DNA from: an uncultured Candidatus Saccharibacteria bacterium
GTDB taxonomy: Bacteria; Patescibacteriota; Saccharimonadia; Saccharimonadales; Saccharimonadaceae
Assembly (NCBI GenBank): GCA_947428935.1
Contig: CANENS010000011.1
Coordinates: 1 to 51,195 of the forward strand
Reading direction: 5' to 3'
DNA length: 51,195 nucleotides
Shown: in pieces, positions 1-51,195 of the stretch
How the letters are laid out: each line of letters opens with the position of its first letter
Numbering within the stretch: position 1 is the first letter of the stretch
Notes under the pieces: generated by a model
The model's database searches: none
What the model was told of the DNA's origin: nothing
The model's input: only the letters and a program-made list of their open reading frames with translations
Program-made: the position numbers and the translations under genes

Positions 1-239
1 GCAAGCATAACACTATTCTTTTTATCGTTCTACCTTGAATTGTGTAACAAGGCCGGGAAATGAGGTCTTGAACTAATAAGCAATTATTTTGTTCCATAAT
101 CCAATTATAACCTTAATAACACGACCAACATAATTTATTTTCTTATAGAGAGTTAAAGCATCAATTATGGGGTAAAGCTAAGTAATTCAATAATTACTTG
201 ACTAACTCTCGAGTAGAATATAATGAAGCTAGCTCTGCT

Positions 240-268
240 GTAAAGCGGATCGGGATCTCGCTTTTTTG
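240..268 (+). terminator. Candidate intrinsic terminator in the left-edge intergenic region
   Basis: An AAGCG/CGCTT stem around an inner GATC/GATC pair is followed by six T (262-267). A weak promoter-like pair lies just upstream: TTGACT at 198-203 and TATAAT at 219-224, but with only a 15-bp spacer. It may end a gene lying left of the window or a very short RNA. Nothing else was recognised in 1-388. Confidence 0.4.
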
Positions 269-332
269 ATGATAAATCAACAAGTCTTACCCACACAAGT
301 AAAATGCCCCTTTAATCAACCCGACAACAAAT

Positions 333-364
333 AATTCCCCTGACCTAAAGCCGACAAGGGAATT
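333..364 (-). terminator. Weak terminator hairpin of the pilin operon
   Basis: Inverted repeat AATTCCC/GGGAATT about 25 bp beyond the stop of the last pilin gene, read on the minus strand. The following T-run is poor, so termination is inferred from position and symmetry only. Confidence 0.35.
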
Positions 365-388
365 ACATGCTACTTCTCAAAGTATTAA

Positions 389-838
389 TTAAGACTTAAA
401 CACATTCGTAATCACGAAGTTAACAATCGCAAAAGCCAAGAACGCCACCACCACACCAATCAAACCATACAAAATTGCCATCTGGCCCCGCTTAACCTTC
501 CCAGGATCACCGGTGCTAGTTGCAATAAAGATCGCACCGATCACCACTACCGCTACCGAAATAAAGCCAACAATACCAGAACCAAAATTGATAATCCGCG
601 TCCCGACAGCAGTGACCTTTTCATCTTCATCCACGACCTCCATATTACACTCCGCATAACTGGAAACCTTCTTACCCTCCCGCAGCGTCCCCGTAGGACA
701 TGTAACCTGGCTGCTGCCACCCTCTTTATCCGGATCCTTCGACTCATCAGCAAACACCGATGCGCTATCAACGCCCAAGATCCCCACTACGCTCACCAGC
801 AAAGCCGCCACAATTATTACCCATTTCTTCAACCTCAT
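389..838 (-). CDS. T4SS pilin-like small membrane protein (paralog 1)
   Basis: About 149 aa: an N-terminal signal or membrane segment (residues ~5-30, ending at an ADE-type cleavage site), a short Cys-containing extracytoplasmic stretch, then two C-terminal hydrophobic helices separated by a small-residue loop TSTGDPGKVKRGQM. This helix-loop-helix with a GDP(G)K loop is typical of the T4SS pilin family found in CPR genomes and resembles VirB2/TrbC pilins; the family name is from memory. ATG at 838 is preferred over an in-frame TTG at 841. It is the last gene of a four-gene minus-strand run whose members share the same two-helix module, so it probably forms or joins a secretion pilus in the cytoplasmic membrane. 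Confidence 0.75.
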   Translation of the reverse strand: MRLKKWVIIVAALLVSVVGILGVDSASVFADESKDPDKEGGSSQVTCPTGTLREGKKVSSYAECNMEVVDEDEKVTAVGTRIINFGSGIVGFISVAVVVIGAIFIATSTGDPGKVKRGQMAILYGLIGVVVAFLAFAIVNFVITNVFKS

Positions 839-905
839 CAACTACCGTCCTGAATCTTATTTATTTTTACACACCTAAACAATACTTTATTTTTCAAACC
901 AGAAT

Positions 906-1307
906 CTACTCAGCAAAGACGCTATTCAAGACAAAGTTCACAATCGCGAAGGCCAAAAGCACCACTACCAAACCAACCACACCATAGAGGATGGTATTCT
1001 TGGCCTTGGTCGTACGTGCCGTATCACCTTGCGAAGTTGCAAAACTAATACCACCCAACACAATCACCGCCACCGAAACAAAACCCACTAAACCAACCAC
1101 CACGTTCAAGACCGTATTCAAGGTACCCATCATATCATTGTTATCAGACACACCACCTTTATCTTTCCACTCAGGACATTCCTCAATCGACGCTTCTGTT
1201 GTACCATTCGAACAAATTACCGCATGAGCAGGCTCCATTATTGCAACACTGCTTATTCCCACGACCATCAAAACCGCAGCAACCACCTTCAGCATCACTT
1301 TCTTCAT
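906..1307 (-). CDS. T4SS pilin-like small membrane protein (paralog 2)
   Basis: Start placed at the ATG at 1307, which follows a GAAAGGA ribosome-binding site; the open frame extends to 1433 but has no such site there. The 133-aa product begins with MKK and a hydrophobic signal ending in AHA, has a Cys-bearing linker, and ends in two membrane helices joined by the loop TSQGDTARTTKAKN. The second helix (ILYGVVGLVVVLLAFAIVNF) closely matches paralogs 1 and 3. It lies 67 bp from paralog 1 and 132 bp downstream of paralog 3 on the minus strand. Probable pilus subunit or pilin variant of the secretion system encoded next to it. Confidence 0.75.
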   Translation of the reverse strand: MKKVMLKVVAAVLMVVGISSVAIMEPAHAVICSNGTTEASIEECPEWKDKGGVSDNNDMMGTLNTVLNVVVGLVGFVSVAVIVLGGISFATSQGDTARTTKAKNTILYGVVGLVVVLLAFAIVNFVLNSVFAE

Positions 1308-1439
1308 TATTTTCCTTTCAATTAGCTTTTTCGATACCCCTATAATAACGCATTTTACAAGAAAAGTCCATACTTTTATGACAATTTTTACAACTTTTCC
1401 CGCCATCACCCACCAGCAGCCAAAAGCAAGCATCGTCTA

Positions 1440-1847
1440 TTATGCAAAAACACCCTCTATCACAAACGCTACAATCGCAAAAGCCATCAAGCAAATCACC
1501 AAACCCACAAATCCATACAGTAGAGTCATTTGGCCCTTATGCGATTTTCCTGGATCACCGGTACTAGTCGAATAGGTCACGGCACCAAACACCATCACCC
1601 CCACTGCTACAATACTCAGCAAGCCCAAAACCGCCTGAATAATCGTAATTGAAACCCCAGGTAACGTTTTCGTGGTGTTGCATCCAGCCGCTTCTTTCAG
1701 TTTCTCCGGTACTTTCTCATCCTCGCAAACATTAGCGTTTGAATCATTCAAAATCCCATCGTCGAGCTCAGCATAAACCGGTACACACGTCATCAACGCA
1801 AACATTATTGTTATTATCAACGAAATCTTCTTTAAAACTCTTTTCAT
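1440..1847 (-). CDS. T4SS pilin-like small membrane protein (paralog 3)
   Basis: 135 aa with a signal segment (MKRVLKKISLIITIMFALM...VYA), a short acidic/Cys linker (residues ~27-62) and two C-terminal helices around the loop STSTGDPGKSHKGQM, almost identical in pattern to paralog 1. The start codon overlaps the stop of the upstream gene by 4 nt (ATGA), which argues for translational coupling to the double-module pilin. No strong Shine-Dalgarno sequence is visible, consistent with coupling. Function inferred as structural pilin of the neighbouring T4SS-like machine. Confidence 0.75.
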   Translation of the reverse strand: MKRVLKKISLIITIMFALMTCVPVYAELDDGILNDSNANVCEDEKVPEKLKEAAGCNTTKTLPGVSITIIQAVLGLLSIVAVGVMVFGAVTYSTSTGDPGKSHKGQMTLLYGFVGLVICLMAFAIVAFVIEGVFA

Positions 1848-2572
1848 TGTAGCGCCCTGTTTATCGTTGAAGAAACAAAGAAAGTAATTCCTGCCGCAAT
1901 CAGCACAATGATCAAACCAATGATCGCTTGTGCTAGACCTGCCGTTGCTTTCCGCGTCCGCATCGGATCACCACGTGATATTATGTACTCTACGCCATTT
2001 CGGATAATAAACGCCACCGCCACTGAACCAGCTGCCGCATAAGCAAAAGGTAAAATTTCATCGAAAATAATTGTATTATTATTGATACCTTGATTTTTAT
2101 TGTACAAAATCCCATTTTCGAGATGGAAAACCCCGATAAACGTCCGCACAATCACTGCCCCTAGCATGGCAATCGCCGTACCAATCACCGCCGAAGACAG
2201 CGAACGCTTCGCTTTCATCAGTCGCGCCGGCTCTCCTTGCGCAATTATATATAGATAACCAGCATAAATTGTAAATCCAATCGCCAAATATCCCACCGCC
2301 AACAGAATATCAAACAGTATATTCAAAGCTATAGTCCAAACAAAGGACATCAGCGACATACCGTCTTTCCCACCCGGCTGAACAATTTCATTGCTTTCCT
2401 TATCACACAAATCCGCAAACCAAGGCCGAAACCCTAAAATCATCTCCGAACCACAAGTACTAGGCGATTTCTGCTTCTTAGAAGAAGCCGCCCAAACCGC
2501 TTGATCCATCGAAACCAAAGAGGCTAGCATCATTAAAGCCATCCCCAGAAAAACCAAAATTCTGCGTTTCAT
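1844..2572 (-). CDS. Membrane protein with two tandem pilin-like modules
   Basis: 242 aa. After a signal segment (residues ~1-28) there are two copies of the helix-loop-helix seen once in each neighbouring pilin: loop 1 AQGEPARLMKAKRS (~residues 110-125) and loop 2 SRGDPMRTRKATAG (~residues 198-212), each followed by a hydrophobic helix. The protein therefore looks like an internal duplication or fusion of two pilin units joined by a ~35-residue linker. It is first in the minus-strand pilin operon, is coupled by ATGA overlap to paralog 3, and is divergent from the large plus-strand T4SS operon. A role as a pilus base, cap or bivalent subunit is possible but is inference. Confidence 0.7.
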   Translation of the reverse strand: MKRRILVFLGMALMMLASLVSMDQAVWAASSKKQKSPSTCGSEMILGFRPWFADLCDKESNEIVQPGGKDGMSLMSFVWTIALNILFDILLAVGYLAIGFTIYAGYLYIIAQGEPARLMKAKRSLSSAVIGTAIAMLGAVIVRTFIGVFHLENGILYNKNQGINNNTIIFDEILPFAYAAAGSVAVAFIIRNGVEYIISRGDPMRTRKATAGLAQAIIGLIIVLIAAGITFFVSSTINRALQ

Positions 2573-2713
2573 AGCTCTATCATATCATTATATTTGCAAA
2601 ACGCCAACGCTGTTTTTGATAGTTCTAAACCAAAAAATCCTCCAAAGTCCCGCTAATTCCTCTGATATTTAAGCATAAGCGTTGACAAAGTACAAAAAAG
2701 TCCAGTAAAACTA

Positions 2714-2742
2714 TTGACTTAAAAGGTTATGTGTGCTATAAT
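2714..2742 (+). promoter_or_regulatory. Strong extended -10 promoter of the T4SS plus operon
   Basis: TTGACT (2714-2719), a 17-bp spacer, and TATAAT (2737-2742) preceded by TGC. The 14 bases up to the end of the -10 are identical to those at 29.6 kb. It leaves a leader of about 90 nt before the ATG at 2839. This is the only clear plus-strand promoter in the 2573-2838 divergent spacer. Confidence 0.85.
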
Positions 2743-2838
2743 TAAGGTATAACCTAATTCCTCACAATTGTAAATCGGCTAACCAGGCTAATTAAACCTT
2801 ACACAAAACTAATTACTTGACAGGATTTAATCAAGAAA

Positions 2839-5800
2839 ATGATTACGAAGAAAACAATCTCTAGATTATTGACAGCGCTCATACTGATGTGTAGCTTGCT
2901 TTCGTCATCATTAAATTTATTCCTCTCCACCCCAACTTACGCCGTACCAACCGTCGATGGCAACAGTACCGAAGATTTCGTAACCAACGACGAAGAATCG
3001 CCCGAAAATCCCGACAGCCCCAACGACGAAGAAAACCCTGACACGGAAGAAAAAGATGACAAAGACGAAAATGAAGACAATGATGAAGATGAGGAAATCA
3101 ATATTTGTAAAGAGGAAACCATGTCGGTTTCTTGGTTGGTTTGTGGCGTTAGTAAAGCAATTAGTAAGGGAATTGACGCGATTTATGGCGTAATTTCGGA
3201 TCTTTTAACCGTTCGTCCTATCTCCACCGACAGCAACTCCGCCATTTTCCAGGTCTGGAAATATATTCGTGATGTCGCAAATACCTTCTTCGTAATCGCT
3301 CTACTAATCGTCATCTGCTCACAACTAACTGGCTTTGGCATTAGTAATTATGGTGTAAAACGCGTCTTGCCACGCTTAATCATCGCCGCCATTGCAGTTA
3401 ACTTAAGTTTCTTTATCTGCTCACTAGCGGTTGACGTTAGCAACATCGCTGGCGGCAGTTTACGCAACGTTTTTATCGGCATCAAAGAAGCTATTCCAAA
3501 AACCAACCAAACTACCTTAATGGAAGATGTTTCTTTTGGTTCTTTATTCGGTATGCTCACTGGAGGTGCAGCAGTAGCAGGCCTTGCCATCAACTCCACC
3601 ACCGGTTTTAGCGCTTTTTTCTGGATTCTGCTCATCACAATGATAGCCGCAATCATCACCGTTATTATCGGGCTCGTCACCATCGCCGCCCGCCAAGGTT
3701 TAGTAGCTATTCTCATCATGATTTCACCGCTCGCCTTCATGGCCTATCTACTCCCCAATACCGAATCTTGGTTTAAAAAATGGTCCAGCTTGTTTTCCAG
3801 AATGCTTGTCTTCTATCCTATGTTTAGTATCCTCTTTGGCGCTTCTGAGCTAATTGGATGGACTTTAATGGTCTCTGGGTTGGGCCCAATTTGGGTCGTC
3901 ATGGGCCTGGCTATCCAAATTTTACCGCTTATTCTATCGGTTCAACTTATGAAAATGTCAGGTACTGTACTCGGTAGCCTAAATTCAGCGCTCACTCGTG
4001 CCACTGCGCCTTTGCAGAGCGGTATTAGAAATTGGGGTATGTCGCACGCCGACCAGCATCGTCAAGCCCATTTAGCAACTTCTAGCTCTACTGGCGCACA
4101 TTTGCGACGCTATCTGGATTACAAGAAAGAACTACGCACTCTGGACACTAAAAACTCCGAGCAGACTCGCGCTAATATCGCCGCAACTCGTGCTTATCAA
4201 AAATTAGCCTCAAGCACTGGTCGAGATATTGCTGGTAACGATACATGGAAAGCAAGGCCCAACAAATACACTCGCCGAGCAAAAATCGACAGCCTACACA
4301 GCCTACGTGCCGATACTGCAAAAACTGCCTACAATAACACAATTTCTGCTTACAGGTTCAACAGCAACGGAGCTAAAACACTTTCCTCCGCCACTGCCGA
4401 AGCATTTATCGACTATTCAACCCAACAATTCCGCGCCAAGAACGAGGCACAAAGTGATCAAACTTGGCTACTTGATCAATATCTCGCTGCTGCAACCCAT
4501 AACCAGTCCAACCCCACGCGTTACAACCGTCTCATCCGCAACGGTGCTGGTAGCCTTCAGCACCTCGGCGAATCGTCAATTATGGGGCAAGTCATTAGCG
4601 AAAACGTCGCTATTGAGGAACGTCGTCGTCGCGAAGCTCGCGTCATCGCCAACAAATTCGGTGTCGACAAGCAGCAATTCCGCGCCATGGTATTTGATAA
4701 GAAAAAAATTAATGACGATGGTAAAGAAGTTAATGCTGTGGGTGAGGAAATCGAAGATGATCAGTTCCGGATTAAAAAAGGATATGAGAATCAACATCGT
4801 GAATGGGATCAATATATTGCCCGACACGAAACTACTGGTGATGAAATCAGCAAAGAAGAATACGACAAACTCAGCCCAGAGCAACGCGAACACTACAACC
4901 GAATTCGCTATACGAATATCTATAACGACAAAGGCGAGCCCGTCCAGCAGGTCTACATTGATGATGCTGGGTATATGAAAGAATTACTCGGCGATGACAT
5001 TGCAATTGGTGACCCAATTAACCAACGTTATGCTATCTCACTTGGTGTAAGTAGAGATAGAAAGCAAACTGGTTCGCTACGTAAATATTATAGTACTATC
5101 ATCGGAAACTTACAAAGCAGCGGTTACAAAGAGCACGCTGGCGAAATGACATCAATGCTCCTCGCCCAAATCCGCAACGGTTACATTAATGATATGGGGC
5201 AATACTACATCGCCGCCCTCCAAAGCATTAAAGTCTCTGGTAAACCTAAAGACTTCCTCGTTAATGATCCAAAATTCATTAAAAATTGGGGCACTATCGT
5301 CAAAAGTGTCGAAGACGAAGAACTCTTCAAAAAAATATTTCCAGATGCATCTATCGACGACTATCGTGGGATTAACGGCGGCGACCTCGCCGGCTGTTAC
5401 TGGGGTACCAATGAAGAAGGTTATGAAGACTGGATTAAAGTTGCCGCAGCCAACGCTACCCTGGAACAGAAGAAGAATTATATTAAGCATATCCTGATTC
5501 CAGAAGGCACTCAAAGAATCTTCGGTTTCATAAATCGCGAAGTTTCTCCAAATATTCGAGACAACCAAAAACCAGGTACCGCAGATGCACTCGTATCCCT
5601 CCTCGAAACTATTGTGGCCGCACATGATAACAATAATGACGATGCTCTCCCGATCGATCAAAAACTCAACCCCAATATCGATCTCTTCGATGGTGGAAAC
5701 CCAGACGTTGTCAAACAAACCATTAATAAAAGCTTACTGAAACGTGGTTACAATCCAAACGGCAAACCAAAGTCGTCTTCTGGCAACAATGGTGGGAACG

Positions 5801-6294
5801 ATAACAATGGAGATAGTGGAAACAGCGACGGGGGCAACGAAAACGATCAGTGGGATGGTAGTGGCTTTAATCCACGCACTGGCGGTGGTGGCGGAGGAAA
5901 TAATGGGGGAGGTGGTAACAGTGCACCACGACCACCGCGCGGAGGTGGTGGTTCCGGCAGTAGTCAAAGAGGCCCTAGTGATCAAGGCCAAAATCAACGT
6001 CTATCCCAAGAAAACGCGATACGTATCGAAAGAGAAGTGAAAGACATCTTCTATGCACCGGGAGCCACCTATGACAGTATCGAGAGCGAACTTAAACACT
6101 ACTTCCGTAACGGCATCTTTGACCGTGACACTATCGACAGAGTTGATCAAGCAATTTATGCAAACCGCCCAGACCTCGCATCTAGAGACGTCGACGAGAT
6201 GATATATAACGATAAGTTCGAACAAAAATATATCGAGAATCTTAGTAGAGACGTTCTGGACATCGTTGCGAGTTTTATAGCCATGAATCGCTAG
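2839..6294 (+). CDS. Large VirB6/TrbL-like T4SS membrane protein
   Basis: 1151 aa. Signal segment to ~residue 35 (…STPTYA), a highly acidic Asp/Glu/Pro linker (~40-88), then about six or seven hydrophobic helices between ~140 and 380, including a long Ile/Ala/Thr-rich block and an RQGLVAILIMISPLAFMAYL segment typical of VirB6/TrbL-like channel proteins. The C-terminal two thirds is hydrophilic, alpha-rich, and carries a Gly/Asn-rich low-complexity linker (~970-1045) before a final ~90-residue domain. It heads the T4SS operon, upstream of PrgI and VirB4, where a VirB6-type inner-membrane channel is expected. The family call rests on topology and context, not on a diagnostic motif; the extended C-terminal part is unassigned. 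Confidence 0.65.
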   Translation: MITKKTISRLLTALILMCSLLSSSLNLFLSTPTYAVPTVDGNSTEDFVTNDEESPENPDSPNDEENPDTEEKDDKDENEDNDEDEEINICKEETMSVSWLVCGVSKAISKGIDAIYGVISDLLTVRPISTDSNSAIFQVWKYIRDVANTFFVIALLIVICSQLTGFGISNYGVKRVLPRLIIAAIAVNLSFFICSLAVDVSNIAGGSLRNVFIGIKEAIPKTNQTTLMEDVSFGSLFGMLTGGAAVAGLAINSTTGFSAFFWILLITMIAAIITVIIGLVTIAARQGLVAILIMISPLAFMAYLLPNTESWFKKWSSLFSRMLVFYPMFSILFGASELIGWTLMVSGLGPIWVVMGLAIQILPLILSVQLMKMSGTVLGSLNSALTRATAPLQSGIRNWGMSHADQHRQAHLATSSSTGAHLRRYLDYKKELRTLDTKNSEQTRANIAATRAYQKLASSTGRDIAGNDTWKARPNKYTRRAKIDSLHSLRADTAKTAYNNTISAYRFNSNGAKTLSSATAEAFIDYSTQQFRAKNEAQSDQTWLLDQYLAAATHNQSNPTRYNRLIRNGAGSLQHLGESSIMGQVISENVAIEERRRREARVIANKFGVDKQQFRAMVFDKKKINDDGKEVNAVGEEIEDDQFRIKKGYENQHREWDQYIARHETTGDEISKEEYDKLSPEQREHYNRIRYTNIYNDKGEPVQQVYIDDAGYMKELLGDDIAIGDPINQRYAISLGVSRDRKQTGSLRKYYSTIIGNLQSSGYKEHAGEMTSMLLAQIRNGYINDMGQYYIAALQSIKVSGKPKDFLVNDPKFIKNWGTIVKSVEDEELFKKIFPDASIDDYRGINGGDLAGCYWGTNEEGYEDWIKVAAANATLEQKKNYIKHILIPEGTQRIFGFINREVSPNIRDNQKPGTADALVSLLETIVAAHDNNNDDALPIDQKLNPNIDLFDGGNPDVVKQTINKSLLKRGYNPNGKPKSSSGNNGGNDNNGDSGNSDGGNENDQWDGSGFNPRTGGGGGGNNGGGGNSAPRPPRGGGGSGSSQRGPSDQGQNQRLSQENAIRIEREVKDIFYAPGATYDSIESELKHYFRNGIFDRDTIDRVDQAIYANRPDLASRDVDEMIYNDKFEQKYIENLSRDVLDIVASFIAMNR

Positions 6295-6359
6295 CAACTA
6301 AACTCCAAAAATCCATAAAACATTCTTTACTATTTAGTAATATATAATATAATAAGGAC

Positions 6360-7223
6360 ATGGCTATGTATAAGGTGCCTCAAGACGTTGAGGCGGATGA
6401 TAAGTTGCTAGGGCCGCTCTCCTTTCGACAATTTATCTATATGATGATTGTTTTAGGCATGGTTGCTTTAGCGGTGGCTTTTTATCAGCTCTTTCCGCTT
6501 TTAGCTATCATTCCGATCCCGATCGCATTCTTTTTTCTAGTCCTTACCCTCCCAATCAAGAAAGATCAACCCATGGAAACCTATCTTGCTGCTATACTCT
6601 CTTTCTATCTGAAACCAAATCGGCGTTTCTGGATGCCAGGACAAAGCGAATCTACAATTAAGATTGACGTCCCAAAAAAGGTCGAGGCCCCTCGCACGCG
6701 CAGTATCACCGAAGAAGAAGCTAGCCATCGCCTCTCTTTCTTAGCCGAATTAGTCGACACTGAAGGTCAGTCGATCAAAAATTCGTCTAATCCTATGCGC
6801 GATGAGCTATATGCCGAAGCCTATAACACGACCGATATGTTCGACAATACTAACTCTTTCCGCATTAACACCATGATTTCCGAAGAAGAGGAAAAAGTCC
6901 ACGCCCAAGCCGTCGAACAAATGCGCGTCGCCATCTCCCAATCCGCCTACAATCACGACCGTCCGCAAACTTTTGTGCCAATCGCTAATCAACACCAAAT
7001 CCAACCAATCACGCTAACCACCCAACCCACCGCTCCGACGCCTTATATATCTGACCCATCCAATACTATCGTTCAACCCAATATACCAGTCAACACGCCT
7101 GCTATCGCCGAACAAATGAAAAATCTAGCGAATGATCCCACGCTCAGTATCGAAACCATCGAAGAAGAGTCTGATCGTATTAACAAAGAAAACCAAAGTG
7201 AAGTTTATGTTTCATTGCGTTAA
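6360..7223 (+). CDS. PrgI family T4SS membrane protein (VirB3-like)
   Basis: 287 aa. The N-terminal ~95 residues fit PrgI: the opening YKVPQDVEADDKLLGPLSFRQ, then two closely spaced transmembrane helices (~25-65) and an RRFWMPG-type segment. The remaining ~190 residues are polar, with Pro/Thr-rich stretches, and probably cytoplasmic. A -10-like TATAAT (6348-6353) ends six bases before the ATG at 6360, so the gene may have its own leaderless transcript; alternatively AAGGA serves a second ATG at 6366. It is followed after 9 bp by the VirB4 N-terminal gene. PrgI/VirB3 proteins anchor VirB4 at the membrane in conjugation systems. Confidence 0.8.
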   Translation: MAMYKVPQDVEADDKLLGPLSFRQFIYMMIVLGMVALAVAFYQLFPLLAIIPIPIAFFFLVLTLPIKKDQPMETYLAAILSFYLKPNRRFWMPGQSESTIKIDVPKKVEAPRTRSITEEEASHRLSFLAELVDTEGQSIKNSSNPMRDELYAEAYNTTDMFDNTNSFRINTMISEEEEKVHAQAVEQMRVAISQSAYNHDRPQTFVPIANQHQIQPITLTTQPTAPTPYISDPSNTIVQPNIPVNTPAIAEQMKNLANDPTLSIETIEEESDRINKENQSEVYVSLR

Positions 7224-7232
7224 GGAGAATAT

Positions 7233-8144
7233 ATGAATCCGCAAAATAATCTACCAACCAACCCTACGGCTTCGCCCGCACCTATGGGGCCTCCTATACC
7301 TGCAGCAGGAGCAATGATGTCAGTTGCGCAACCTGGTCCGGGCACCGATCTCACTCCAGCAAACCAAAATCAAGCTCAACTGGCGCAAAATCCTATTCCC
7401 CCAGCTCCAACCACCACTCCCGAAACATCTAAAAAAGCTCGCGAGAATCCTCTTTCAACCCAGGCCACTATGCTATTCTCTGAATTGCGCGATAGCCTTA
7501 TTATCATGCGCGACGGATCTTTTCGTGCGGTAGTAGCCTGCCAGTCAATCAACTTCGACCTTATGTCTTCTAGCGAGCGCGAAGGCGTAGAATATAGTTA
7601 CCAAAACTTCCTCAACTCTTTAACTTTTAATATTCAGATCCTGCTCCGCTCACAAAGAATCGATATCAGCCCCTACATTGCAAAACTTTCCGAGTTACGA
7701 CGCAACAATGAAAATATGCTACTTGGCGTCTTGATGGATGATTACATCGAATTTATCCAAGAACTTTCACGCGAAGCTAATATTATGGATAAATCATTCT
7801 TCGTTGTTATCCCATATTATTCCTCGTCCGACACCGAAAAATCGATTCAAGAAACCAAAAACCTTTTCAAAACTTTTAGTAAAAACAAGATGCCAGAAGT
7901 CACCCGGATTAACCGCGATGTATACGACCGTGCAATCGACGAACTAAACAAACGTGTTGAATCCGTGATTGCTGGACTATATAATATCGGCATTCAATCC
8001 GTTCGTCTCAACACTCGCGAACTCAGCGAATTATTATACAATTTCAACAATCCTGACACTGCCGTCCGCGAACCATTGATTGATTTCAATAAACTCGCTA
8101 CCACCTACGTCAGAAAGGGAACTAAGGAGGAATCAAAACTATGA
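7233..8144 (+). CDS. VirB4/TraC N-terminal domain protein
   Basis: 303 aa. The first ~75 residues are Pro/Ala/Gln-rich and disordered. The rest resembles the N-terminal (non-ATPase) domain of TraC/VirB4-type conjugation ATPases: LFSELRDSLIIMRDGSFRAV, then FDLMSSSEREGVEYSYQNF, and an IQILLRSQRID strand. There is no Walker motif. The stop overlaps the start of the ATPase gene by 4 nt (ATGA), so the two halves of what is one protein elsewhere are made as separate, coupled chains. AAGGAG lies 5 bp upstream of the start. Likely a membrane-associated partner of the ATPase. Confidence 0.7.
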   Translation: MNPQNNLPTNPTASPAPMGPPIPAAGAMMSVAQPGPGTDLTPANQNQAQLAQNPIPPAPTTTPETSKKARENPLSTQATMLFSELRDSLIIMRDGSFRAVVACQSINFDLMSSSEREGVEYSYQNFLNSLTFNIQILLRSQRIDISPYIAKLSELRRNNENMLLGVLMDDYIEFIQELSREANIMDKSFFVVIPYYSSSDTEKSIQETKNLFKTFSKNKMPEVTRINRDVYDRAIDELNKRVESVIAGLYNIGIQSVRLNTRELSELLYNFNNPDTAVREPLIDFNKLATTYVRKGTKEESKL

Positions 8145-9976
8145 GCCGCAAAAAGAAAAAACAACGCACCCTAACCGCCGCGGAAATTGCAGCTCAATCG
8201 CAAATGGCCGAAGAAGCCGAGATTCAGCGCGCCTTTGAGCAGGGGATTACCACTCTGCGCGATTTAATCTCTCCATCTTCGATCGAAATCCACTCCGGCT
8301 ATTTCCGGCTTGGGAATAAATACGGTCGCACAATTTACGTCTATGCTTACCCGCGCACAATTTATACAGGCTGGATTTCGCCTTTGATTAACATCGACGA
8401 AGTACTTGACGTCTCCATGTATATATATCCGGTCGAAACTGCCGTAGTGATGAAAAACTTACGTAAAAAAGTTACTCAGTTAGAAGCTAGCTACAGCGTA
8501 AACGTCGAAAAGGGCAAAGTACGCGATCCAGAACTTGACGCCGCTATCCAAGACGCTGAAGAGCTCCGTGACAAACTTCAAGTCGGTGCAGAAAAATTCT
8601 TCCGCTTTGGTCTCTATATCACTCTTTGGGCCGACTCGCTCGACGAGCTCAATTTCGTCCAAAATAAAGTCGAAACTATGCTTGGCCAGCAAATGGTTTT
8701 CTCGAAAACTGCCAGCTCGCAACAAGAACAAGGCATGAATAGTTGTTTGCCCCAATGTACTGACCAGCTCCAGATTCGCCGCAATATGAACACCGGCGCT
8801 ATCTCGACCAGTTTTCCTTTCACTTCTGCCGATCTGACTCAAGAAAAAGGGATTCTCTACGGCGTCAATATGCATAATAGCGGCCTAGTGATTTTCGATC
8901 GTTTTAGCTTGGAAAATGCTAATCTCGTCGTCTTCGCAAAATCCGGTGCTGGTAAATCCTTCGCGGTGAAGCTCGAAGCCGTGCGTTCTATGATGGTGGA
9001 TACCGAAGTCCTCATTATCGACCCGGAGAATGAGTATCAAAAACTCTGCGAAGCGGTCGGTGGTTCTTATATTCGCCTTTCGCTCAACTCCGACGTACGG
9101 ATTAACCCCTTTGACTTGCCGAAAGTTGTCGACAACGAAGATGCCAACGACGCTTTGCGCGCCAACCTCGTTACCCTACATGGGCTTTTCCGTCTCATGC
9201 TTGGCGGTAACCAAATCGGCCCCAACGGTCAAGTCGTTCCTGCACTCAGCGCCAACGAAGAAGCCGACCTCGACCAAGCTTTGATTGATACTTATGCGCG
9301 CGCCGGCATCACCAGCGATCCGCTCACACACCAAAGCACTCCGCCCACCATTATCAATCTTTACGACACCTTGTTACATATGGGTGGCACTGGTCCACAA
9401 CTAGCGCAACGCCTCCGCAAATATACCACGGGCACTTTCGCCGGCATCTTTTCACAACAATCAAATGTTAATATTAATAACCAAATGGTGGTATTCAATA
9501 TTCGCGACCTTGAGGACGAACTGCGCCCCGTCGCTATGTACATTATTCTGTCGCACATTTGGAACATCGTACGCGCCCAGCAACGTCGCCGTATTCTAAT
9601 CGTCGACGAAGCTTGGCAGCTCATGAAATATGACGATTCCGCCAACTTCCTCTTCAGCCTCGCCAAACGCGCCCGTAAGTACTATCTCGGCCTCACCACC
9701 ATCACTCAAGATGTCGAAGACTTTATGAGTAGTAAGATGGGCCGCGCCATTGTCGCCAACTCCTCTATGCAATTCCTGCTGAAACAATCATCCTCTGCCG
9801 TGGATGCACTTTCGGATGTTTTTAAACTCACCGACGAAGAGCGCAAACGCCTCGCCAACTTCCCAGTTGGCCAAGGCCTCTTCTTTGCTGGTGCCAACCA
9901 TGTCCACCTCCAAGTCATCGCTTCCGAAACCGAAGAAATGTTAATCACCACCCGCCCAGGAGACGGTAGCTTCTAA
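8141..9976 (+). CDS. virB4: VirB4/TraC-type T4SS ATPase
   Basis: 611 aa. Walker A is visible as FAKSGAGKSFAVK (~residues 265-277), followed by the IIDPENEYQKL strand typical of VirB4/TraC; Walker B is ILIVDEAWQLM (~485-495), and a downstream GLTTITQDVEDF segment matches the conserved C-terminal TQ region. The N-terminal ~30 residues are Lys/Gln-rich. The protein powers pilus assembly and/or substrate transfer at the inner face of the membrane. It overlaps both neighbours (4 nt upstream, 1 nt downstream), so it is tightly co-translated with the N-terminal-domain protein and the 905-aa protein. No VirB11 or VirD4 coupling ATPase was found in the window. Confidence 0.9.
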   Translation: MSRKKKKQRTLTAAEIAAQSQMAEEAEIQRAFEQGITTLRDLISPSSIEIHSGYFRLGNKYGRTIYVYAYPRTIYTGWISPLINIDEVLDVSMYIYPVETAVVMKNLRKKVTQLEASYSVNVEKGKVRDPELDAAIQDAEELRDKLQVGAEKFFRFGLYITLWADSLDELNFVQNKVETMLGQQMVFSKTASSQQEQGMNSCLPQCTDQLQIRRNMNTGAISTSFPFTSADLTQEKGILYGVNMHNSGLVIFDRFSLENANLVVFAKSGAGKSFAVKLEAVRSMMVDTEVLIIDPENEYQKLCEAVGGSYIRLSLNSDVRINPFDLPKVVDNEDANDALRANLVTLHGLFRLMLGGNQIGPNGQVVPALSANEEADLDQALIDTYARAGITSDPLTHQSTPPTIINLYDTLLHMGGTGPQLAQRLRKYTTGTFAGIFSQQSNVNINNQMVVFNIRDLEDELRPVAMYIILSHIWNIVRAQQRRRILIVDEAWQLMKYDDSANFLFSLAKRARKYYLGLTTITQDVEDFMSSKMGRAIVANSSMQFLLKQSSSAVDALSDVFKLTDEERKRLANFPVGQGLFFAGANHVHLQVIASETEEMLITTRPGDGSF

Positions 9977-12693
9977 TGAGCGCTGGAGTTGTTACACTAC
10001 GTCAATCCGAAAGTAACGCCCTAAAAGGGGCTCCGGATTCATTCTTTACGGGCCAAGGACGCGACTCTAATAGCTCCAAAAACCAATCTAAAGTTAAGGG
10101 CAAAATAAAAAGCGGGATCGTGTTTACCTTGTTCATGGGTATGCTCACCGCCGGTGGATTTTTCCTCACCTCGAGTAATTTATCACTAGCCGGAGCCTTA
10201 AGTGCGAACATAACCAAAGAAACCAGTTTACAAGACGTAATTAGTGCTATACGCTCACGCAAAACTACCAAAATGATGCTTGAGGGTGAAGATATGGTCA
10301 CAACAAGTTGGACCGGAGCCAAAAAATATACTACTTTGCCTAAAAAATATAAAGATCGCTTGGAGAAAAATGGCATTGAGGTAAAAGGATCCGGCAGAAA
10401 CTTAACTCTTGTTTATAATGGCAAAAAAGGCAAAGAAGAAATTTCCGCCGATCAGTTTATCAATAAACTCAATAGCGACGTCGATTTTCTTGAAGATTAT
10501 CAAAAGAGTCGCCGTTCGAATATAGCAAACTTTTTCGATACTGCCGCCACGAATTTCTACAAGCGCTTTGATGCTCGCAACTGGTGGAGGAACTATAGGG
10601 AAGGCAGCGACGAAAAAGAAAACAAGAAAAACTACCAAGACACTGGCAGTAAGCATTTTGACGGATCTGAATCTGGTCATTCAAGTAGCGGTAAAATGAA
10701 ACAGTATGACGAAGAAGGTAACCTGATCGGCGAAGAGTGGGAACCGGGCGAAGAAGGTAGTACTTCTAGCGGCTCCTCAGACAAAGCCGAAGCCGAAAGC
10801 AAAGCTCGATCATACATGGCCGATGTTTCGTCCAAGATCTCTGACGGCCTCAGTGACGCTTGTGGCTTCATGCGTATAGGCAATATGATTTCTATTTCCG
10901 TCGAAGCCACAGACAAGATAAATTATATGAAGTATTTCCTCGGACAAATTGAAAGTGTAAGCAAAATGATGGCTGGTGAAGGCAGCAACTCCCCCATCAA
11001 CCAGGTACTAAATTTTCTCACTACACCTAGCACTATCGAAGTTGACGACGTACGAGACATTAAGCTAGGGAGCGGCGGAAGAACCGAAACTGGTAAATTA
11101 ACCACTACGGGCGCACCAATAGAGGCCAGCGGTCTACAACTTCTTGTCTCAAATATTAAAACCAATGCCGCTTCTGCTGCACCGTACGCTACTAACCGCA
11201 CCGGGAGCGCCGTTGCTCGCGCTCTTGAACTCAGTGGCAAAACGACTGCCGCATGTGGTGCTCTCGATATCGGCACATCCCTATTTTCCATAGCAACAAC
11301 CATAACTCCTGGCGTTGGCGAAATAAAAATTATTGCCTCGCTAGCCGTAAAAGCCATCGGCGAAAACTTTATCGACTATTTTGTCAATAAAGGGGTCGAG
11401 ACAATACTCGGTTTTCTCATCCCATTCATCGCACAAAGCTTAGTTAGTAATATGTTTGAAGATCTCACTGGCATACCAGCTGGGCATGCTTTCGCTTCCG
11501 GCGGCAGCATTGCGGGCATGTGGCTTAGCCGTACCGGTAGCGGCCTAATGCCTTCGAGTAGTGAAAAGGTGCAAAAATTTGCTAGAGCTCAAGATACTGT
11601 TATAGCTATGAACGCCGAGATCGACCGCAAAAATCATAGTCCTTTCGATATTACTTCCCAAAACACTTTCCTTGGCAGTATCGTTAATAGTCTCTTGCCA
11701 ACAATATATTCCACTCGCATCTCTAGCATTACTGCCCTCACCAAGTCCACTGCTTCTTCGATCGCCTCGCTGACCAGTAATACTGTCCTAGCCGATACCG
11801 GAGAAAACCAACGTTATATTGATACTCACGGCGAAGATTGCTCAAGACTCAATGGCATAGGAGCCACTGGAGACTTATATTGCAACGATATTGATACTAG
11901 CGACATGTCAACTAAAGACGTCTTGCCAAACGACCCAAATTACGCTAAATTTATGGCAACTCAAACCGAAAACTGCGACGCAGAGGGAAATTGTGAAATC
12001 ATCGAAGATAGCACAGTAGATCGCTTCATTAAGTATTGTGTCAACCGCCAATCCCCATTCGGAGTGCTCGATTCAAATATTTTGGACGAGTTCGCTGTCA
12101 CTTCAAAAGACGGTTTACTTGGCAAACTTCTCGACTTCTTAGGTAACCTACCGGTTCTAGAAGATATATGGGCTATAGCAGACGCTATATCAGCAGACAC
12201 AAACCCTGAAGCCCTCGCTTGGGCTAGCGGAGAAAAATGCGTCAACAATGACAGTGATAGCTGGAACAACGAGATGAAATACGCCCAGCTCTACGTTACG
12301 GATCAGCGCATCCTCGAACAAGACGGTGCCTACGAAGAAGGGCAAAATCCAGTCGAAATGGCTTACGACCGCTATATCGAAAAGCACCCACTCGACGAAT
12401 CTGCCGCCGGAACCTTGGCTCGCATCTCCGGCATCCGCAAAGACGACGCCCAGCTCGTGCTCGATATCGTCGCATATTACAACTTCCTCCAGGATTACGA
12501 CCCGAGCACTCGCATCGCTATGACCGGCGATACCAGCGAAATCAAAACCAGTACCGATGTCGCGCTCGAAGCTCACGCTAACCAAAATCGCCTCGACCGA
12601 CCGCAACCAACCGACGAAGCCACCACCGTCATCGCCCTCGTTCGCCCCACTATCGTCTACGCCGACCTCCGCACCAGGAACCACACCGTATGA
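9976..12693 (+). CDS. Large membrane-anchored protein of the T4SS operon, unknown function
   Basis: 905 aa, no domain recognised. A Ser/Lys-rich cytoplasmic start is followed by one clear transmembrane helix (~residues 46-70), a charged alpha-rich region with a Gly/Ser/Glu-rich spacer (~215-270), and a long extracytoplasmic part with a hydrophobic stretch around ~455-490 (GVETILGFLIPFIAQSLV) and several cysteines, including CNDIDT, CDAEGNC and KYCVNRQS, that could form disulfides. The start ATG overlaps the virB4 stop (TAATG), and the end overlaps the next gene by 4 nt. Position suggests a structural or adhesin-like component of the machine. Confidence 0.55.
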   Translation: MSAGVVTLRQSESNALKGAPDSFFTGQGRDSNSSKNQSKVKGKIKSGIVFTLFMGMLTAGGFFLTSSNLSLAGALSANITKETSLQDVISAIRSRKTTKMMLEGEDMVTTSWTGAKKYTTLPKKYKDRLEKNGIEVKGSGRNLTLVYNGKKGKEEISADQFINKLNSDVDFLEDYQKSRRSNIANFFDTAATNFYKRFDARNWWRNYREGSDEKENKKNYQDTGSKHFDGSESGHSSSGKMKQYDEEGNLIGEEWEPGEEGSTSSGSSDKAEAESKARSYMADVSSKISDGLSDACGFMRIGNMISISVEATDKINYMKYFLGQIESVSKMMAGEGSNSPINQVLNFLTTPSTIEVDDVRDIKLGSGGRTETGKLTTTGAPIEASGLQLLVSNIKTNAASAAPYATNRTGSAVARALELSGKTTAACGALDIGTSLFSIATTITPGVGEIKIIASLAVKAIGENFIDYFVNKGVETILGFLIPFIAQSLVSNMFEDLTGIPAGHAFASGGSIAGMWLSRTGSGLMPSSSEKVQKFARAQDTVIAMNAEIDRKNHSPFDITSQNTFLGSIVNSLLPTIYSTRISSITALTKSTASSIASLTSNTVLADTGENQRYIDTHGEDCSRLNGIGATGDLYCNDIDTSDMSTKDVLPNDPNYAKFMATQTENCDAEGNCEIIEDSTVDRFIKYCVNRQSPFGVLDSNILDEFAVTSKDGLLGKLLDFLGNLPVLEDIWAIADAISADTNPEALAWASGEKCVNNDSDSWNNEMKYAQLYVTDQRILEQDGAYEEGQNPVEMAYDRYIEKHPLDESAAGTLARISGIRKDDAQLVLDIVAYYNFLQDYDPSTRIAMTGDTSEIKTSTDVALEAHANQNRLDRPQPTDEATTVIALVRPTIVYADLRTRNHTV

Positions 12694-14105
12694 AAAGCCT
12701 CAAAACTTTTCATACCAATAAAACACCAAAAATCGCCCCCTCTTACCAAAATAACCATAAACAATTCGAAAGCAAGGCCCCAAAATCCAACCCTCTACCT
12801 CTATTGTATCACACTTTTGTAAAAAAGTCAATAGTAAAATTGATTATAGCTCTAATTTTAGGCATTTTACCCTTACTTTCGCCGACTATATCCGCTTTTG
12901 CGGCCCCCGATAGCGTCGAATTAGACTTTTTCGACGTCAACAAAATCTACTATTACGACCCTAGTGGAGACGAAGGGGAAGATTGTGTGACATCTATGGG
13001 GAACAACACGAACTACAAAGGCAAACAAGTTTTGACCGACGCCCAGATGCAACTGCTCGAAGCCAATAAACCTTTCTATGAAAAGTCTGCTGAGAAATAT
13101 CAAATTCCTTGGCAAATTCTCGCCGCCATTCATTATCGTGAATTTGGCCTCAACCGCAATAACCCTGGCAATGGCGACGGTCCTTATCAAATTCTCAGTT
13201 CGAATCATCCGCCCGGGCTCAATTCCGACGCCGATTTTCAGGCTGCCACCGACGAAGCCGCTGCTTTTGTAGTTAATTTATTGGGCGGTCGTGATGTTAG
13301 CGACCCAAATGTAGTGAAATCTATCTTTTTCGCCTATAACGGTACCGCTAGCACTTATATTAATAAAGCTATTGCTATGGGCTTTAGTCAAGAAGAGGCT
13401 CATAATGGCGAAGGCTCTTTCTATGTCATGAATCGCTACGATGAGCAGCGCGATCCCACTAGCCCCAAAATGAGTCCGCTTTGGCCCGGACGTTATGTCG
13501 CTGATTATACTTACGATCCTAGCTCAGTAGAATATAATTTCGGCGCTTATACGGTTTTTGCCGCGCTCGGTGGGGAAGAAGGACGCGTGATTTGTAGCGG
13601 TGGCTCCGGCGGCGGCAACCAAGATATTAACGCTACCGCGATCGAGCTAGCTTGGCCCGACCGCACCCATGCCATTAGCGACCCGAACCCCGCCTATCGC
13701 AAAGCTCTCTCGACCGTACCGTTTGGTGGAATTTGTGGCGGCGCTAGCTGCGACGTTTACGTAGCGACCGTTTTGCATTATTCCGGTGCTGACAAAGATG
13801 TACCTTGCTGCGGCGTCTGTAATATGCTACCATATTTCGCTAATTCTAGTAAATACGAAGAAATCCAGAATCTCGGCAACACTTCCAATCTGCAACCGGG
13901 CGATGTCTTGATCAACTGCCACGGTGCTGGTACCGACACTGAACATATCGAATTACTAGTCAAGCTTGATAATGGCGGCGCCGATTCCTTCCGTATTGCT
14001 TCAGCGTCGTATTGTGGTGCTAGCGGCGCCCGCACTGCCGATTACGCTATTCCATATTATCATAATGCCGCCGACGGCTATCGCGTTTTTCGCTTAAAAA
14101 AGTAA
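12690..14105 (+). CDS. Secreted wall hydrolase: transglycosylase-like plus CHAP-like domains
   Basis: 471 aa. An unusual ~48-residue Lys/Asn/Pro-rich extension precedes a signal helix (~49-70, ending SAFA). Domain 1 (~115-260) resembles a lysozyme-like/SLT fold: EKYQIPWQILAAIHYREFG gives the catalytic Glu context, then GPYQIL and FFAYNGTASTYINKA. Domain 2 (~325-470) looks like a CHAP or NlpC-type amidase/endopeptidase, with a candidate nucleophile in GGASCDVYVATVL, then LQPGDVL and a candidate His in EHIELLV. This would be a VirB1-like enzyme opening peptidoglycan for the secretion channel. Its ATGA start overlaps the previous gene. An antisense promoter copy sits inside the N-terminal extension. 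Confidence 0.65.
   Translation: MKSLKTFHTNKTPKIAPSYQNNHKQFESKAPKSNPLPLLYHTFVKKSIVKLIIALILGILPLLSPTISAFAAPDSVELDFFDVNKIYYYDPSGDEGEDCVTSMGNNTNYKGKQVLTDAQMQLLEANKPFYEKSAEKYQIPWQILAAIHYREFGLNRNNPGNGDGPYQILSSNHPPGLNSDADFQAATDEAAAFVVNLLGGRDVSDPNVVKSIFFAYNGTASTYINKAIAMGFSQEEAHNGEGSFYVMNRYDEQRDPTSPKMSPLWPGRYVADYTYDPSSVEYNFGAYTVFAALGGEEGRVICSGGSGGGNQDINATAIELAWPDRTHAISDPNPAYRKALSTVPFGGICGGASCDVYVATVLHYSGADKDVPCCGVCNMLPYFANSSKYEEIQNLGNTSNLQPGDVLINCHGAGTDTEHIELLVKLDNGGADSFRIASASYCGASGARTADYAIPYYHNAADGYRVFRLKK
12803..12831 (-). promoter_or_regulatory. Antisense promoter-like element inside the wall-hydrolase gene
   Basis: On the minus strand TTGACT (complement of 12826-12831), a 17-bp spacer and TACAAT (complement of 12803-12808) with TGTGA upstream, matching the window's common promoter. 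It points back toward the 905-aa gene, where no minus-strand gene exists. Confidence 0.55.
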
Positions 14106-14114
14106 AGGATAATT

Positions 14115-14897
14115 ATGTCAAAAACCACTAAAACCAAATCTTCTAGTATTAAAATCTCAAATCCCGATAAGCATAGCGCAAAACACTCTCGCCACACTCC
14201 CTCCCCGCACAAAATCCACACCGCCGAAGACCAACGCAAGAAACGTAACTTTATCATTCTAATCACCTTCGCAATAGCCCTCTTTTTAATTCTGCCAATT
14301 ACTTTCTTCATACTAGATCTACAAAAAACCGCCACTGTCAATATCCTACTCGCGCCTTCTTTTGCTAAAGTTGATATTGCTGGAAAAGAGTATCAAAGCG
14401 GCACCGAAAGAGTTAACAGTTATGCTGGCAAAGTTACCGTTTCAGCCGACGGATTCCAAAGCAAAGAGCTCGAGGTTAATCTTGAGAGCGGAAAAACCAC
14501 CGATCTTTATGTCTATCTCGTACCAAATGATGGCGATATGAATTGGTATGACGAACGACCTTCCGAGCGTCAAATTTTATCCGCCATCGGCGACAGTTTC
14601 GCAATTATCCAAAGCGAAAATTATCACACCGCACATCCCATTATCGATATTCTCCCCATCAGTGTCGCCGAAGTAAATAAGACTACTCAGGAAATCCTCC
14701 ATGATTATCGTATCGATTACGGCCAGTTCGAAGGTTGCGAAACTGACTTTTGCCTCAAAATCACCGATCACACCGGTAAAGATCATGAAAATGCACTTCA
14801 ATATATCCGTGACCACGGCTATAACCCGGACGATTATCAAATTATCTATCAAGATGACAATATGGAACTCACTAGCCCTCGCGCGACAAATAATTAG
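14115..14897 (+). CDS. PEGA-like single-pass membrane protein
   Basis: 260 aa. A basic Ser/Lys/His-rich cytoplasmic tail (~1-45), one transmembrane helix (~46-70), then a beta-rich domain (~75-135) in the PEGA style: VNILLAPSFAKVDIAGKEY, a turn, KVTVSADGFQSKELEVNL and DLYVYLVP. The C-terminal ~120 residues are unassigned and contain two close cysteines (CETDFC). AAGGA lies before the ATG, 9 bp after the wall-hydrolase stop, so it ends the T4SS operon. PEGA domains are usually extracytoplasmic; a wall or pilus association is inference. The 61-bp gap to the convergent recF shows no clear terminator. Confidence 0.6.
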   Translation: MSKTTKTKSSSIKISNPDKHSAKHSRHTPSPHKIHTAEDQRKKRNFIILITFAIALFLILPITFFILDLQKTATVNILLAPSFAKVDIAGKEYQSGTERVNSYAGKVTVSADGFQSKELEVNLESGKTTDLYVYLVPNDGDMNWYDERPSERQILSAIGDSFAIIQSENYHTAHPIIDILPISVAEVNKTTQEILHDYRIDYGQFEGCETDFCLKITDHTGKDHENALQYIRDHGYNPDDYQIIYQDDNMELTSPRATNN

Positions 14898-14958
14898 GCT
14901 GTGTAAAACTTAAACGCGTCTCGGACATAGTTATCTGAAATGAGAAAACAAGTCCACT

Positions 14959-15963
14959 TCATTCTATCATCAGCCCCCCTTCGCCTACACTCGTCAAAAT
15001 TACTTGATTACCAGAAAAATTCCGCATCAAGCACTTTTGCCGTATCATATCGAGTTCAGAAAAAACATCATCCAGTAGCACCACTGGTTTTTTCCCCAAC
15101 TTTTCCACCACCATCTGCGCCTCAATAAATTTTAGGGCCAAGACCAGGGAACGTACTTCACCTCGGCTCGCCGATCCATCTGCTTTATTTTGGTTAAACA
15201 CAAATTCATAATTATCATGATGAATACCAAAACTAGTGTGGCCAAGTAAACGATCACGCTCAAAATCCGCTTCTAGTCGCACTAAAAACTCACTCTCGTC
15301 TTCAACTTCACTTAAATATTCTAGCGCCACTTTATCATCATTCTCCGCAATCGAATGATAAGTATCAGTAATTTTCTGATTAATCTTTTCTACTCCTGCC
15401 GCACGTGATTCCATCAAACTCGTACCATACTGTACTAAAAGCATATTCCAAGAAAAAATATCTGCCAGCGTCACCCGCTCCTGCTTTAAAAGTTCATTAC
15501 GCTGACGCAAGGCTTTATTATAGCGACTAAGCGCTAAACTGTAACTCTCCGAAAGTTGCCCAAAAACACGGTCAAAATACCCGCGCCGGCTCGCCGGACT
15601 TGAACCTACCAAATTCAAATCATCCGGCTCGAACAAAACGATCGGATATTTAGATTTTTTCGGCAACCGGCGAGCCTTCTTATCTTCCGCTAAAAATTCC
15701 TTCTTCTCTCCATCATAATATACCACTGTTTTTCGTCCATCTGTATAATCTAACTCCACCCGATAAAATTCCGCTCCTCGCCGCACGATTTCTCGATCCA
15801 CCGCCCGAAAACTTTTTCCCTGCAATGCTTCGTAAATTGCTTCTAAAATCGAAGTTTTTCCACAACCATTTTCTCCGACAATCTTCGTAATGGTTTGATT
15901 AAATTGCAAACCAAAAAGTTCATGACTTCGAAAATTAGCCAGTTTAATACTCCGAATAATCAT
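14959..15963 (-). CDS. recF: RecF recombination mediator / SMC-like ATPase
   Basis: About 334 aa starting at ATG 15963 (an in-frame TTG directly precedes it). N-terminal MIIRSIKLANFRSHE, Walker A GENGCGKTSILEAI (~residues 32-45), VLFEPDDLNLV in the middle, and C-terminal Walker B PVVLLDDVFSELD (~300-312) after a SRGEVRSLVLALKF signature-like segment. Length and motif order fit RecF, which loads RecA at gaps and helps stalled forks. It starts immediately after the dnaN stop (TAA-TTG-ATG), with AAGGGG as ribosome-binding site inside the dnaN end, so the two are coupled. Order dnaA-dnaN-recF is the ancestral bacterial origin arrangement; gyrB does not follow here. Confidence 0.93.
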   Translation of the reverse strand: MIIRSIKLANFRSHELFGLQFNQTITKIVGENGCGKTSILEAIYEALQGKSFRAVDREIVRRGAEFYRVELDYTDGRKTVVYYDGEKKEFLAEDKKARRLPKKSKYPIVLFEPDDLNLVGSSPASRRGYFDRVFGQLSESYSLALSRYNKALRQRNELLKQERVTLADIFSWNMLLVQYGTSLMESRAAGVEKINQKITDTYHSIAENDDKVALEYLSEVEDESEFLVRLEADFERDRLLGHTSFGIHHDNYEFVFNQNKADGSASRGEVRSLVLALKFIEAQMVVEKLGKKPVVLLDDVFSELDMIRQKCLMRNFSGNQVILTSVGEGGLMIE

Positions 15964-15966
15964 CAA

Positions 15967-17073
15967 TTACCCCTTAAGCGGCATCACGATATGCACATAG
16001 TTTTCCACACCTTTAGCACGCAAAACCACGGGGTCTAATTTGTTAGAAAAGCCAAATTCGATTTCCGTCCCACCCACCGCATTCAAAGCATCAAGTAAAA
16101 ATCGTGAATTCAGTGTAATTCGCCCATCTTTTTCCACTTTCACTTTAATGTCCGAATTATTTTCTCCAAATTCATTTGCTACCGAAGCCACCGAAAAAAT
16201 TTCCGCATCCGCCACCGTTCGGCATACAATCGATCCGCCCGCTTCTTTTGCAAACAAAGCCGCTAACTTCGTAATCCGCGTTAATTCATCACGCTTTAAC
16301 TCGATTTTAATATCAGTTTCTTTCGGAATTAATTGTCGATAATCAGGGAACGAACCATCCACTAGTTTTGAAGTTACCTCCACTTCGCCCAGTCGGAAAC
16401 GCACTTGTGTTTCATCAAACAAAACCTCAATCTTTTCCACTTTATCGTCAAGCGAACGCAATACTTCTTGTAGCGAAACCGCCGGCACAATCGCCACCAC
16501 TTCCGCCTCCACTTTTTCCACCAGTTTTCGCTCCGCTAACCGATACCCATCCGTCGCCGCCACATACAAACCACCCTCCGAAGTATTAAAATACACTCCT
16601 GTCAAAGCTGGCCTCGCCATATCATTACTCGCTGCCACCATTACTTGTGAAAGACCCTCTTTAAAATCTATCGCCGGTAACTCGAATTTAACCATTTTTT
16701 CTTCATCAAATCCCGGTAAATCCGGATATTCGCTCGCATTCGCTCCATTAATCACTGAGTTATATTCGCCAGCCTGAATAATTACTCGGTTCTCCTCCGT
16801 CACAATCTCTACCGTTTCACTTCTCGGCAAATTACTCACAAAATCCGCTATCAAGCGCGCTGGCACTGTAATCGCACCTTCTTCACTTTTATTAACTTCT
16901 AAATAATCCACTACCATCATGTCTAAATTAGTAGTCGTTAGAGTTACATTTTCTCCATTTACCCGAATCAAAACATTACTCAGAATTGGCAAAGTTGCTC
17001 TTGCTCCCATTGCTACTCTACTTACATTGTTTAATGCTTTTGCTATTTTGCTTTGCGGTATCTCGATCTTCAT
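15967..17073 (-). CDS. dnaN: DNA polymerase III beta sliding clamp
   Basis: 368 aa from ATG 17073, which has GAAAGGA upstream; the frame opens at 17094 but that start lacks a site. Typical clamp features: MKIEIPQSKIAKALNNVSRV start, ATLPILSNVLI, VYFNTSEGGLYVAATDGYRLA in domain 2, LVDGSFPDYRQLIP, and the C-terminal PVVLRAKGVENYVHIVMPLKG. It forms the ring that tethers the replicase to DNA. It lies between dnaA (320 bp upstream) and recF (contiguous). Confidence 0.95.
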   Translation of the reverse strand: MKIEIPQSKIAKALNNVSRVAMGARATLPILSNVLIRVNGENVTLTTTNLDMMVVDYLEVNKSEEGAITVPARLIADFVSNLPRSETVEIVTEENRVIIQAGEYNSVINGANASEYPDLPGFDEEKMVKFELPAIDFKEGLSQVMVAASNDMARPALTGVYFNTSEGGLYVAATDGYRLAERKLVEKVEAEVVAIVPAVSLQEVLRSLDDKVEKIEVLFDETQVRFRLGEVEVTSKLVDGSFPDYRQLIPKETDIKIELKRDELTRITKLAALFAKEAGGSIVCRTVADAEIFSVASVANEFGENNSDIKVKVEKDGRITLNSRFLLDALNAVGGTEIEFGFSNKLDPVVLRAKGVENYVHIVMPLKG

Positions 17074-17393
17074 AATGATTATTCCTTTCACCACCCTCTA
17101 TTATATTTAGTAGTTATAGTAGTAGACTATGTGGAAAATGTGCAAAACCCGATTCCAACAGAGGTTAACCCACGTGCAAAACCCTCTGTAAAATTCTCCA
17201 CATGCATGTGTAATTCTTGCGACTTTCCCACCATTTTTTCACCCAAATGCACTTTTCCACAGCCTTGAGTAAAACTTTCCCACCATTTTCCCACAAATTT
17301 TCGCACCGACTTTTCCTCAGCTTTTCCACAACTCCAAAAACCTACCAGACTAAGTTTTTCTTCTGTATGCAAATAATTTCTCACTATACCTCC
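17074..17393. other. dnaA-dnaN spacer with a DnaA-box cluster; candidate oriC part
   Basis: This 320-bp non-coding spacer carries at least four exact matches to the relaxed DnaA box TTWTNCACA: 17130-17138 and 17139-17147 (reverse, adjacent), 17253-17261 and 17322-17330 (forward). Near matches lie at 17173-17181, 17194-17202 and 17287-17295. A putative 85-aa minus-strand frame across it is only the box repeats translated. A DnaA-box cluster beside dnaA is the usual sign of an origin; which of the two dnaA flanks holds the unwinding site cannot be told by eye. Confidence 0.7.
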
Positions 17394-18764
17394 TTATCCA
17401 TATATTTGATCACGAATTGTGGCGATTTGGTCACGCAGGCTAAAGTCTAACTTCAGATCATTGGTGATCTTTTTGATTCCATGCATAACTGTAGTATGAT
17501 CTTTTACGCCCACTTCATAAGCGATTTTTGTGGTACTCATACCTAATTCTTTAGACAGAATATACATAGCAACTTGTCGCGCGGTTTTAATATGTGAAAC
17601 CCGACTTTTGCCGCACATTTCATTGACCGACAGCTGATAATACTTCGCAACTTTTTCCACTACTTGCCGCGCCGAAACGGTTTTATGACCCGGGTTGCGG
17701 TTTGCACTAACATAGCCGTCACTAATCACCTGGAGTGGTGTCATATTTTTTAAATCGGCGATCGCGAGCAATTTTTCGAATTCGCCTTCAAGGTCGCGGA
17801 TGTTAGTTTTTACATTTTCAGCTAAATATTCAATCGCCTCACTCTCGATTTCTACGCCGCGAAAATCGGCTTTTGAGCGTAAAATCGCGCATTTATCCTC
17901 AAATTGCGGCAGTTGTAAGTCAAAGGCACCACGCATGGAAAGTCGCGAAGCTAGCCTTTCATCCACAGTTTTGATTTGACTCGGCAAACGATCAGAGGTG
18001 ACGATAATTTGCTTGTTTAATTGGTAAAGGTCGTTAAAAATATCAAAAAACTCGGTCTGTGAAGCGTCTTTACCAGTAATCATTTGAAAATCATCAATGA
18101 TCAGAACATCGAGTGTTTTAAACTTTTGGTGAAACTCGCTACCCTTGTTGTTACCGATTGATTTGATAAAATCTGCATAAAAGCCCGACATCGGTGTGTA
18201 AAAAATCCTCAAACTGGGATCGTTGCGCAGTAGAGTGTTGCCGATCGCTTGGACGAGATGGGTTTTACCAAGCCCCGGTCCGCCGTAGAGGAAGAACGGG
18301 TTATAAGTGGTCGCGCCCGGGTTATCAATAATGTTCTTCGCTACACTCACCGCCAAGTCATTATTCGAACCAATCACGAAATTATCGATTTGATAACGTG
18401 GGCTTAATCCATTCGAAGTGAATCCGCTAGCGCTCTGGGGCTTTTTGACCTTGGGGGTCGCTGGCGCGACCGGTGGGGGCGCCGAAGATATTAAATTTTC
18501 TCGAGGACGCACTTTGGGCTTACTACTTGAAATGACCGTGAATTGCAATTTGGTGACTTCGACTTCATTATGCTTCAGTGCGTCCTCGAGCACCCCCGCA
18601 TACCGTTTCTGTAATTGATTCATTTTGAAAATATTCGGCGCCCCCACTACCACCACCCCGTCTTTAATTTCCACTAATTCAATATCGGGGAACCAAGTCG
18701 CGAATTGTTCGCGCGGAATTGCTTGTTCGACTTCATCCAAAACTTTTTTCCAAACGTCAAACAT
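17394..18764 (-). CDS. dnaA: Chromosomal replication initiator DnaA
   Basis: 456 aa. Domain I (~1-80, WKKVLDEVEQAIPREQFATWF), a Pro-rich linker (~90-115), AAA+ domain with Walker A GGPGLGKTHLVQAI (~160-173), Walker B VLIIDDFQMITGK and sensor SDRLPSQI, and domain IV with the DNA-binding signature KDHTTVMHGIKKI (~425-437). It binds DnaA boxes and opens oriC. AGAGGA precedes the ATG. Upstream, on the rpmH side, lies a 638-bp spacer with further DnaA boxes, so autoregulation is likely. Confidence 0.97.
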   Translation of the reverse strand: MFDVWKKVLDEVEQAIPREQFATWFPDIELVEIKDGVVVVGAPNIFKMNQLQKRYAGVLEDALKHNEVEVTKLQFTVISSSKPKVRPRENLISSAPPPVAPATPKVKKPQSASGFTSNGLSPRYQIDNFVIGSNNDLAVSVAKNIIDNPGATTYNPFFLYGGPGLGKTHLVQAIGNTLLRNDPSLRIFYTPMSGFYADFIKSIGNNKGSEFHQKFKTLDVLIIDDFQMITGKDASQTEFFDIFNDLYQLNKQIIVTSDRLPSQIKTVDERLASRLSMRGAFDLQLPQFEDKCAILRSKADFRGVEIESEAIEYLAENVKTNIRDLEGEFEKLLAIADLKNMTPLQVISDGYVSANRNPGHKTVSARQVVEKVAKYYQLSVNEMCGKSRVSHIKTARQVAMYILSKELGMSTTKIAYEVGVKDHTTVMHGIKKITNDLKLDFSLRDQIATIRDQIYG

Positions 18765-18823
18765 GATTCCTCTTTCTTGCTCCTTTCCGATTTTACTGAC
18801 AAAATTTACTTTTGGTTGGTAGA

Positions 18824-18882
18824 AAAATGTTTATCTTGAGATATAATTACGCTTATCGAGATAAAATGTTTATATTGAGATA
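18824..18882. repeat. Two 20-bp direct repeats upstream of dnaA
   Basis: AAAATGTTTATCTTGAGATA (18824-18843) and its one-mismatch copy (18863-18882) are spaced 39 bp start to start, with a TTATCGAGATAA palindrome (18853-18864) between. They lie 60-120 bp upstream of the dnaA start, where an operator or an AT-rich origin element would sit. Function unknown. Confidence 0.5.
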
Positions 18883-19066
18883 GTAATATTGATTTTTGTG
18901 GTCCATCTATTAAAATAGCGAGTTTATTGCTTAGTTGATCGCCGAAAAAACATTGTGGCTGAAGCGCCCAAACAGGCTTATCTATTATGACGAGAAGCAA
19001 GTAATCCGTAACGCAGTTACTGAATGACTGAATGATGATACGGTCAAATCCTGGAACAAAACGCAC

Positions 19067-19402
19067 TGCAAGCCAAATTGTAACATTAAGACAACAGTCT
19101 TACTATAAATAAACCAGTATTACAATAAACATCAAAAAAACACACTAAAACAACTCCTCGATAAATAACTCCTTTCTTTTCCTCCTGTTTTCTCCATTAT
19201 ATCAAATCTCCGTCGACTTTTCCACATCTTCCATCTAAAAAATAACATATGTTATAATATGTAACCGTACCAATAGAGATAAAGTTTTCCACAAGCTGCA
19301 AAAATAACCTAATTTAGTTGTGGAAAACTTCTTGCAAAAAGTGGAAAACTACGTTATACTAAGACAAGTATTTGCTAAATTTAATAGAAAGATATATATC
19401 AC
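19067..19402. other. dnaA-rpmH spacer with DnaA boxes; candidate oriC part
   Basis: AT-rich spacer with exact TTTTCCACA-type boxes at 19218-19226, 19285-19293 and 19319-19327 (the last reversed), and a near match at 19340-19348. An rpmH promoter, TTGCAA (19332-19337)-N17-TATACT (19355-19360), overlaps the last boxes. The rpmH/dnaA divergent spacer is the other classical oriC location. No gene was recognised in 18765-19402. Confidence 0.65.
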
Positions 19403-19540
19403 ATGCCGAAACGTACACACCAACCACATAAACGCCAGCGCAAAGCCGAGCATGGTTTCATGAAACGCAATAATAGTCGGACTGGCCAAAAAGTCTTGAA
19501 GCGCCGCCGGATTAAGGGTCGTGCTCGTCTCTCTGCTTAA
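19403..19540 (+). CDS. rpmH: 50S ribosomal protein L34
   Basis: 45 aa: starts [20 protein letters not shown] and ends in a run of Arg/Lys, with the GFMKR…GQKVLKRRR core that defines L34. It is a basic structural protein of the large subunit. It lies divergent from dnaA, its ancestral neighbour. rnpA, which normally follows rpmH, is absent; a terminator comes instead, so rpmH is a single-gene unit. Confidence 0.97.
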
Positions 19541-19556
19541 AGAAGAGCACTACAAG

Positions 19557-19588
19557 AAAAATATCTCTCATTTGAGAGATATTTTTTA
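19557..19588. terminator. Bidirectional terminator between rpmH and the LCP gene
   Basis: Near-perfect hairpin AAAAATATCTCTCA / TGAGAGATATTTTTT with A and T runs on both sides. It sits just after the rpmH stop and directly beyond the convergent LCP stop, so it can serve both strands. Confidence 0.9.
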
Positions 19589-19590
19589 GT

Positions 19591-21366
19591 CTAATCTGCG
19601 GCAGATTGTGGCGCTGTACCTACGATCACTACGAAATCGACTTCACCCGGCCAGATATCGGCTGGTATTGCCTCCGCCGGCTGTACTTGTGTACCGTATC
19701 GCTGTTCAAGTAGTCCACGCGTGGCCGACTTAGTTCCGCTCACATCATAGACGCAAAATGCTGCGCTGCAATCAGTTGGTGCTGCATCTCCAATCGCCGG
19801 CACTGTAAACCCACTTTCTTCCAGTCGAATTTGCTCGGCGCCAGCCACTCCGGCCTCGCCAGTTGCATTGTAAACTGCGATCGTTGCGCCTTCGCGCATT
19901 GTCGGATCGCTACTTAGCATCCTCGCCACATAACTCTTGATCTCACTATAATTGCCTTCACCAGCCGAGGGAATTACGTAAGAAATCTCGTTAATCATAG
20001 CGGTAGTAACATAATAAGTCTCCGTCTCGTAGTCCACTAGTGGAATTTGGCGAATATTATTAATATCGAAACCAGACAAAAGGCTGACACCCGCCTTGAT
20101 ATTATCCGCAGAGAAATTCGAACGGAAGTTATCACCTAGAATATTAACAATATTGAAAATCTCAGTGAAGTCCACCCCGTCGCTGATTACTTTTTGGATA
20201 ATCCCTTCAATGATTTTTTGCTGAGTATTGCCACGTGTGAAATCACCTCCTTGCGTACCGTGCCGTGCTCTCGCCAGGCCCAGCGCCTGCTCACCATTTA
20301 CCTGTAGCGGTATGCCAGCTTGCGCCACTGCTCCCGTGAAATAATAATCCGCAATATCCTCGTCTAGTGTTACCGTAATCCCGCCTAACGAATCGATAAT
20401 TTCGATCAGTGAGGCCCAGTTAACATGTGCCCAATATTGGAAGTCAATGCCAAAAATGCTGCCAATTTCCTCCATCATGGCCTGCGCACCGGCCGCCTCG
20501 TCTGCGTTATCAGGGTTATTACACCAAAAAACCTCATTTACCTTACCAGCGAAACAAGCCGAGCGTACCTTAAGATCGCGCGGCAAACTAATCAGGGCCA
20601 CATCCTTGGTATTCTGGTCGAAGCTCACAATCATAATCGAGTCGGTTAATTGCGCCCCGTCGTGAGTCGACCCTGCACCGGTCGAACCATTCATATTATA
20701 TCCTTCAGTTCCAAAAACCAACACATTGGTCCGTCCATTTGCGTCAGTTTCAAAGGGAACCTCTTCCGAAACCATAGCCCAAAGCGTATCCCAGAGCCCA
20801 GAATTACCATTGGTCAGCCGTGCAATAATATCATTTCCCCAAATCAAAAACACCACCACTCCAATTAGTAGAAGTAACAAAAAAACCTTCAAAACTCGAT
20901 GTTTTTTCTTTTTCTTACCTTTTTTGGCGTTCTTTCTGTTTTTCCTCGATTTTTTACCAGTCTCTTCCTCTAGCTCAAAGTCCGCCTCACTCCCCTCAGT
21001 AGCGTCCGCTTCGCCCTCCATTTGTGCTAACAAATCTCCCCAATTGTCGCCGCTGTCGGCGCCTAAACTCTCATCTACGTCATGGATGTCGCCCAGATCG
21101 CGAAAATTCTCCACTGGCTGCACAAAATCATCAACCTTCGGTGATTTCTTGGGCTTAACCTTGGTTTGCTTGACTCTCTTTGGCGAACTTAATTTCGCGG
21201 GCTTCGCCACCTCTGCTTTCGGAGCCTTCAATCTCGACGCCGTTTTTTTGCGCGGCGCTTTAATATCCATCGTCGCGCCCGCCGAACGCTTAACGGTTTT
21301 GCTCGCAGTTGGTTTCTTTGCACGCGAAGCACGCGCCTCTAGCCCATCAATCGTAGTTTTTCCCAT
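19591..21366 (-). CDS. LytR-CpsA-Psr (LCP) family ligase with LytR_C domain
   Basis: 591 aa. A long Lys/Ala/Pro-rich cytoplasmic region (~1-150, pI very basic then acidic), one transmembrane helix (~158-178), an LCP catalytic domain (~205-460) with NVLVFGTEG, DSIMIVSFDQNTKDVALISLPRD (Asp and Arg of the pyrophosphate site) and GLARARHGTQGGDFTRGNTQQ, then a C-terminal LytR_C domain (~490-585, TIAVYNATGEAGVAGAEQ … VDFVVIVG). LCP enzymes transfer lipid-linked glycopolymers to peptidoglycan; the polymer is plausibly the product of the 22-34 kb glycan locus. The N-terminal cytoplasmic tail is long for the family. Divergent from the LexA-like gene, sharing its regulatory palindrome. Confidence 0.88.
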   Translation of the reverse strand: MGKTTIDGLEARASRAKKPTASKTVKRSAGATMDIKAPRKKTASRLKAPKAEVAKPAKLSSPKRVKQTKVKPKKSPKVDDFVQPVENFRDLGDIHDVDESLGADSGDNWGDLLAQMEGEADATEGSEADFELEEETGKKSRKNRKNAKKGKKKKKHRVLKVFLLLLLIGVVVFLIWGNDIIARLTNGNSGLWDTLWAMVSEEVPFETDANGRTNVLVFGTEGYNMNGSTGAGSTHDGAQLTDSIMIVSFDQNTKDVALISLPRDLKVRSACFAGKVNEVFWCNNPDNADEAAGAQAMMEEIGSIFGIDFQYWAHVNWASLIEIIDSLGGITVTLDEDIADYYFTGAVAQAGIPLQVNGEQALGLARARHGTQGGDFTRGNTQQKIIEGIIQKVISDGVDFTEIFNIVNILGDNFRSNFSADNIKAGVSLLSGFDINNIRQIPLVDYETETYYVTTAMINEISYVIPSAGEGNYSEIKSYVARMLSSDPTMREGATIAVYNATGEAGVAGAEQIRLEESGFTVPAIGDAAPTDCSAAFCVYDVSGTKSATRGLLEQRYGTQVQPAEAIPADIWPGEVDFVVIVGTAPQSAAD

Positions 21367-21369
21367 CTT

Positions 21370-21406
21370 TTGACACTTTAACTCTCGTAATCTATAATAG
21401 ATTATA
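21370..21406. promoter_or_regulatory. Overlapping divergent promoters with a 17-bp palindromic operator
   Basis: Plus strand: TTGACA (21370-21375), 17-bp spacer, TATAAT (21393-21398). Minus strand: TGC-TATAAT at the complement of 21401-21409. A perfect palindrome TAATCTAT-A-ATAGATTA (21388-21404) covers the plus -10 and touches the minus -10. It fits a repressor site, most simply for the LexA-like protein encoded 7 bp downstream. Confidence 0.65.
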
Positions 21407-21410
21407 GCAT

Positions 21411-21818
21411 ATGAATAATAAATTAACTAAAAAACAGGCGCTAATCATAGAATTCATTAATGTTTACACCTCCGATCATGGGCGCTCGCCCAGCTATCGT
21501 GAAATTATGACTGCACTGGGACTCACCTCGGTTTCCGCCGTCGCTGAACACATTGAGAATTTAGTTGCGAAAGGCGCTCTCAAGCGCACTCCGGGCGCGG
21601 CGCGTTCGCTCGAAGTCGTGGACATGACTTATCCCGAGACCACCGAGCTCTTTCGCCGCGCCCTCGGCTTGGTTAATACCGAAGAGCAACAAATTCTCAC
21701 TAAGGCCGCCCAGATTCTCGGCTTGGATTTAATCCCGCCTCCTCGCGAAGATGCTTCTACCGCCGCTTCTGAAGCACAAGATCCGCCTACTCCCTGGTGG
21801 ACCAGCTCTAAGAACTGA
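21411..21818 (+). CDS. LexA-type winged-helix DNA-binding protein lacking the protease domain
   Basis: 135 aa. Residues ~1-70 match the LexA N-terminal domain: LTKKQALIIEFINVYTSDHG, SPSYREIMTALGLTSVSAVAEHI (recognition helix) and LVAKGALKRTPGAARSLEV. The rest (~70-135) is a short helical, Pro-rich tail with no cleavage site and no Ser/Lys peptidase dyad, so it cannot self-cleave like classical LexA. The start lies only ~6 nt beyond the expected transcription start, so the mRNA may be nearly leaderless. Likely a repressor of its own gene and of the divergent LCP gene; whether it answers to DNA damage is open. Confidence 0.75.
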   Translation: MNNKLTKKQALIIEFINVYTSDHGRSPSYREIMTALGLTSVSAVAEHIENLVAKGALKRTPGAARSLEVVDMTYPETTELFRRALGLVNTEEQQILTKAAQILGLDLIPPPREDASTAASEAQDPPTPWWTSSKN

Positions 21819-21978
21819 CATATCTTGTCAGTCCAGAAGCCCAGAATCGCTAAATTCGGCGATATTAAAAAAGCATAAGCTCAAAAATATAAATACAGTC
21901 TGAAGATAGCCGAGATATTTCAGAGGCTTATGATTTTCCAGACACTACAAATCTAGCCGAAACTAGCAGCTTGCCTCT

Positions 21979-22007
21979 ATCCTATCACACTTATGCTAAA
22001 AAGTCAA
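21979..22007 (-). promoter_or_regulatory. Orphan promoter-like element, minus strand
   Basis: TTGACT (complement of 22002-22007), 17-bp spacer, TAGGAT (complement of 21979-21984) after TGTGA. It points into the 21819-21978 spacer toward the 3' end of the LexA-like gene; no minus-strand gene is visible. The 21819-22182 spacer otherwise holds only small hairpins (ACTGACA…TGTCAGT at 21817-21836). Confidence 0.5.
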
Positions 22008-22251
22008 CACACCTGGGGGCTAAAGTTCCTAATGTTTTGCTATCATAATCTATTGTTCCTTCAGGCGTCGCCTCAGAAGAAGATGTAAGTACTTTCTTCA
22101 CTCGGCTCCTACGAAGGTCAACCCTACGTCTCAGAGAGAAACCATATTTTACTTCTATCCTTTCCTGATATATAATATATATATGGTGAGTGTAAAGGAG
22201 GCGCAAAAAGCGAGGGAGTCTCCGCAGAAAAAGAAATGTAAGGAGTTGAGT

Positions 22252-23277
22252 ATGCCGATCACCGCAAGGCCGCAAGCAGAAATCGATACCCCGAAAATCT
22301 CCGTTTTAGTGCCGATTTATAATGTCGAGCAGTATTTACCCCGGTGCCTAGAGAGCTTGCAGAATCAAACTTTGTCTGATATCGAGATTATCTGTATTAA
22401 TGACGGCTCACCGGATCAATCAGTAGCGATTGTGCGTAATCTGATGGAGAACGATCCGCGGATTATGCTAATTGATAAGAAAAACTCTGGTTATGGTGAT
22501 AGTATGAACCAGGGAATCAAACAAGCTCGCGGCGAATATATTGCAATTCTGGAGCCGGATGATTATATCGAGCTCAATGCTTTTGAGCGGCTTTATGAAT
22601 TAGCAAGCTGGCACGACGCCGACATGGTGAAAGCGAATTATTATAAGGAGCGTGCCGGGAAATGCGCGGTGGTTACGGAGATTAAACCTCGAGATACCGG
22701 GAAATTGATTAATCCCCGGCAGGAGCAGTGGATTTTTAAATTTGCGCCCGCGATTTGGTCGGCAATCTATAAGCGCGAGTTTCTAGAGCGAGAGCAGATT
22801 GATTTTTTACCGACTCCTGGCGCCTCGTACCAAGACGTTAGTTTTAGTTTTAAAGTTTGGGCGCTCAGCCGCAAGGTGATTTTGACCGACGAATGTTTTG
22901 TGCACTACCGCCTGGACAATGAAAATTCCTCGGTCAATAGCCCGGCGAAGGTAAACTGTGTGGTGGAGGAATATCGGGAGATCGAGACTTTTTTGAGTGA
23001 ACGCGGATTGTTTACTGAGCTCGGACCGATTATGGAAGCGGTAAAATTCTTGAACTATCACTGGAATTTGCAACGCCTCTCGCCGGAGTTAGCCGCGGAA
23101 TTTTATCCGCAAATGTGTCAAGAATTTTTATTGGCGGAAGAGGAAGGGATTTTGCACCGCGCTGACTTTAGTCGCAAGTATTGGTTTGCTCTGAAGTTAA
23201 TGCTGAAACACCCCCGTTTAGCCTTTTTCCTCTTGCGCCTGCGCGCCAGCCTCAAGAAAATGGACATTACTCCGTAA
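22252..23277 (+). CDS. GT2 family glycosyltransferase
   Basis: 341 aa from ATG 22252, which has AAGGAG six bases upstream. An ATG at 22183 lies six bases after a TATAAT (22171-22176, with TTTACT 17 bp further up) and could start a leaderless, 23-residue-longer form. GT-A fold features: ISVLVPIYNVEQYLPRCLESL, IEIICINDGSPDQS, a KKNSGYGDSMNQGI segment and the metal-binding EPDDYIE (DxD-like). It transfers a sugar from a nucleotide donor at the cytoplasmic face. First gene of the glycan locus, 21 bp before the ABC permease. Confidence 0.88.
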   Translation: MPITARPQAEIDTPKISVLVPIYNVEQYLPRCLESLQNQTLSDIEIICINDGSPDQSVAIVRNLMENDPRIMLIDKKNSGYGDSMNQGIKQARGEYIAILEPDDYIELNAFERLYELASWHDADMVKANYYKERAGKCAVVTEIKPRDTGKLINPRQEQWIFKFAPAIWSAIYKREFLEREQIDFLPTPGASYQDVSFSFKVWALSRKVILTDECFVHYRLDNENSSVNSPAKVNCVVEEYREIETFLSERGLFTELGPIMEAVKFLNYHWNLQRLSPELAAEFYPQMCQEFLLAEEEGILHRADFSRKYWFALKLMLKHPRLAFFLLRLRASLKKMDITP

Positions 23278-23298
23278 GTGTGATAAAATACGTCTATT

Positions 23299-24123
23299 AT
23301 GGCTAAAATTTCGAACGCTTTTTCTCGAAAAAACCGCATATTGTTGGGAGAGTTGGCTAAAACCGATTTTAAGCTGCGATATCAGGGTTCGGTCTTGGGT
23401 TATCTTTGGGCTGTCTTGCGCCCGCTCCTTATGTTCGCGATTCTGTATTTTGTCTTTGCTAAAATGCTGAAACTCGGTAGCGATATCCCGCATTATCCAG
23501 TTTATCTTTTGACTGGTACAGTCTTGTGGAATTTTTTTACAGAATGTACCGGGCAGGGAATCCAGGCGATAGTGCAGCGTGGCGATTTGCTACGCAAGAT
23601 TAGTTTTCCGAAATATATCGTGGTAGTCGCTTCGACTGTTACTCCGTTGATCAACCTTGCGATTAATCTCGGCGTAGTAGTGGTTTTTGCTCTGATTAAC
23701 GGTGTGCTCCCTTCCTGGTCTTGGCTTTTGGTTCCGTTTTCAATTCTGGAGCTATATGGTTTTGCTCTCGGTATCTCGTTTTTGCTTGGAGCTGCCAATG
23801 TTAAATATCGCGACGTAACTTCGATTTGGGACGTGGTTACCCAAGCCCTCTTTTACGCTATTCCGATTATTTATCCTTTATCGATGTTTATTGACGGCGG
23901 CGCCTCTGGCTTACTATCGGCAAAGATTCTTATGTTAAACCCAATTGCTCAGGCGATTCAAGACATTCGACATAATCTGATTTCCGAAACTACGATTACG
24001 ACTTGGGACCTTATGCCCAATTTTTGGATTGAAATTCTACCGATCTTTCTAGTGATAGTTGTTTTTGTGGCTGCAACACTCTTTTTCCGGAAAAAATCAA
24101 GACGCTTTGCAGAGGAGGTTTAG
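23299..24123 (+). CDS. ABC-2 type polysaccharide export permease (Wzm/TagG-like)
   Basis: 274 aa with about six transmembrane helices. The start KTDFKLRYQGSVLGYLWAVL RPLLMF is the conserved entry of the Wzm/TagG/RfbA ABC-2 family, and a RKISFPKYIVVVAS motif and late NPIAQAIQDIRHNL segment also fit. It exports lipid-linked glycans with the ATPase encoded 1 bp downstream. Confidence 0.9.
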   Translation: MAKISNAFSRKNRILLGELAKTDFKLRYQGSVLGYLWAVLRPLLMFAILYFVFAKMLKLGSDIPHYPVYLLTGTVLWNFFTECTGQGIQAIVQRGDLLRKISFPKYIVVVASTVTPLINLAINLGVVVVFALINGVLPSWSWLLVPFSILELYGFALGISFLLGAANVKYRDVTSIWDVVTQALFYAIPIIYPLSMFIDGGASGLLSAKILMLNPIAQAIQDIRHNLISETTITTWDLMPNFWIEILPIFLVIVVFVAATLFFRKKSRRFAEEV

Positions 24124-24124
24124 T

Positions 24125-25030
24125 ATGGAGCGTCAGAATTTAGACCAGTCAGTCTCCGAGGATACTCAGGGCTCGGAGTGTGAAGGTGTGGAAAACATGT
24201 GTAAAACTAGTGGAAAAAAGCATGGAAAAGGTGTAAAACTCGCTAAAATTCGTGGAAAACATGGCCATGGCTTAAAACGCTCAGTAGACCTGCCTGACCA
24301 GGTTGCGATTAAGGTGACCGATTTGCACAAAAGTTTTCGCCTACCAGTCGAACGCGCTTCGGGTTTGAAGCAAGCGATTTTGAACTGGTTCAAAGGCGTG
24401 AAGGGATATACTGAGCAAAAAGTTTTACGCGGGATCAGTTTCGAAATCAAAAAAGGCGAATTTATTGGTATTGTTGGGCGCAATGGTTCCGGTAAGTCAA
24501 CTTTGTTAAAACTATTGGCACAAATTTATTATCCCGAGCAGGGCAAAATCGAGGTGAACGGGAGCTTAGTGCCATTTATTGAGCTAGGGGTTGGTTTTAA
24601 TCCCGAGCTGACTGGCCGCGAAAACGTTTATCTGAACGGGGCTTTGCTTGGCTTTTCGCACAAAGAAATGGATGCTATGTATGATGAGATCGTTAGCTTT
24701 GCGGAGCTTGAACCATTTATGGATGCAAAGCTGAAAAATTATTCTTCCGGTATGCAAGTGCGCCTCGCTTTTTCGATCGCCATTCGCGCACGCGGCGATA
24801 TCTTAATTTTGGACGAAGTACTGGCGGTAGGTGATGCGGCTTTTCAAGAAAAATGTAATGATTATTTCGCGAGCTTGCATGGTAATCAAACGGTAATTCT
24901 GGTTACACACTCGATGACTAACGTGCGTAAATTTTGCGATCGCGCAATTCTAATCGAAGACGGCCAGGTTATGGTTGAAGGTGACCCCGAGAAAGTCGCC
25001 GAGGCCTATAATAACCTATGGGAAGAATAA
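24125..25030 (+). CDS. ABC polysaccharide export ATPase (Wzt/TagH-like)
   Basis: 301 aa from ATG 24125, with GGAGG eight bases upstream, directly after the permease stop. Walker A GRNGSGKSTLLKLL (~residues 118-131), a signature YSSGMQVRLAFSIA (~210), Walker B ILILDEVLAVGD (~232) and a switch His in VTHSM. The tag-specific C-terminal carbohydrate domain of long Wzt forms is missing, as in TagH-short types. The first ~55 residues are an odd Lys/Gly/His-rich extension whose DNA is a cluster of DnaA-box-like 9-mers. Confidence 0.9.
   Translation: MERQNLDQSVSEDTQGSECEGVENMCKTSGKKHGKGVKLAKIRGKHGHGLKRSVDLPDQVAIKVTDLHKSFRLPVERASGLKQAILNWFKGVKGYTEQKVLRGISFEIKKGEFIGIVGRNGSGKSTLLKLLAQIYYPEQGKIEVNGSLVPFIELGVGFNPELTGRENVYLNGALLGFSHKEMDAMYDEIVSFAELEPFMDAKLKNYSSGMQVRLAFSIAIRARGDILILDEVLAVGDAAFQEKCNDYFASLHGNQTVILVTHSMTNVRKFCDRAILIEDGQVMVEGDPEKVAEAYNNLWEE
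24187..24259. repeat. Cluster of DnaA-box-like 9-mers inside the Wzt gene
   Basis: Two exact TTWTNCACA matches (24187-24195, 24198-24206) and near matches at 24209-24217, 24230-24238 and 24251-24259, all in the same orientation within 73 bp. They encode the low-complexity N-terminal extension of the ATPase. Density is comparable to the dnaA flanks. Confidence 0.55.
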
Positions 25031-25251
25031 GACAATCACTATAACTTGTTTTGCGGATCTAATTATTAAGCCTTAAAAACCTTGCCTTAGGTCTTGCATA
25101 TATAATTGTTAATTTAATCATCTACAAAGATATGCTATAGTTATAGCAAGGGCTTCGAATAAAAATATTATCCGATTTTTTTCTAGGACGACGAAGTTAT
25201 TTCTGGAACGCAGTTCTATGATAAAATAAAGATATAAACAAAGGAGTGAAC
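25031..25251. other. AT-rich spacer before glf with a 16-bp palindrome
   Basis: Between Wzt and glf lies a 221-bp AT-rich spacer. The only notable structure is TGCTATA-GT-TATAGCA (25133-25148), operator-like. No confident promoter was identified, though one is likely because the gap breaks the operon. Confidence 0.4.
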
Positions 25252-26421
25252 GTGGAGAAGAAATCAGATATTTTGATTGTTGGTGCCGGGCTTTTTGGTT
25301 TAACTATGGCGGAACGTTTGGCGAACGAATTAGGCAAAAATGTTTTGCTAATTGACAAACGTCGTCATATTGGCGGGAATTGTTATTCGGAATTTGATCC
25401 GGACACCGGTATTGAATGTCACAAATACGGTGCGCACCTCTTCCACACCTCGGACGAGAAGGTTTGGGAATATGTTAATCGTTTTACGGAATTTACGAAT
25501 TATGTTCACTATGTTTATACCACGCACGACGGTGTGGTTTATCCTTTGCCGATTAATCTCGGGACGATTAATCAGTTCTTTCGCGCCGCTTATACGCCAG
25601 ATGAGGCAAAGGTTAAAATTGCGGAACAGGCGGCTGACGCTCCAGCCGAACCTAGTAATTTGGCGGAGCAAGGAGTTTCGTTAATTGGTGAGCCACTTTT
25701 TAATGCATTTATCAAGAATTACACCGCGAAACAGTGGCAGACCCCGGCCGAGGAATTGTCGCCCGAGATCATTAAACGTTTGCCAGTGCGCTACAATTAT
25801 GATAATCGTTATTTTAACAACACTTACGAGGGTTTGCCGGTCAATGGTTATGAAGCATGGTTCCGCAATATGCTCGAGAGTTGTGGGGAAAAAGTCGAGT
25901 TGCGTCTCGAAACTAACTACTTCACCGATCCCGCGATTCAAGCTTTGCGTGACCAGGGGATCACGACAATTTATACTGGACCAATTGACCAGTTTTATGA
26001 TTATCAATTTGGCGAATTAAAGTGGCGCAGCTTGGAGCTAGAAAAAGAAGTACTGGATGTTGATGATTTTCAAGGTTGTCCGGTTATGAATTACGCTGAT
26101 CTTGAGCCAAAATATACCCGGATTCATGAATTCAAGCATTTTCATCCCGAGCGCCATCAAGATGCTTATGCGGAGAATTCCGGCAAGACCGTAATCGTGC
26201 GCGAATATAGTAAAACTTGGCAGCGCAACGATGAGCCTTATTATCCGGTTAATACTACCGAAGATCGCGCGATTTTGGCTAAGTATCAGAGTTTGGCTGA
26301 CCAGGAAGATCAAGTTATTTTTGGTGGACGCTTAGGTGAGTATGCATATTATGACATGGACAAAACAATTGCTTCTGCGCTTAGTTGCTTCGCAGAACTG
26401 AAAACGAGGCTGACGAACTAG
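25252..26421 (+). CDS. glf: UDP-galactopyranose mutase
   Basis: 389 aa from GTG 25252, with AAGGAG five bases upstream (the GTG at 25246 overlaps that site). N-terminal FAD-binding ILIVGAGLFGLTMAERLA and DKRRHIGGNCYSE, then KYGAHLFHTSDEKVWEYVNRF, FNAFIKNYTAKQW, and the C-terminal YAYYDMDKTIASAL. This flavoenzyme converts UDP-galactopyranose to UDP-galactofuranose. With galE nearby it implies a galactofuranose-containing surface polymer. Followed 3 bp later by a GT2 gene. Confidence 0.95.
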   Translation: MEKKSDILIVGAGLFGLTMAERLANELGKNVLLIDKRRHIGGNCYSEFDPDTGIECHKYGAHLFHTSDEKVWEYVNRFTEFTNYVHYVYTTHDGVVYPLPINLGTINQFFRAAYTPDEAKVKIAEQAADAPAEPSNLAEQGVSLIGEPLFNAFIKNYTAKQWQTPAEELSPEIIKRLPVRYNYDNRYFNNTYEGLPVNGYEAWFRNMLESCGEKVELRLETNYFTDPAIQALRDQGITTIYTGPIDQFYDYQFGELKWRSLELEKEVLDVDDFQGCPVMNYADLEPKYTRIHEFKHFHPERHQDAYAENSGKTVIVREYSKTWQRNDEPYYPVNTTEDRAILAKYQSLADQEDQVIFGGRLGEYAYYDMDKTIASALSCFAELKTRLTN

Positions 26422-26424
26422 CTT

Positions 26425-27549
26425 ATGGCAGGGGCGGGAATGACCAAGGCGGAGAAAACTATGCTTGAGCTTGCAGCTCTGCAGAGTGCGCGGACCGGCG
26501 CGCCTTCGTCGTTGCCGCTTATATCGGTGATTGTGCCAGTTTACAACGTAGCAAAGACTTTGGAGCGGTCGGTCAAATCAATTACCGCGCAAACCTATAC
26601 CAACCTGGAGATTTTGTTGATCGATGATGGTGCGACCGATGGTAGCGAGCAGCTTTGCGATCAGATCGCAGCGCGCGATCAACGTATCGAAGTTATCCAT
26701 CAGGACAATCAAGGTCTTTCTGGTGCTCGCAACACTGGGATCGCGGCGGCAAAAGGAGAATATTTGGCTTTTGTTGACTCGGATGATGAAATTAGCGAAG
26801 ACATGCTAGCCTGTCTTTATCGCGTTGTGCTGGAGCAAAATGTGGCCTTAGCAATTTGCTCGTTCGAAGAAGTTTTTTCGCAAGGAAAGCGTAAAAATTT
26901 CGCGGCGGATTTTGCTAATCTCGAGAGCGATCACCCTGATCTTTGGCTTTTTTCGACCGAAGAGTGTCTCACCGCTATGCTTTGTGAAAATGGCTTCACC
27001 ATGTCGGCTTGGGGGAAACTTTATCACGCTAGTTTATTCAAAACAGTGCGCTTTCCGCTTGGGAAGCTGTATGAGGATGTCGGCACTACTTACAAACTAG
27101 TTTTGGCCTGCGATCGAATTGCCTTTTTAGCTTTACCGAAATACTTTTACACGCAAAATGCTGATTCGATTACTGGTCAAGCTTTCTCTATGCGCAAGCT
27201 AGATTTGATTGATTTGACCGACGAAATGTGTGATGAACTTGATAGATATTACCTTTCGCTTGATAACTTAATTAAAAAACGCCGTATGCATGCTAGGTTT
27301 AGTGTTTTACGTCAAATGAAGCTGCCACATAATTTATCAACTAAGTCTCCAGAGGCAGCTAAGAATTTTAAGCGTGACTTTTATAAAATCCGTCGTAATA
27401 TTATCAACTATTTACGTAAGCATAAAGATTATATCTTAAAAAATCCGCTGGCAACTAAACGTGACCGTATTGCTATGCGTACGATATTATTAGGCCGACC
27501 CATTTTTTCTTTAGCTTGGCAAGTTTACGAACACAAAAATAAAAGATAA
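26425..27549 (+). CDS. GT2 family glycosyltransferase
   Basis: 374 aa. GT-A motifs: ISVIVPVYNVAKTLERSVKSI (~residues 33-53), LEILLIDDGATDGSEQL, HQDNQGLSGARNTGIAAAKGEY and the metal-binding FVDSDDEIS (~125). The C-terminal ~120 residues are Lys/Arg-rich and predicted cytoplasmic. ATG 26425 is used; ATG 26440 after a GGGGCGGGA stretch is an alternative. Placement after glf suggests a galactofuranosyl or related transferase, but the donor cannot be read from sequence. Confidence 0.85.
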   Translation: MAGAGMTKAEKTMLELAALQSARTGAPSSLPLISVIVPVYNVAKTLERSVKSITAQTYTNLEILLIDDGATDGSEQLCDQIAARDQRIEVIHQDNQGLSGARNTGIAAAKGEYLAFVDSDDEISEDMLACLYRVVLEQNVALAICSFEEVFSQGKRKNFAADFANLESDHPDLWLFSTEECLTAMLCENGFTMSAWGKLYHASLFKTVRFPLGKLYEDVGTTYKLVLACDRIAFLALPKYFYTQNADSITGQAFSMRKLDLIDLTDEMCDELDRYYLSLDNLIKKRRMHARFSVLRQMKLPHNLSTKSPEAAKNFKRDFYKIRRNIINYLRKHKDYILKNPLATKRDRIAMRTILLGRPIFSLAWQVYEHKNKR

Positions 27550-27819
27550 TCTATTATAATAATAAAATATTTATATTCCTGGAACTAGCTAGGCAGCTGC
27601 ATTGTCACGTTTGGGCTTTTACGCTTCATCCGCAAACGCCTTCTGCTATTACCCAAATCCCCAACAGAACCAAAGCTAGCATCAAACCTAGGCAAATACC
27701 GCACTTCTTCACAAATCTCTATTCCAAAAGATCCAAAATCATACTACTTACTTCAACTTATCTGCCATTACACTCTCTCCAGCCGCCAACCTTCCCGAGA
27801 CCCTCACCCCCCCTACGTC

Positions 27820-27847
27820 TTGCAGGAGCGCTCACGCGCTCCTGCAA
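27820..27847. terminator. Strong GC-rich hairpin in the spacer after the GT2 gene
   Basis: Perfect 11-12 bp inverted repeat TTGCAGGAGCG / CGCTCCTGCAA with a short loop. No T-run follows on either strand, so it may be a palindromic repeat rather than a terminator. The rest of 27550-27870 holds no gene I recognise. Confidence 0.4.
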
Positions 27848-27874
27848 CCTTGACACATCCCCTACCATATATTA

Positions 27875-28255
27875 TTACTGTCTAGCTAGACAGCGGAGGG
27901 GGAAGCCGTACCAACGATTAAGACTATCGGATGCTGCAATGTCGGATTTATCGTAATGTAGACTGTATGATTTTTGGAAATCTACAGAATTAGTGCTTGA
28001 AGATCCAGAATAACCGCTAACATTGGCATACCTTAGTTGTCCGACGTTTATGCCTATATACCCGCTGCGAACGAAATAAAGGGGCGCTTTGGCAATATTA
28101 TACTGTCCATCAGCGCTTTCCACGGTGCCGCTATTAATGCCTGTAGCAATGCCATATGGAGCAAGCAGTGCATAGAACGACCCATTATCCGTGGTGTTGC
28201 TGGTTGGTAGTTGCCGAAGCGCCCCGTCCCTTTTTCCGCCGAAGGCGGAAAATTT
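27875..28255 (-). pseudogene. Decayed Fib_succ_major-like surface protein fragment
   Basis: An open minus-strand stretch without a convincing start. Its end, YSLHYDKSDIAAS…NRWYGFPLRCLAR, matches the C-terminal signature of Fibrobacter succinogenes-type paralogous domains (…AYSLxF…S…NRYYGFSVRC), which are common in large CPR surface proteins. The frame runs upstream through NTTDNGSFYALLAPYGIATG and then into a GC-rich palindrome (TTTTCCGCC-GAA-GGCGGAAAA, 28231-28251), with no promoter or ribosome-binding site. A 16-bp palindrome CTGTCTAGCTAGACAG (27878-27893) covers the stop. Most likely a truncated remnant of a larger adhesin. Confidence 0.55.
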
Positions 28256-28437
28256 TACCCCGAAACCACAAAGTTAAACATAAGCCTTATTAAAGTTTTT
28301 ACCGTATATATCATTATTTTCTTGCAATAGGCTAATTCCCGAACTGGAATCTTGGTTCGGATCAAATAGAGTATACTTTTGTATTGAAGAAATAAATATG
28401 CTTCCAAGTTTGTTTTGGGGATCTATGAGGCTAAAAA

Positions 28438-29448
28438 CTAAATTTCCATGCCGCGGCTTTTTTGCAAGTAATTGATGGTGTCGCGCATAGCGTCCGCGAT
28501 TCCCAACTCGGTTTTCCAATCCAAATCCCGCTCGGCTTTACTCGGATCCGCGAAAAACTCCGGTAAATCACCAGCACGACGCGCCACAATCTTGTGTGGC
28601 AGAAGCCTTCCGCTTACTTCGGAAAAAGCCTTTACGATTTCGAGCACTGAAGTCGCTTTGCCTGAACCGAGATTATAAACTTGAGTACCTTTCTGGAGAT
28701 GGTTAAGTGCAGCGAGATGACCCTTTGCGAGATCAACGACGTGGATATAATCACGTAAGCAAGTACCGTCCGGAGTCGGATAGTCGTTTCCAAAAATCGA
28801 GAGTTCCGGGATCTCGCCGGTAGCCACTTTCATGACAAAGGGCATCAGATTATTCGGCTTTCCATTCGGGTTTTCGCCCAACAAGCCCGACGGATGTGCT
28901 CCAACTGGGTTGAAATAGCGCAGAATAGTCACCTCAAAATCCGGATCGCTTTTTGCTACGTCCATTAGCATACGTTCAATAAAATACTTCGTCCAACCGT
29001 AGGGGCTCGAAATCGTTACGCCGGTGGTCATAGTTTCGACGTATTGCGGGGTGTCTTGCTCGCCATAAACCGTGGCTGACGAAGAAAAGACGATTTTGTG
29101 CACGCCAAATTCTTGCATGCACTCCAATAGATTAATCGTGCTGCCGACGTTATTTTCGTAATATTCCAAAGGTTTCTCCACTGACTCGCCGACCGCTTTC
29201 AGGCCGGCGAAGTGAATTACGGCGTCGAAATTACTGTCTTGGAAAACTCCAGCTAGCGCTTCAGCATCGCGCAGATCAACTTCGTGAAATTTCGGTTTGA
29301 CGCCAGTCAGCTCTTCGATCGTATCGAGTACGCTTTTTTGACTATTATATAAATTGTCGAGAATTTCGACTTCATAGCCGGCCTCAATCAATTCCACTAC
29401 CGTATGTGAACCGATATAGCCCGTCCCGCCCGTCACTAAAATTTTCAT
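28438..29448 (-). CDS. galE: UDP-glucose 4-epimerase
   Basis: 336 aa from ATG 29448, with GGAGGA upstream. Extended SDR features: MKILVTGGTGYIGSHTVVEL (Rossmann), HFAGLKAVGESVEKPLEYY, the catalytic SSSATVYG Ser/Thr and SPYGWTKYFIE Tyr-x3-Lys, and the GalE-type NPVGAHPSGLLGE and RAGDLPEFFADPSKAERDL ends. It interconverts UDP-glucose and UDP-galactose, giving the substrate for glf. It stands alone on the minus strand inside a plus-strand glycan locus. A 56-residue out-of-frame tail just downstream (28274-28437) looks like non-functional sequence. Confidence 0.95.
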   Translation of the reverse strand: MKILVTGGTGYIGSHTVVELIEAGYEVEILDNLYNSQKSVLDTIEELTGVKPKFHEVDLRDAEALAGVFQDSNFDAVIHFAGLKAVGESVEKPLEYYENNVGSTINLLECMQEFGVHKIVFSSSATVYGEQDTPQYVETMTTGVTISSPYGWTKYFIERMLMDVAKSDPDFEVTILRYFNPVGAHPSGLLGENPNGKPNNLMPFVMKVATGEIPELSIFGNDYPTPDGTCLRDYIHVVDLAKGHLAALNHLQKGTQVYNLGSGKATSVLEIVKAFSEVSGRLLPHKIVARRAGDLPEFFADPSKAERDLDWKTELGIADAMRDTINYLQKSRGMEI

Positions 29449-29613
29449 ATTTTCCTCCACTGCTTAAAATTTGTACCCCTATCATATCAGCCCGTTCTCT
29501 AAAAAACAACCACAAGACATTTGATGCTAGTAGCGGAACTAAGGCTATAACGTCCATTTTGGGTGCGTTTACGCTAATTAATTGCTGTTCTGAGGTTAAT
29601 ACCAGCCGAACTA

Positions 29614-29642
29614 TTGACTTTTTGGATGATGTGTGCTATAAT
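29614..29642 (+). promoter_or_regulatory. Strong extended -10 promoter of the second glycan operon
   Basis: TTGACT (29614-29619), 17-bp spacer, TGC-TATAAT (29637-29642). Very similar to the T4SS operon promoter at 2714, including ATGTGTGCTATAAT. A leader of about 110 nt precedes the ATG at 29760. Confidence 0.85.
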
Positions 29643-29759
29643 AGAAAGATAGGGGTGGTTTTTTATCATAAAACCTGCTACAATGGCTAGGAAACGAGTT
29701 TTTATCTGATTTTGCGGGTGGTGAGCAGGGAAGAGCTAAAATAGTATTATTTTGTTGTT

Positions 29760-31184
29760 ATGAAAAAAGACGTCGGGCTAATTTTCCATATTTTCTTAAT
29801 CCTGGGCGATGCGTGCTCAGTTTTATTGTCTTTTTTGGTGGCTTATTTGGTGCGCATACATCTTGACCAGCGACCGTTCTATTTTGAGGCTAATCCGCGC
29901 ACCTTCGTCTTTTCAGTGGCGTTGTTTTTGCCGCTTTATATTCTGGTTCTGGCTGTTTCGGGACTATATAAAAAATCCATTTTCTTGAATCAAAGCCGCT
30001 GGTCCGAGGTCGGCCGGCTTTTTCTAGCTTCAGTGATTGGTGTCATGGCGATTATTACTTATGACTTTTTCTTTGAGATTGACCTCTTTCCAGTCCGGGT
30101 TATGGCGTTATATGCCGTTATCTCATGTTTTTGTTTTCTTTGTCTGTTTCGTGGCGTGGTGCGGGGAATTCGGGCGTTGATCCTGCGCCGCCGCCGGACC
30201 TTGCTACGTGCGGTCATCATTGGGAACAATCCAAATACCGAATATTTGGCGAATTATATCGGTGGCTTTCCGGAATCCGGTTATGGTGTGGTGGGTGTAG
30301 TCGCCGGGGCAAAATATATTCCAAAAGATTTGCGGCGTAAGCAGTATTCTTCGCTCAAGGAAGCTCTGAAACGGGCGAAACCCGATGTGATTTTTCAGAC
30401 CGATGATAAGCGTACCGAATATGTTTATCGTCAAGCTGTGGAGCGTCACTTGCTATACTATTTTGTGCCGTCGAACGCCGCGCTCTCTTCTCAGATGGGT
30501 GAGCTGGAATTAATCGGTAATACCCCGGCCATTTTAGTCCGCACGACACCTTTGATCGGCAGCATGAAAATCGTTAAACGGCTTTGTGATATTGTCTTTA
30601 GCGCTTTAGCCTTGATTGTGGCGGCAATCCCGATGTTGATTATCTGGACGATTGAAAAAATCTCCGATCCGAAGGCGCCGGCTTTTTACGCCGAGACGCG
30701 GCTTTCGCGCTATAATCGTCATTTTAAGATCTATAAGTTTCGCTCTATGAAAACCGAGTACTGCGGTATGTCGCCGGAAGAAGCTTTTCGGAAGATGAAA
30801 AAGCCGCAACTGATTGAAAAATATCGCAAGAACGGCGATAAGCTGCCGAACGATCCGCGGATCACGCGGCTGGGGCGATTTTTGCGCGCGACTTCGCTGG
30901 ACGAGCTGCCGCAGCTTTGGAACGTTCTCAAGGGTGATATTTCTTTAGTTGGACCGCGTGCTTTGGTTCCGGGCGAATTGCATCACTACGGCGATCGCTC
31001 CTTGCTCTTATCAGTGAAGTCTGGCTTGACTGGGCTAGCGCAAGTTTCGGGTCGCCGCGATATTTCTTTTGAAGAGCGTCGCGCGCTTGATATATATTAT
31101 ATTCAGAATTGGTCGATGTGGCTGGATTTTCGAATTCTGGTTCGGACGGTCGGCGCAGTATTATTACATAAAGGAGCTCAATAA
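29760..31184 (+). CDS. Polyprenyl-phosphate sugar phosphotransferase (WcaJ/WbaP-like)
   Basis: 474 aa. N-terminal four to five transmembrane helices, a CoA-binding-like middle ([17 protein letters not shown]), a further helix (~280-300), and the Bac_transf catalytic domain: [46 protein letters not shown] and [15 protein letters not shown]. It starts glycan assembly by moving a sugar-1-phosphate from a UDP-sugar to undecaprenyl phosphate at the inner membrane. First of three contiguous genes. Confidence 0.92.
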
Positions 31185-32615
31185 ATGTCTGACTCTCAGA
31201 GACTTTCGCAAAAAACTAATCAGAAGGCAGAGGAATCCGCTGCTACAGCAAAAGCTCCGAAGGTGGCGTTGGTTTGCGATTGGCTGACCACTCCGGGTGG
31301 AGCTGAAAAAGTCTTGCTGGAGCTGCATCAAATGTACCCCCAGGCGCCGATTTATACTTCGCAATATCGACCGAAGAAGATTGACTGGTTTGATGACGCG
31401 GAGGTGAAGACCGGTTGGCTACAAATTTTCCCAGTCTTTTTGCGTAAAATGCTGGGGCCACTGCGGCAGCTCTATTTTTCGCACCTCGACTTGTCTGATT
31501 ATGATTTAGTGATTTCAGTGACCGGGGCCGAGGCCAAAGCAGTCAAAACCAAGAAGAACCTCGACCAGAAAGAGGGCCTATCTTCTCATTATAGCACACA
31601 TGAGCAAAAAAGTCAAGAGGAAAATGCTCAAAAGGGCAATTCTAACCAAAAAAATGCCGAAAATTCGGAGCGAAAAGGAGCCTTTCATGTCTGTTATTGC
31701 CACGTTCCAACCCAATATTATTGGCAATTTTATGATCGCTATATGGAGAATCCAGGCTTCGGGATCTTAAATCCGCTTTTCCGCCTCGGTTTACGGGTGT
31801 TGTCGAAGCCTTTGCGGCGAGCGGATTATCGCGCTGCACGCCGTCCTGATCAATTCGTGGCAATTTCGAGTTATGCTGCTCGCCAAATTCGTAAATATTA
31901 TGATCGTTCTTCGGTAGTGATCGCACCTCCAGTCGCGGTGGGGAATTTTCGGCCGCAAGAGGTGGACGACCGAGGCGGCTTTGTGATTTCTTGTCGCCAG
32001 GTGTCGTGGAAGCGGGTTGACTTAGCGATTAAGGCCTGTCTTGCTACCGGTAATCAACTGACCGTGATCGGTGACGGTCCCGAGCATAATCGTTTACGCG
32101 ATCTGGCTGACGGGTCTTTTCTGATCAAATTCGTGCCATGGCTGAGTACGGAGCGGTTAACCGAATATCTTTGCACGGCTGAGGGTTACATTTTTCCGAG
32201 TATCGAGCCATTTGGGATCGCTCCAGTCGAAGCTTTAGCTGCGGGCTGTCCGGTAGTAGCTTACGGCCGAGGCGGTAGCCGCGATTTCGTGGAGGCAGGG
32301 AAGAACGGAATTTTCTTTGGCGAGCAAACCGTCGAATCATTGGTTTCCGCTTTGGAAGATTTTGAGCAATACGATTTTGATGAACAGATTGTCTCGGCTA
32401 CCGCGCAAAAATTCTCGCCGGAACGTTTTCGTGGGGAAATTGTTGATCTGATTCTTGAATGTATTGGTACAAAACTTGAGCCAGTGGTCGTAAAAGTTCC
32501 CGAAGCTCAGCCTCAGCCGAAAGGGTTCGACCAAGACAAACAACCGAAGGCGCGAAAACCGTTACCTCTACCAGCAAAGGGTGTTATAATAGATTTAGAT
32601 GCGGAGGAAAAATAG
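31185..32615 (+). CDS. GT4 family glycosyltransferase with an inserted low-complexity loop
   Basis: 476 aa, start directly after the previous stop with GGAG upstream. GT-B/GT4 features: KVALVCDWLTTPGGAEKVLLEL (~residues 25-46), HVCYCHVPTQYYWQFYDRY, VISCRQVSWKRVDLAIKA, the PFGIAPVEALAAGCPVVAYGRGG acceptor-proximal EX7E segment and a Lys/Pro-rich tail. Between AEAKAVKT and HVCYCH, normally adjacent in this family, lies a ~45-residue Gln/Glu/Asn/Lys/Ser insert (~residues 120-165). Its DNA carries an antisense promoter copy. Likely a mannosyl- or related transferase; donor unknown. Confidence 0.88.
   Translation: MSDSQRLSQKTNQKAEESAATAKAPKVALVCDWLTTPGGAEKVLLELHQMYPQAPIYTSQYRPKKIDWFDDAEVKTGWLQIFPVFLRKMLGPLRQLYFSHLDLSDYDLVISVTGAEAKAVKTKKNLDQKEGLSSHYSTHEQKSQEENAQKGNSNQKNAENSERKGAFHVCYCHVPTQYYWQFYDRYMENPGFGILNPLFRLGLRVLSKPLRRADYRAARRPDQFVAISSYAARQIRKYYDRSSVVIAPPVAVGNFRPQEVDDRGGFVISCRQVSWKRVDLAIKACLATGNQLTVIGDGPEHNRLRDLADGSFLIKFVPWLSTERLTEYLCTAEGYIFPSIEPFGIAPVEALAAGCPVVAYGRGGSRDFVEAGKNGIFFGEQTVESLVSALEDFEQYDFDEQIVSATAQKFSPERFRGEIVDLILECIGTKLEPVVVKVPEAQPQPKGFDQDKQPKARKPLPLPAKGVIIDLDAEEK
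31589..31617 (-). promoter_or_regulatory. Antisense promoter-like element inside the GT4 gene
   Basis: On the minus strand TTGACT, a 17-bp spacer and TATAAT preceded by TGTGC, a full match to the window's common promoter. It lies in the low-complexity insert of the GT4 gene and points upstream; no minus-strand gene follows. Confidence 0.6.
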
Positions 32616-34332
32616 TAATCAGCGGCATGAAGCCCCAATTTGCTCAATCTTGAGCAAGATTTTGATTTTGTTACTTTTATTGTCGCCGATCGTACCGTTT
32701 TTCTCATACTATCCGGTTATGAAGCTGGGTGCCGATCGCTCGATGAATTTCGAGTTATCTTTGCCTCTGATCTGGCTGGTGATTTTTGACGCAGTTGCGT
32801 TTGCGACTTTGGCGGCGCTTGGGCTGTCGAAAACTCGCTTTAAGTCGTTAAGGCAAAATGGTAGCTTTTGGGGGCCGAATCTTCCCGGTATTAGCGACCG
32901 CCGAATTTTTCTCTTGACGCTATTTCCATTCTGGGCTACGATTTCGATTCTGTGGTCCGATAATCCGCTACGCGGGATTTTGACCGCGAGCATTATTTGG
33001 TTATTATGGTTTGCGATTTTTGCGATCATTAGCCTGCTTCCGGTGGTCTTGTTGCCTCTATCAGTGCAGGGTAAACCAGCTTCAGTACGGAATAAATCTG
33101 CGAGTTCCTCGAGAAAAGCTACTATTGTCAACAAGCCGACTAGCTGCGCTCCTGCGCAAAAACTTAAGTATATTCTCTTGATCATCTTTTTAACAACTAG
33201 CGTTTTAGTATCGGCTTTTTGTTGGCTGCAGGCTATCTTGGACGCGATTGGCCTGGCGAGGACCGATACTCTGCTTTGCGCGGGCTGCACCTATCGTTCT
33301 TTCGGTTTTCCGCACCCTTCGGGCTTCGCGATCGAACCTCAGTTCATGGGTAATTTGTTGCTGGCCCCTGTCCTGACTGCGCTCTTTTTGTCGGTTTGGC
33401 TTGGCGGTGAGTTGACTAAAGGGGAGCGTTGGCTTTTGAGGATTTGTGCTACTTTTCTAACTGCTACGCTCTTTTTCACTTTTTCGCGCGGCGCCATTTA
33501 CGCTTTTATGATTGCGCTCGTAATACTCCTAGTCTGGGCATTAGTGCAAAAGCGCCGGGAATCGGCTAAAGTCCAAAATTGGTTTGCTTTGCTGTCAATT
33601 CCGTTTATTGCTTTTGGTATTTCGCTGGGTGCGCAGGGGCTATTTGCGGAGTTTGGTCCTACTAGCGAGACTTTTGGCTCCGGCATTGCGAAATCGATTC
33701 ATCAACTTTCGCTAGGAATCATTGACCTACGTTCGTTGGCTAAAATGTCGAGCGCAAATTCGCCAGAGCAAGATGATGGTACGGTGACGGGGGGAGATGA
33801 GGTGGCTGCCGAGCCAGAGGAAGAGGCTTTTTTCGAAGGTTATGTCGCTGAATCGACCGACTATCGTCTGCTACTTAATCGGGTTGCTTGGAATCTCTGG
33901 CGATCAAGTCCTCAAAACATGCTTTTTGGCGTTGGTCTCGGTGCAGCAGGGACTGCTATGCATGAATTTTCTCCGTTCGAGGTCACTTCTCCGAAGGAAA
34001 TTGTCCAAAACGAAGCTTTTAGTATTTTGCTTGAGCTTGGTTTGGTTGGTATTGCGCTCTTAATTTTTGAATTTTTGGTTATTTTCTACCCGAAGCTCTT
34101 TTCGACCAAATTTCTGGATGGCCGTGCCGCGCAGGATGCCAAAGGGCAGGAAAGTTTTTGGTCGCACCCGGCGCTCCCTTTACTTGCTAGTTTGATTGTC
34201 GCTTATTTGATTACGCTTAACTTTTTCTCAGGGTTGCCAAATGCCCTCCAAATTTACCTCTTTCCGCCCCTCCTTTACTTTATCTTTAATAACTATAATC
34301 TCCAAAGTCAATCTGGTAAGAAGCGATCTTGA
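32599..34332 (+). CDS. O-antigen ligase/polymerase-like membrane protein
   Basis: 577 aa with about ten to twelve transmembrane helices. A FSRGAIYAFMIALVILLVW segment and a large extracytoplasmic loop (~residues 350-440, Glu-rich) fit the WaaL/Wzy-C topology, in which a periplasmic loop carries the active site. A polar Ser/Lys/Thr insert (~150-185) interrupts a cytoplasmic loop. It would polymerise or ligate lipid-linked glycan. The start overlaps the GT4 end by 17 bp; a TATAAT (32585-32590) lies eight bases before the ATG, so a leaderless transcript is possible as well as read-through. Confidence 0.75.
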   Translation: MRRKNSNQRHEAPICSILSKILILLLLLSPIVPFFSYYPVMKLGADRSMNFELSLPLIWLVIFDAVAFATLAALGLSKTRFKSLRQNGSFWGPNLPGISDRRIFLLTLFPFWATISILWSDNPLRGILTASIIWLLWFAIFAIISLLPVVLLPLSVQGKPASVRNKSASSSRKATIVNKPTSCAPAQKLKYILLIIFLTTSVLVSAFCWLQAILDAIGLARTDTLLCAGCTYRSFGFPHPSGFAIEPQFMGNLLLAPVLTALFLSVWLGGELTKGERWLLRICATFLTATLFFTFSRGAIYAFMIALVILLVWALVQKRRESAKVQNWFALLSIPFIAFGISLGAQGLFAEFGPTSETFGSGIAKSIHQLSLGIIDLRSLAKMSSANSPEQDDGTVTGGDEVAAEPEEEAFFEGYVAESTDYRLLLNRVAWNLWRSSPQNMLFGVGLGAAGTAMHEFSPFEVTSPKEIVQNEAFSILLELGLVGIALLIFEFLVIFYPKLFSTKFLDGRAAQDAKGQESFWSHPALPLLASLIVAYLITLNFFSGLPNALQIYLFPPLLYFIFNNYNLQSQSGKKRS

Positions 34333-34489
34333 TCCTTATAACCTTCGCCAGGAACCCGATTAAGCTTGACTTTATGAGGTAAGCATGTTATTATGTAAGT
34401 AGGCTGTGCTGGATAGTCTGAATTTTGAAACCAACATATCAAAAAACATCCCCGTTAGGCACCAAACGTAAAAAATTTTTAAAAAACCC

Positions 34490-34518
34490 TTGACTTTTAC
34501 AAAACGGTCATATATAAT
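34490..34518 (+). promoter_or_regulatory. Promoter of the initiator tRNA gene
   Basis: TTGACT (34490-34495), 17-bp spacer, TATAAT (34513-34518), predicting transcription from about 34525, four bases before the mature tRNA end. Confidence 0.85.
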
Positions 34519-34528
34519 GAATACATAT

Positions 34529-34605
34529 CGCGGGATAGAGCAGTCTGGTAGCTCGTTTGGCTCATAACCAAAAGGTCGTTGGTTCAAATCCAACTCCCGC
34601 AACCA
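34529..34605 (+). tRNA. Initiator tRNA-fMet (CAT)
   Basis: 77 nt with encoded CCA. Acceptor stem CGCGGGA/TCCCGCA has the C1·A72 mismatch that marks initiators. D-stem GAGC/GCTC includes A11-T24, also an initiator trait. Anticodon loop CTCATAA gives CAT. T-arm GTTGG-TTCAAAT-CCAAC is regular. The anticodon stem is TTTGG/CCAAA, so only two of the three G-C pairs normal for initiators are present. Promoter and terminator flank it closely, so it is a single-gene unit. Confidence 0.95.
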
Positions 34606-34650
34606 AAATGAGGATATGTCGCCCCCCCGACATATCCTCATTTTGTTATT
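34606..34650 (+). terminator. Strong intrinsic terminator after the tRNA
   Basis: Perfect 17-bp stem AAAATGAGGATATGTCG / CGACATATCCTCATTTT around a C-rich loop, then TTATT. Begins directly after the encoded CCA. Confidence 0.92.
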
Positions 34651-34714
34651 ATAGAATAATGTCACTGGCCCATTGCCGGGCTTTTTAGTATAAATCTAGT
34701 CAAGTCTTCGAATG

Positions 34715-34900
34715 TTTCGGCTCTACGATCGCGGCGGGAATATTGGTATTGACACTAATCGTTTATGAGATGCAGACACTGTCAACTTCCAGTGGTTTTC
34801 ATACGGTCAAACCGAAGTCTCTAATGCCTATAGTCTACGTTTTGATACCGTGAACACTGAGACGTTAAACCGCGGTTGCTGTTGTCGGACGGGTAAACAT
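34715..34900 (+). pseudogene. Degraded Fib_succ_major-like fragment, plus strand
   Basis: Plus-strand reading gives RLYDRGGNIGIDTNRL, then a stop/frame break, then VNFQWFSYGQTEVSNAYSLR and FDTVNTETLNRG. The latter resembles the domain end GYFWSSTAYSSTNAYYLRFNS…NR. No start, no ribosome-binding site and a broken frame, so this is a remnant. It meets a similar fragment on the opposite strand. Confidence 0.45.
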
Positions 34901-35158
34901 CAGATGCATTGAAGTGAAGTTATATGCATAGGTAGCTTTAGAAGAATCGGCCCCTGATGAACCCATATATCCGTCAATGCCAAAACCTTTCAAACGATCA
35001 ACATTAACAACAGCGTACTGGCTGCGCTTCGCAACCAAATCCACGAAGCGTCCGACGAAATAGATAACGTTTTTCGGTGTGTTGCCAGTCGCTTTAGCGC
35101 CCTCACAGATACCGATCATTGAAAAATCATAAACAGGAAAGACGAAATTACTAATCAA
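34865..35158 (-). pseudogene. Degraded surface-protein fragment, minus strand
   Basis: An open 97-codon stretch with no ribosome-binding site. SSGADSSKATYAYNFTSMHL resembles the SS(T)..SS..AYNLxF..S region of the same Fib_succ_major-like domain. It converges tail to tail with the plus-strand fragment at 34.8 kb, suggesting two decayed, oppositely oriented copies. 35159-35420 holds no feature I can name. Confidence 0.4.
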
Positions 35159-35420
35159 TCCGCAGCCGTTTACTTGCTAAATGAAGAGTAACATCTGTTT
35201 ATTTACTCCGTCCGGATGGATTTTTAGTTTTAAATGCTGAAATACTATTGATGACGTCAAAATACCCTAAAATTAGCTCCCGGTCTCGACTTAAGCGGTA
35301 CTTTTTCGCAACCTGTGGAAAAGAGGCGCCAACTTGTTCGGGTTCTATAGGAAATATTATGGCATAAAGTACTTTATCTTAGTAAATTGACAGAAAATAC
35401 GACTTTTTGCATAATGAGTA

Positions 35421-35449
35421 TTGACAAAAAACACAACCTGTGCTACAAT
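35421..35449 (+). promoter_or_regulatory. Promoter of the 35.7-kb orphan gene
   Basis: TTGACA (35421-35426), 17-bp spacer, TGC-TACAAT (35444-35449). Transcription from about 35456 gives an unusually long leader of ~250 nt. Confidence 0.85.
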
Positions 35450-35455
35450 AGAAGC

Positions 35456-35707
35456 ATGGAGCTGTTCCCGGGCGGGTAGCGTCGTTCGCGGGTGATTGCG
35501 CCTGCCCTGGATACTCCATTAGGACTTTAACAGGCGTGTTAAAAACGTTTCTGCTTAATTTCATAATTCTAATGTTTTGTCTTAGCCATCCAATCTTAAA
35601 AATGAGAAAAGAGTGGCCAAAAGGCTCATATAGGCAACGTTGAGTTGACGAAAGTCGCTTTTGCCGGTTTTGCGTTGTCTATAGTGGATAGAAAGGGGAA
35701 ATAGAAT
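35456..35707 (+). promoter_or_regulatory. Long structured 5' leader of the orphan gene
   Basis: A first hairpin GGGCGGG/CCTGCCC lies near the transcript start (35469-35506). An 11-bp stem TATAGGCAACG (35629-35639) / CGTTGTCTATA (35673-35683) encloses a smaller GAC-GAAA-GTC hairpin and ends ten bases before the GAAAGGGG ribosome-binding site. It could control translation; no known riboswitch class was recognised. Confidence 0.5.
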
Positions 35708-36277
35708 ATGGAAAAAAAGAGGCAAGGAGTCGACGAGGCCATTATCAACCTCAATCAGCGGTTGGACAAGATTGCACCAATCCTCGGCTTGGAGCCGGAA
35801 GATCTGATCTCAATCGATTTCCCGGACGTCTCGGGTTTGAACCCGAGGTTGGTTTTTGGGAAGGATATCTTTGGCTGCGGTGAAAGCGCAATTTTACTTT
35901 TGCAGCTTGAAGTTGAGTTGATGGAGGCGGTCGCTGCGCATCAGGAAACCGGCCAGGCCGACCGCAAAGTAGCTGCGGCGCGCATGCTTCTGGAAGAAGA
36001 TATGGCGTGTTTGTGTCGTCATTGTAATCAGTTGTCCTGGCTGGCAACTCAGGGCGAAGGCACAACTGTACACCTTGAGGTGCCGGAAAAATATCTTTGG
36101 CAGATTGCTAGAGAAGGTCATGGTAGTTACGCTGAAGTTTTCAACTGTAATTATCACGATTATTTCCGGCTTGCTCGGCTGGTGCGAACGGCGGATTGTC
36201 GTAAGCGTGAGCAGAAGTACGGTGTGACCGAATTGTCGAAATTTTATAATCGTCAGCCGGTCACGATTGAAAACTAG
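35708..36277 (+). CDS. Orphan protein, unknown function (189 aa)
   Basis: No family recognised. No signal peptide or membrane helix. Residues ~1-25 form a short amphipathic helix, ~65-110 a helical region rich in Glu/Leu/Ala, followed by a Cys-rich patch MACLCRHCNQ (~105-114) that could bind metal, and a C-terminal part with several Tyr/His/Arg (EVFNCNYHDYF). AGAAAGGGG lies upstream, of the same type as at 44.5 and 46.1 kb. It stands alone between a dedicated promoter and terminator. Confidence 0.6.
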   Translation: MEKKRQGVDEAIINLNQRLDKIAPILGLEPEDLISIDFPDVSGLNPRLVFGKDIFGCGESAILLLQLEVELMEAVAAHQETGQADRKVAAARMLLEEDMACLCRHCNQLSWLATQGEGTTVHLEVPEKYLWQIAREGHGSYAEVFNCNYHDYFRLARLVRTADCRKREQKYGVTELSKFYNRQPVTIEN

Positions 36278-36284
36278 CCCGCCT

Positions 36285-36323
36285 AAAAATAAATCCCCCC
36301 GACATAGGTCTAGGGGGATTTTT
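36285..36323 (+). terminator. Intrinsic terminator of the 35.7-kb orphan gene
   Basis: AAATCCCCC / GGGGGATTTTTT with a 13-nt loop, just after the stop at 36277. It may also act on convergent nusA transcripts. Confidence 0.9.
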
Positions 36324-36366
36324 TACGTCGCTAACTTTGCTGACGAGGGTGCCTAGGCAGAGATCC

Positions 36367-37596
36367 TTATTCTACGCTCCCGGATTCGGCTTCTTCGTCG
36401 TTGACTTCGATTTTTTCGGTCAAATTATCGGTGTTTTTATCGTCGCCTTCGCCAGTTTCCGCAGTCTGCTCGGCCGCTTCGGGATTTTGCTCGACTTCCT
36501 CGCTGTTCTCTAGGGCGGAAAAGAGAGAATCTTCAGCATTTTTACGCTTTTTCTTTTCTGGCGCCTTTGCAAGTTCGATATCGATATCATAACCTGTTAG
36601 TTTTGAAGCTAAGCGCACGTTTTGCCCTTGACGACCAATTGCAATCGATTGTTGATCCTCGGCAACGTAAACCTTAGCCTTCTTGCCGTCGATTTCTACC
36701 TTCATGACCTCCGCTGGGCTGAGTGCCTCGCGGATATATTCTTGCGGATTGTCGCTCCAGTTGATAATGTCGATTTTTTCACGATCGCCGATTTCGTTCA
36801 TGATCGCCTGCACGCGAATCCCACGCCCACCAACGAAGGTTCCGACCGGATCCACGCCCGGAATAGTTGACATCACTGCGATCTTGGTACGGCGCCCAGC
36901 CTCGCGTGCAATCCCGCGGATCTCAACCGAGCCGTTCTCAAGTTCTGGCACTTCCTGGCGGAATAGATACTCGATGAACTCAGCATTCCCACGCGAAAGG
37001 ATTAGCTGCGCACGCGCATCATCATGCTCGACTCCCTTGAGGTAAACCTTAATCCGTTCGCCAACGGTATAATATTCACCGTCGATTTGCTCACTCCGCG
37101 GCATAATGCCGACTGCCTTACCGAGGTCAACGCGCACCACCTTTGGCTCGACGCGTGCCACCACCCCGGTCATAACGGTACCGATTTTGTCCTCAAATTC
37201 AGACAGAACTGCATCACGCTCCGCCTCTCGCAATCTCTGGACGACCACTTGTTTCGCCGTCATGGCCGCAACTCGCCCGAAATCCTTCACTTCATGCACT
37301 TCTTCGACCGTATCGCCGATTTGCTTGCCTTTGCCCGCCTCTGCCAGCGGAATCTCCGTCGCCGGGTTATACGCCACGTCGTCCTCAATCACTTCGCGCT
37401 CGACGTACACCTTCGCTTTCCCAGTATTGACGTCTAGCACCGCACGCACATTCATCTCGCGGTCGCCATTATCCTTGCGCCACGCCGCCGCAATCGCCAT
37501 TTCGACCACCTCGAGCACTGTTTCTTCCGACAGCCCTTTTTCGCTCGCGATAATTTGTACCATACTAGTCAGTTGTCTGAGGTCTAAACCTTCCAT
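36367..37596 (-). CDS. nusA: Transcription elongation/termination factor NusA
   Basis: 409 aa. N-terminal domain with KGLSEETVLEVVEMAIAAAWRK, an S1 domain (~130-200, GVVARVEPKVVRVDLGKAVGI), KH1/KH2 with GVDPVGTFVGGRGIRVQAIM and AIGRQGQNVRLASKLTGYDI, and an acidic C-terminal tail. It binds RNA polymerase and nascent RNA to tune pausing, termination and antitermination. GGAGC lies eight bases before the ATG. The usual rimP and infB neighbours are absent. A terminator-like hairpin sits in its leader. Confidence 0.95.
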   Translation of the reverse strand: MEGLDLRQLTSMVQIIASEKGLSEETVLEVVEMAIAAAWRKDNGDREMNVRAVLDVNTGKAKVYVEREVIEDDVAYNPATEIPLAEAGKGKQIGDTVEEVHEVKDFGRVAAMTAKQVVVQRLREAERDAVLSEFEDKIGTVMTGVVARVEPKVVRVDLGKAVGIMPRSEQIDGEYYTVGERIKVYLKGVEHDDARAQLILSRGNAEFIEYLFRQEVPELENGSVEIRGIAREAGRRTKIAVMSTIPGVDPVGTFVGGRGIRVQAIMNEIGDREKIDIINWSDNPQEYIREALSPAEVMKVEIDGKKAKVYVAEDQQSIAIGRQGQNVRLASKLTGYDIDIELAKAPEKKKRKNAEDSLFSALENSEEVEQNPEAAEQTAETGEGDDKNTDNLTEKIEVNDEEAESGSVE

Positions 37597-37699
37597 TTTG
37601 CTCCTTTGTTTAAATGCTTTTATACAGATGCGGATTTCGGATGCCTTAGAAGTATAGCTGATTCAGAACTCGCAAATCCTCCAGGAATCGCCTTCTAAA

Positions 37700-37729
37700 A
37701 ACCGAAAAACCGCCCCTCTTCAGGCCGGT
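37700..37729 (-). terminator. Terminator-like hairpin in the nusA leader
   Basis: Minus-strand ACCGGCC…GGGGCGGT stem (one bulge) followed by TTTTTCGGTTTTT, between the nusA promoter and start codon. It fits an attenuator, possibly autoregulatory. Confidence 0.55.
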
Positions 37730-37748
37730 CAATATCTGTAATGCTCTC

Positions 37749-37777
37749 ATTTTAGCGCAAGTTAACCGAAAAAGCAA
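37749..37777 (-). promoter_or_regulatory. Promoter of nusA
   Basis: Minus-strand TTGCTT (complement of 37772-37777), 17-bp spacer, TAAAAT (complement of 37749-37754) with GC before it. Leader about 145 nt. Confidence 0.65.
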
Positions 37778-37941
37778 CCCTGATTTGCAAAAACTCCGAT
37801 AAAAGTCAGTTTAGATAGCCTCATTTATATAGAATTCTTAACAAATGTGGATTCGAAAAGCTAGTTCTATGCTAAAATGAGGATAGGATTTTGGTAAAAC
37901 AAATGCAGGGCAATCTAGTGTTTTTGGCTATCTAGCCTAAG

Positions 37942-38508
37942 ATGAAAAAAGGGGGAATGAAATTGGCGGCCAAATTTAAACAAGAAGTTGGAGAAGCAGG
38001 TTTTAGCTATTTGTATGGCACGGAGTTAGTTGAATTTATTGAGGAGGTGGGGTATCCATGGTTTCGAGTTGGCGTAGTAGTCCGTAATGCGGAAGGTAAG
38101 TATCTTTGCGTCAAAGAACGGCCGGGTTGGAAGAAGGTATCTGGCCGGTGGAATTTACCAGGCGGGCAAGTTGATGCTGATGAGGATATATTCAAGGCGG
38201 CCGTGCGCGAAGTGTACGAAGAGACTGGGTGTAAAATCAGACTGATTGGTGTTTGTCAAATTGGCCAGCGGCTTGATCGGAACAATCCCTATATCATGGT
38301 TACTTTCGTTGGAACCTTAGTTGATTCCACTGAGAATTTTGACCCTACCGAAACGGAGCGTGCTGGCTGGCTGTCGAGAGAAGAGATTGAGGAACTAGAC
38401 CAAGCTGGCGAAATTCGGAATCACGATTTCATGGTAAAATCGATCAGGAACTATGCTTCTGGTATTATCGCGCCGCTCGGCATTGTCGATATTTATACGC
38501 GACGCTGA
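37942..38508 (+). CDS. Nudix hydrolase with intact Nudix box
   Basis: 188 aa. The Nudix box reads GQVDADEDIFKAAVREVYEE TG (~residues 71-92), matching Gx5Ex7REUxEExGU fully, so an active Mg-dependent pyrophosphohydrolase of a nucleoside-diphosphate-linked compound is expected; substrate unknown. The opening PWFRVGVVVRNAEGK is shared with the Nudix-like gene at 44.5 kb, indicating paralogy. ATG 37942 lacks a Shine-Dalgarno sequence; GGGGGA lies directly before a second ATG (37957) and seven bases before a TTG (37963), so the true start may be a few codons in. Confidence 0.88.
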   Translation: MKKGGMKLAAKFKQEVGEAGFSYLYGTELVEFIEEVGYPWFRVGVVVRNAEGKYLCVKERPGWKKVSGRWNLPGGQVDADEDIFKAAVREVYEETGCKIRLIGVCQIGQRLDRNNPYIMVTFVGTLVDSTENFDPTETERAGWLSREEIEELDQAGEIRNHDFMVKSIRNYASGIIAPLGIVDIYTRR

Positions 38509-38548
38509 GAGGGCAATACTAAAATCTCGTCAAATTCAACATCTAAAA

Positions 38549-38580
38549 AATCACCAGGACATTAAGGTCCTGGTTTTTCC
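38549..38580 (+). terminator. Intrinsic terminator of the Nudix gene
   Basis: ACCAGGAC / GGTCCTGGT stem with an ATTAA loop followed by TTTTTCC, 40 bp after the stop. Confidence 0.88.
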
Positions 38581-38584
38581 TTTG

Positions 38585-38845
38585 CTAAAAATCTTCCGCC
38601 GAGTTGTAGTTATAATTACAATCTTCGCTCACTTCTAACTCAAAATCGTGGTCTAAGTCGATTTTCTGCTCCGCTAGCGTTTCTTCTGCTGCGACCAAAT
38701 CTTTATGCCCGACTAGCGCGGCATAGGGCGAAAACTGTGCCGCTCGCGCCTCGATACTCAGAGGTGGATGCGTCTTCGAAACTGGTCGTGGTAGGTCGAT
38801 AATATCGTCGTACATAATATCGTCGTACATAATATCGTCGTACAT
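38585..38845 (-). CDS. YolD-like small partner of the Y-family polymerase
   Basis: 86 aa. After the repeated start MYDDIMYDDIMYDDI, the core IIDLPRPVSKTHPPLSIEAR AAQFSPYAALVGHKDL matches the conserved opening of YolD-like proteins (YDDIINLPHHVSKxxPxMS…RAAQFAPFAALTG), which sit beside UvrX-type Y-family polymerases in Firmicutes and their mobile elements. The acidic C-terminal tail ends in EDCNYNYNSAEDF. Three in-frame ATGs arise from a 15-bp tandem repeat; any could start the protein. A TTGCTT-N17-TATAAC promoter ends seven bases before the first ATG, so the mRNA is probably leaderless. Confidence 0.75.
   Translation of the reverse strand: MYDDIMYDDIMYDDIIDLPRPVSKTHPPLSIEARAAQFSPYAALVGHKDLVAAEETLAEQKIDLDHDFELEVSEDCNYNYNSAEDF
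38801..38845. repeat. 15-bp tandem repeat, three copies, at the YolD-like start
   Basis: Three exact copies of AATATCGTCGTACAT. Each encodes MYDDI on the minus strand, so copy number changes keep the frame and change only the number of start codons and N-terminal pentapeptides. Confidence 0.95.
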
Positions 38846-38891
38846 AATATATGTTATACTTCATAAAATCTACAGAAGCAAATTTGTGCAT

Positions 38892-38916
38892 AAAAAACTC
38901 CGCCCGCAGGCGGAGT
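38892..38916 (-). terminator. Intrinsic terminator of the 288-aa orphan gene
   Basis: Minus-strand ACTCCGCC-TGCG-GGCGGAGT followed by TTTTTA, 30 bp beyond the stop at 38946. Confidence 0.93.
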
Positions 38917-38945
38917 AATTCCAAAGGTAGATAACGCAAGGCGCA

Positions 38946-39812
38946 CTAACGATCCTGCATCTGGCGCACGATGGCGGCAGCAGTACCGTCATAGAAGCTA
39001 GATGACGATAGATCACGTTGTAAGCCGAACGCCAGGGTCGCAAATTTCGACTCTAAGGTTTGCATTGGTTCCAGCTTTTCTGTGCCGCTCTCAAGCACCC
39101 GAACCGCTCCGTAAATTTGCTGCGGCAGGGAATTTTCGATCAATATCCTTTCCGGCGACAGTCGCATCCGTAAATCGACAAATTGCGTTAAGATACTTTC
39201 TTCCTCTGGGAAGAGCAAGATTTTGTGCAGTTCCTCCATTTTTTCTGCATCATCAGTAATGAGATTCTGCACACGCCCAGCCGTTTCTTCGAGATCAACC
39301 CAGGCCATATGGTAGAGTTGCATTAGGTCGGTATGTACGGCTTCGATTTGCGCTATTTTCTCGAAAAACACTTCGCTAGACTTAAAGAAGCGCGGAACCG
39401 GTCGTACGCGCGCTCGGAGCGTACCAATTTCGTATTCCAGCGCCCGCATACATTCCTCGCGGTTTAGTTCCAGCAATTTGACGTGGCGCATCACGCTATA
39501 AAGCAACACTAAATCATCGGCCAACACCAATTGCATTCTCTGTTTTTCATTAAGGTCTCTTTCGGCGAAAAAAAAGCGAACCAGTTTGCGCTTCCTCCAA
39601 CCAAAAAGACTTGGTTGATCACCACAGGATAAAGCCTTATCACGCAGTACCTTGATCCAAGCCCAATCCTCGACTTCATTTTTATAGGCCCGTGAGGGTA
39701 AGCTGCTGACGAAGTTGGTAATGCGAAAATACTCCGCTAAAGTTTCCAGCCCCAATAGATATTCGGCGGCGTCCCGGTTTCTCCTATCTTTTGTTAATTT
39801 TTTCTGTGCCAT
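38946..39812 (-). CDS. Unknown protein between the YolD-like and polymerase genes (288 aa)
   Basis: No family recognised. ATG 39812 is chosen because GGGGGA lies before it; the open frame starts 25 codons earlier without a site and across the leader hairpin. The product is soluble, helical and charged, beginning MAQKKLTKDRRNRDAAEYLL, with a Phe/Lys/Arg-rich patch (WRKRKLVRFFFAERDLNEKQ) and a long predicted helical region (~130-250). It has its own promoter and terminator, so it is a separate unit within the repair group. Confidence 0.6.
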   Translation of the reverse strand: MAQKKLTKDRRNRDAAEYLLGLETLAEYFRITNFVSSLPSRAYKNEVEDWAWIKVLRDKALSCGDQPSLFGWRKRKLVRFFFAERDLNEKQRMQLVLADDLVLLYSVMRHVKLLELNREECMRALEYEIGTLRARVRPVPRFFKSSEVFFEKIAQIEAVHTDLMQLYHMAWVDLEETAGRVQNLITDDAEKMEELHKILLFPEEESILTQFVDLRMRLSPERILIENSLPQQIYGAVRVLESGTEKLEPMQTLESKFATLAFGLQRDLSSSSFYDGTAAAIVRQMQDR

Positions 39813-39850
39813 AGATTTCCCCCTTTTTTCTAAATTATGGTCATCAACAA

Positions 39851-39906
39851 CTAGAGGTCTTTGACCTCTACTCTCTAATTGTAGCACAGATTACATAAAA
39901 AGTCAA
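39851..39906 (-). promoter_or_regulatory. Promoter and leader hairpin of the 288-aa gene
   Basis: Minus-strand TTGACT (complement of 39901-39906), 17-bp spacer, TACAAT (complement of 39878-39883) after TGTGC. The transcript would begin near 39871, immediately followed by an 8-bp hairpin TAGAGGTC-AAA-GACCTCTA (39852-39870). Confidence 0.82.
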
Positions 39907-39929
39907 TAGCAATATCATCAGTCAGCGAT

Positions 39930-41417
39930 TTAGGCGCGGTGTCCGCCGATCTGGCGGTGGCGATCTCGTCCAGTTGCTCCTTCTTCGAAGTTAATCCCGC
40001 GCAAAATTGCATTTTTACCGTAGCGTTTACGAATGTCGAGCACAGCTTTCTGCGCGCGCTTTTCCTTGGCTAGCCCTTGACTTACTCGCTGTTTTTCGCG
40101 TTCTAGCTCGGCATAGTTGGTGAAAAAATCCATCTGCGACAGAGAACCTTCGCCTTCTTCTGGCGTTCCAGCTGGCAGCAAATCATTTGCGCCAATTGTG
40201 ATTTTACGCACGAAGAAACCGCGGTGCACTTTTTCATCAAAAAGTTTCAAAAGCGCCTCGGTGATGAGCTTGGTCGAAGCGGTGCGCAGGTCTAAACGTT
40301 TGCTCCCTTGCGCTGGTTTCGGCACGGTCCGACCATAATGATCAACTACTTTCTTCGCTTGCGTCGTAGCGACGGAAGTACGGTCATACTCGACGAATAA
40401 AGATAAATGATTTGTAATATAATCCTTTTGCACCAGCTCCAGCGCTAGGCTTTCCGCCATTTCTTTGATGATGGTGCGCGCTTTGGCAAAAGTATAGGGA
40501 CAGCTCAACACTTGCCCCGAGCTAATACTTTTGGTTTTCGGGCGATGCTTCTTTACGTCCGCGATTCCGACGCACTCGTAGCCCCAAGCGTGATCGACCA
40601 GCAGCTCTGCATTGACACCGAACTCTTTATAAAGCAGCTCTTCGCCTGCTAGGGAACAACGCGCCACTTCACCCAGAGTTTCGATTCCGTATTTCGCCAG
40701 GCGTTTGGCGTAGCCGCGCCCAATTCGCCAAAAATCGGTGATCGGTCGATGGTTCCAAAGTTGCTTCCGGAAACTATGCTCGTCCAGCTCTGCTAGCCGT
40801 ACGCCAGCGATGTTCGGCTTTGCATGCTTTGCGAGCACATCCATCGCAACTTTGGCTAGAAACATATTTGTACCAATTCCAGCCGTCGCCGTAATCCCAG
40901 TCTCGCGATAAACTGCGCTAATCATATCGGTGACGAATTCGGCAGCCGATTTTCCACTCATTTTGAGGTAGCTGGTCAAATCGCAAAAAACTTCATCGAT
41001 TGAGTAAGCAAAAATGTCTTCGGGCGCTACGAAACGGAGATAAGTCTGATAAATCTTCGTGCTATAATCAAGATAGTATTGCATGCGCGGCTTCGCGATC
41101 AAAAAATCCAGCGCCAGATTGGGGTTTTGCTGCAACTCGGTATTATTATATGATTTCTTCAAAAAAATTCCGAGAGAAGTTCGTTTTTTGCGCTCGGCAT
41201 TAATCTCTTTTGCCTTCTGCTGTACCTCGAAAAGCCGTGCGCGACCGGGCAAGCCATACGACTTCAGAGAAGGCGAAATCGCCAGGCAAATGGTTTTGTC
41301 CGTTCGCTCCTCGTCCGCCACCACTAAATTCGTAGTCAGCGGATCTAGTCCCCGCTCGTTGCACTCCACGGAGGCATAAAAGGATTTTAGATCAATCGCA
41401 GCGAAAACTTTCGACAT
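39930..41417 (-). CDS. Y-family (UmuC/UvrX-like) translesion DNA polymerase
   Basis: 495 aa. N-terminal palm motif FAAIDLKSFYASVECNERGL with catalytic Asp, then the second motif SIDEVFCDLTSYL (Asp-Glu), GIGTNMFLAKVAMDVLAKHA and a helix-hairpin-helix region (~240-270). The C-terminal ending GATGRDRHRQIGGHRA resembles that of Gram-positive UvrX/YqjW-like polymerases rather than DinB. It copies across damaged DNA with low fidelity. A TATAAT (complement of 41424-41429) ends six bases before the ATG, suggesting a leaderless transcript. No beta-clamp motif was clearly identified. Confidence 0.9.
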   Translation of the reverse strand: MSKVFAAIDLKSFYASVECNERGLDPLTTNLVVADEERTDKTICLAISPSLKSYGLPGRARLFEVQQKAKEINAERKKRTSLGIFLKKSYNNTELQQNPNLALDFLIAKPRMQYYLDYSTKIYQTYLRFVAPEDIFAYSIDEVFCDLTSYLKMSGKSAAEFVTDMISAVYRETGITATAGIGTNMFLAKVAMDVLAKHAKPNIAGVRLAELDEHSFRKQLWNHRPITDFWRIGRGYAKRLAKYGIETLGEVARCSLAGEELLYKEFGVNAELLVDHAWGYECVGIADVKKHRPKTKSISSGQVLSCPYTFAKARTIIKEMAESLALELVQKDYITNHLSLFVEYDRTSVATTQAKKVVDHYGRTVPKPAQGSKRLDLRTASTKLITEALLKLFDEKVHRGFFVRKITIGANDLLPAGTPEEGEGSLSQMDFFTNYAELEREKQRVSQGLAKEKRAQKAVLDIRKRYGKNAILRGINFEEGATGRDRHRQIGGHRA

Positions 41418-41441
41418 GTCTATATTATAATATATAGTCTT

Positions 41442-42569
41442 CTAGCCGGCTTGATGTCCTCGATGTTTTCTTGCCGCTACGGCGCGAGCTCTGCAACGAT
41501 TTTTGCCGTAGGTCCATTCGCTTTGCCGCAAGATGTCGCGACAAACTCTGTCCTGCTCGGCGTAGGCGATGGCTTCCTGCTCCAGCGCATCATGTTCCGC
41601 AGCTTTTTTCGCAACTACGACCGCATTATCAAAATACTGCGAAAGCGCGTTAATTTGAGTTTTAGCAGTGTGCAGTTCATCGGGTGAAACCGCCTCGACT
41701 TTTTTGTCTGAAAGATTGCCGAGGTATTTTTTGATATCAGTTGCTTGCTCAGAGAGTTCGAAAAGCGTGCACCATTTTGCGCCCGCCTTAGCAAAATTAT
41801 ATTCCTGCTCTCTCCGATCATAAGCCTTTTGCCCATATTTCATAACGGTTTCGTACCGATTCGGCAGACCGTTTGCCAAGATTTGGGCTATTTCCGGATT
41901 GAAGCCCACGATGAAACGCGGCATAACTTCGATTCTACCCTTGGGCAATACTGGATCCCAGACACTGTTAGTATCCTCGAAGTATTTAGCCGAGGCAAAC
42001 CCAGGTATCCTCAAACCTTTGCGCCATGCTCGCGGTAACCTTTCCATACTTTGCGTATGAGGCGTGTGACCGGGCTGCTCGGTCGGAATTTGACCAAATT
42101 CCGACACTTCTTTAGGTGCTAAATCAGTTTTTCCATAAGCATGTTTCCAGCCAAATTTACCATCCAGTTTTCTGGCTCGATTGTCATAGGTCAAATCAAT
42201 CGCAAACGGTATTACTTCGTGATTGGTCACCTCGTTCGAAATGGTGGCAATCATATCAATATGTTGAAATGCGTCGTCAATCTCGCTCGCAGGTACAGTT
42301 AAAAAAGCTCGCCAATCGGGATCGTCCGCATAGAGTGCTTCTTCACCAAACCAATCGTCCTGCTCGGCGTAATCCGTAAAAATTTTTTCCAAAACCACGG
42401 CTTTCTTCTGCTTGTTCGGAGCTTTGTAATTCGGATCGTCCTTGAGGGACTGCAAAACCTCCTGATCGAGTTCGACCTCTTCCGCCGGATAGACCGTATC
42501 CTTAAAGGTTTCCGGATCGGGCGTCATGTCGCGTAAAGTCTCCGTGATTAGCTCATATTTCTTCACCAC
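41442..42569 (-). CDS. Unknown protein upstream of the Y-family polymerase (375 aa)
   Basis: No family recognised. GTG start at 42569 with GGAGGTG upstream. Soluble, acidic in its first half (many Asp/Glu, e.g. DYAEQDDWFGEEALYADDPDW), then Lys/Arg/Ala-rich; the end RCRARAVAARKHRGHQAG is strongly basic. A -10 TGTGC-TATACT (complement of 42589-42594) without a good -35 precedes it. It ends 24 bp before the polymerase start, so co-expression is possible. Confidence 0.6.
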   Translation of the reverse strand: MVKKYELITETLRDMTPDPETFKDTVYPAEEVELDQEVLQSLKDDPNYKAPNKQKKAVVLEKIFTDYAEQDDWFGEEALYADDPDWRAFLTVPASEIDDAFQHIDMIATISNEVTNHEVIPFAIDLTYDNRARKLDGKFGWKHAYGKTDLAPKEVSEFGQIPTEQPGHTPHTQSMERLPRAWRKGLRIPGFASAKYFEDTNSVWDPVLPKGRIEVMPRFIVGFNPEIAQILANGLPNRYETVMKYGQKAYDRREQEYNFAKAGAKWCTLFELSEQATDIKKYLGNLSDKKVEAVSPDELHTAKTQINALSQYFDNAVVVAKKAAEHDALEQEAIAYAEQDRVCRDILRQSEWTYGKNRCRARAVAARKHRGHQAG

Positions 42570-42656
42570 GCACCTCCATCATTACTTCAGTATAGCACAT
42601 TTCCACCAGAGAATCATTTTTGCGCTTTATTTTTGCGCCGGCAGCGATTGGATAGG

Positions 42657-42683
42657 AAAAAGACCCGCCTCTGGCGAGCCTAA
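42657..42683 (-). terminator. Intrinsic terminator of the 134-aa orphan gene
   Basis: Minus-strand GCTCGCC-AGA-GGCGGGT followed by CTTTTTCC, overlapping the stop codon. Confidence 0.8.
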
Positions 42684-43084
42684 TCTAAATTTTCGGAGTT
42701 CCAGTACTTGGCCGCCTTGGGGAAGAAATATCCCGACAGCCACTCGAGCGTCTTCGCGATAAAGTCTTCCCGGAAATTATGATTCCGGCTCGCGACTTTG
42801 AGCTCAAGAATTCCGCCGCTGAGCATCTCTGGCGTCGTTGCTACAAACAGGGTTTTGTGCGACCGCGTTTGAGCATTATACGTCAGAGACTCCCAAGTTT
42901 CCGCCAGGCTATACCAACGGTAGCTTGCGGGCGAAAACCGTACTTCTATGCTCAAGAGCACGCCTGTCTCCGTATCTCTATGCAAGTAGAATACCGGATC
43001 GGCAATGTGCGTCGCTTGAGCATTCAGATTCTCGACGTAAGTCTCCAGATCCCGCGCTCCTTCATTTGCCTTCTTTTTCGGCAT
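42680..43084 (-). CDS. Orphan small protein, unknown function (134 aa)
   Basis: No family recognised. Basic start MPKKKANEGARDLETYVENL, a predicted mixed alpha/beta core (VFYLHRDTETGVLLSIEVRF, RWYSLAETWESLTYNAQTRS) and an aromatic-rich end (WLSGYFFPKAAKYW). GGGGGTGA precedes the ATG. A dedicated promoter and terminator make it a single-gene unit. Confidence 0.55.
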   Translation of the reverse strand: MPKKKANEGARDLETYVENLNAQATHIADPVFYLHRDTETGVLLSIEVRFSPASYRWYSLAETWESLTYNAQTRSHKTLFVATTPEMLSGGILELKVASRNHNFREDFIAKTLEWLSGYFFPKAAKYWNSENLD

Positions 43085-43137
43085 TAAATCACCCCCATCA
43101 AAAAACCTAAAGGACTAAACAAACAGTTCCACTTGCC

Positions 43138-43166
43138 ATTGTAGCACACTTTCGTCTAAAAGTCAA
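43138..43166 (-). promoter_or_regulatory. Promoter of the 134-aa orphan gene
   Basis: Minus-strand TTGACT (complement of 43161-43166), 17-bp spacer, TACAAT (complement of 43138-43143) after TGTGC. Confidence 0.85.
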
Positions 43167-43212
43167 TAGAAAAATCCTACTTTTTGCGATAAAAGCAACT
43201 ATAATACTGGAA

Positions 43213-43236
43213 AAGCCCCCGCATCTAGCAGGGGCC
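43213..43236 (-). terminator. Intrinsic terminator of the HNR-repeat gene
   Basis: Minus-strand GCCCCTGC-TAGAT-GCGGGGGC followed by TTTTCC, 10 bp after the stop. Confidence 0.88.
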
Positions 43237-43245
43237 ACTTTCAAC

Positions 43246-44253
43246 TTACCTCACCTCCTTTTTACGCACGACCACTTCGTATTCCTGATCGCCGATCTCG
43301 ACTTCGAACTTTGCCGTCGTCTTTTTAGTCAACTTGCGGACTTGTTGCAGCGCCTTTTTCAACCCGATTTTTTCATTCACGCTGGTGACTTCTTCGAGCT
43401 TTCGCAAGAGGGAATCGAGATTAGTCGGCCCCTCTACCTTCAGATCGCCGCAATTCGCGAGATAGCGGTCGATTTCTTGATCCATGCGATAATTAACAAT
43501 CAAGGGCACCCATTTACTTATACAACCAAAACGTTTGGTTAACGTTGTAAAGGACGGATAGCCCTTTTTCTGGTCCAGATAATCACTGATCTCCCTCTGA
43601 GACGGGATCACTCCGAAAAATTCATAAATTTCACGGATGATCTCAAGACATCGTTCATTAGTAAAAAGTTGTCGTGGAAGAAGATCCGGTTCGGTCCTAT
43701 GATTTTTAGTTTTCCACTGTTTGTAAAGTTTTGACCCCATATTGCGCAAAAATTCCGCGCGGTTATCTGGCGTTACCGCCAGATAACCCTGTATACAGGG
43801 TTTCCAATTCCTTTTGCTAACCAGCGTCCGTAAATACGAATCTGGATTCGGGATGTCCAGTTCTGCTGAATACCTTGCTATTTCCTTATAAGTTGGCAGG
43901 CGATCAGTTCCAAGATGTCCCTGCAGCTTTATTAGCCCTAGAATATGTTTCTCTAGGGCAATAATGTTGGCGCTACTTGCATGGACGGCCTGCATCTCTT
44001 TAAGCTCGCATTCTTGAGCAATTTGTTCACGAGTTTCCCACGTATCTTGCATCTTTCTTTCAGCTTGATCCCAGGAGCCAAACTCTGCTATAATCCCGCG
44101 ATATTCCTCGGGCCAATTTCGCTTGAGCATAATCCAGGTCGGCCTTTTATTATTGTCGTCCCAAACCTTGAGCAGCCACATAAGCCACTTTTTCTCCCGG
44201 TAAATTCGCTCGTATTCGGCGTTTTTCTCGGCAGTAATTGTATTATCTTTCAT
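43246..44253 (-). CDS. HNR-repeat (homing-endonuclease-associated repeat) DNA-binding-like protein
   Basis: 335 aa from ATG 44253 (GGGGGA upstream). Three repeats of the form (R)xPT/Sxxxl…(pS)xxtxxxxFGswxkw are visible: KRPTWIMLKRNWPEEYRGII AEFGSWDQAE (~residues 36-66), LPTYKEIARYSAELDIPNPD (~127-160) and IPSQREISDYLDQKKGYPSF then TTLTKRFGCISKW (~213-250). Such repeats are helix-turn-helix-like units that flank homing endonucleases, but no nuclease domain is visible, so it may be a stand-alone DNA-binding protein. The end is Lys/Glu-rich with a short beta hairpin. Own promoter and terminator. Confidence 0.6.
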   Translation of the reverse strand: MKDNTITAEKNAEYERIYREKKWLMWLLKVWDDNNKRPTWIMLKRNWPEEYRGIIAEFGSWDQAERKMQDTWETREQIAQECELKEMQAVHASSANIIALEKHILGLIKLQGHLGTDRLPTYKEIARYSAELDIPNPDSYLRTLVSKRNWKPCIQGYLAVTPDNRAEFLRNMGSKLYKQWKTKNHRTEPDLLPRQLFTNERCLEIIREIYEFFGVIPSQREISDYLDQKKGYPSFTTLTKRFGCISKWVPLIVNYRMDQEIDRYLANCGDLKVEGPTNLDSLLRKLEEVTSVNEKIGLKKALQQVRKLTKKTTAKFEVEIGDQEYEVVVRKKEVR

Positions 44254-44306
44254 TCTTTCCCCCTTTCGGAACTGAGACAAGTTGTTAAATTTCTCCTCCG
44301 TCTTCG

Positions 44307-44335
44307 ATTATAGCATACAAAGCTCTAAAAGTCAA
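44307..44335 (-). promoter_or_regulatory. Promoter of the HNR-repeat gene
   Basis: Minus-strand TTGACT (complement of 44330-44335), 17-bp spacer, TGC-TATAAT (complement of 44307-44312). Divergent from the next promoter 30 bp away. Confidence 0.87.
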
Positions 44336-44364
44336 TCTACCCGTTCCGAGAGATGCTAATGTTA

Positions 44365-44393
44365 TTGACAAAACAGTGTGTTAGTGCTAGAAT
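44365..44393 (+). promoter_or_regulatory. Promoter of the degenerate Nudix gene
   Basis: TTGACA (44365-44370), 17-bp spacer, TGC-TAGAAT (44388-44393). The leader is about 138 nt and structured. Confidence 0.8.
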
Positions 44394-44399
44394 GGTATT

Positions 44400-44537
44400 A
44401 GATCCTCTTTGAGGACCAGATTTTGACGATACTCTACCTAAAAATCTACCTAGAAAACCAGGGGGAAGGATCGTCAAAAAGTAACTTTACAGATTGTAGA
44501 TGATCCTAAGGATCCATTCAGAAAGGGGGACAATATT
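44400..44537 (+). promoter_or_regulatory. Structured leader of the degenerate Nudix gene
   Basis: Three hairpins in sequence: TCCTC/GAGGA at the very start, a 10-bp TTTTGACGAT (44422-44431) / ATCGTCAAAA enclosing a purine-rich loop with AGGGGGAAGGA, and GATCC/GGATC near 44505. The true ribosome-binding site AGAAAGGGGGA follows. The enclosed purine-rich loop looks like a decoy ribosome-binding site. No known riboswitch class was recognised. Confidence 0.45.
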
Positions 44538-45167
44538 ATGTCCAAAAAGTTAGAAGTACCAACTTCGTGTTATCCGGCGGTAGAGATAAGCGTGCAGAAA
44601 TGGGTGCAGATCAATTTTGGTGCTGAGCCATGTTATGACGACGGACTGCAGCTCAAAATCGACCAGTGGGGATTGCCATGGTTTAGGGCTGGCGCCGTGA
44701 TTCGCAATGCCGAGGGGAAAATCCTCATGATGCACGAAAGCCTCGTCCAGGTCTATAAAATTAAGGACGAAAAGCTGAAGGCCGACTATCTGGCAAAAGG
44801 CTATAAACCTACTGATTGGGCGGACGAAGACGGGGGTTGGAACCTGCCGTCCGGACGATTGCGGGCTGGAGAAAGCTTTGAGGTGGGCGCGAAACGCAAG
44901 GTCCATGCCGAAACTGGCTGGGATTTCGAGCTCGGCGAGCCTATCCATATCCGTTACGGCGATAAACCAGATAATAAGTACATTTTGCCGGTTTATCTTG
45001 CGGAGGCGATCGGTGGCCCAGAACAGCACGAAGTGGCAGGGACCTCGGAGATCGGCTGGTTTTCGGTGGTAGAAATCAAGCAGATGCATCAAGATGGTGT
45101 CTTGCGCAGCCCCGAATTCGTCATGGATAGCTTGGAAGCTTATGAAAGACGTCTGACAGCGCAGTAA
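44538..45167 (+). CDS. Nudix-fold protein with degenerate Nudix box
   Basis: 209 aa. The box region reads GRLRAGESFEVGAKRKVHAE TG (~residues 98-119). The Gx5E half is intact, but REUxEExGU is RKVHAETG: the first Glu is Lys and the first of the two metal-binding Glu is Ala. It shares PWFRxGxVxRNAEGK with the 37.9-kb Nudix gene. Loss of these acids would be expected to weaken or abolish hydrolysis, so it may be a sensor or regulator using the fold to bind a nucleotide; that is inference. Strong AGAAAGGGGGA ribosome-binding site. Confidence 0.75.
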   Translation: MSKKLEVPTSCYPAVEISVQKWVQINFGAEPCYDDGLQLKIDQWGLPWFRAGAVIRNAEGKILMMHESLVQVYKIKDEKLKADYLAKGYKPTDWADEDGGWNLPSGRLRAGESFEVGAKRKVHAETGWDFELGEPIHIRYGDKPDNKYILPVYLAEAIGGPEQHEVAGTSEIGWFSVVEIKQMHQDGVLRSPEFVMDSLEAYERRLTAQ

Positions 45168-45198
45168 GTCAACGTGGGATCATTCTGTAATCAATTAC

Positions 45199-45223
45199 AG
45201 GCTTGCCTAGAATAGGCAAGCCT
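45199..45223 (+). terminator. Hairpin after the degenerate Nudix gene
   Basis: Perfect 11-bp AGGCTTGCCTA / TAGGCAAGCCT stem with a 3-nt loop, 30 bp after the stop; no clean T-run. Confidence 0.6.
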
Positions 45224-45258
45224 ACCTTCGTTTAATAGGGAATGTTATAATATAAAAT

Positions 45259-45795
45259 ATGGAAGCAGAATATAAACTATTTTTGAATGCAAGGCCGGAG
45301 CACGGCGATTTTTCTCGCATTCATGCAATTCTACTAACTGACGACCAGCGTATGCTTCTGCGTTATAAAAACGGCGAAGCACGGATTACTGGCGGTCGGA
45401 TTGATGCGGGTGACAAGGATTTGGTGACGGCTTTGAAACGTGAATTGCGAGAAGAGATTAATTGCGAAATTGACAAATGTGATTATCTGGGCTATCTGGA
45501 GGCGATTGAACCCGAATCTGGTGAGGTTGAGTATTGGGCGCGCATGGTGGCGCGAGTTTCGAAAATTGGCATGCCAAAACCCGATCCCGACCGCGCTCGC
45601 AACTGGATTTATGGCCGGGCGCTAGTTCCGCGCGAACAAGCTACGCTAGAGCTAGCCCAAGCTTCGAAATTCGCCAAAACTAACCTCGAGCTCATCGATT
45701 TAGCCTATCGAGTTGCCGCGGAGAAACATTATTTCACGGAAAAAGCAAATAACACTTCTGAGACTCTCAATCCCGAGTCGCGCGATCCGGCTTAG
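45259..45795 (+). CDS. Third Nudix-like hydrolase
   Basis: 178 aa. The box reads GGRIDAGDKDLVTALKRELR EE (~residues 50-71): the Glu of Gx5E is Asp, one residue is added before RELREE, and the terminal Gly is Asn, but the metal-binding EE is kept, so activity is plausible. It lacks the PWFR…RNAEGK start of the other two. A TATAAT (45246-45251) ends seven bases before the ATG, so the mRNA is probably leaderless. Substrate unknown. Confidence 0.75.
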   Translation: MEAEYKLFLNARPEHGDFSRIHAILLTDDQRMLLRYKNGEARITGGRIDAGDKDLVTALKRELREEINCEIDKCDYLGYLEAIEPESGEVEYWARMVARVSKIGMPKPDPDRARNWIYGRALVPREQATLELAQASKFAKTNLELIDLAYRVAAEKHYFTEKANNTSETLNPESRDPA

Positions 45796-45833
45796 AAAAC
45801 TCGAAAATTAGCCTCAAACTGTGGGCTAGACTG

Positions 45834-45917
45834 TTTCCCCCAAAAAATGTGTAAAATCACTCTCAATTTCCCCTCAAAAATGTGATTTTTTACCCTTTTT
45901 GTCGCCTGGAAAATGTG
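45834..45917. repeat. Three AAAATGTG repeats at exact 33-bp spacing
   Basis: TTTCCCCCAAAAAATGTG (45834-45851) and a two-mismatch copy (45867-45884) are 33 bp apart; a third AAAATGTG ends at 45917, again 33 bp on. They lie between the Nudix stop and the promoter at 45955, all on one strand and one DNA face, as expected for a multimeric protein-binding site. Confidence 0.6.
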
Positions 45918-45954
45918 ATCGACAGTTTAGAATTATTAAGGTACTAACGAAAAC

Positions 45955-45983
45955 TTGACAAAACTCAAAATCTGGATTATGAT
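45955..45983 (+). promoter_or_regulatory. Promoter of the 46.1-kb gene
   Basis: TTGACA (45955-45960), 17-bp spacer, TATGAT (45978-45983). Leader about 120 nt with an AGTTT/AAACT hairpin. Confidence 0.75.
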
Positions 45984-46112
45984 TAAACCATGCCTCCGGA
46001 GACTAGAAGTTTGAAGAACTGAAACTTAGTAACTCTGTTGGCTCATCAAGTACTTTTAAAGCTTCAGGGAGTGATCGAGACTATTAAAATCTTATGAAAA
46101 GGGGGAACTACG

Positions 46113-46748
46113 ATGAAAAAAGGAGTTTTTGTTAAGATTACGGGCGGTCCAAGTAACCACGATTTATTTGAGGATCGCTGTGAAAATCTGATGGACATGC
46201 GTACTCGCTGGAATATATCCTTTCCACTAGAGAAACATGTTGAGAAATATTGCATTGCGGCAGAGCGCATAACACGTGTCATGCCAGAAGATAAGATTTT
46301 TACGCTACAGGTAACCAGGTCCATTCAACGCGTCGTCAATAGTTGCGCTAGTAAAAACATATGTTTAAAGCGACGTAAGGAGAGGAAAAGCTGGACGTAT
46401 TTTATAAAGTCAGTTTCTCAGTCAAAGCTTTATGATTGGAGACCCGAATGTACTGTTTGGCGTTTTGCTGGCGGAGAAAACTCTCGGCAGATTGGCTGCG
46501 AGAGCGCCGTAATCTTCGGTGAATATGACGCTATTGAGCGGTGTGTACACGCTTTGATCGTGGTTGATCTCTCTAGACTTTCCACAGTTAAAGGCAAGGT
46601 TTCCATATTCAGTTGGAGATCTTTCTATTACCGAAGAAGAGGAGCAGCTATTGATCGACAAGTGGTAGGCACTCTTACATCGGTGAAAGCCGCTGGTTTG
46701 TCCGGCGGTTTTTTCATAATTATTTATATTAGCACTCTTGACATATGA
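46113..46748 (+). pseudogene. Unknown gene, probably frame-disrupted in its second half
   Basis: The open frame is 211 codons, with GAAAAGGGGGA before the ATG. The first ~88 residues (MKKGVFVKITGGPSNHDLFE … RVMPEDKIFTLQVTRS) look coding. Beyond ~46375 the frame turns Cys/Trp/Arg-rich and finally reads through an intrinsic terminator. Better-looking peptides appear in other frames: GEEKLDVFYKVSFSVKAL (46379-46432), MIGDPNVLFGVLLAEKTLGR (from 46432) and FPYSVGDLSITEEEEQLLID KW ending at TAG 46666-46668, 20 bp before the terminator. This fits a gene carrying several frameshifts, or sequence errors. No family recognised. Confidence 0.45.
46688..46714 (+). terminator. Intrinsic terminator of the 46.1-kb gene
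   Basis: CCGCTGG-TTTGT-CCGGCGG followed by six T. It lies inside the 3' end of the long open frame, which argues that the real gene ended earlier. Confidence 0.85.
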
Positions 46749-46766
46749 GTGCTAGTTTGCTACAAT
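46729..46766 (+). promoter_or_regulatory. CIRCE operator overlapping the dnaK promoter
   Basis: TTAGCACTC-N9-GAGTGCTAG (46729-46755) matches the CIRCE consensus at 17 of 18 half-site positions. The -35 TTGACA (46738-46743) lies in the CIRCE spacer, and TGC-TACAAT (46761-46766) follows after 17 bp. HrcA bound here would block the -35; heat shock would release it. Confidence 0.95.
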
Positions 46767-46793
46767 AGGGGTAGCTTAGCAATCAGAAGTATA

Positions 46794-46818
46794 GAGTGCT
46801 AAAAAATAAAAAGCACTC
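46794..46818 (+). promoter_or_regulatory. Second, inside-out CIRCE half-site pair in the dnaK leader
   Basis: GAGTGCT (46794-46800), 11 bp, AGCACTC (46812-46818): the same two half-sites as CIRCE but in swapped order, inside the transcribed leader. It can fold as an RNA hairpin or add HrcA half-sites. Confidence 0.6.
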
Positions 46819-46891
46819 TTGCAAAATGATTGCCAGCATAGTAAAATTAAAGTAGTTAAGTTCTAGTTTTAAGAATTGGAGGAACTAAAAA

Positions 46892-48793
46892 ATGGGAAAA
46901 ATTATTGGTATTGATCTCGGGACCACCAACTCAGCTTTTGCATATATGGTGGCGGGGAAACCCGAAGTAATCACGAATGCCGAGGGTGATCGCACGACGC
47001 CATCGGTGGTGGCGGTAACGAAGAAAGGCGAACGCTTAGTCGGGAAAGTGGCTCAGCGCCAGCGCGTCACTAATCCGAAAAATACGATTTATGGGATTAA
47101 GCGTTTGATTGGTCGTAAATTTGACGACAAAGAAGTGCAACGTGACTTAGACATTATGCCTTACAAGATCGTTAAGAAAGGTAACGGTGTTGCGGTCGAG
47201 ATGGACGGCAAAGAATATACGCCAGAGGAAATTTCGGCTATGATTCTCTCAAAAATCAAGGCGGATGCCGAAGCTTTCTTGGGTGAAAAGGTGACGGAAG
47301 CGATTATTACGGTTCCAGCTTATTTCGATGATTCTCAGCGTCAAGCCACGAAAGATGCCGGCAAAATCGCTGGTCTTGAGGTGAAACGGATTATTAATGA
47401 GCCGACAGCGGCAGCTTTGGCTTACGGTTTGGAAAATAAGAAAGACCAGCAAATTGCGGTTTTTGACCTCGGTGGCGGTACTTTCGATGTTTCGATTCTT
47501 GAGCTTGGCGATGGCGTTTTCGAAGTGAAATCCACGAACGGCGATACTCATCTCGGTGGCGAAGACTTCGACAATGTGATTGTGAACTTCTTACTCGATG
47601 AGTTTAAGAAGGAATCGGGAATTGACATCCGCAACGATGCGGCGGCTATGCAACGGGTTAAGGACGAAGCTGAAAAAGCTAAAAAGGAACTTTCTTCGGC
47701 TACTTCGACCGATATTAACTTACCGTTCTTGACCGCCGATGCGGAAGGCCCGAAGCACTTTGAGTATACTCTGACCCGCGCGAAACTGGAAGAATTAGTT
47801 AAGCCTTTGCTGAATCGTTTGGCTGAGCCAGTCGAGAAGGCTCTCAAAGATGCTAAACTGAGCGCGAAAGATATTGACGAAGTGGTGATGGTTGGCGGTA
47901 TGACCCGCATGCCAGCGGTAGTCGAAGAAGTGAAGAAGATCTTCGGTAAAGACCCGATGCAGGGTGTGAACCCAGACGAAGTTGTGGCAGTTGGCGCAGC
48001 GATTCAAGGTGGCGTGTTGCAGGGCGATGTGAAAGATGTTTTGCTGCTTGACGTTACTCCACTTTCTCTCGGCATTGAGACTATGGGCGGTGTTTCGACG
48101 AAGTTGATTGAACGCAATACTACTATCCCAACCAGCAAGTCCGAAGTCTTTTCGACTGCTGCGGATAATCAGCCACAAGTTGAAATTCACGTTCTCCAGG
48201 GCGAACGCGAGATGGCGGCCGATAACAAATCGCTCGGGCGTTTCATCCTAGATGGGATTGCACCAGCTCCGCGCGGTATGCCGCAGATTGAGGTTACTTT
48301 CAACATCGACGCGAACGGTATCTTGAATGTCACAGCGAAAGACAAGGGAACCGGCAAAGAGCAATCGATTACCATCCAGAACTCTGGCAACATGAGTAAG
48401 GAAGATATTGAAAAGGCTCAGGCTGAGGCCGAAGCTCACGCTGACGAGGACAAAAAGAAGCGTGAGACGATTGATGCCAAGAATCAACTCGAAAACGCTA
48501 TCTATCGAGCGGAAAAAATGCCGGATGAGTTCAAAGATAAGATCTCTGAGGAAGACACAACCAAGATCAAGGAAGCGGTCGAAACCGCCAAGAAGACTCT
48601 GAACGATTCCGAAGCCGATAAAGAAAAGCTCGAGACGGCGAGGAAAGAACTCGACGATGCCACAATGGGAATTGGCGCAAAGCTTTATCAAGAGAGTGAC
48701 GCCAAGGCTGGAGCGAACGATGGCGATACATCTACGTCTAGTAACTCAGATGATGGCGAAGCTGTCGAAGGTGAAGTTGTCGACAAAGATTAA
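46892..48793 (+). CDS. dnaK: Chaperone DnaK (Hsp70)
   Basis: 633 aa. ATPase domain start [90 protein letters not shown] and [17 protein letters not shown]; linker [17 protein letters not shown]; substrate domain with [20 protein letters not shown] and a helical, acidic lid and tail (ending [12 protein letters not shown]). It binds unfolded proteins in an ATP cycle. GGAGGA precedes the ATG. grpE and dnaJ do not follow, so it is a single-gene unit. Confidence 0.97.
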
Positions 48794-48854
48794 TCTTCTT
48801 CGGGGCAAAGCATCTCTGATTAGCGTGGAAGATTTTGGCGGGGCTATTATCAAA

Positions 48855-48884
48855 GCAAAAAGCACTCAGATTGAGTGCTTTTGC
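48855..48884 (+). terminator. dnaK terminator built from CIRCE-like half-sites
   Basis: AAAAGCACTCA-GAT-TGAGTGCTTTT, an 11-bp stem with a T-run, 60 bp after the stop. Its arms repeat the AGCACTC/GAGTGCT half-sites of the operator. 48885-49030 holds no further feature. Confidence 0.85.
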
Positions 48885-49033
48885 ATATTTCAACATAATT
48901 ACATATAGATTAAAAGTAAACATTTTGGGCGGGTACGTCTATAATATCATATTTTGAAAATCTTGCTGACAGGATCACACCCCTGTTGTAACGCCAAAAA
49001 CTCGCGAAAATTGCAAAATAACCATAAAAACTA

Positions 49034-49062
49034 TTGACAAAAATAGACACCTGTGCTACAAT
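49034..49062 (+). promoter_or_regulatory. Promoter of the 49.4-kb orphan gene
   Basis: TTGACA (49034-49039), 17-bp spacer, TGC-TACAAT (49057-49062). Transcription from about 49069 gives a leader of ~350 nt, the longest in the window. Confidence 0.87.
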
Positions 49063-49069
49063 GGAATCA

Positions 49070-49417
49070 TAAGCTTGATGAAGAAACCCGATAGGGCGAA
49101 CCCTTCATCAAAGGAACTCAAGGTTCCTTCCAAGGCTTACGGTTATATAAATATAACCCAATTCGATATAATCGAATTGAACAACCTTAGGAGCTTGAGC
49201 ACATTAAAACCCGATAGAAGTTACAAGATACTCATTACTATGTCTGTTCGCCTTAACTCTAATTTTTACCTCAATCCTAGTTTAGTTCATTGGGAACCTA
49301 GCGGGTAGCATCGAAATCATAACTCTTTTCTAATCTTATGGTTTTGGTGCTGCCTGATAGGGGAGCAGGAAAACTAAAAACAAAAAGGATAAGCCCCAAA
49401 GGGGCGGGAGGTAGAAT
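49070..49417 (+). promoter_or_regulatory. Long structured leader of the 49.4-kb orphan gene
   Basis: Contains GGAAC/GTTCC, GGTTATA/TATAACC and CAATTCGAT/ATCGAATTG small hairpins, then a nearly continuous 21-bp stem (49302-49322 with 49336-49356, G-T pairs allowed) with a 13-nt loop, and a GCCCC-AAA-GGGGC hairpin (49393-49405) touching the GGGAGG ribosome-binding site. A 77-codon frame (49075-49308) overlaps it but lacks coding character. It may be a cis-regulatory RNA or an independent small RNA. Confidence 0.5.
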
Positions 49418-49918
49418 ATGAAAAAAGTGGGCATGAACAGGTATCCGGTAAACGCAACCAGTACAAAAGTAGGCTTTTTAAAAGTCGACCTCAAAGCTGT
49501 TGAAAACTTCCCAGTAAGGCTCTCAGGAGCCGAACTGTGGGATGAAGTCGTAAAGGCCGTAGGCGAAGAAAGGGCGAGGGACTATTGTTTCCGCGCCTGG
49601 ACCAGCCTGAAGCCCGGAGGTGACCATGTGGTCACCAGGGGTGGCTATTCGTCCGAGGAGGGGCAATTCCTGGGCTATGCCCGAGGAGTGGTCGTCAGCC
49701 CGGGCGGGCCGGCTTGCATCTGGGGTGATTCGGACGCTCCGAACGCGGAGTTTGTTCACGTCAGTGAGCATGCCCGGGACTGCATTTTTGCAGTCTGCCG
49801 CACCACGTCGTGGAAGGGCAACCCAGTCTTTTGGCTGAGTGTTGTTCACGACCAGGGTGAGCAGGAGCTCGCGGAGGCCCTTGGGGTCACGCTTGATGAG
49901 CTCATCATCGCGGCGTAG
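49418..49918 (+). CDS. Orphan protein, unknown function, GC-rich (166 aa)
   Basis: No family recognised. Soluble, mixed alpha/beta: a start MKKVGMNRYPVNATSTKVGF, LKVDLKAVENFPVRLSGAEL, a Gly-rich middle (LKPGGDHVVTRGGYSSEEGQ, VVVSPGGPACIWGDSDAPNA), two Cys-containing strands (HARDCIFAVCRTTSWK) and an acidic end EQELAEALGVTLDELIIAA. Codons are visibly GC-richer (GTC, GCC, GGC, CTC) than in its neighbours, which may mean recent transfer. GGGAGG ribosome-binding site, own promoter and terminator. Confidence 0.6.
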   Translation: MKKVGMNRYPVNATSTKVGFLKVDLKAVENFPVRLSGAELWDEVVKAVGEERARDYCFRAWTSLKPGGDHVVTRGGYSSEEGQFLGYARGVVVSPGGPACIWGDSDAPNAEFVHVSEHARDCIFAVCRTTSWKGNPVFWLSVVHDQGEQELAEALGVTLDELIIAA

Positions 49919-49942
49919 CGTAGCTTTTTATCGGGAATCGAA

Positions 49943-49998
49943 ACCCAGGGTCGCGTATCACAAAATGCGCATTAGGACCCTGGGTCTTCCCATTTTTG
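49943..49998 (+). terminator. Intrinsic terminator of the 49.4-kb gene
   Basis: ACCCAGGGTC (49943-49952) / GACCCTGGGT (49976-49985) with a smaller inner GCG/CGC pairing, followed by CTTCCCATTTTT. Confidence 0.75.
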
Positions 49999-50074
49999 AT
50001 ATCTTTCATGAACGTCTAGGCGATGGCTATTCTTTATCATTAATATCAACGCCCCAGATAGCACTTCAAAACGT

Positions 50075-51195
50075 CTAGATGGTATTTATCCATTCATAAT
50101 CTTCACGAAAATAAGACCCGCTGGTTGGCTCGCGCGGCGTTTCTGATAGTCCTCGGGCTTTTTCATAAGCACGCGACGGCGTTGAACCGTATTCTCGTAT
50201 CGCTTGGCGTACCGCTGGGTCATTCGACGTATAGCCTATCAATCCTGGCTCCAGCTCCTCGAGATTGTTGTGGTAGTCAGCGTCATCGCTATCGTCATCT
50301 CGGAAGGCTTCTGTCTCATCTAACGGACGGTAGACAAACGGCCGCTCCAAACGGGTATTGAGAAACCGTGCTAACGCCATCGGCTTATCAACGAAGCGGG
50401 AATTAATCGTACCCCACTCCGCTAAATTTTCCGTGAAATTTCGCGCAATTTTCGCGCCTCGGCTCATCGCCTTATTGAGGGAAATGGCCTTCTGGAAATC
50501 GCTCACCGGAAATTCAACTGTTTTCTCCCGCTCGGTATCACCCAAATACACAATTGTATCGTCATTCATCTCGAAATCCTCCAGAATCGGATACGATTCA
50601 GTAGCTTCTTGCAAGACGGCCTGGAGTAATAACGCCCTCATCAAGAGCCGATCACCGCAATATTGCCCAGCAAGCGGCTTCTCGTAGTAAGACGGGCGAA
50701 TAATATTTTCCTGCAAATCATCATACGCCGCTCGCGTCATTAAGAGCTGGTCACCCACAATCAAACACTGGTTAATTGTCAAATCGCGAGTCTGAAAATA
50801 ATTTTCCATACTTTCTCGCTGGATGCCATGGCCGTACAGAAAATCATCTGGCATGTATTTTTCCGAAATCCGATCTAGCTCCGATTGATCCGGTTCCTCT
50901 TCTGGGCTTACTAAATCTTCAATATAGACCAGATCCAAATCTCGCACTGGTTCCCGGTCTCCAGCCACCAGTCGGCGCGCAAGACTGCGCGCCGTTCCAC
51001 CCATCACACAGACTCCTTGCGGTAAGTCTTTCGGTAAATCATATTCTGCCAAAATCTCCTCCGGAATCGTCAAAAGCTCGAATTTCTGCTCACGCTCCAA
51101 CTCTTCCGTGCGCGCATCTTCGTCGTCGTAGTCCTCATAATCCTCATAATCCTCATAATCCTCATAATCCTCATAATCCTCATAATCCTCATAAT
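50075..51195 (-). CDS. Nucleotidyltransferase-like protein, partial at the right edge
   Basis: The minus-strand frame stays open to the window edge, so the start is missing; at least 373 codons are present. The visible N-terminal part is an acidic Asp-Tyr-Glu repeat, then EELEREQKFELLTIPEEILA. A Pol-beta-type nucleotidyltransferase signature appears as VMGGTARSLARRLVAGDREP then VRDLDLVYI (GG…DxD), as in tRNA nucleotidyltransferase-like enzymes. A helical middle and an acidic region (AFRDDDSDDADYHNN) follow. A TTG at 51100 could start a shorter form, but nothing supports it over the longer frame. Substrate unknown. Confidence 0.6.
   Translation of the reverse strand, partial: YEDYEDYEDYEDYEDYEDYEDYDDEDARTEELEREQKFELLTIPEEILAEYDLPKDLPQGVCVMGGTARSLARRLVAGDREPVRDLDLVYIEDLVSPEEEPDQSELDRISEKYMPDDFLYGHGIQRESMENYFQTRDLTINQCLIVGDQLLMTRAAYDDLQENIIRPSYYEKPLAGQYCGDRLLMRALLLQAVLQEATESYPILEDFEMNDDTIVYLGDTEREKTVEFPVSDFQKAISLNKAMSRGAKIARNFTENLAEWGTINSRFVDKPMALARFLNTRLERPFVYRPLDETEAFRDDDSDDADYHNNLEELEPGLIGYTSNDPAVRQAIREYGSTPSRAYEKARGLSETPREPTSGSYFREDYEWINTI
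51133..51195. repeat. 9-bp tandem repeat, seven copies to the window edge
   Basis: CCTCATAAT repeated seven times without change and cut by the window end. On the minus strand it encodes Asp-Tyr-Glu repeats in frame with the nucleotidyltransferase-like gene. The total copy number is unknown. Confidence 0.95.

Follow-up and report, generated by a model that had tools for sequence, protein, structure and literature searches.

Short DNA segments that lie in unrelated protein genes without breaking the frame, and are translated with them, are known as Rickettsia palindromic elements (RPEs), and dispersed DNA with sigma-70-like promoters able to act on neighbouring genes is known from the Correia elements, which are promoter-carrying MITEs (PMC10969869). 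A third comparison is offered by antisense promoters and excludons, in which a promoter within a gene is reported to face against that gene and a divergent gene lies further on. The locus analysed here lies in a window of 51,195 bp, which is contig C11 of the 1.10-Mb genome of an uncultured gut Candidatus Saccharibacteria bacterium (genome G000), where an in-frame insert in a glycosyltransferase gene carries a promoter on its opposite strand. Like the RPEs, this insert is short, in frame, translated and found in unrelated genes; the differences are that it is not palindromic (there are no inverted repeats of at least 8 nt in positions 31490-31730), that the part of it which recurs is a promoter, and that confident internal cases are limited to two gene families. 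With the Correia elements and MITEs it shares a sigma-70-like promoter on dispersed DNA, but no terminal inverted repeats were found at its borders, the promoter is of the host lineage's ordinary type, and it sits inside a coding sequence in antisense direction. The position within a gene, against its direction and with a divergent gene further on, is also that of the antisense promoters and excludons, except that the promoter here, a predicted one, brings its own in-frame protein insert. The literature searched, of which the coverage was partial, contains no description of a promoter insert or of a dispersed structured element in Saccharibacteria.

The host gene (31185..32615, plus strand) encodes a GT4 glycosyltransferase of 476 amino acids, whose Glycos_transf_1 domain scores 75.4 bits in Pfam (cut-off 26.4). 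GT4-type relatives of the GT-B fold with solved structures exist, from which the window protein differs in having an additional loop, predicted to be disordered, between the motifs GAEAK and YCHVPTQ; the AlphaFold2 model of the whole protein has a mean pLDDT of 82. Homologues are present in 144/147 genomes of the genus, and several of the relatives in GTDB come from sheep jejunum, all being uncultured Candidatus Saccharibacteria. In the operon, the gene is preceded by that of a priming bacterial sugar transferase (29760..31184, plus strand; Pfam Bac_transf, 201 bits) and followed by that of a Wzy_C/O-antigen ligase-like protein (32599..34332, plus strand; Pfam Wzy_C, 45.7 bits, cut-off 31.7), and a promoter of the same type as that in the insert stands ahead of all three (29614..29643, plus strand, 44.2 bits). 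Divergent from the operon is a gene for a galE-like epimerase (28438..29460, minus strand; Pfam Epimerase, 204 bits) with a weak extended -10 promoter of its own nearby. Further along the window, a tRNA-Met gene (34529-34605, in the region 34490-34645) has a TTGACT-17-TATAAT promoter directly 5′ and a long hairpin with a T-rich tail directly 3′.

The initial annotation had noted a low-complexity stretch of about 45 residues between two normally adjacent motifs of this enzyme, and alignment with the genus homologues bears this out: an in-frame insert of ~43 codons (31551..31679, plus strand, borders approximate) lies between GAEAK-AVKT and AFHVCYCHVPTQYYW, comprises about residues 123-165 and is rich in Q, E, N, K and S. 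The linker from GAEAK to YCHVPTQ has 53 residues in the window protein versus 10-14 in many homologues, and residues 129-159 have a pLDDT below 50 within an otherwise well-predicted fold. Across 132 distinct genus loops (106 + 26 in two rounds), linker lengths fall by lineage into classes of 10-14, 18-31 or 34-66 residues with unrelated sequences, which supports a discrete, lineage-specific insert beyond mere gradual growth of the loop, the course of events that the annotation had set against its own proposal. That proposal, the insertion of a small element, stands in part: the insert is discrete, it has a clean parallel in DNA ligase and the same loop is filled by a repeat in G040, a near relative, but a mobile element with ends is not supported for the promoter segment. 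As to the target duplications that might have accompanied insertion, no direct repeat of at least 8 nt flanks the borders, and shorter duplications and the comparison with empty sites are blurred by saturated divergence. Nor did a search of the genome for the whole segment of ~130 bp give a second copy; a 151-bp query had 30 further matches, nearly always over the ~40-bp promoter part alone. No Rfam match lies near the insert. The promoter segment was thus rejected as a mobile element with ends, having no inverted repeats, no direct repeats of at least 8 nt at its borders and an ordinary promoter sequence.

The promoter core, TTGACTTTTTTGCTCATGTGTGCTATAATG, occupies 31587..31616 on the minus strand, with the -35 at 31616-31611, the -10 at 31593-31588, a 17-nt spacer and an extended -10, and scores 47.4 bits with a PWM built from the G000 sites, the window site itself included. 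Its hexamers, TTGACT-17-TATAAT, give 11/12 matches, and the spacer is within the 16-18 nt of the sigma-70 type. The minus-strand promoter had previously been described as TTGACT-N17-TGTGC-TATAAT; it is there, but TGTGC lies directly 5′ of the -10 as the end of the 17-nt spacer and had been counted twice. Upstream of the -35 are phased T-tracts resembling an UP element (31617..31679, minus strand), opposite the codons of the Q/E/N/K stretch. Their AT profile correlates with that of 46 other copies of the promoter (r = 0.50, with 0.0002 of shuffles equally high), the upstream phasing of the copy in the ligase gene gives r = 0.49, and in the other copies the upstream A/T tracts are phased at 10.25 bp (0/500 shuffles as strong); we infer that the region acts as an UP element. 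On the sense strand the T-tracts read as A-tracts, whose codons are those of K, N, Q and E, and the low-complexity peptide is a shadow of the upstream region of the promoter. On the other side of the -10, the segment GAGAAGATAGG (31576..31586, minus strand), placed with a profile of 50 copies, holds the predicted transcription start and resembles GGAAAGATAGGG, which is conserved after the -10 in other copies; it is common to G000 and the related genome G173, and G024 has TAGAAGATGG. Terminator-like sites on the minus strand are weak. A gene on the antisense strand was rejected, since the minus strand has no convincing ORF that begins directly 3′ of the promoter.

With exact spacing and at most 3 mismatches, the consensus occurs at 54 sites in G000 versus 0 for a reversed control, and it is present in 127/144 genomes of the genus. 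Among 52 sites whose context was checked, 19 lie upstream of an ORF, 13 within some ORF of at least 100 aa (many of them touching just the end of an ORF or a frame of doubtful status) and 20 in other positions. From these numbers and contexts, the promoter is evidently the lineage's ordinary strong promoter type, most checked copies of which lie outside genes. Chance is no explanation, given the 54 sites against none and the 47.4 bits of the window site, compared with -4.4 or less in 127 of the 132 GT4 loops. Numerous intragenic copies were considered and rejected: seven loci with weaker matches in large frames gave 0 convincing internal cases, as the promoter is 5′ of the likely start in G153 and G013:C6, the frames look spurious in G013:C8, G058 and G041, and an in-frame antisense match was absent from G144 and G040, both strong candidates. 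Among the matches examined, clearly internal copies are thus rare and confined to GT4 and ligA. The same antisense promoter is found in another reading frame in long N-terminal extensions of FemAB (L188:1235-2635) and NifU/IscU (L056:1418-2152) of G000; since these extensions lie before the conserved domains and could be either coding sequence or intergenic DNA on the 5′ side, the two copies cannot be called intragenic. Elsewhere in G000 (L192, contig C5, 3707 and 5726), two identical promoters of this type face each other ~2 kb apart within an exact 211-bp inverted repeat.

A search of the relatives, where absence of the promoter would have refuted the annotation's proposal, revealed it in the same loop of four of them. 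The five promoter-bearing loops score 47.4 (G000), 47.4 (G173), 39.3 (G058), 38.8 (G024) and 23.0 bits (G012), and nothing lies between these and the other 127. G000, G173, G024 and G012 share one reading frame for the promoter (HYSTHEQKSQE and relatives) and G058 has it in a different one (SLYHTSGKKSID), so that it is the DNA, not the peptide, that recurs. The genomes are partly incomplete, and misassembly is unlikely to have caused the pattern in five separate genomes. Moreover, one of the 54 copies in G000 lies in the gene for a 737-aa NAD-dependent DNA ligase (ligA), where a low-complexity in-frame insert with an antisense promoter is found in G000 (47.4 bits), G173 (42.6 bits) and G013 (44.0 bits), and 26 other LigA homologues have neither; insert and promoter form a clean plus/minus character, present together in 3 and missing together in 26. 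The ligase protein as a query recovers the GT4 insert (E = 1.3e-4), and the six strongest matches of a peptide-signature profile across the genus are all in GT4 and ligA, two unrelated protein genes with insertion in frame. The LigA insert (264-331) has a pLDDT below 50, in a model that is poor overall (pTM 0.44), and there is no Rfam match in the ligA region of G000.

Four-fold-degenerate sites have an identity of 0.11-0.40 between the compared genes, near saturation; for the pairs that share a frame, in ligA and within the GT4 clade of G000, G173 and G024, it is 0.29-0.38. Between the GT4 genes of G000 and G173, 27/30 promoter bases are kept, and between those of G000 and G024 25/30, and in neither pair does any 30-bp window of the gene keep more. 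The LigA pairs keep 27, 26 and 25 of the 30, where the G000-G173 promoter window is not unique (167th of 1946 windows) and conserved protein motifs elsewhere give windows equally high. Since the promoter is kept near neutral saturation, and is located in the least conserved part of both GT4 and LigA, selection on the DNA is favoured, but a common sequence that was inserted more than once, independently, could give the same picture.

Considering these data, we assume with a probability of about 0.55 that a segment carrying a promoter found its way into loops tolerant of insertions and has stayed there as a working antisense promoter, which probably reduces expression of its host gene or operon. 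The anatomy, the recurrence, the distribution in the lineage and a conservation beyond neutral expectation are established at the level of the sequence. The insert would be double-use DNA, the sense strand encoding a disordered GT4 loop and the opposite strand forming a complete strong promoter of the housekeeping type with phased upstream T-tracts, an extended -10 and a conserved start region. Most likely, a promoter-bearing intergenic stretch was copied into a loop tolerant of insertions, and in the same way into ligA. It would then most likely be retained because an antisense transcript, running through the 5′ portion of the GT4 gene and on into the preceding sugar transferase gene (29760..31184), could lower the expression of the polysaccharide operon via transcription interference or decay of double-stranded RNA. 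The recurring antisense promoter is probably maintained double-use DNA and not chance. We suggest tentatively that the genus keeps complete antisense promoters, UP region included, in frame in disordered loops of a glycosyltransferase and an essential DNA ligase, as dual-use sequence under selection at the DNA level. This is a concrete case of a strong promoter being translated, in which the opposite strand explains a low-complexity insert of a protein; in these genomes, inserts of this kind can mirror signals in the nucleic acid, which is checkable by comparing both strands. If the promoters are active, two core functions, the synthesis of surface polysaccharides and DNA ligation, would be under built-in antisense control, in a group of organisms where gene regulation has received little study.

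It is also conceivable, if rather unlikely, that the promoter sequence is copied round the genome and sometimes lands in tolerant loops, where it may fire and yet is unselected. The distribution is patchy: on a GT4 tree made without the loop, the trait needs five changes, at least two of them on well-supported branches (the trees are quick ones), and G040 and G131, the closest GT4 relatives, have no antisense promoter. Gains or transfers therefore recur, several gains or losses being needed, and recent recurrent gains could mimic conservation. Neutral copying also agrees with the decayed promoter copy of G012 (23 bits) and with a GT4 loop that takes up unrelated elements, such as the repeat that is dispersed in G040 and the palindrome shared by G131, G146 and G097. 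However, the sister ligA genes of G173 and G013 (support 95) have a four-fold identity of 0.36 and yet keep 26/30 promoter bases, in an insert of which the remainder is barely alignable. Excludon-like control, with the antisense RNA as a long leader of the divergent galE and with galE and the operon expressed in opposition, seems to us improbable. The gene order in G000 would fit antisense RNA running into galE, which begins ~2.1 kb downstream of the antisense promoter in the sense direction of its transcript, and there is no minus-strand promoter at 9/12 matches between galE and the insert; galE is divergent and upstream of the operon in G173, G024 and G058 as well. However, in G000 and G173 an extended -10 site belonging to galE itself stands 21-28 bp ahead of that gene, G131 and G040 share the gene order without the antisense promoter, and ligA has no comparable divergent neighbour. 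Point mutations in an A-rich loop, whether or not antisense transcription was selected for, are a very improbable source of the promoter. Although few changes can suffice to turn random sequences into active promoters (PMC5906472), and loop length classes occur without promoters, the 30-bp match is near-perfect and joined by phased tracts and a start-proximal match, and in ligA insert and promoter arrive together.

The insertion of the promoter segment is plausible because the GT4 loop accepts insertions of different kinds, such as the G040 element and a 26-bp palindrome. The element in the G040 loop, a close likeness to the RPEs, was found by BLAST at nine places in G040, seven in G131 and none in G000. 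Its copies lie either outside genes or in frame within those of Obg, Tgt and other proteins. All 16 copies examined have a 67-bp core with long complementary arms; in 25/25 further copies the complementarity of the arms is above all shuffles, and 15 of these lie deep inside ORFs of at least 200 aa. By covariance model, the element is present in 143/170 genomes of the genus and absent from G000. TTCGG-type repeats in other GT4 loops occur at one place per genome where found, and were rejected as dispersed elements. The genus-wide structured family to which the G040 loop (L303) belongs (L304-L310, L326-L332 and L339-L367) has a core of 66-67 bp and covarying hairpins (covariation score 0.328 versus 0.103 in shuffles), and many copies are in frame in core genes, for example those of Obg, Tgt and, apparently, aminoacyl-tRNA synthetases. 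No Rfam match was found in the loci searched. The family is like the RPEs, but its arms are copy-specific and differ strongly, with a left-arm identity of 0.37 in G040/G131 and 0.51 elsewhere; it is possibly more interesting than the promoter insert of the window. In addition, the 26-bp palindrome CGAACTTGTACAGNNTGTACAAGTTC, present in the GT4 loops of G146, G097 and G131, also occurs at a few other places in some genomes, including contigs C3 and C18 of G000.
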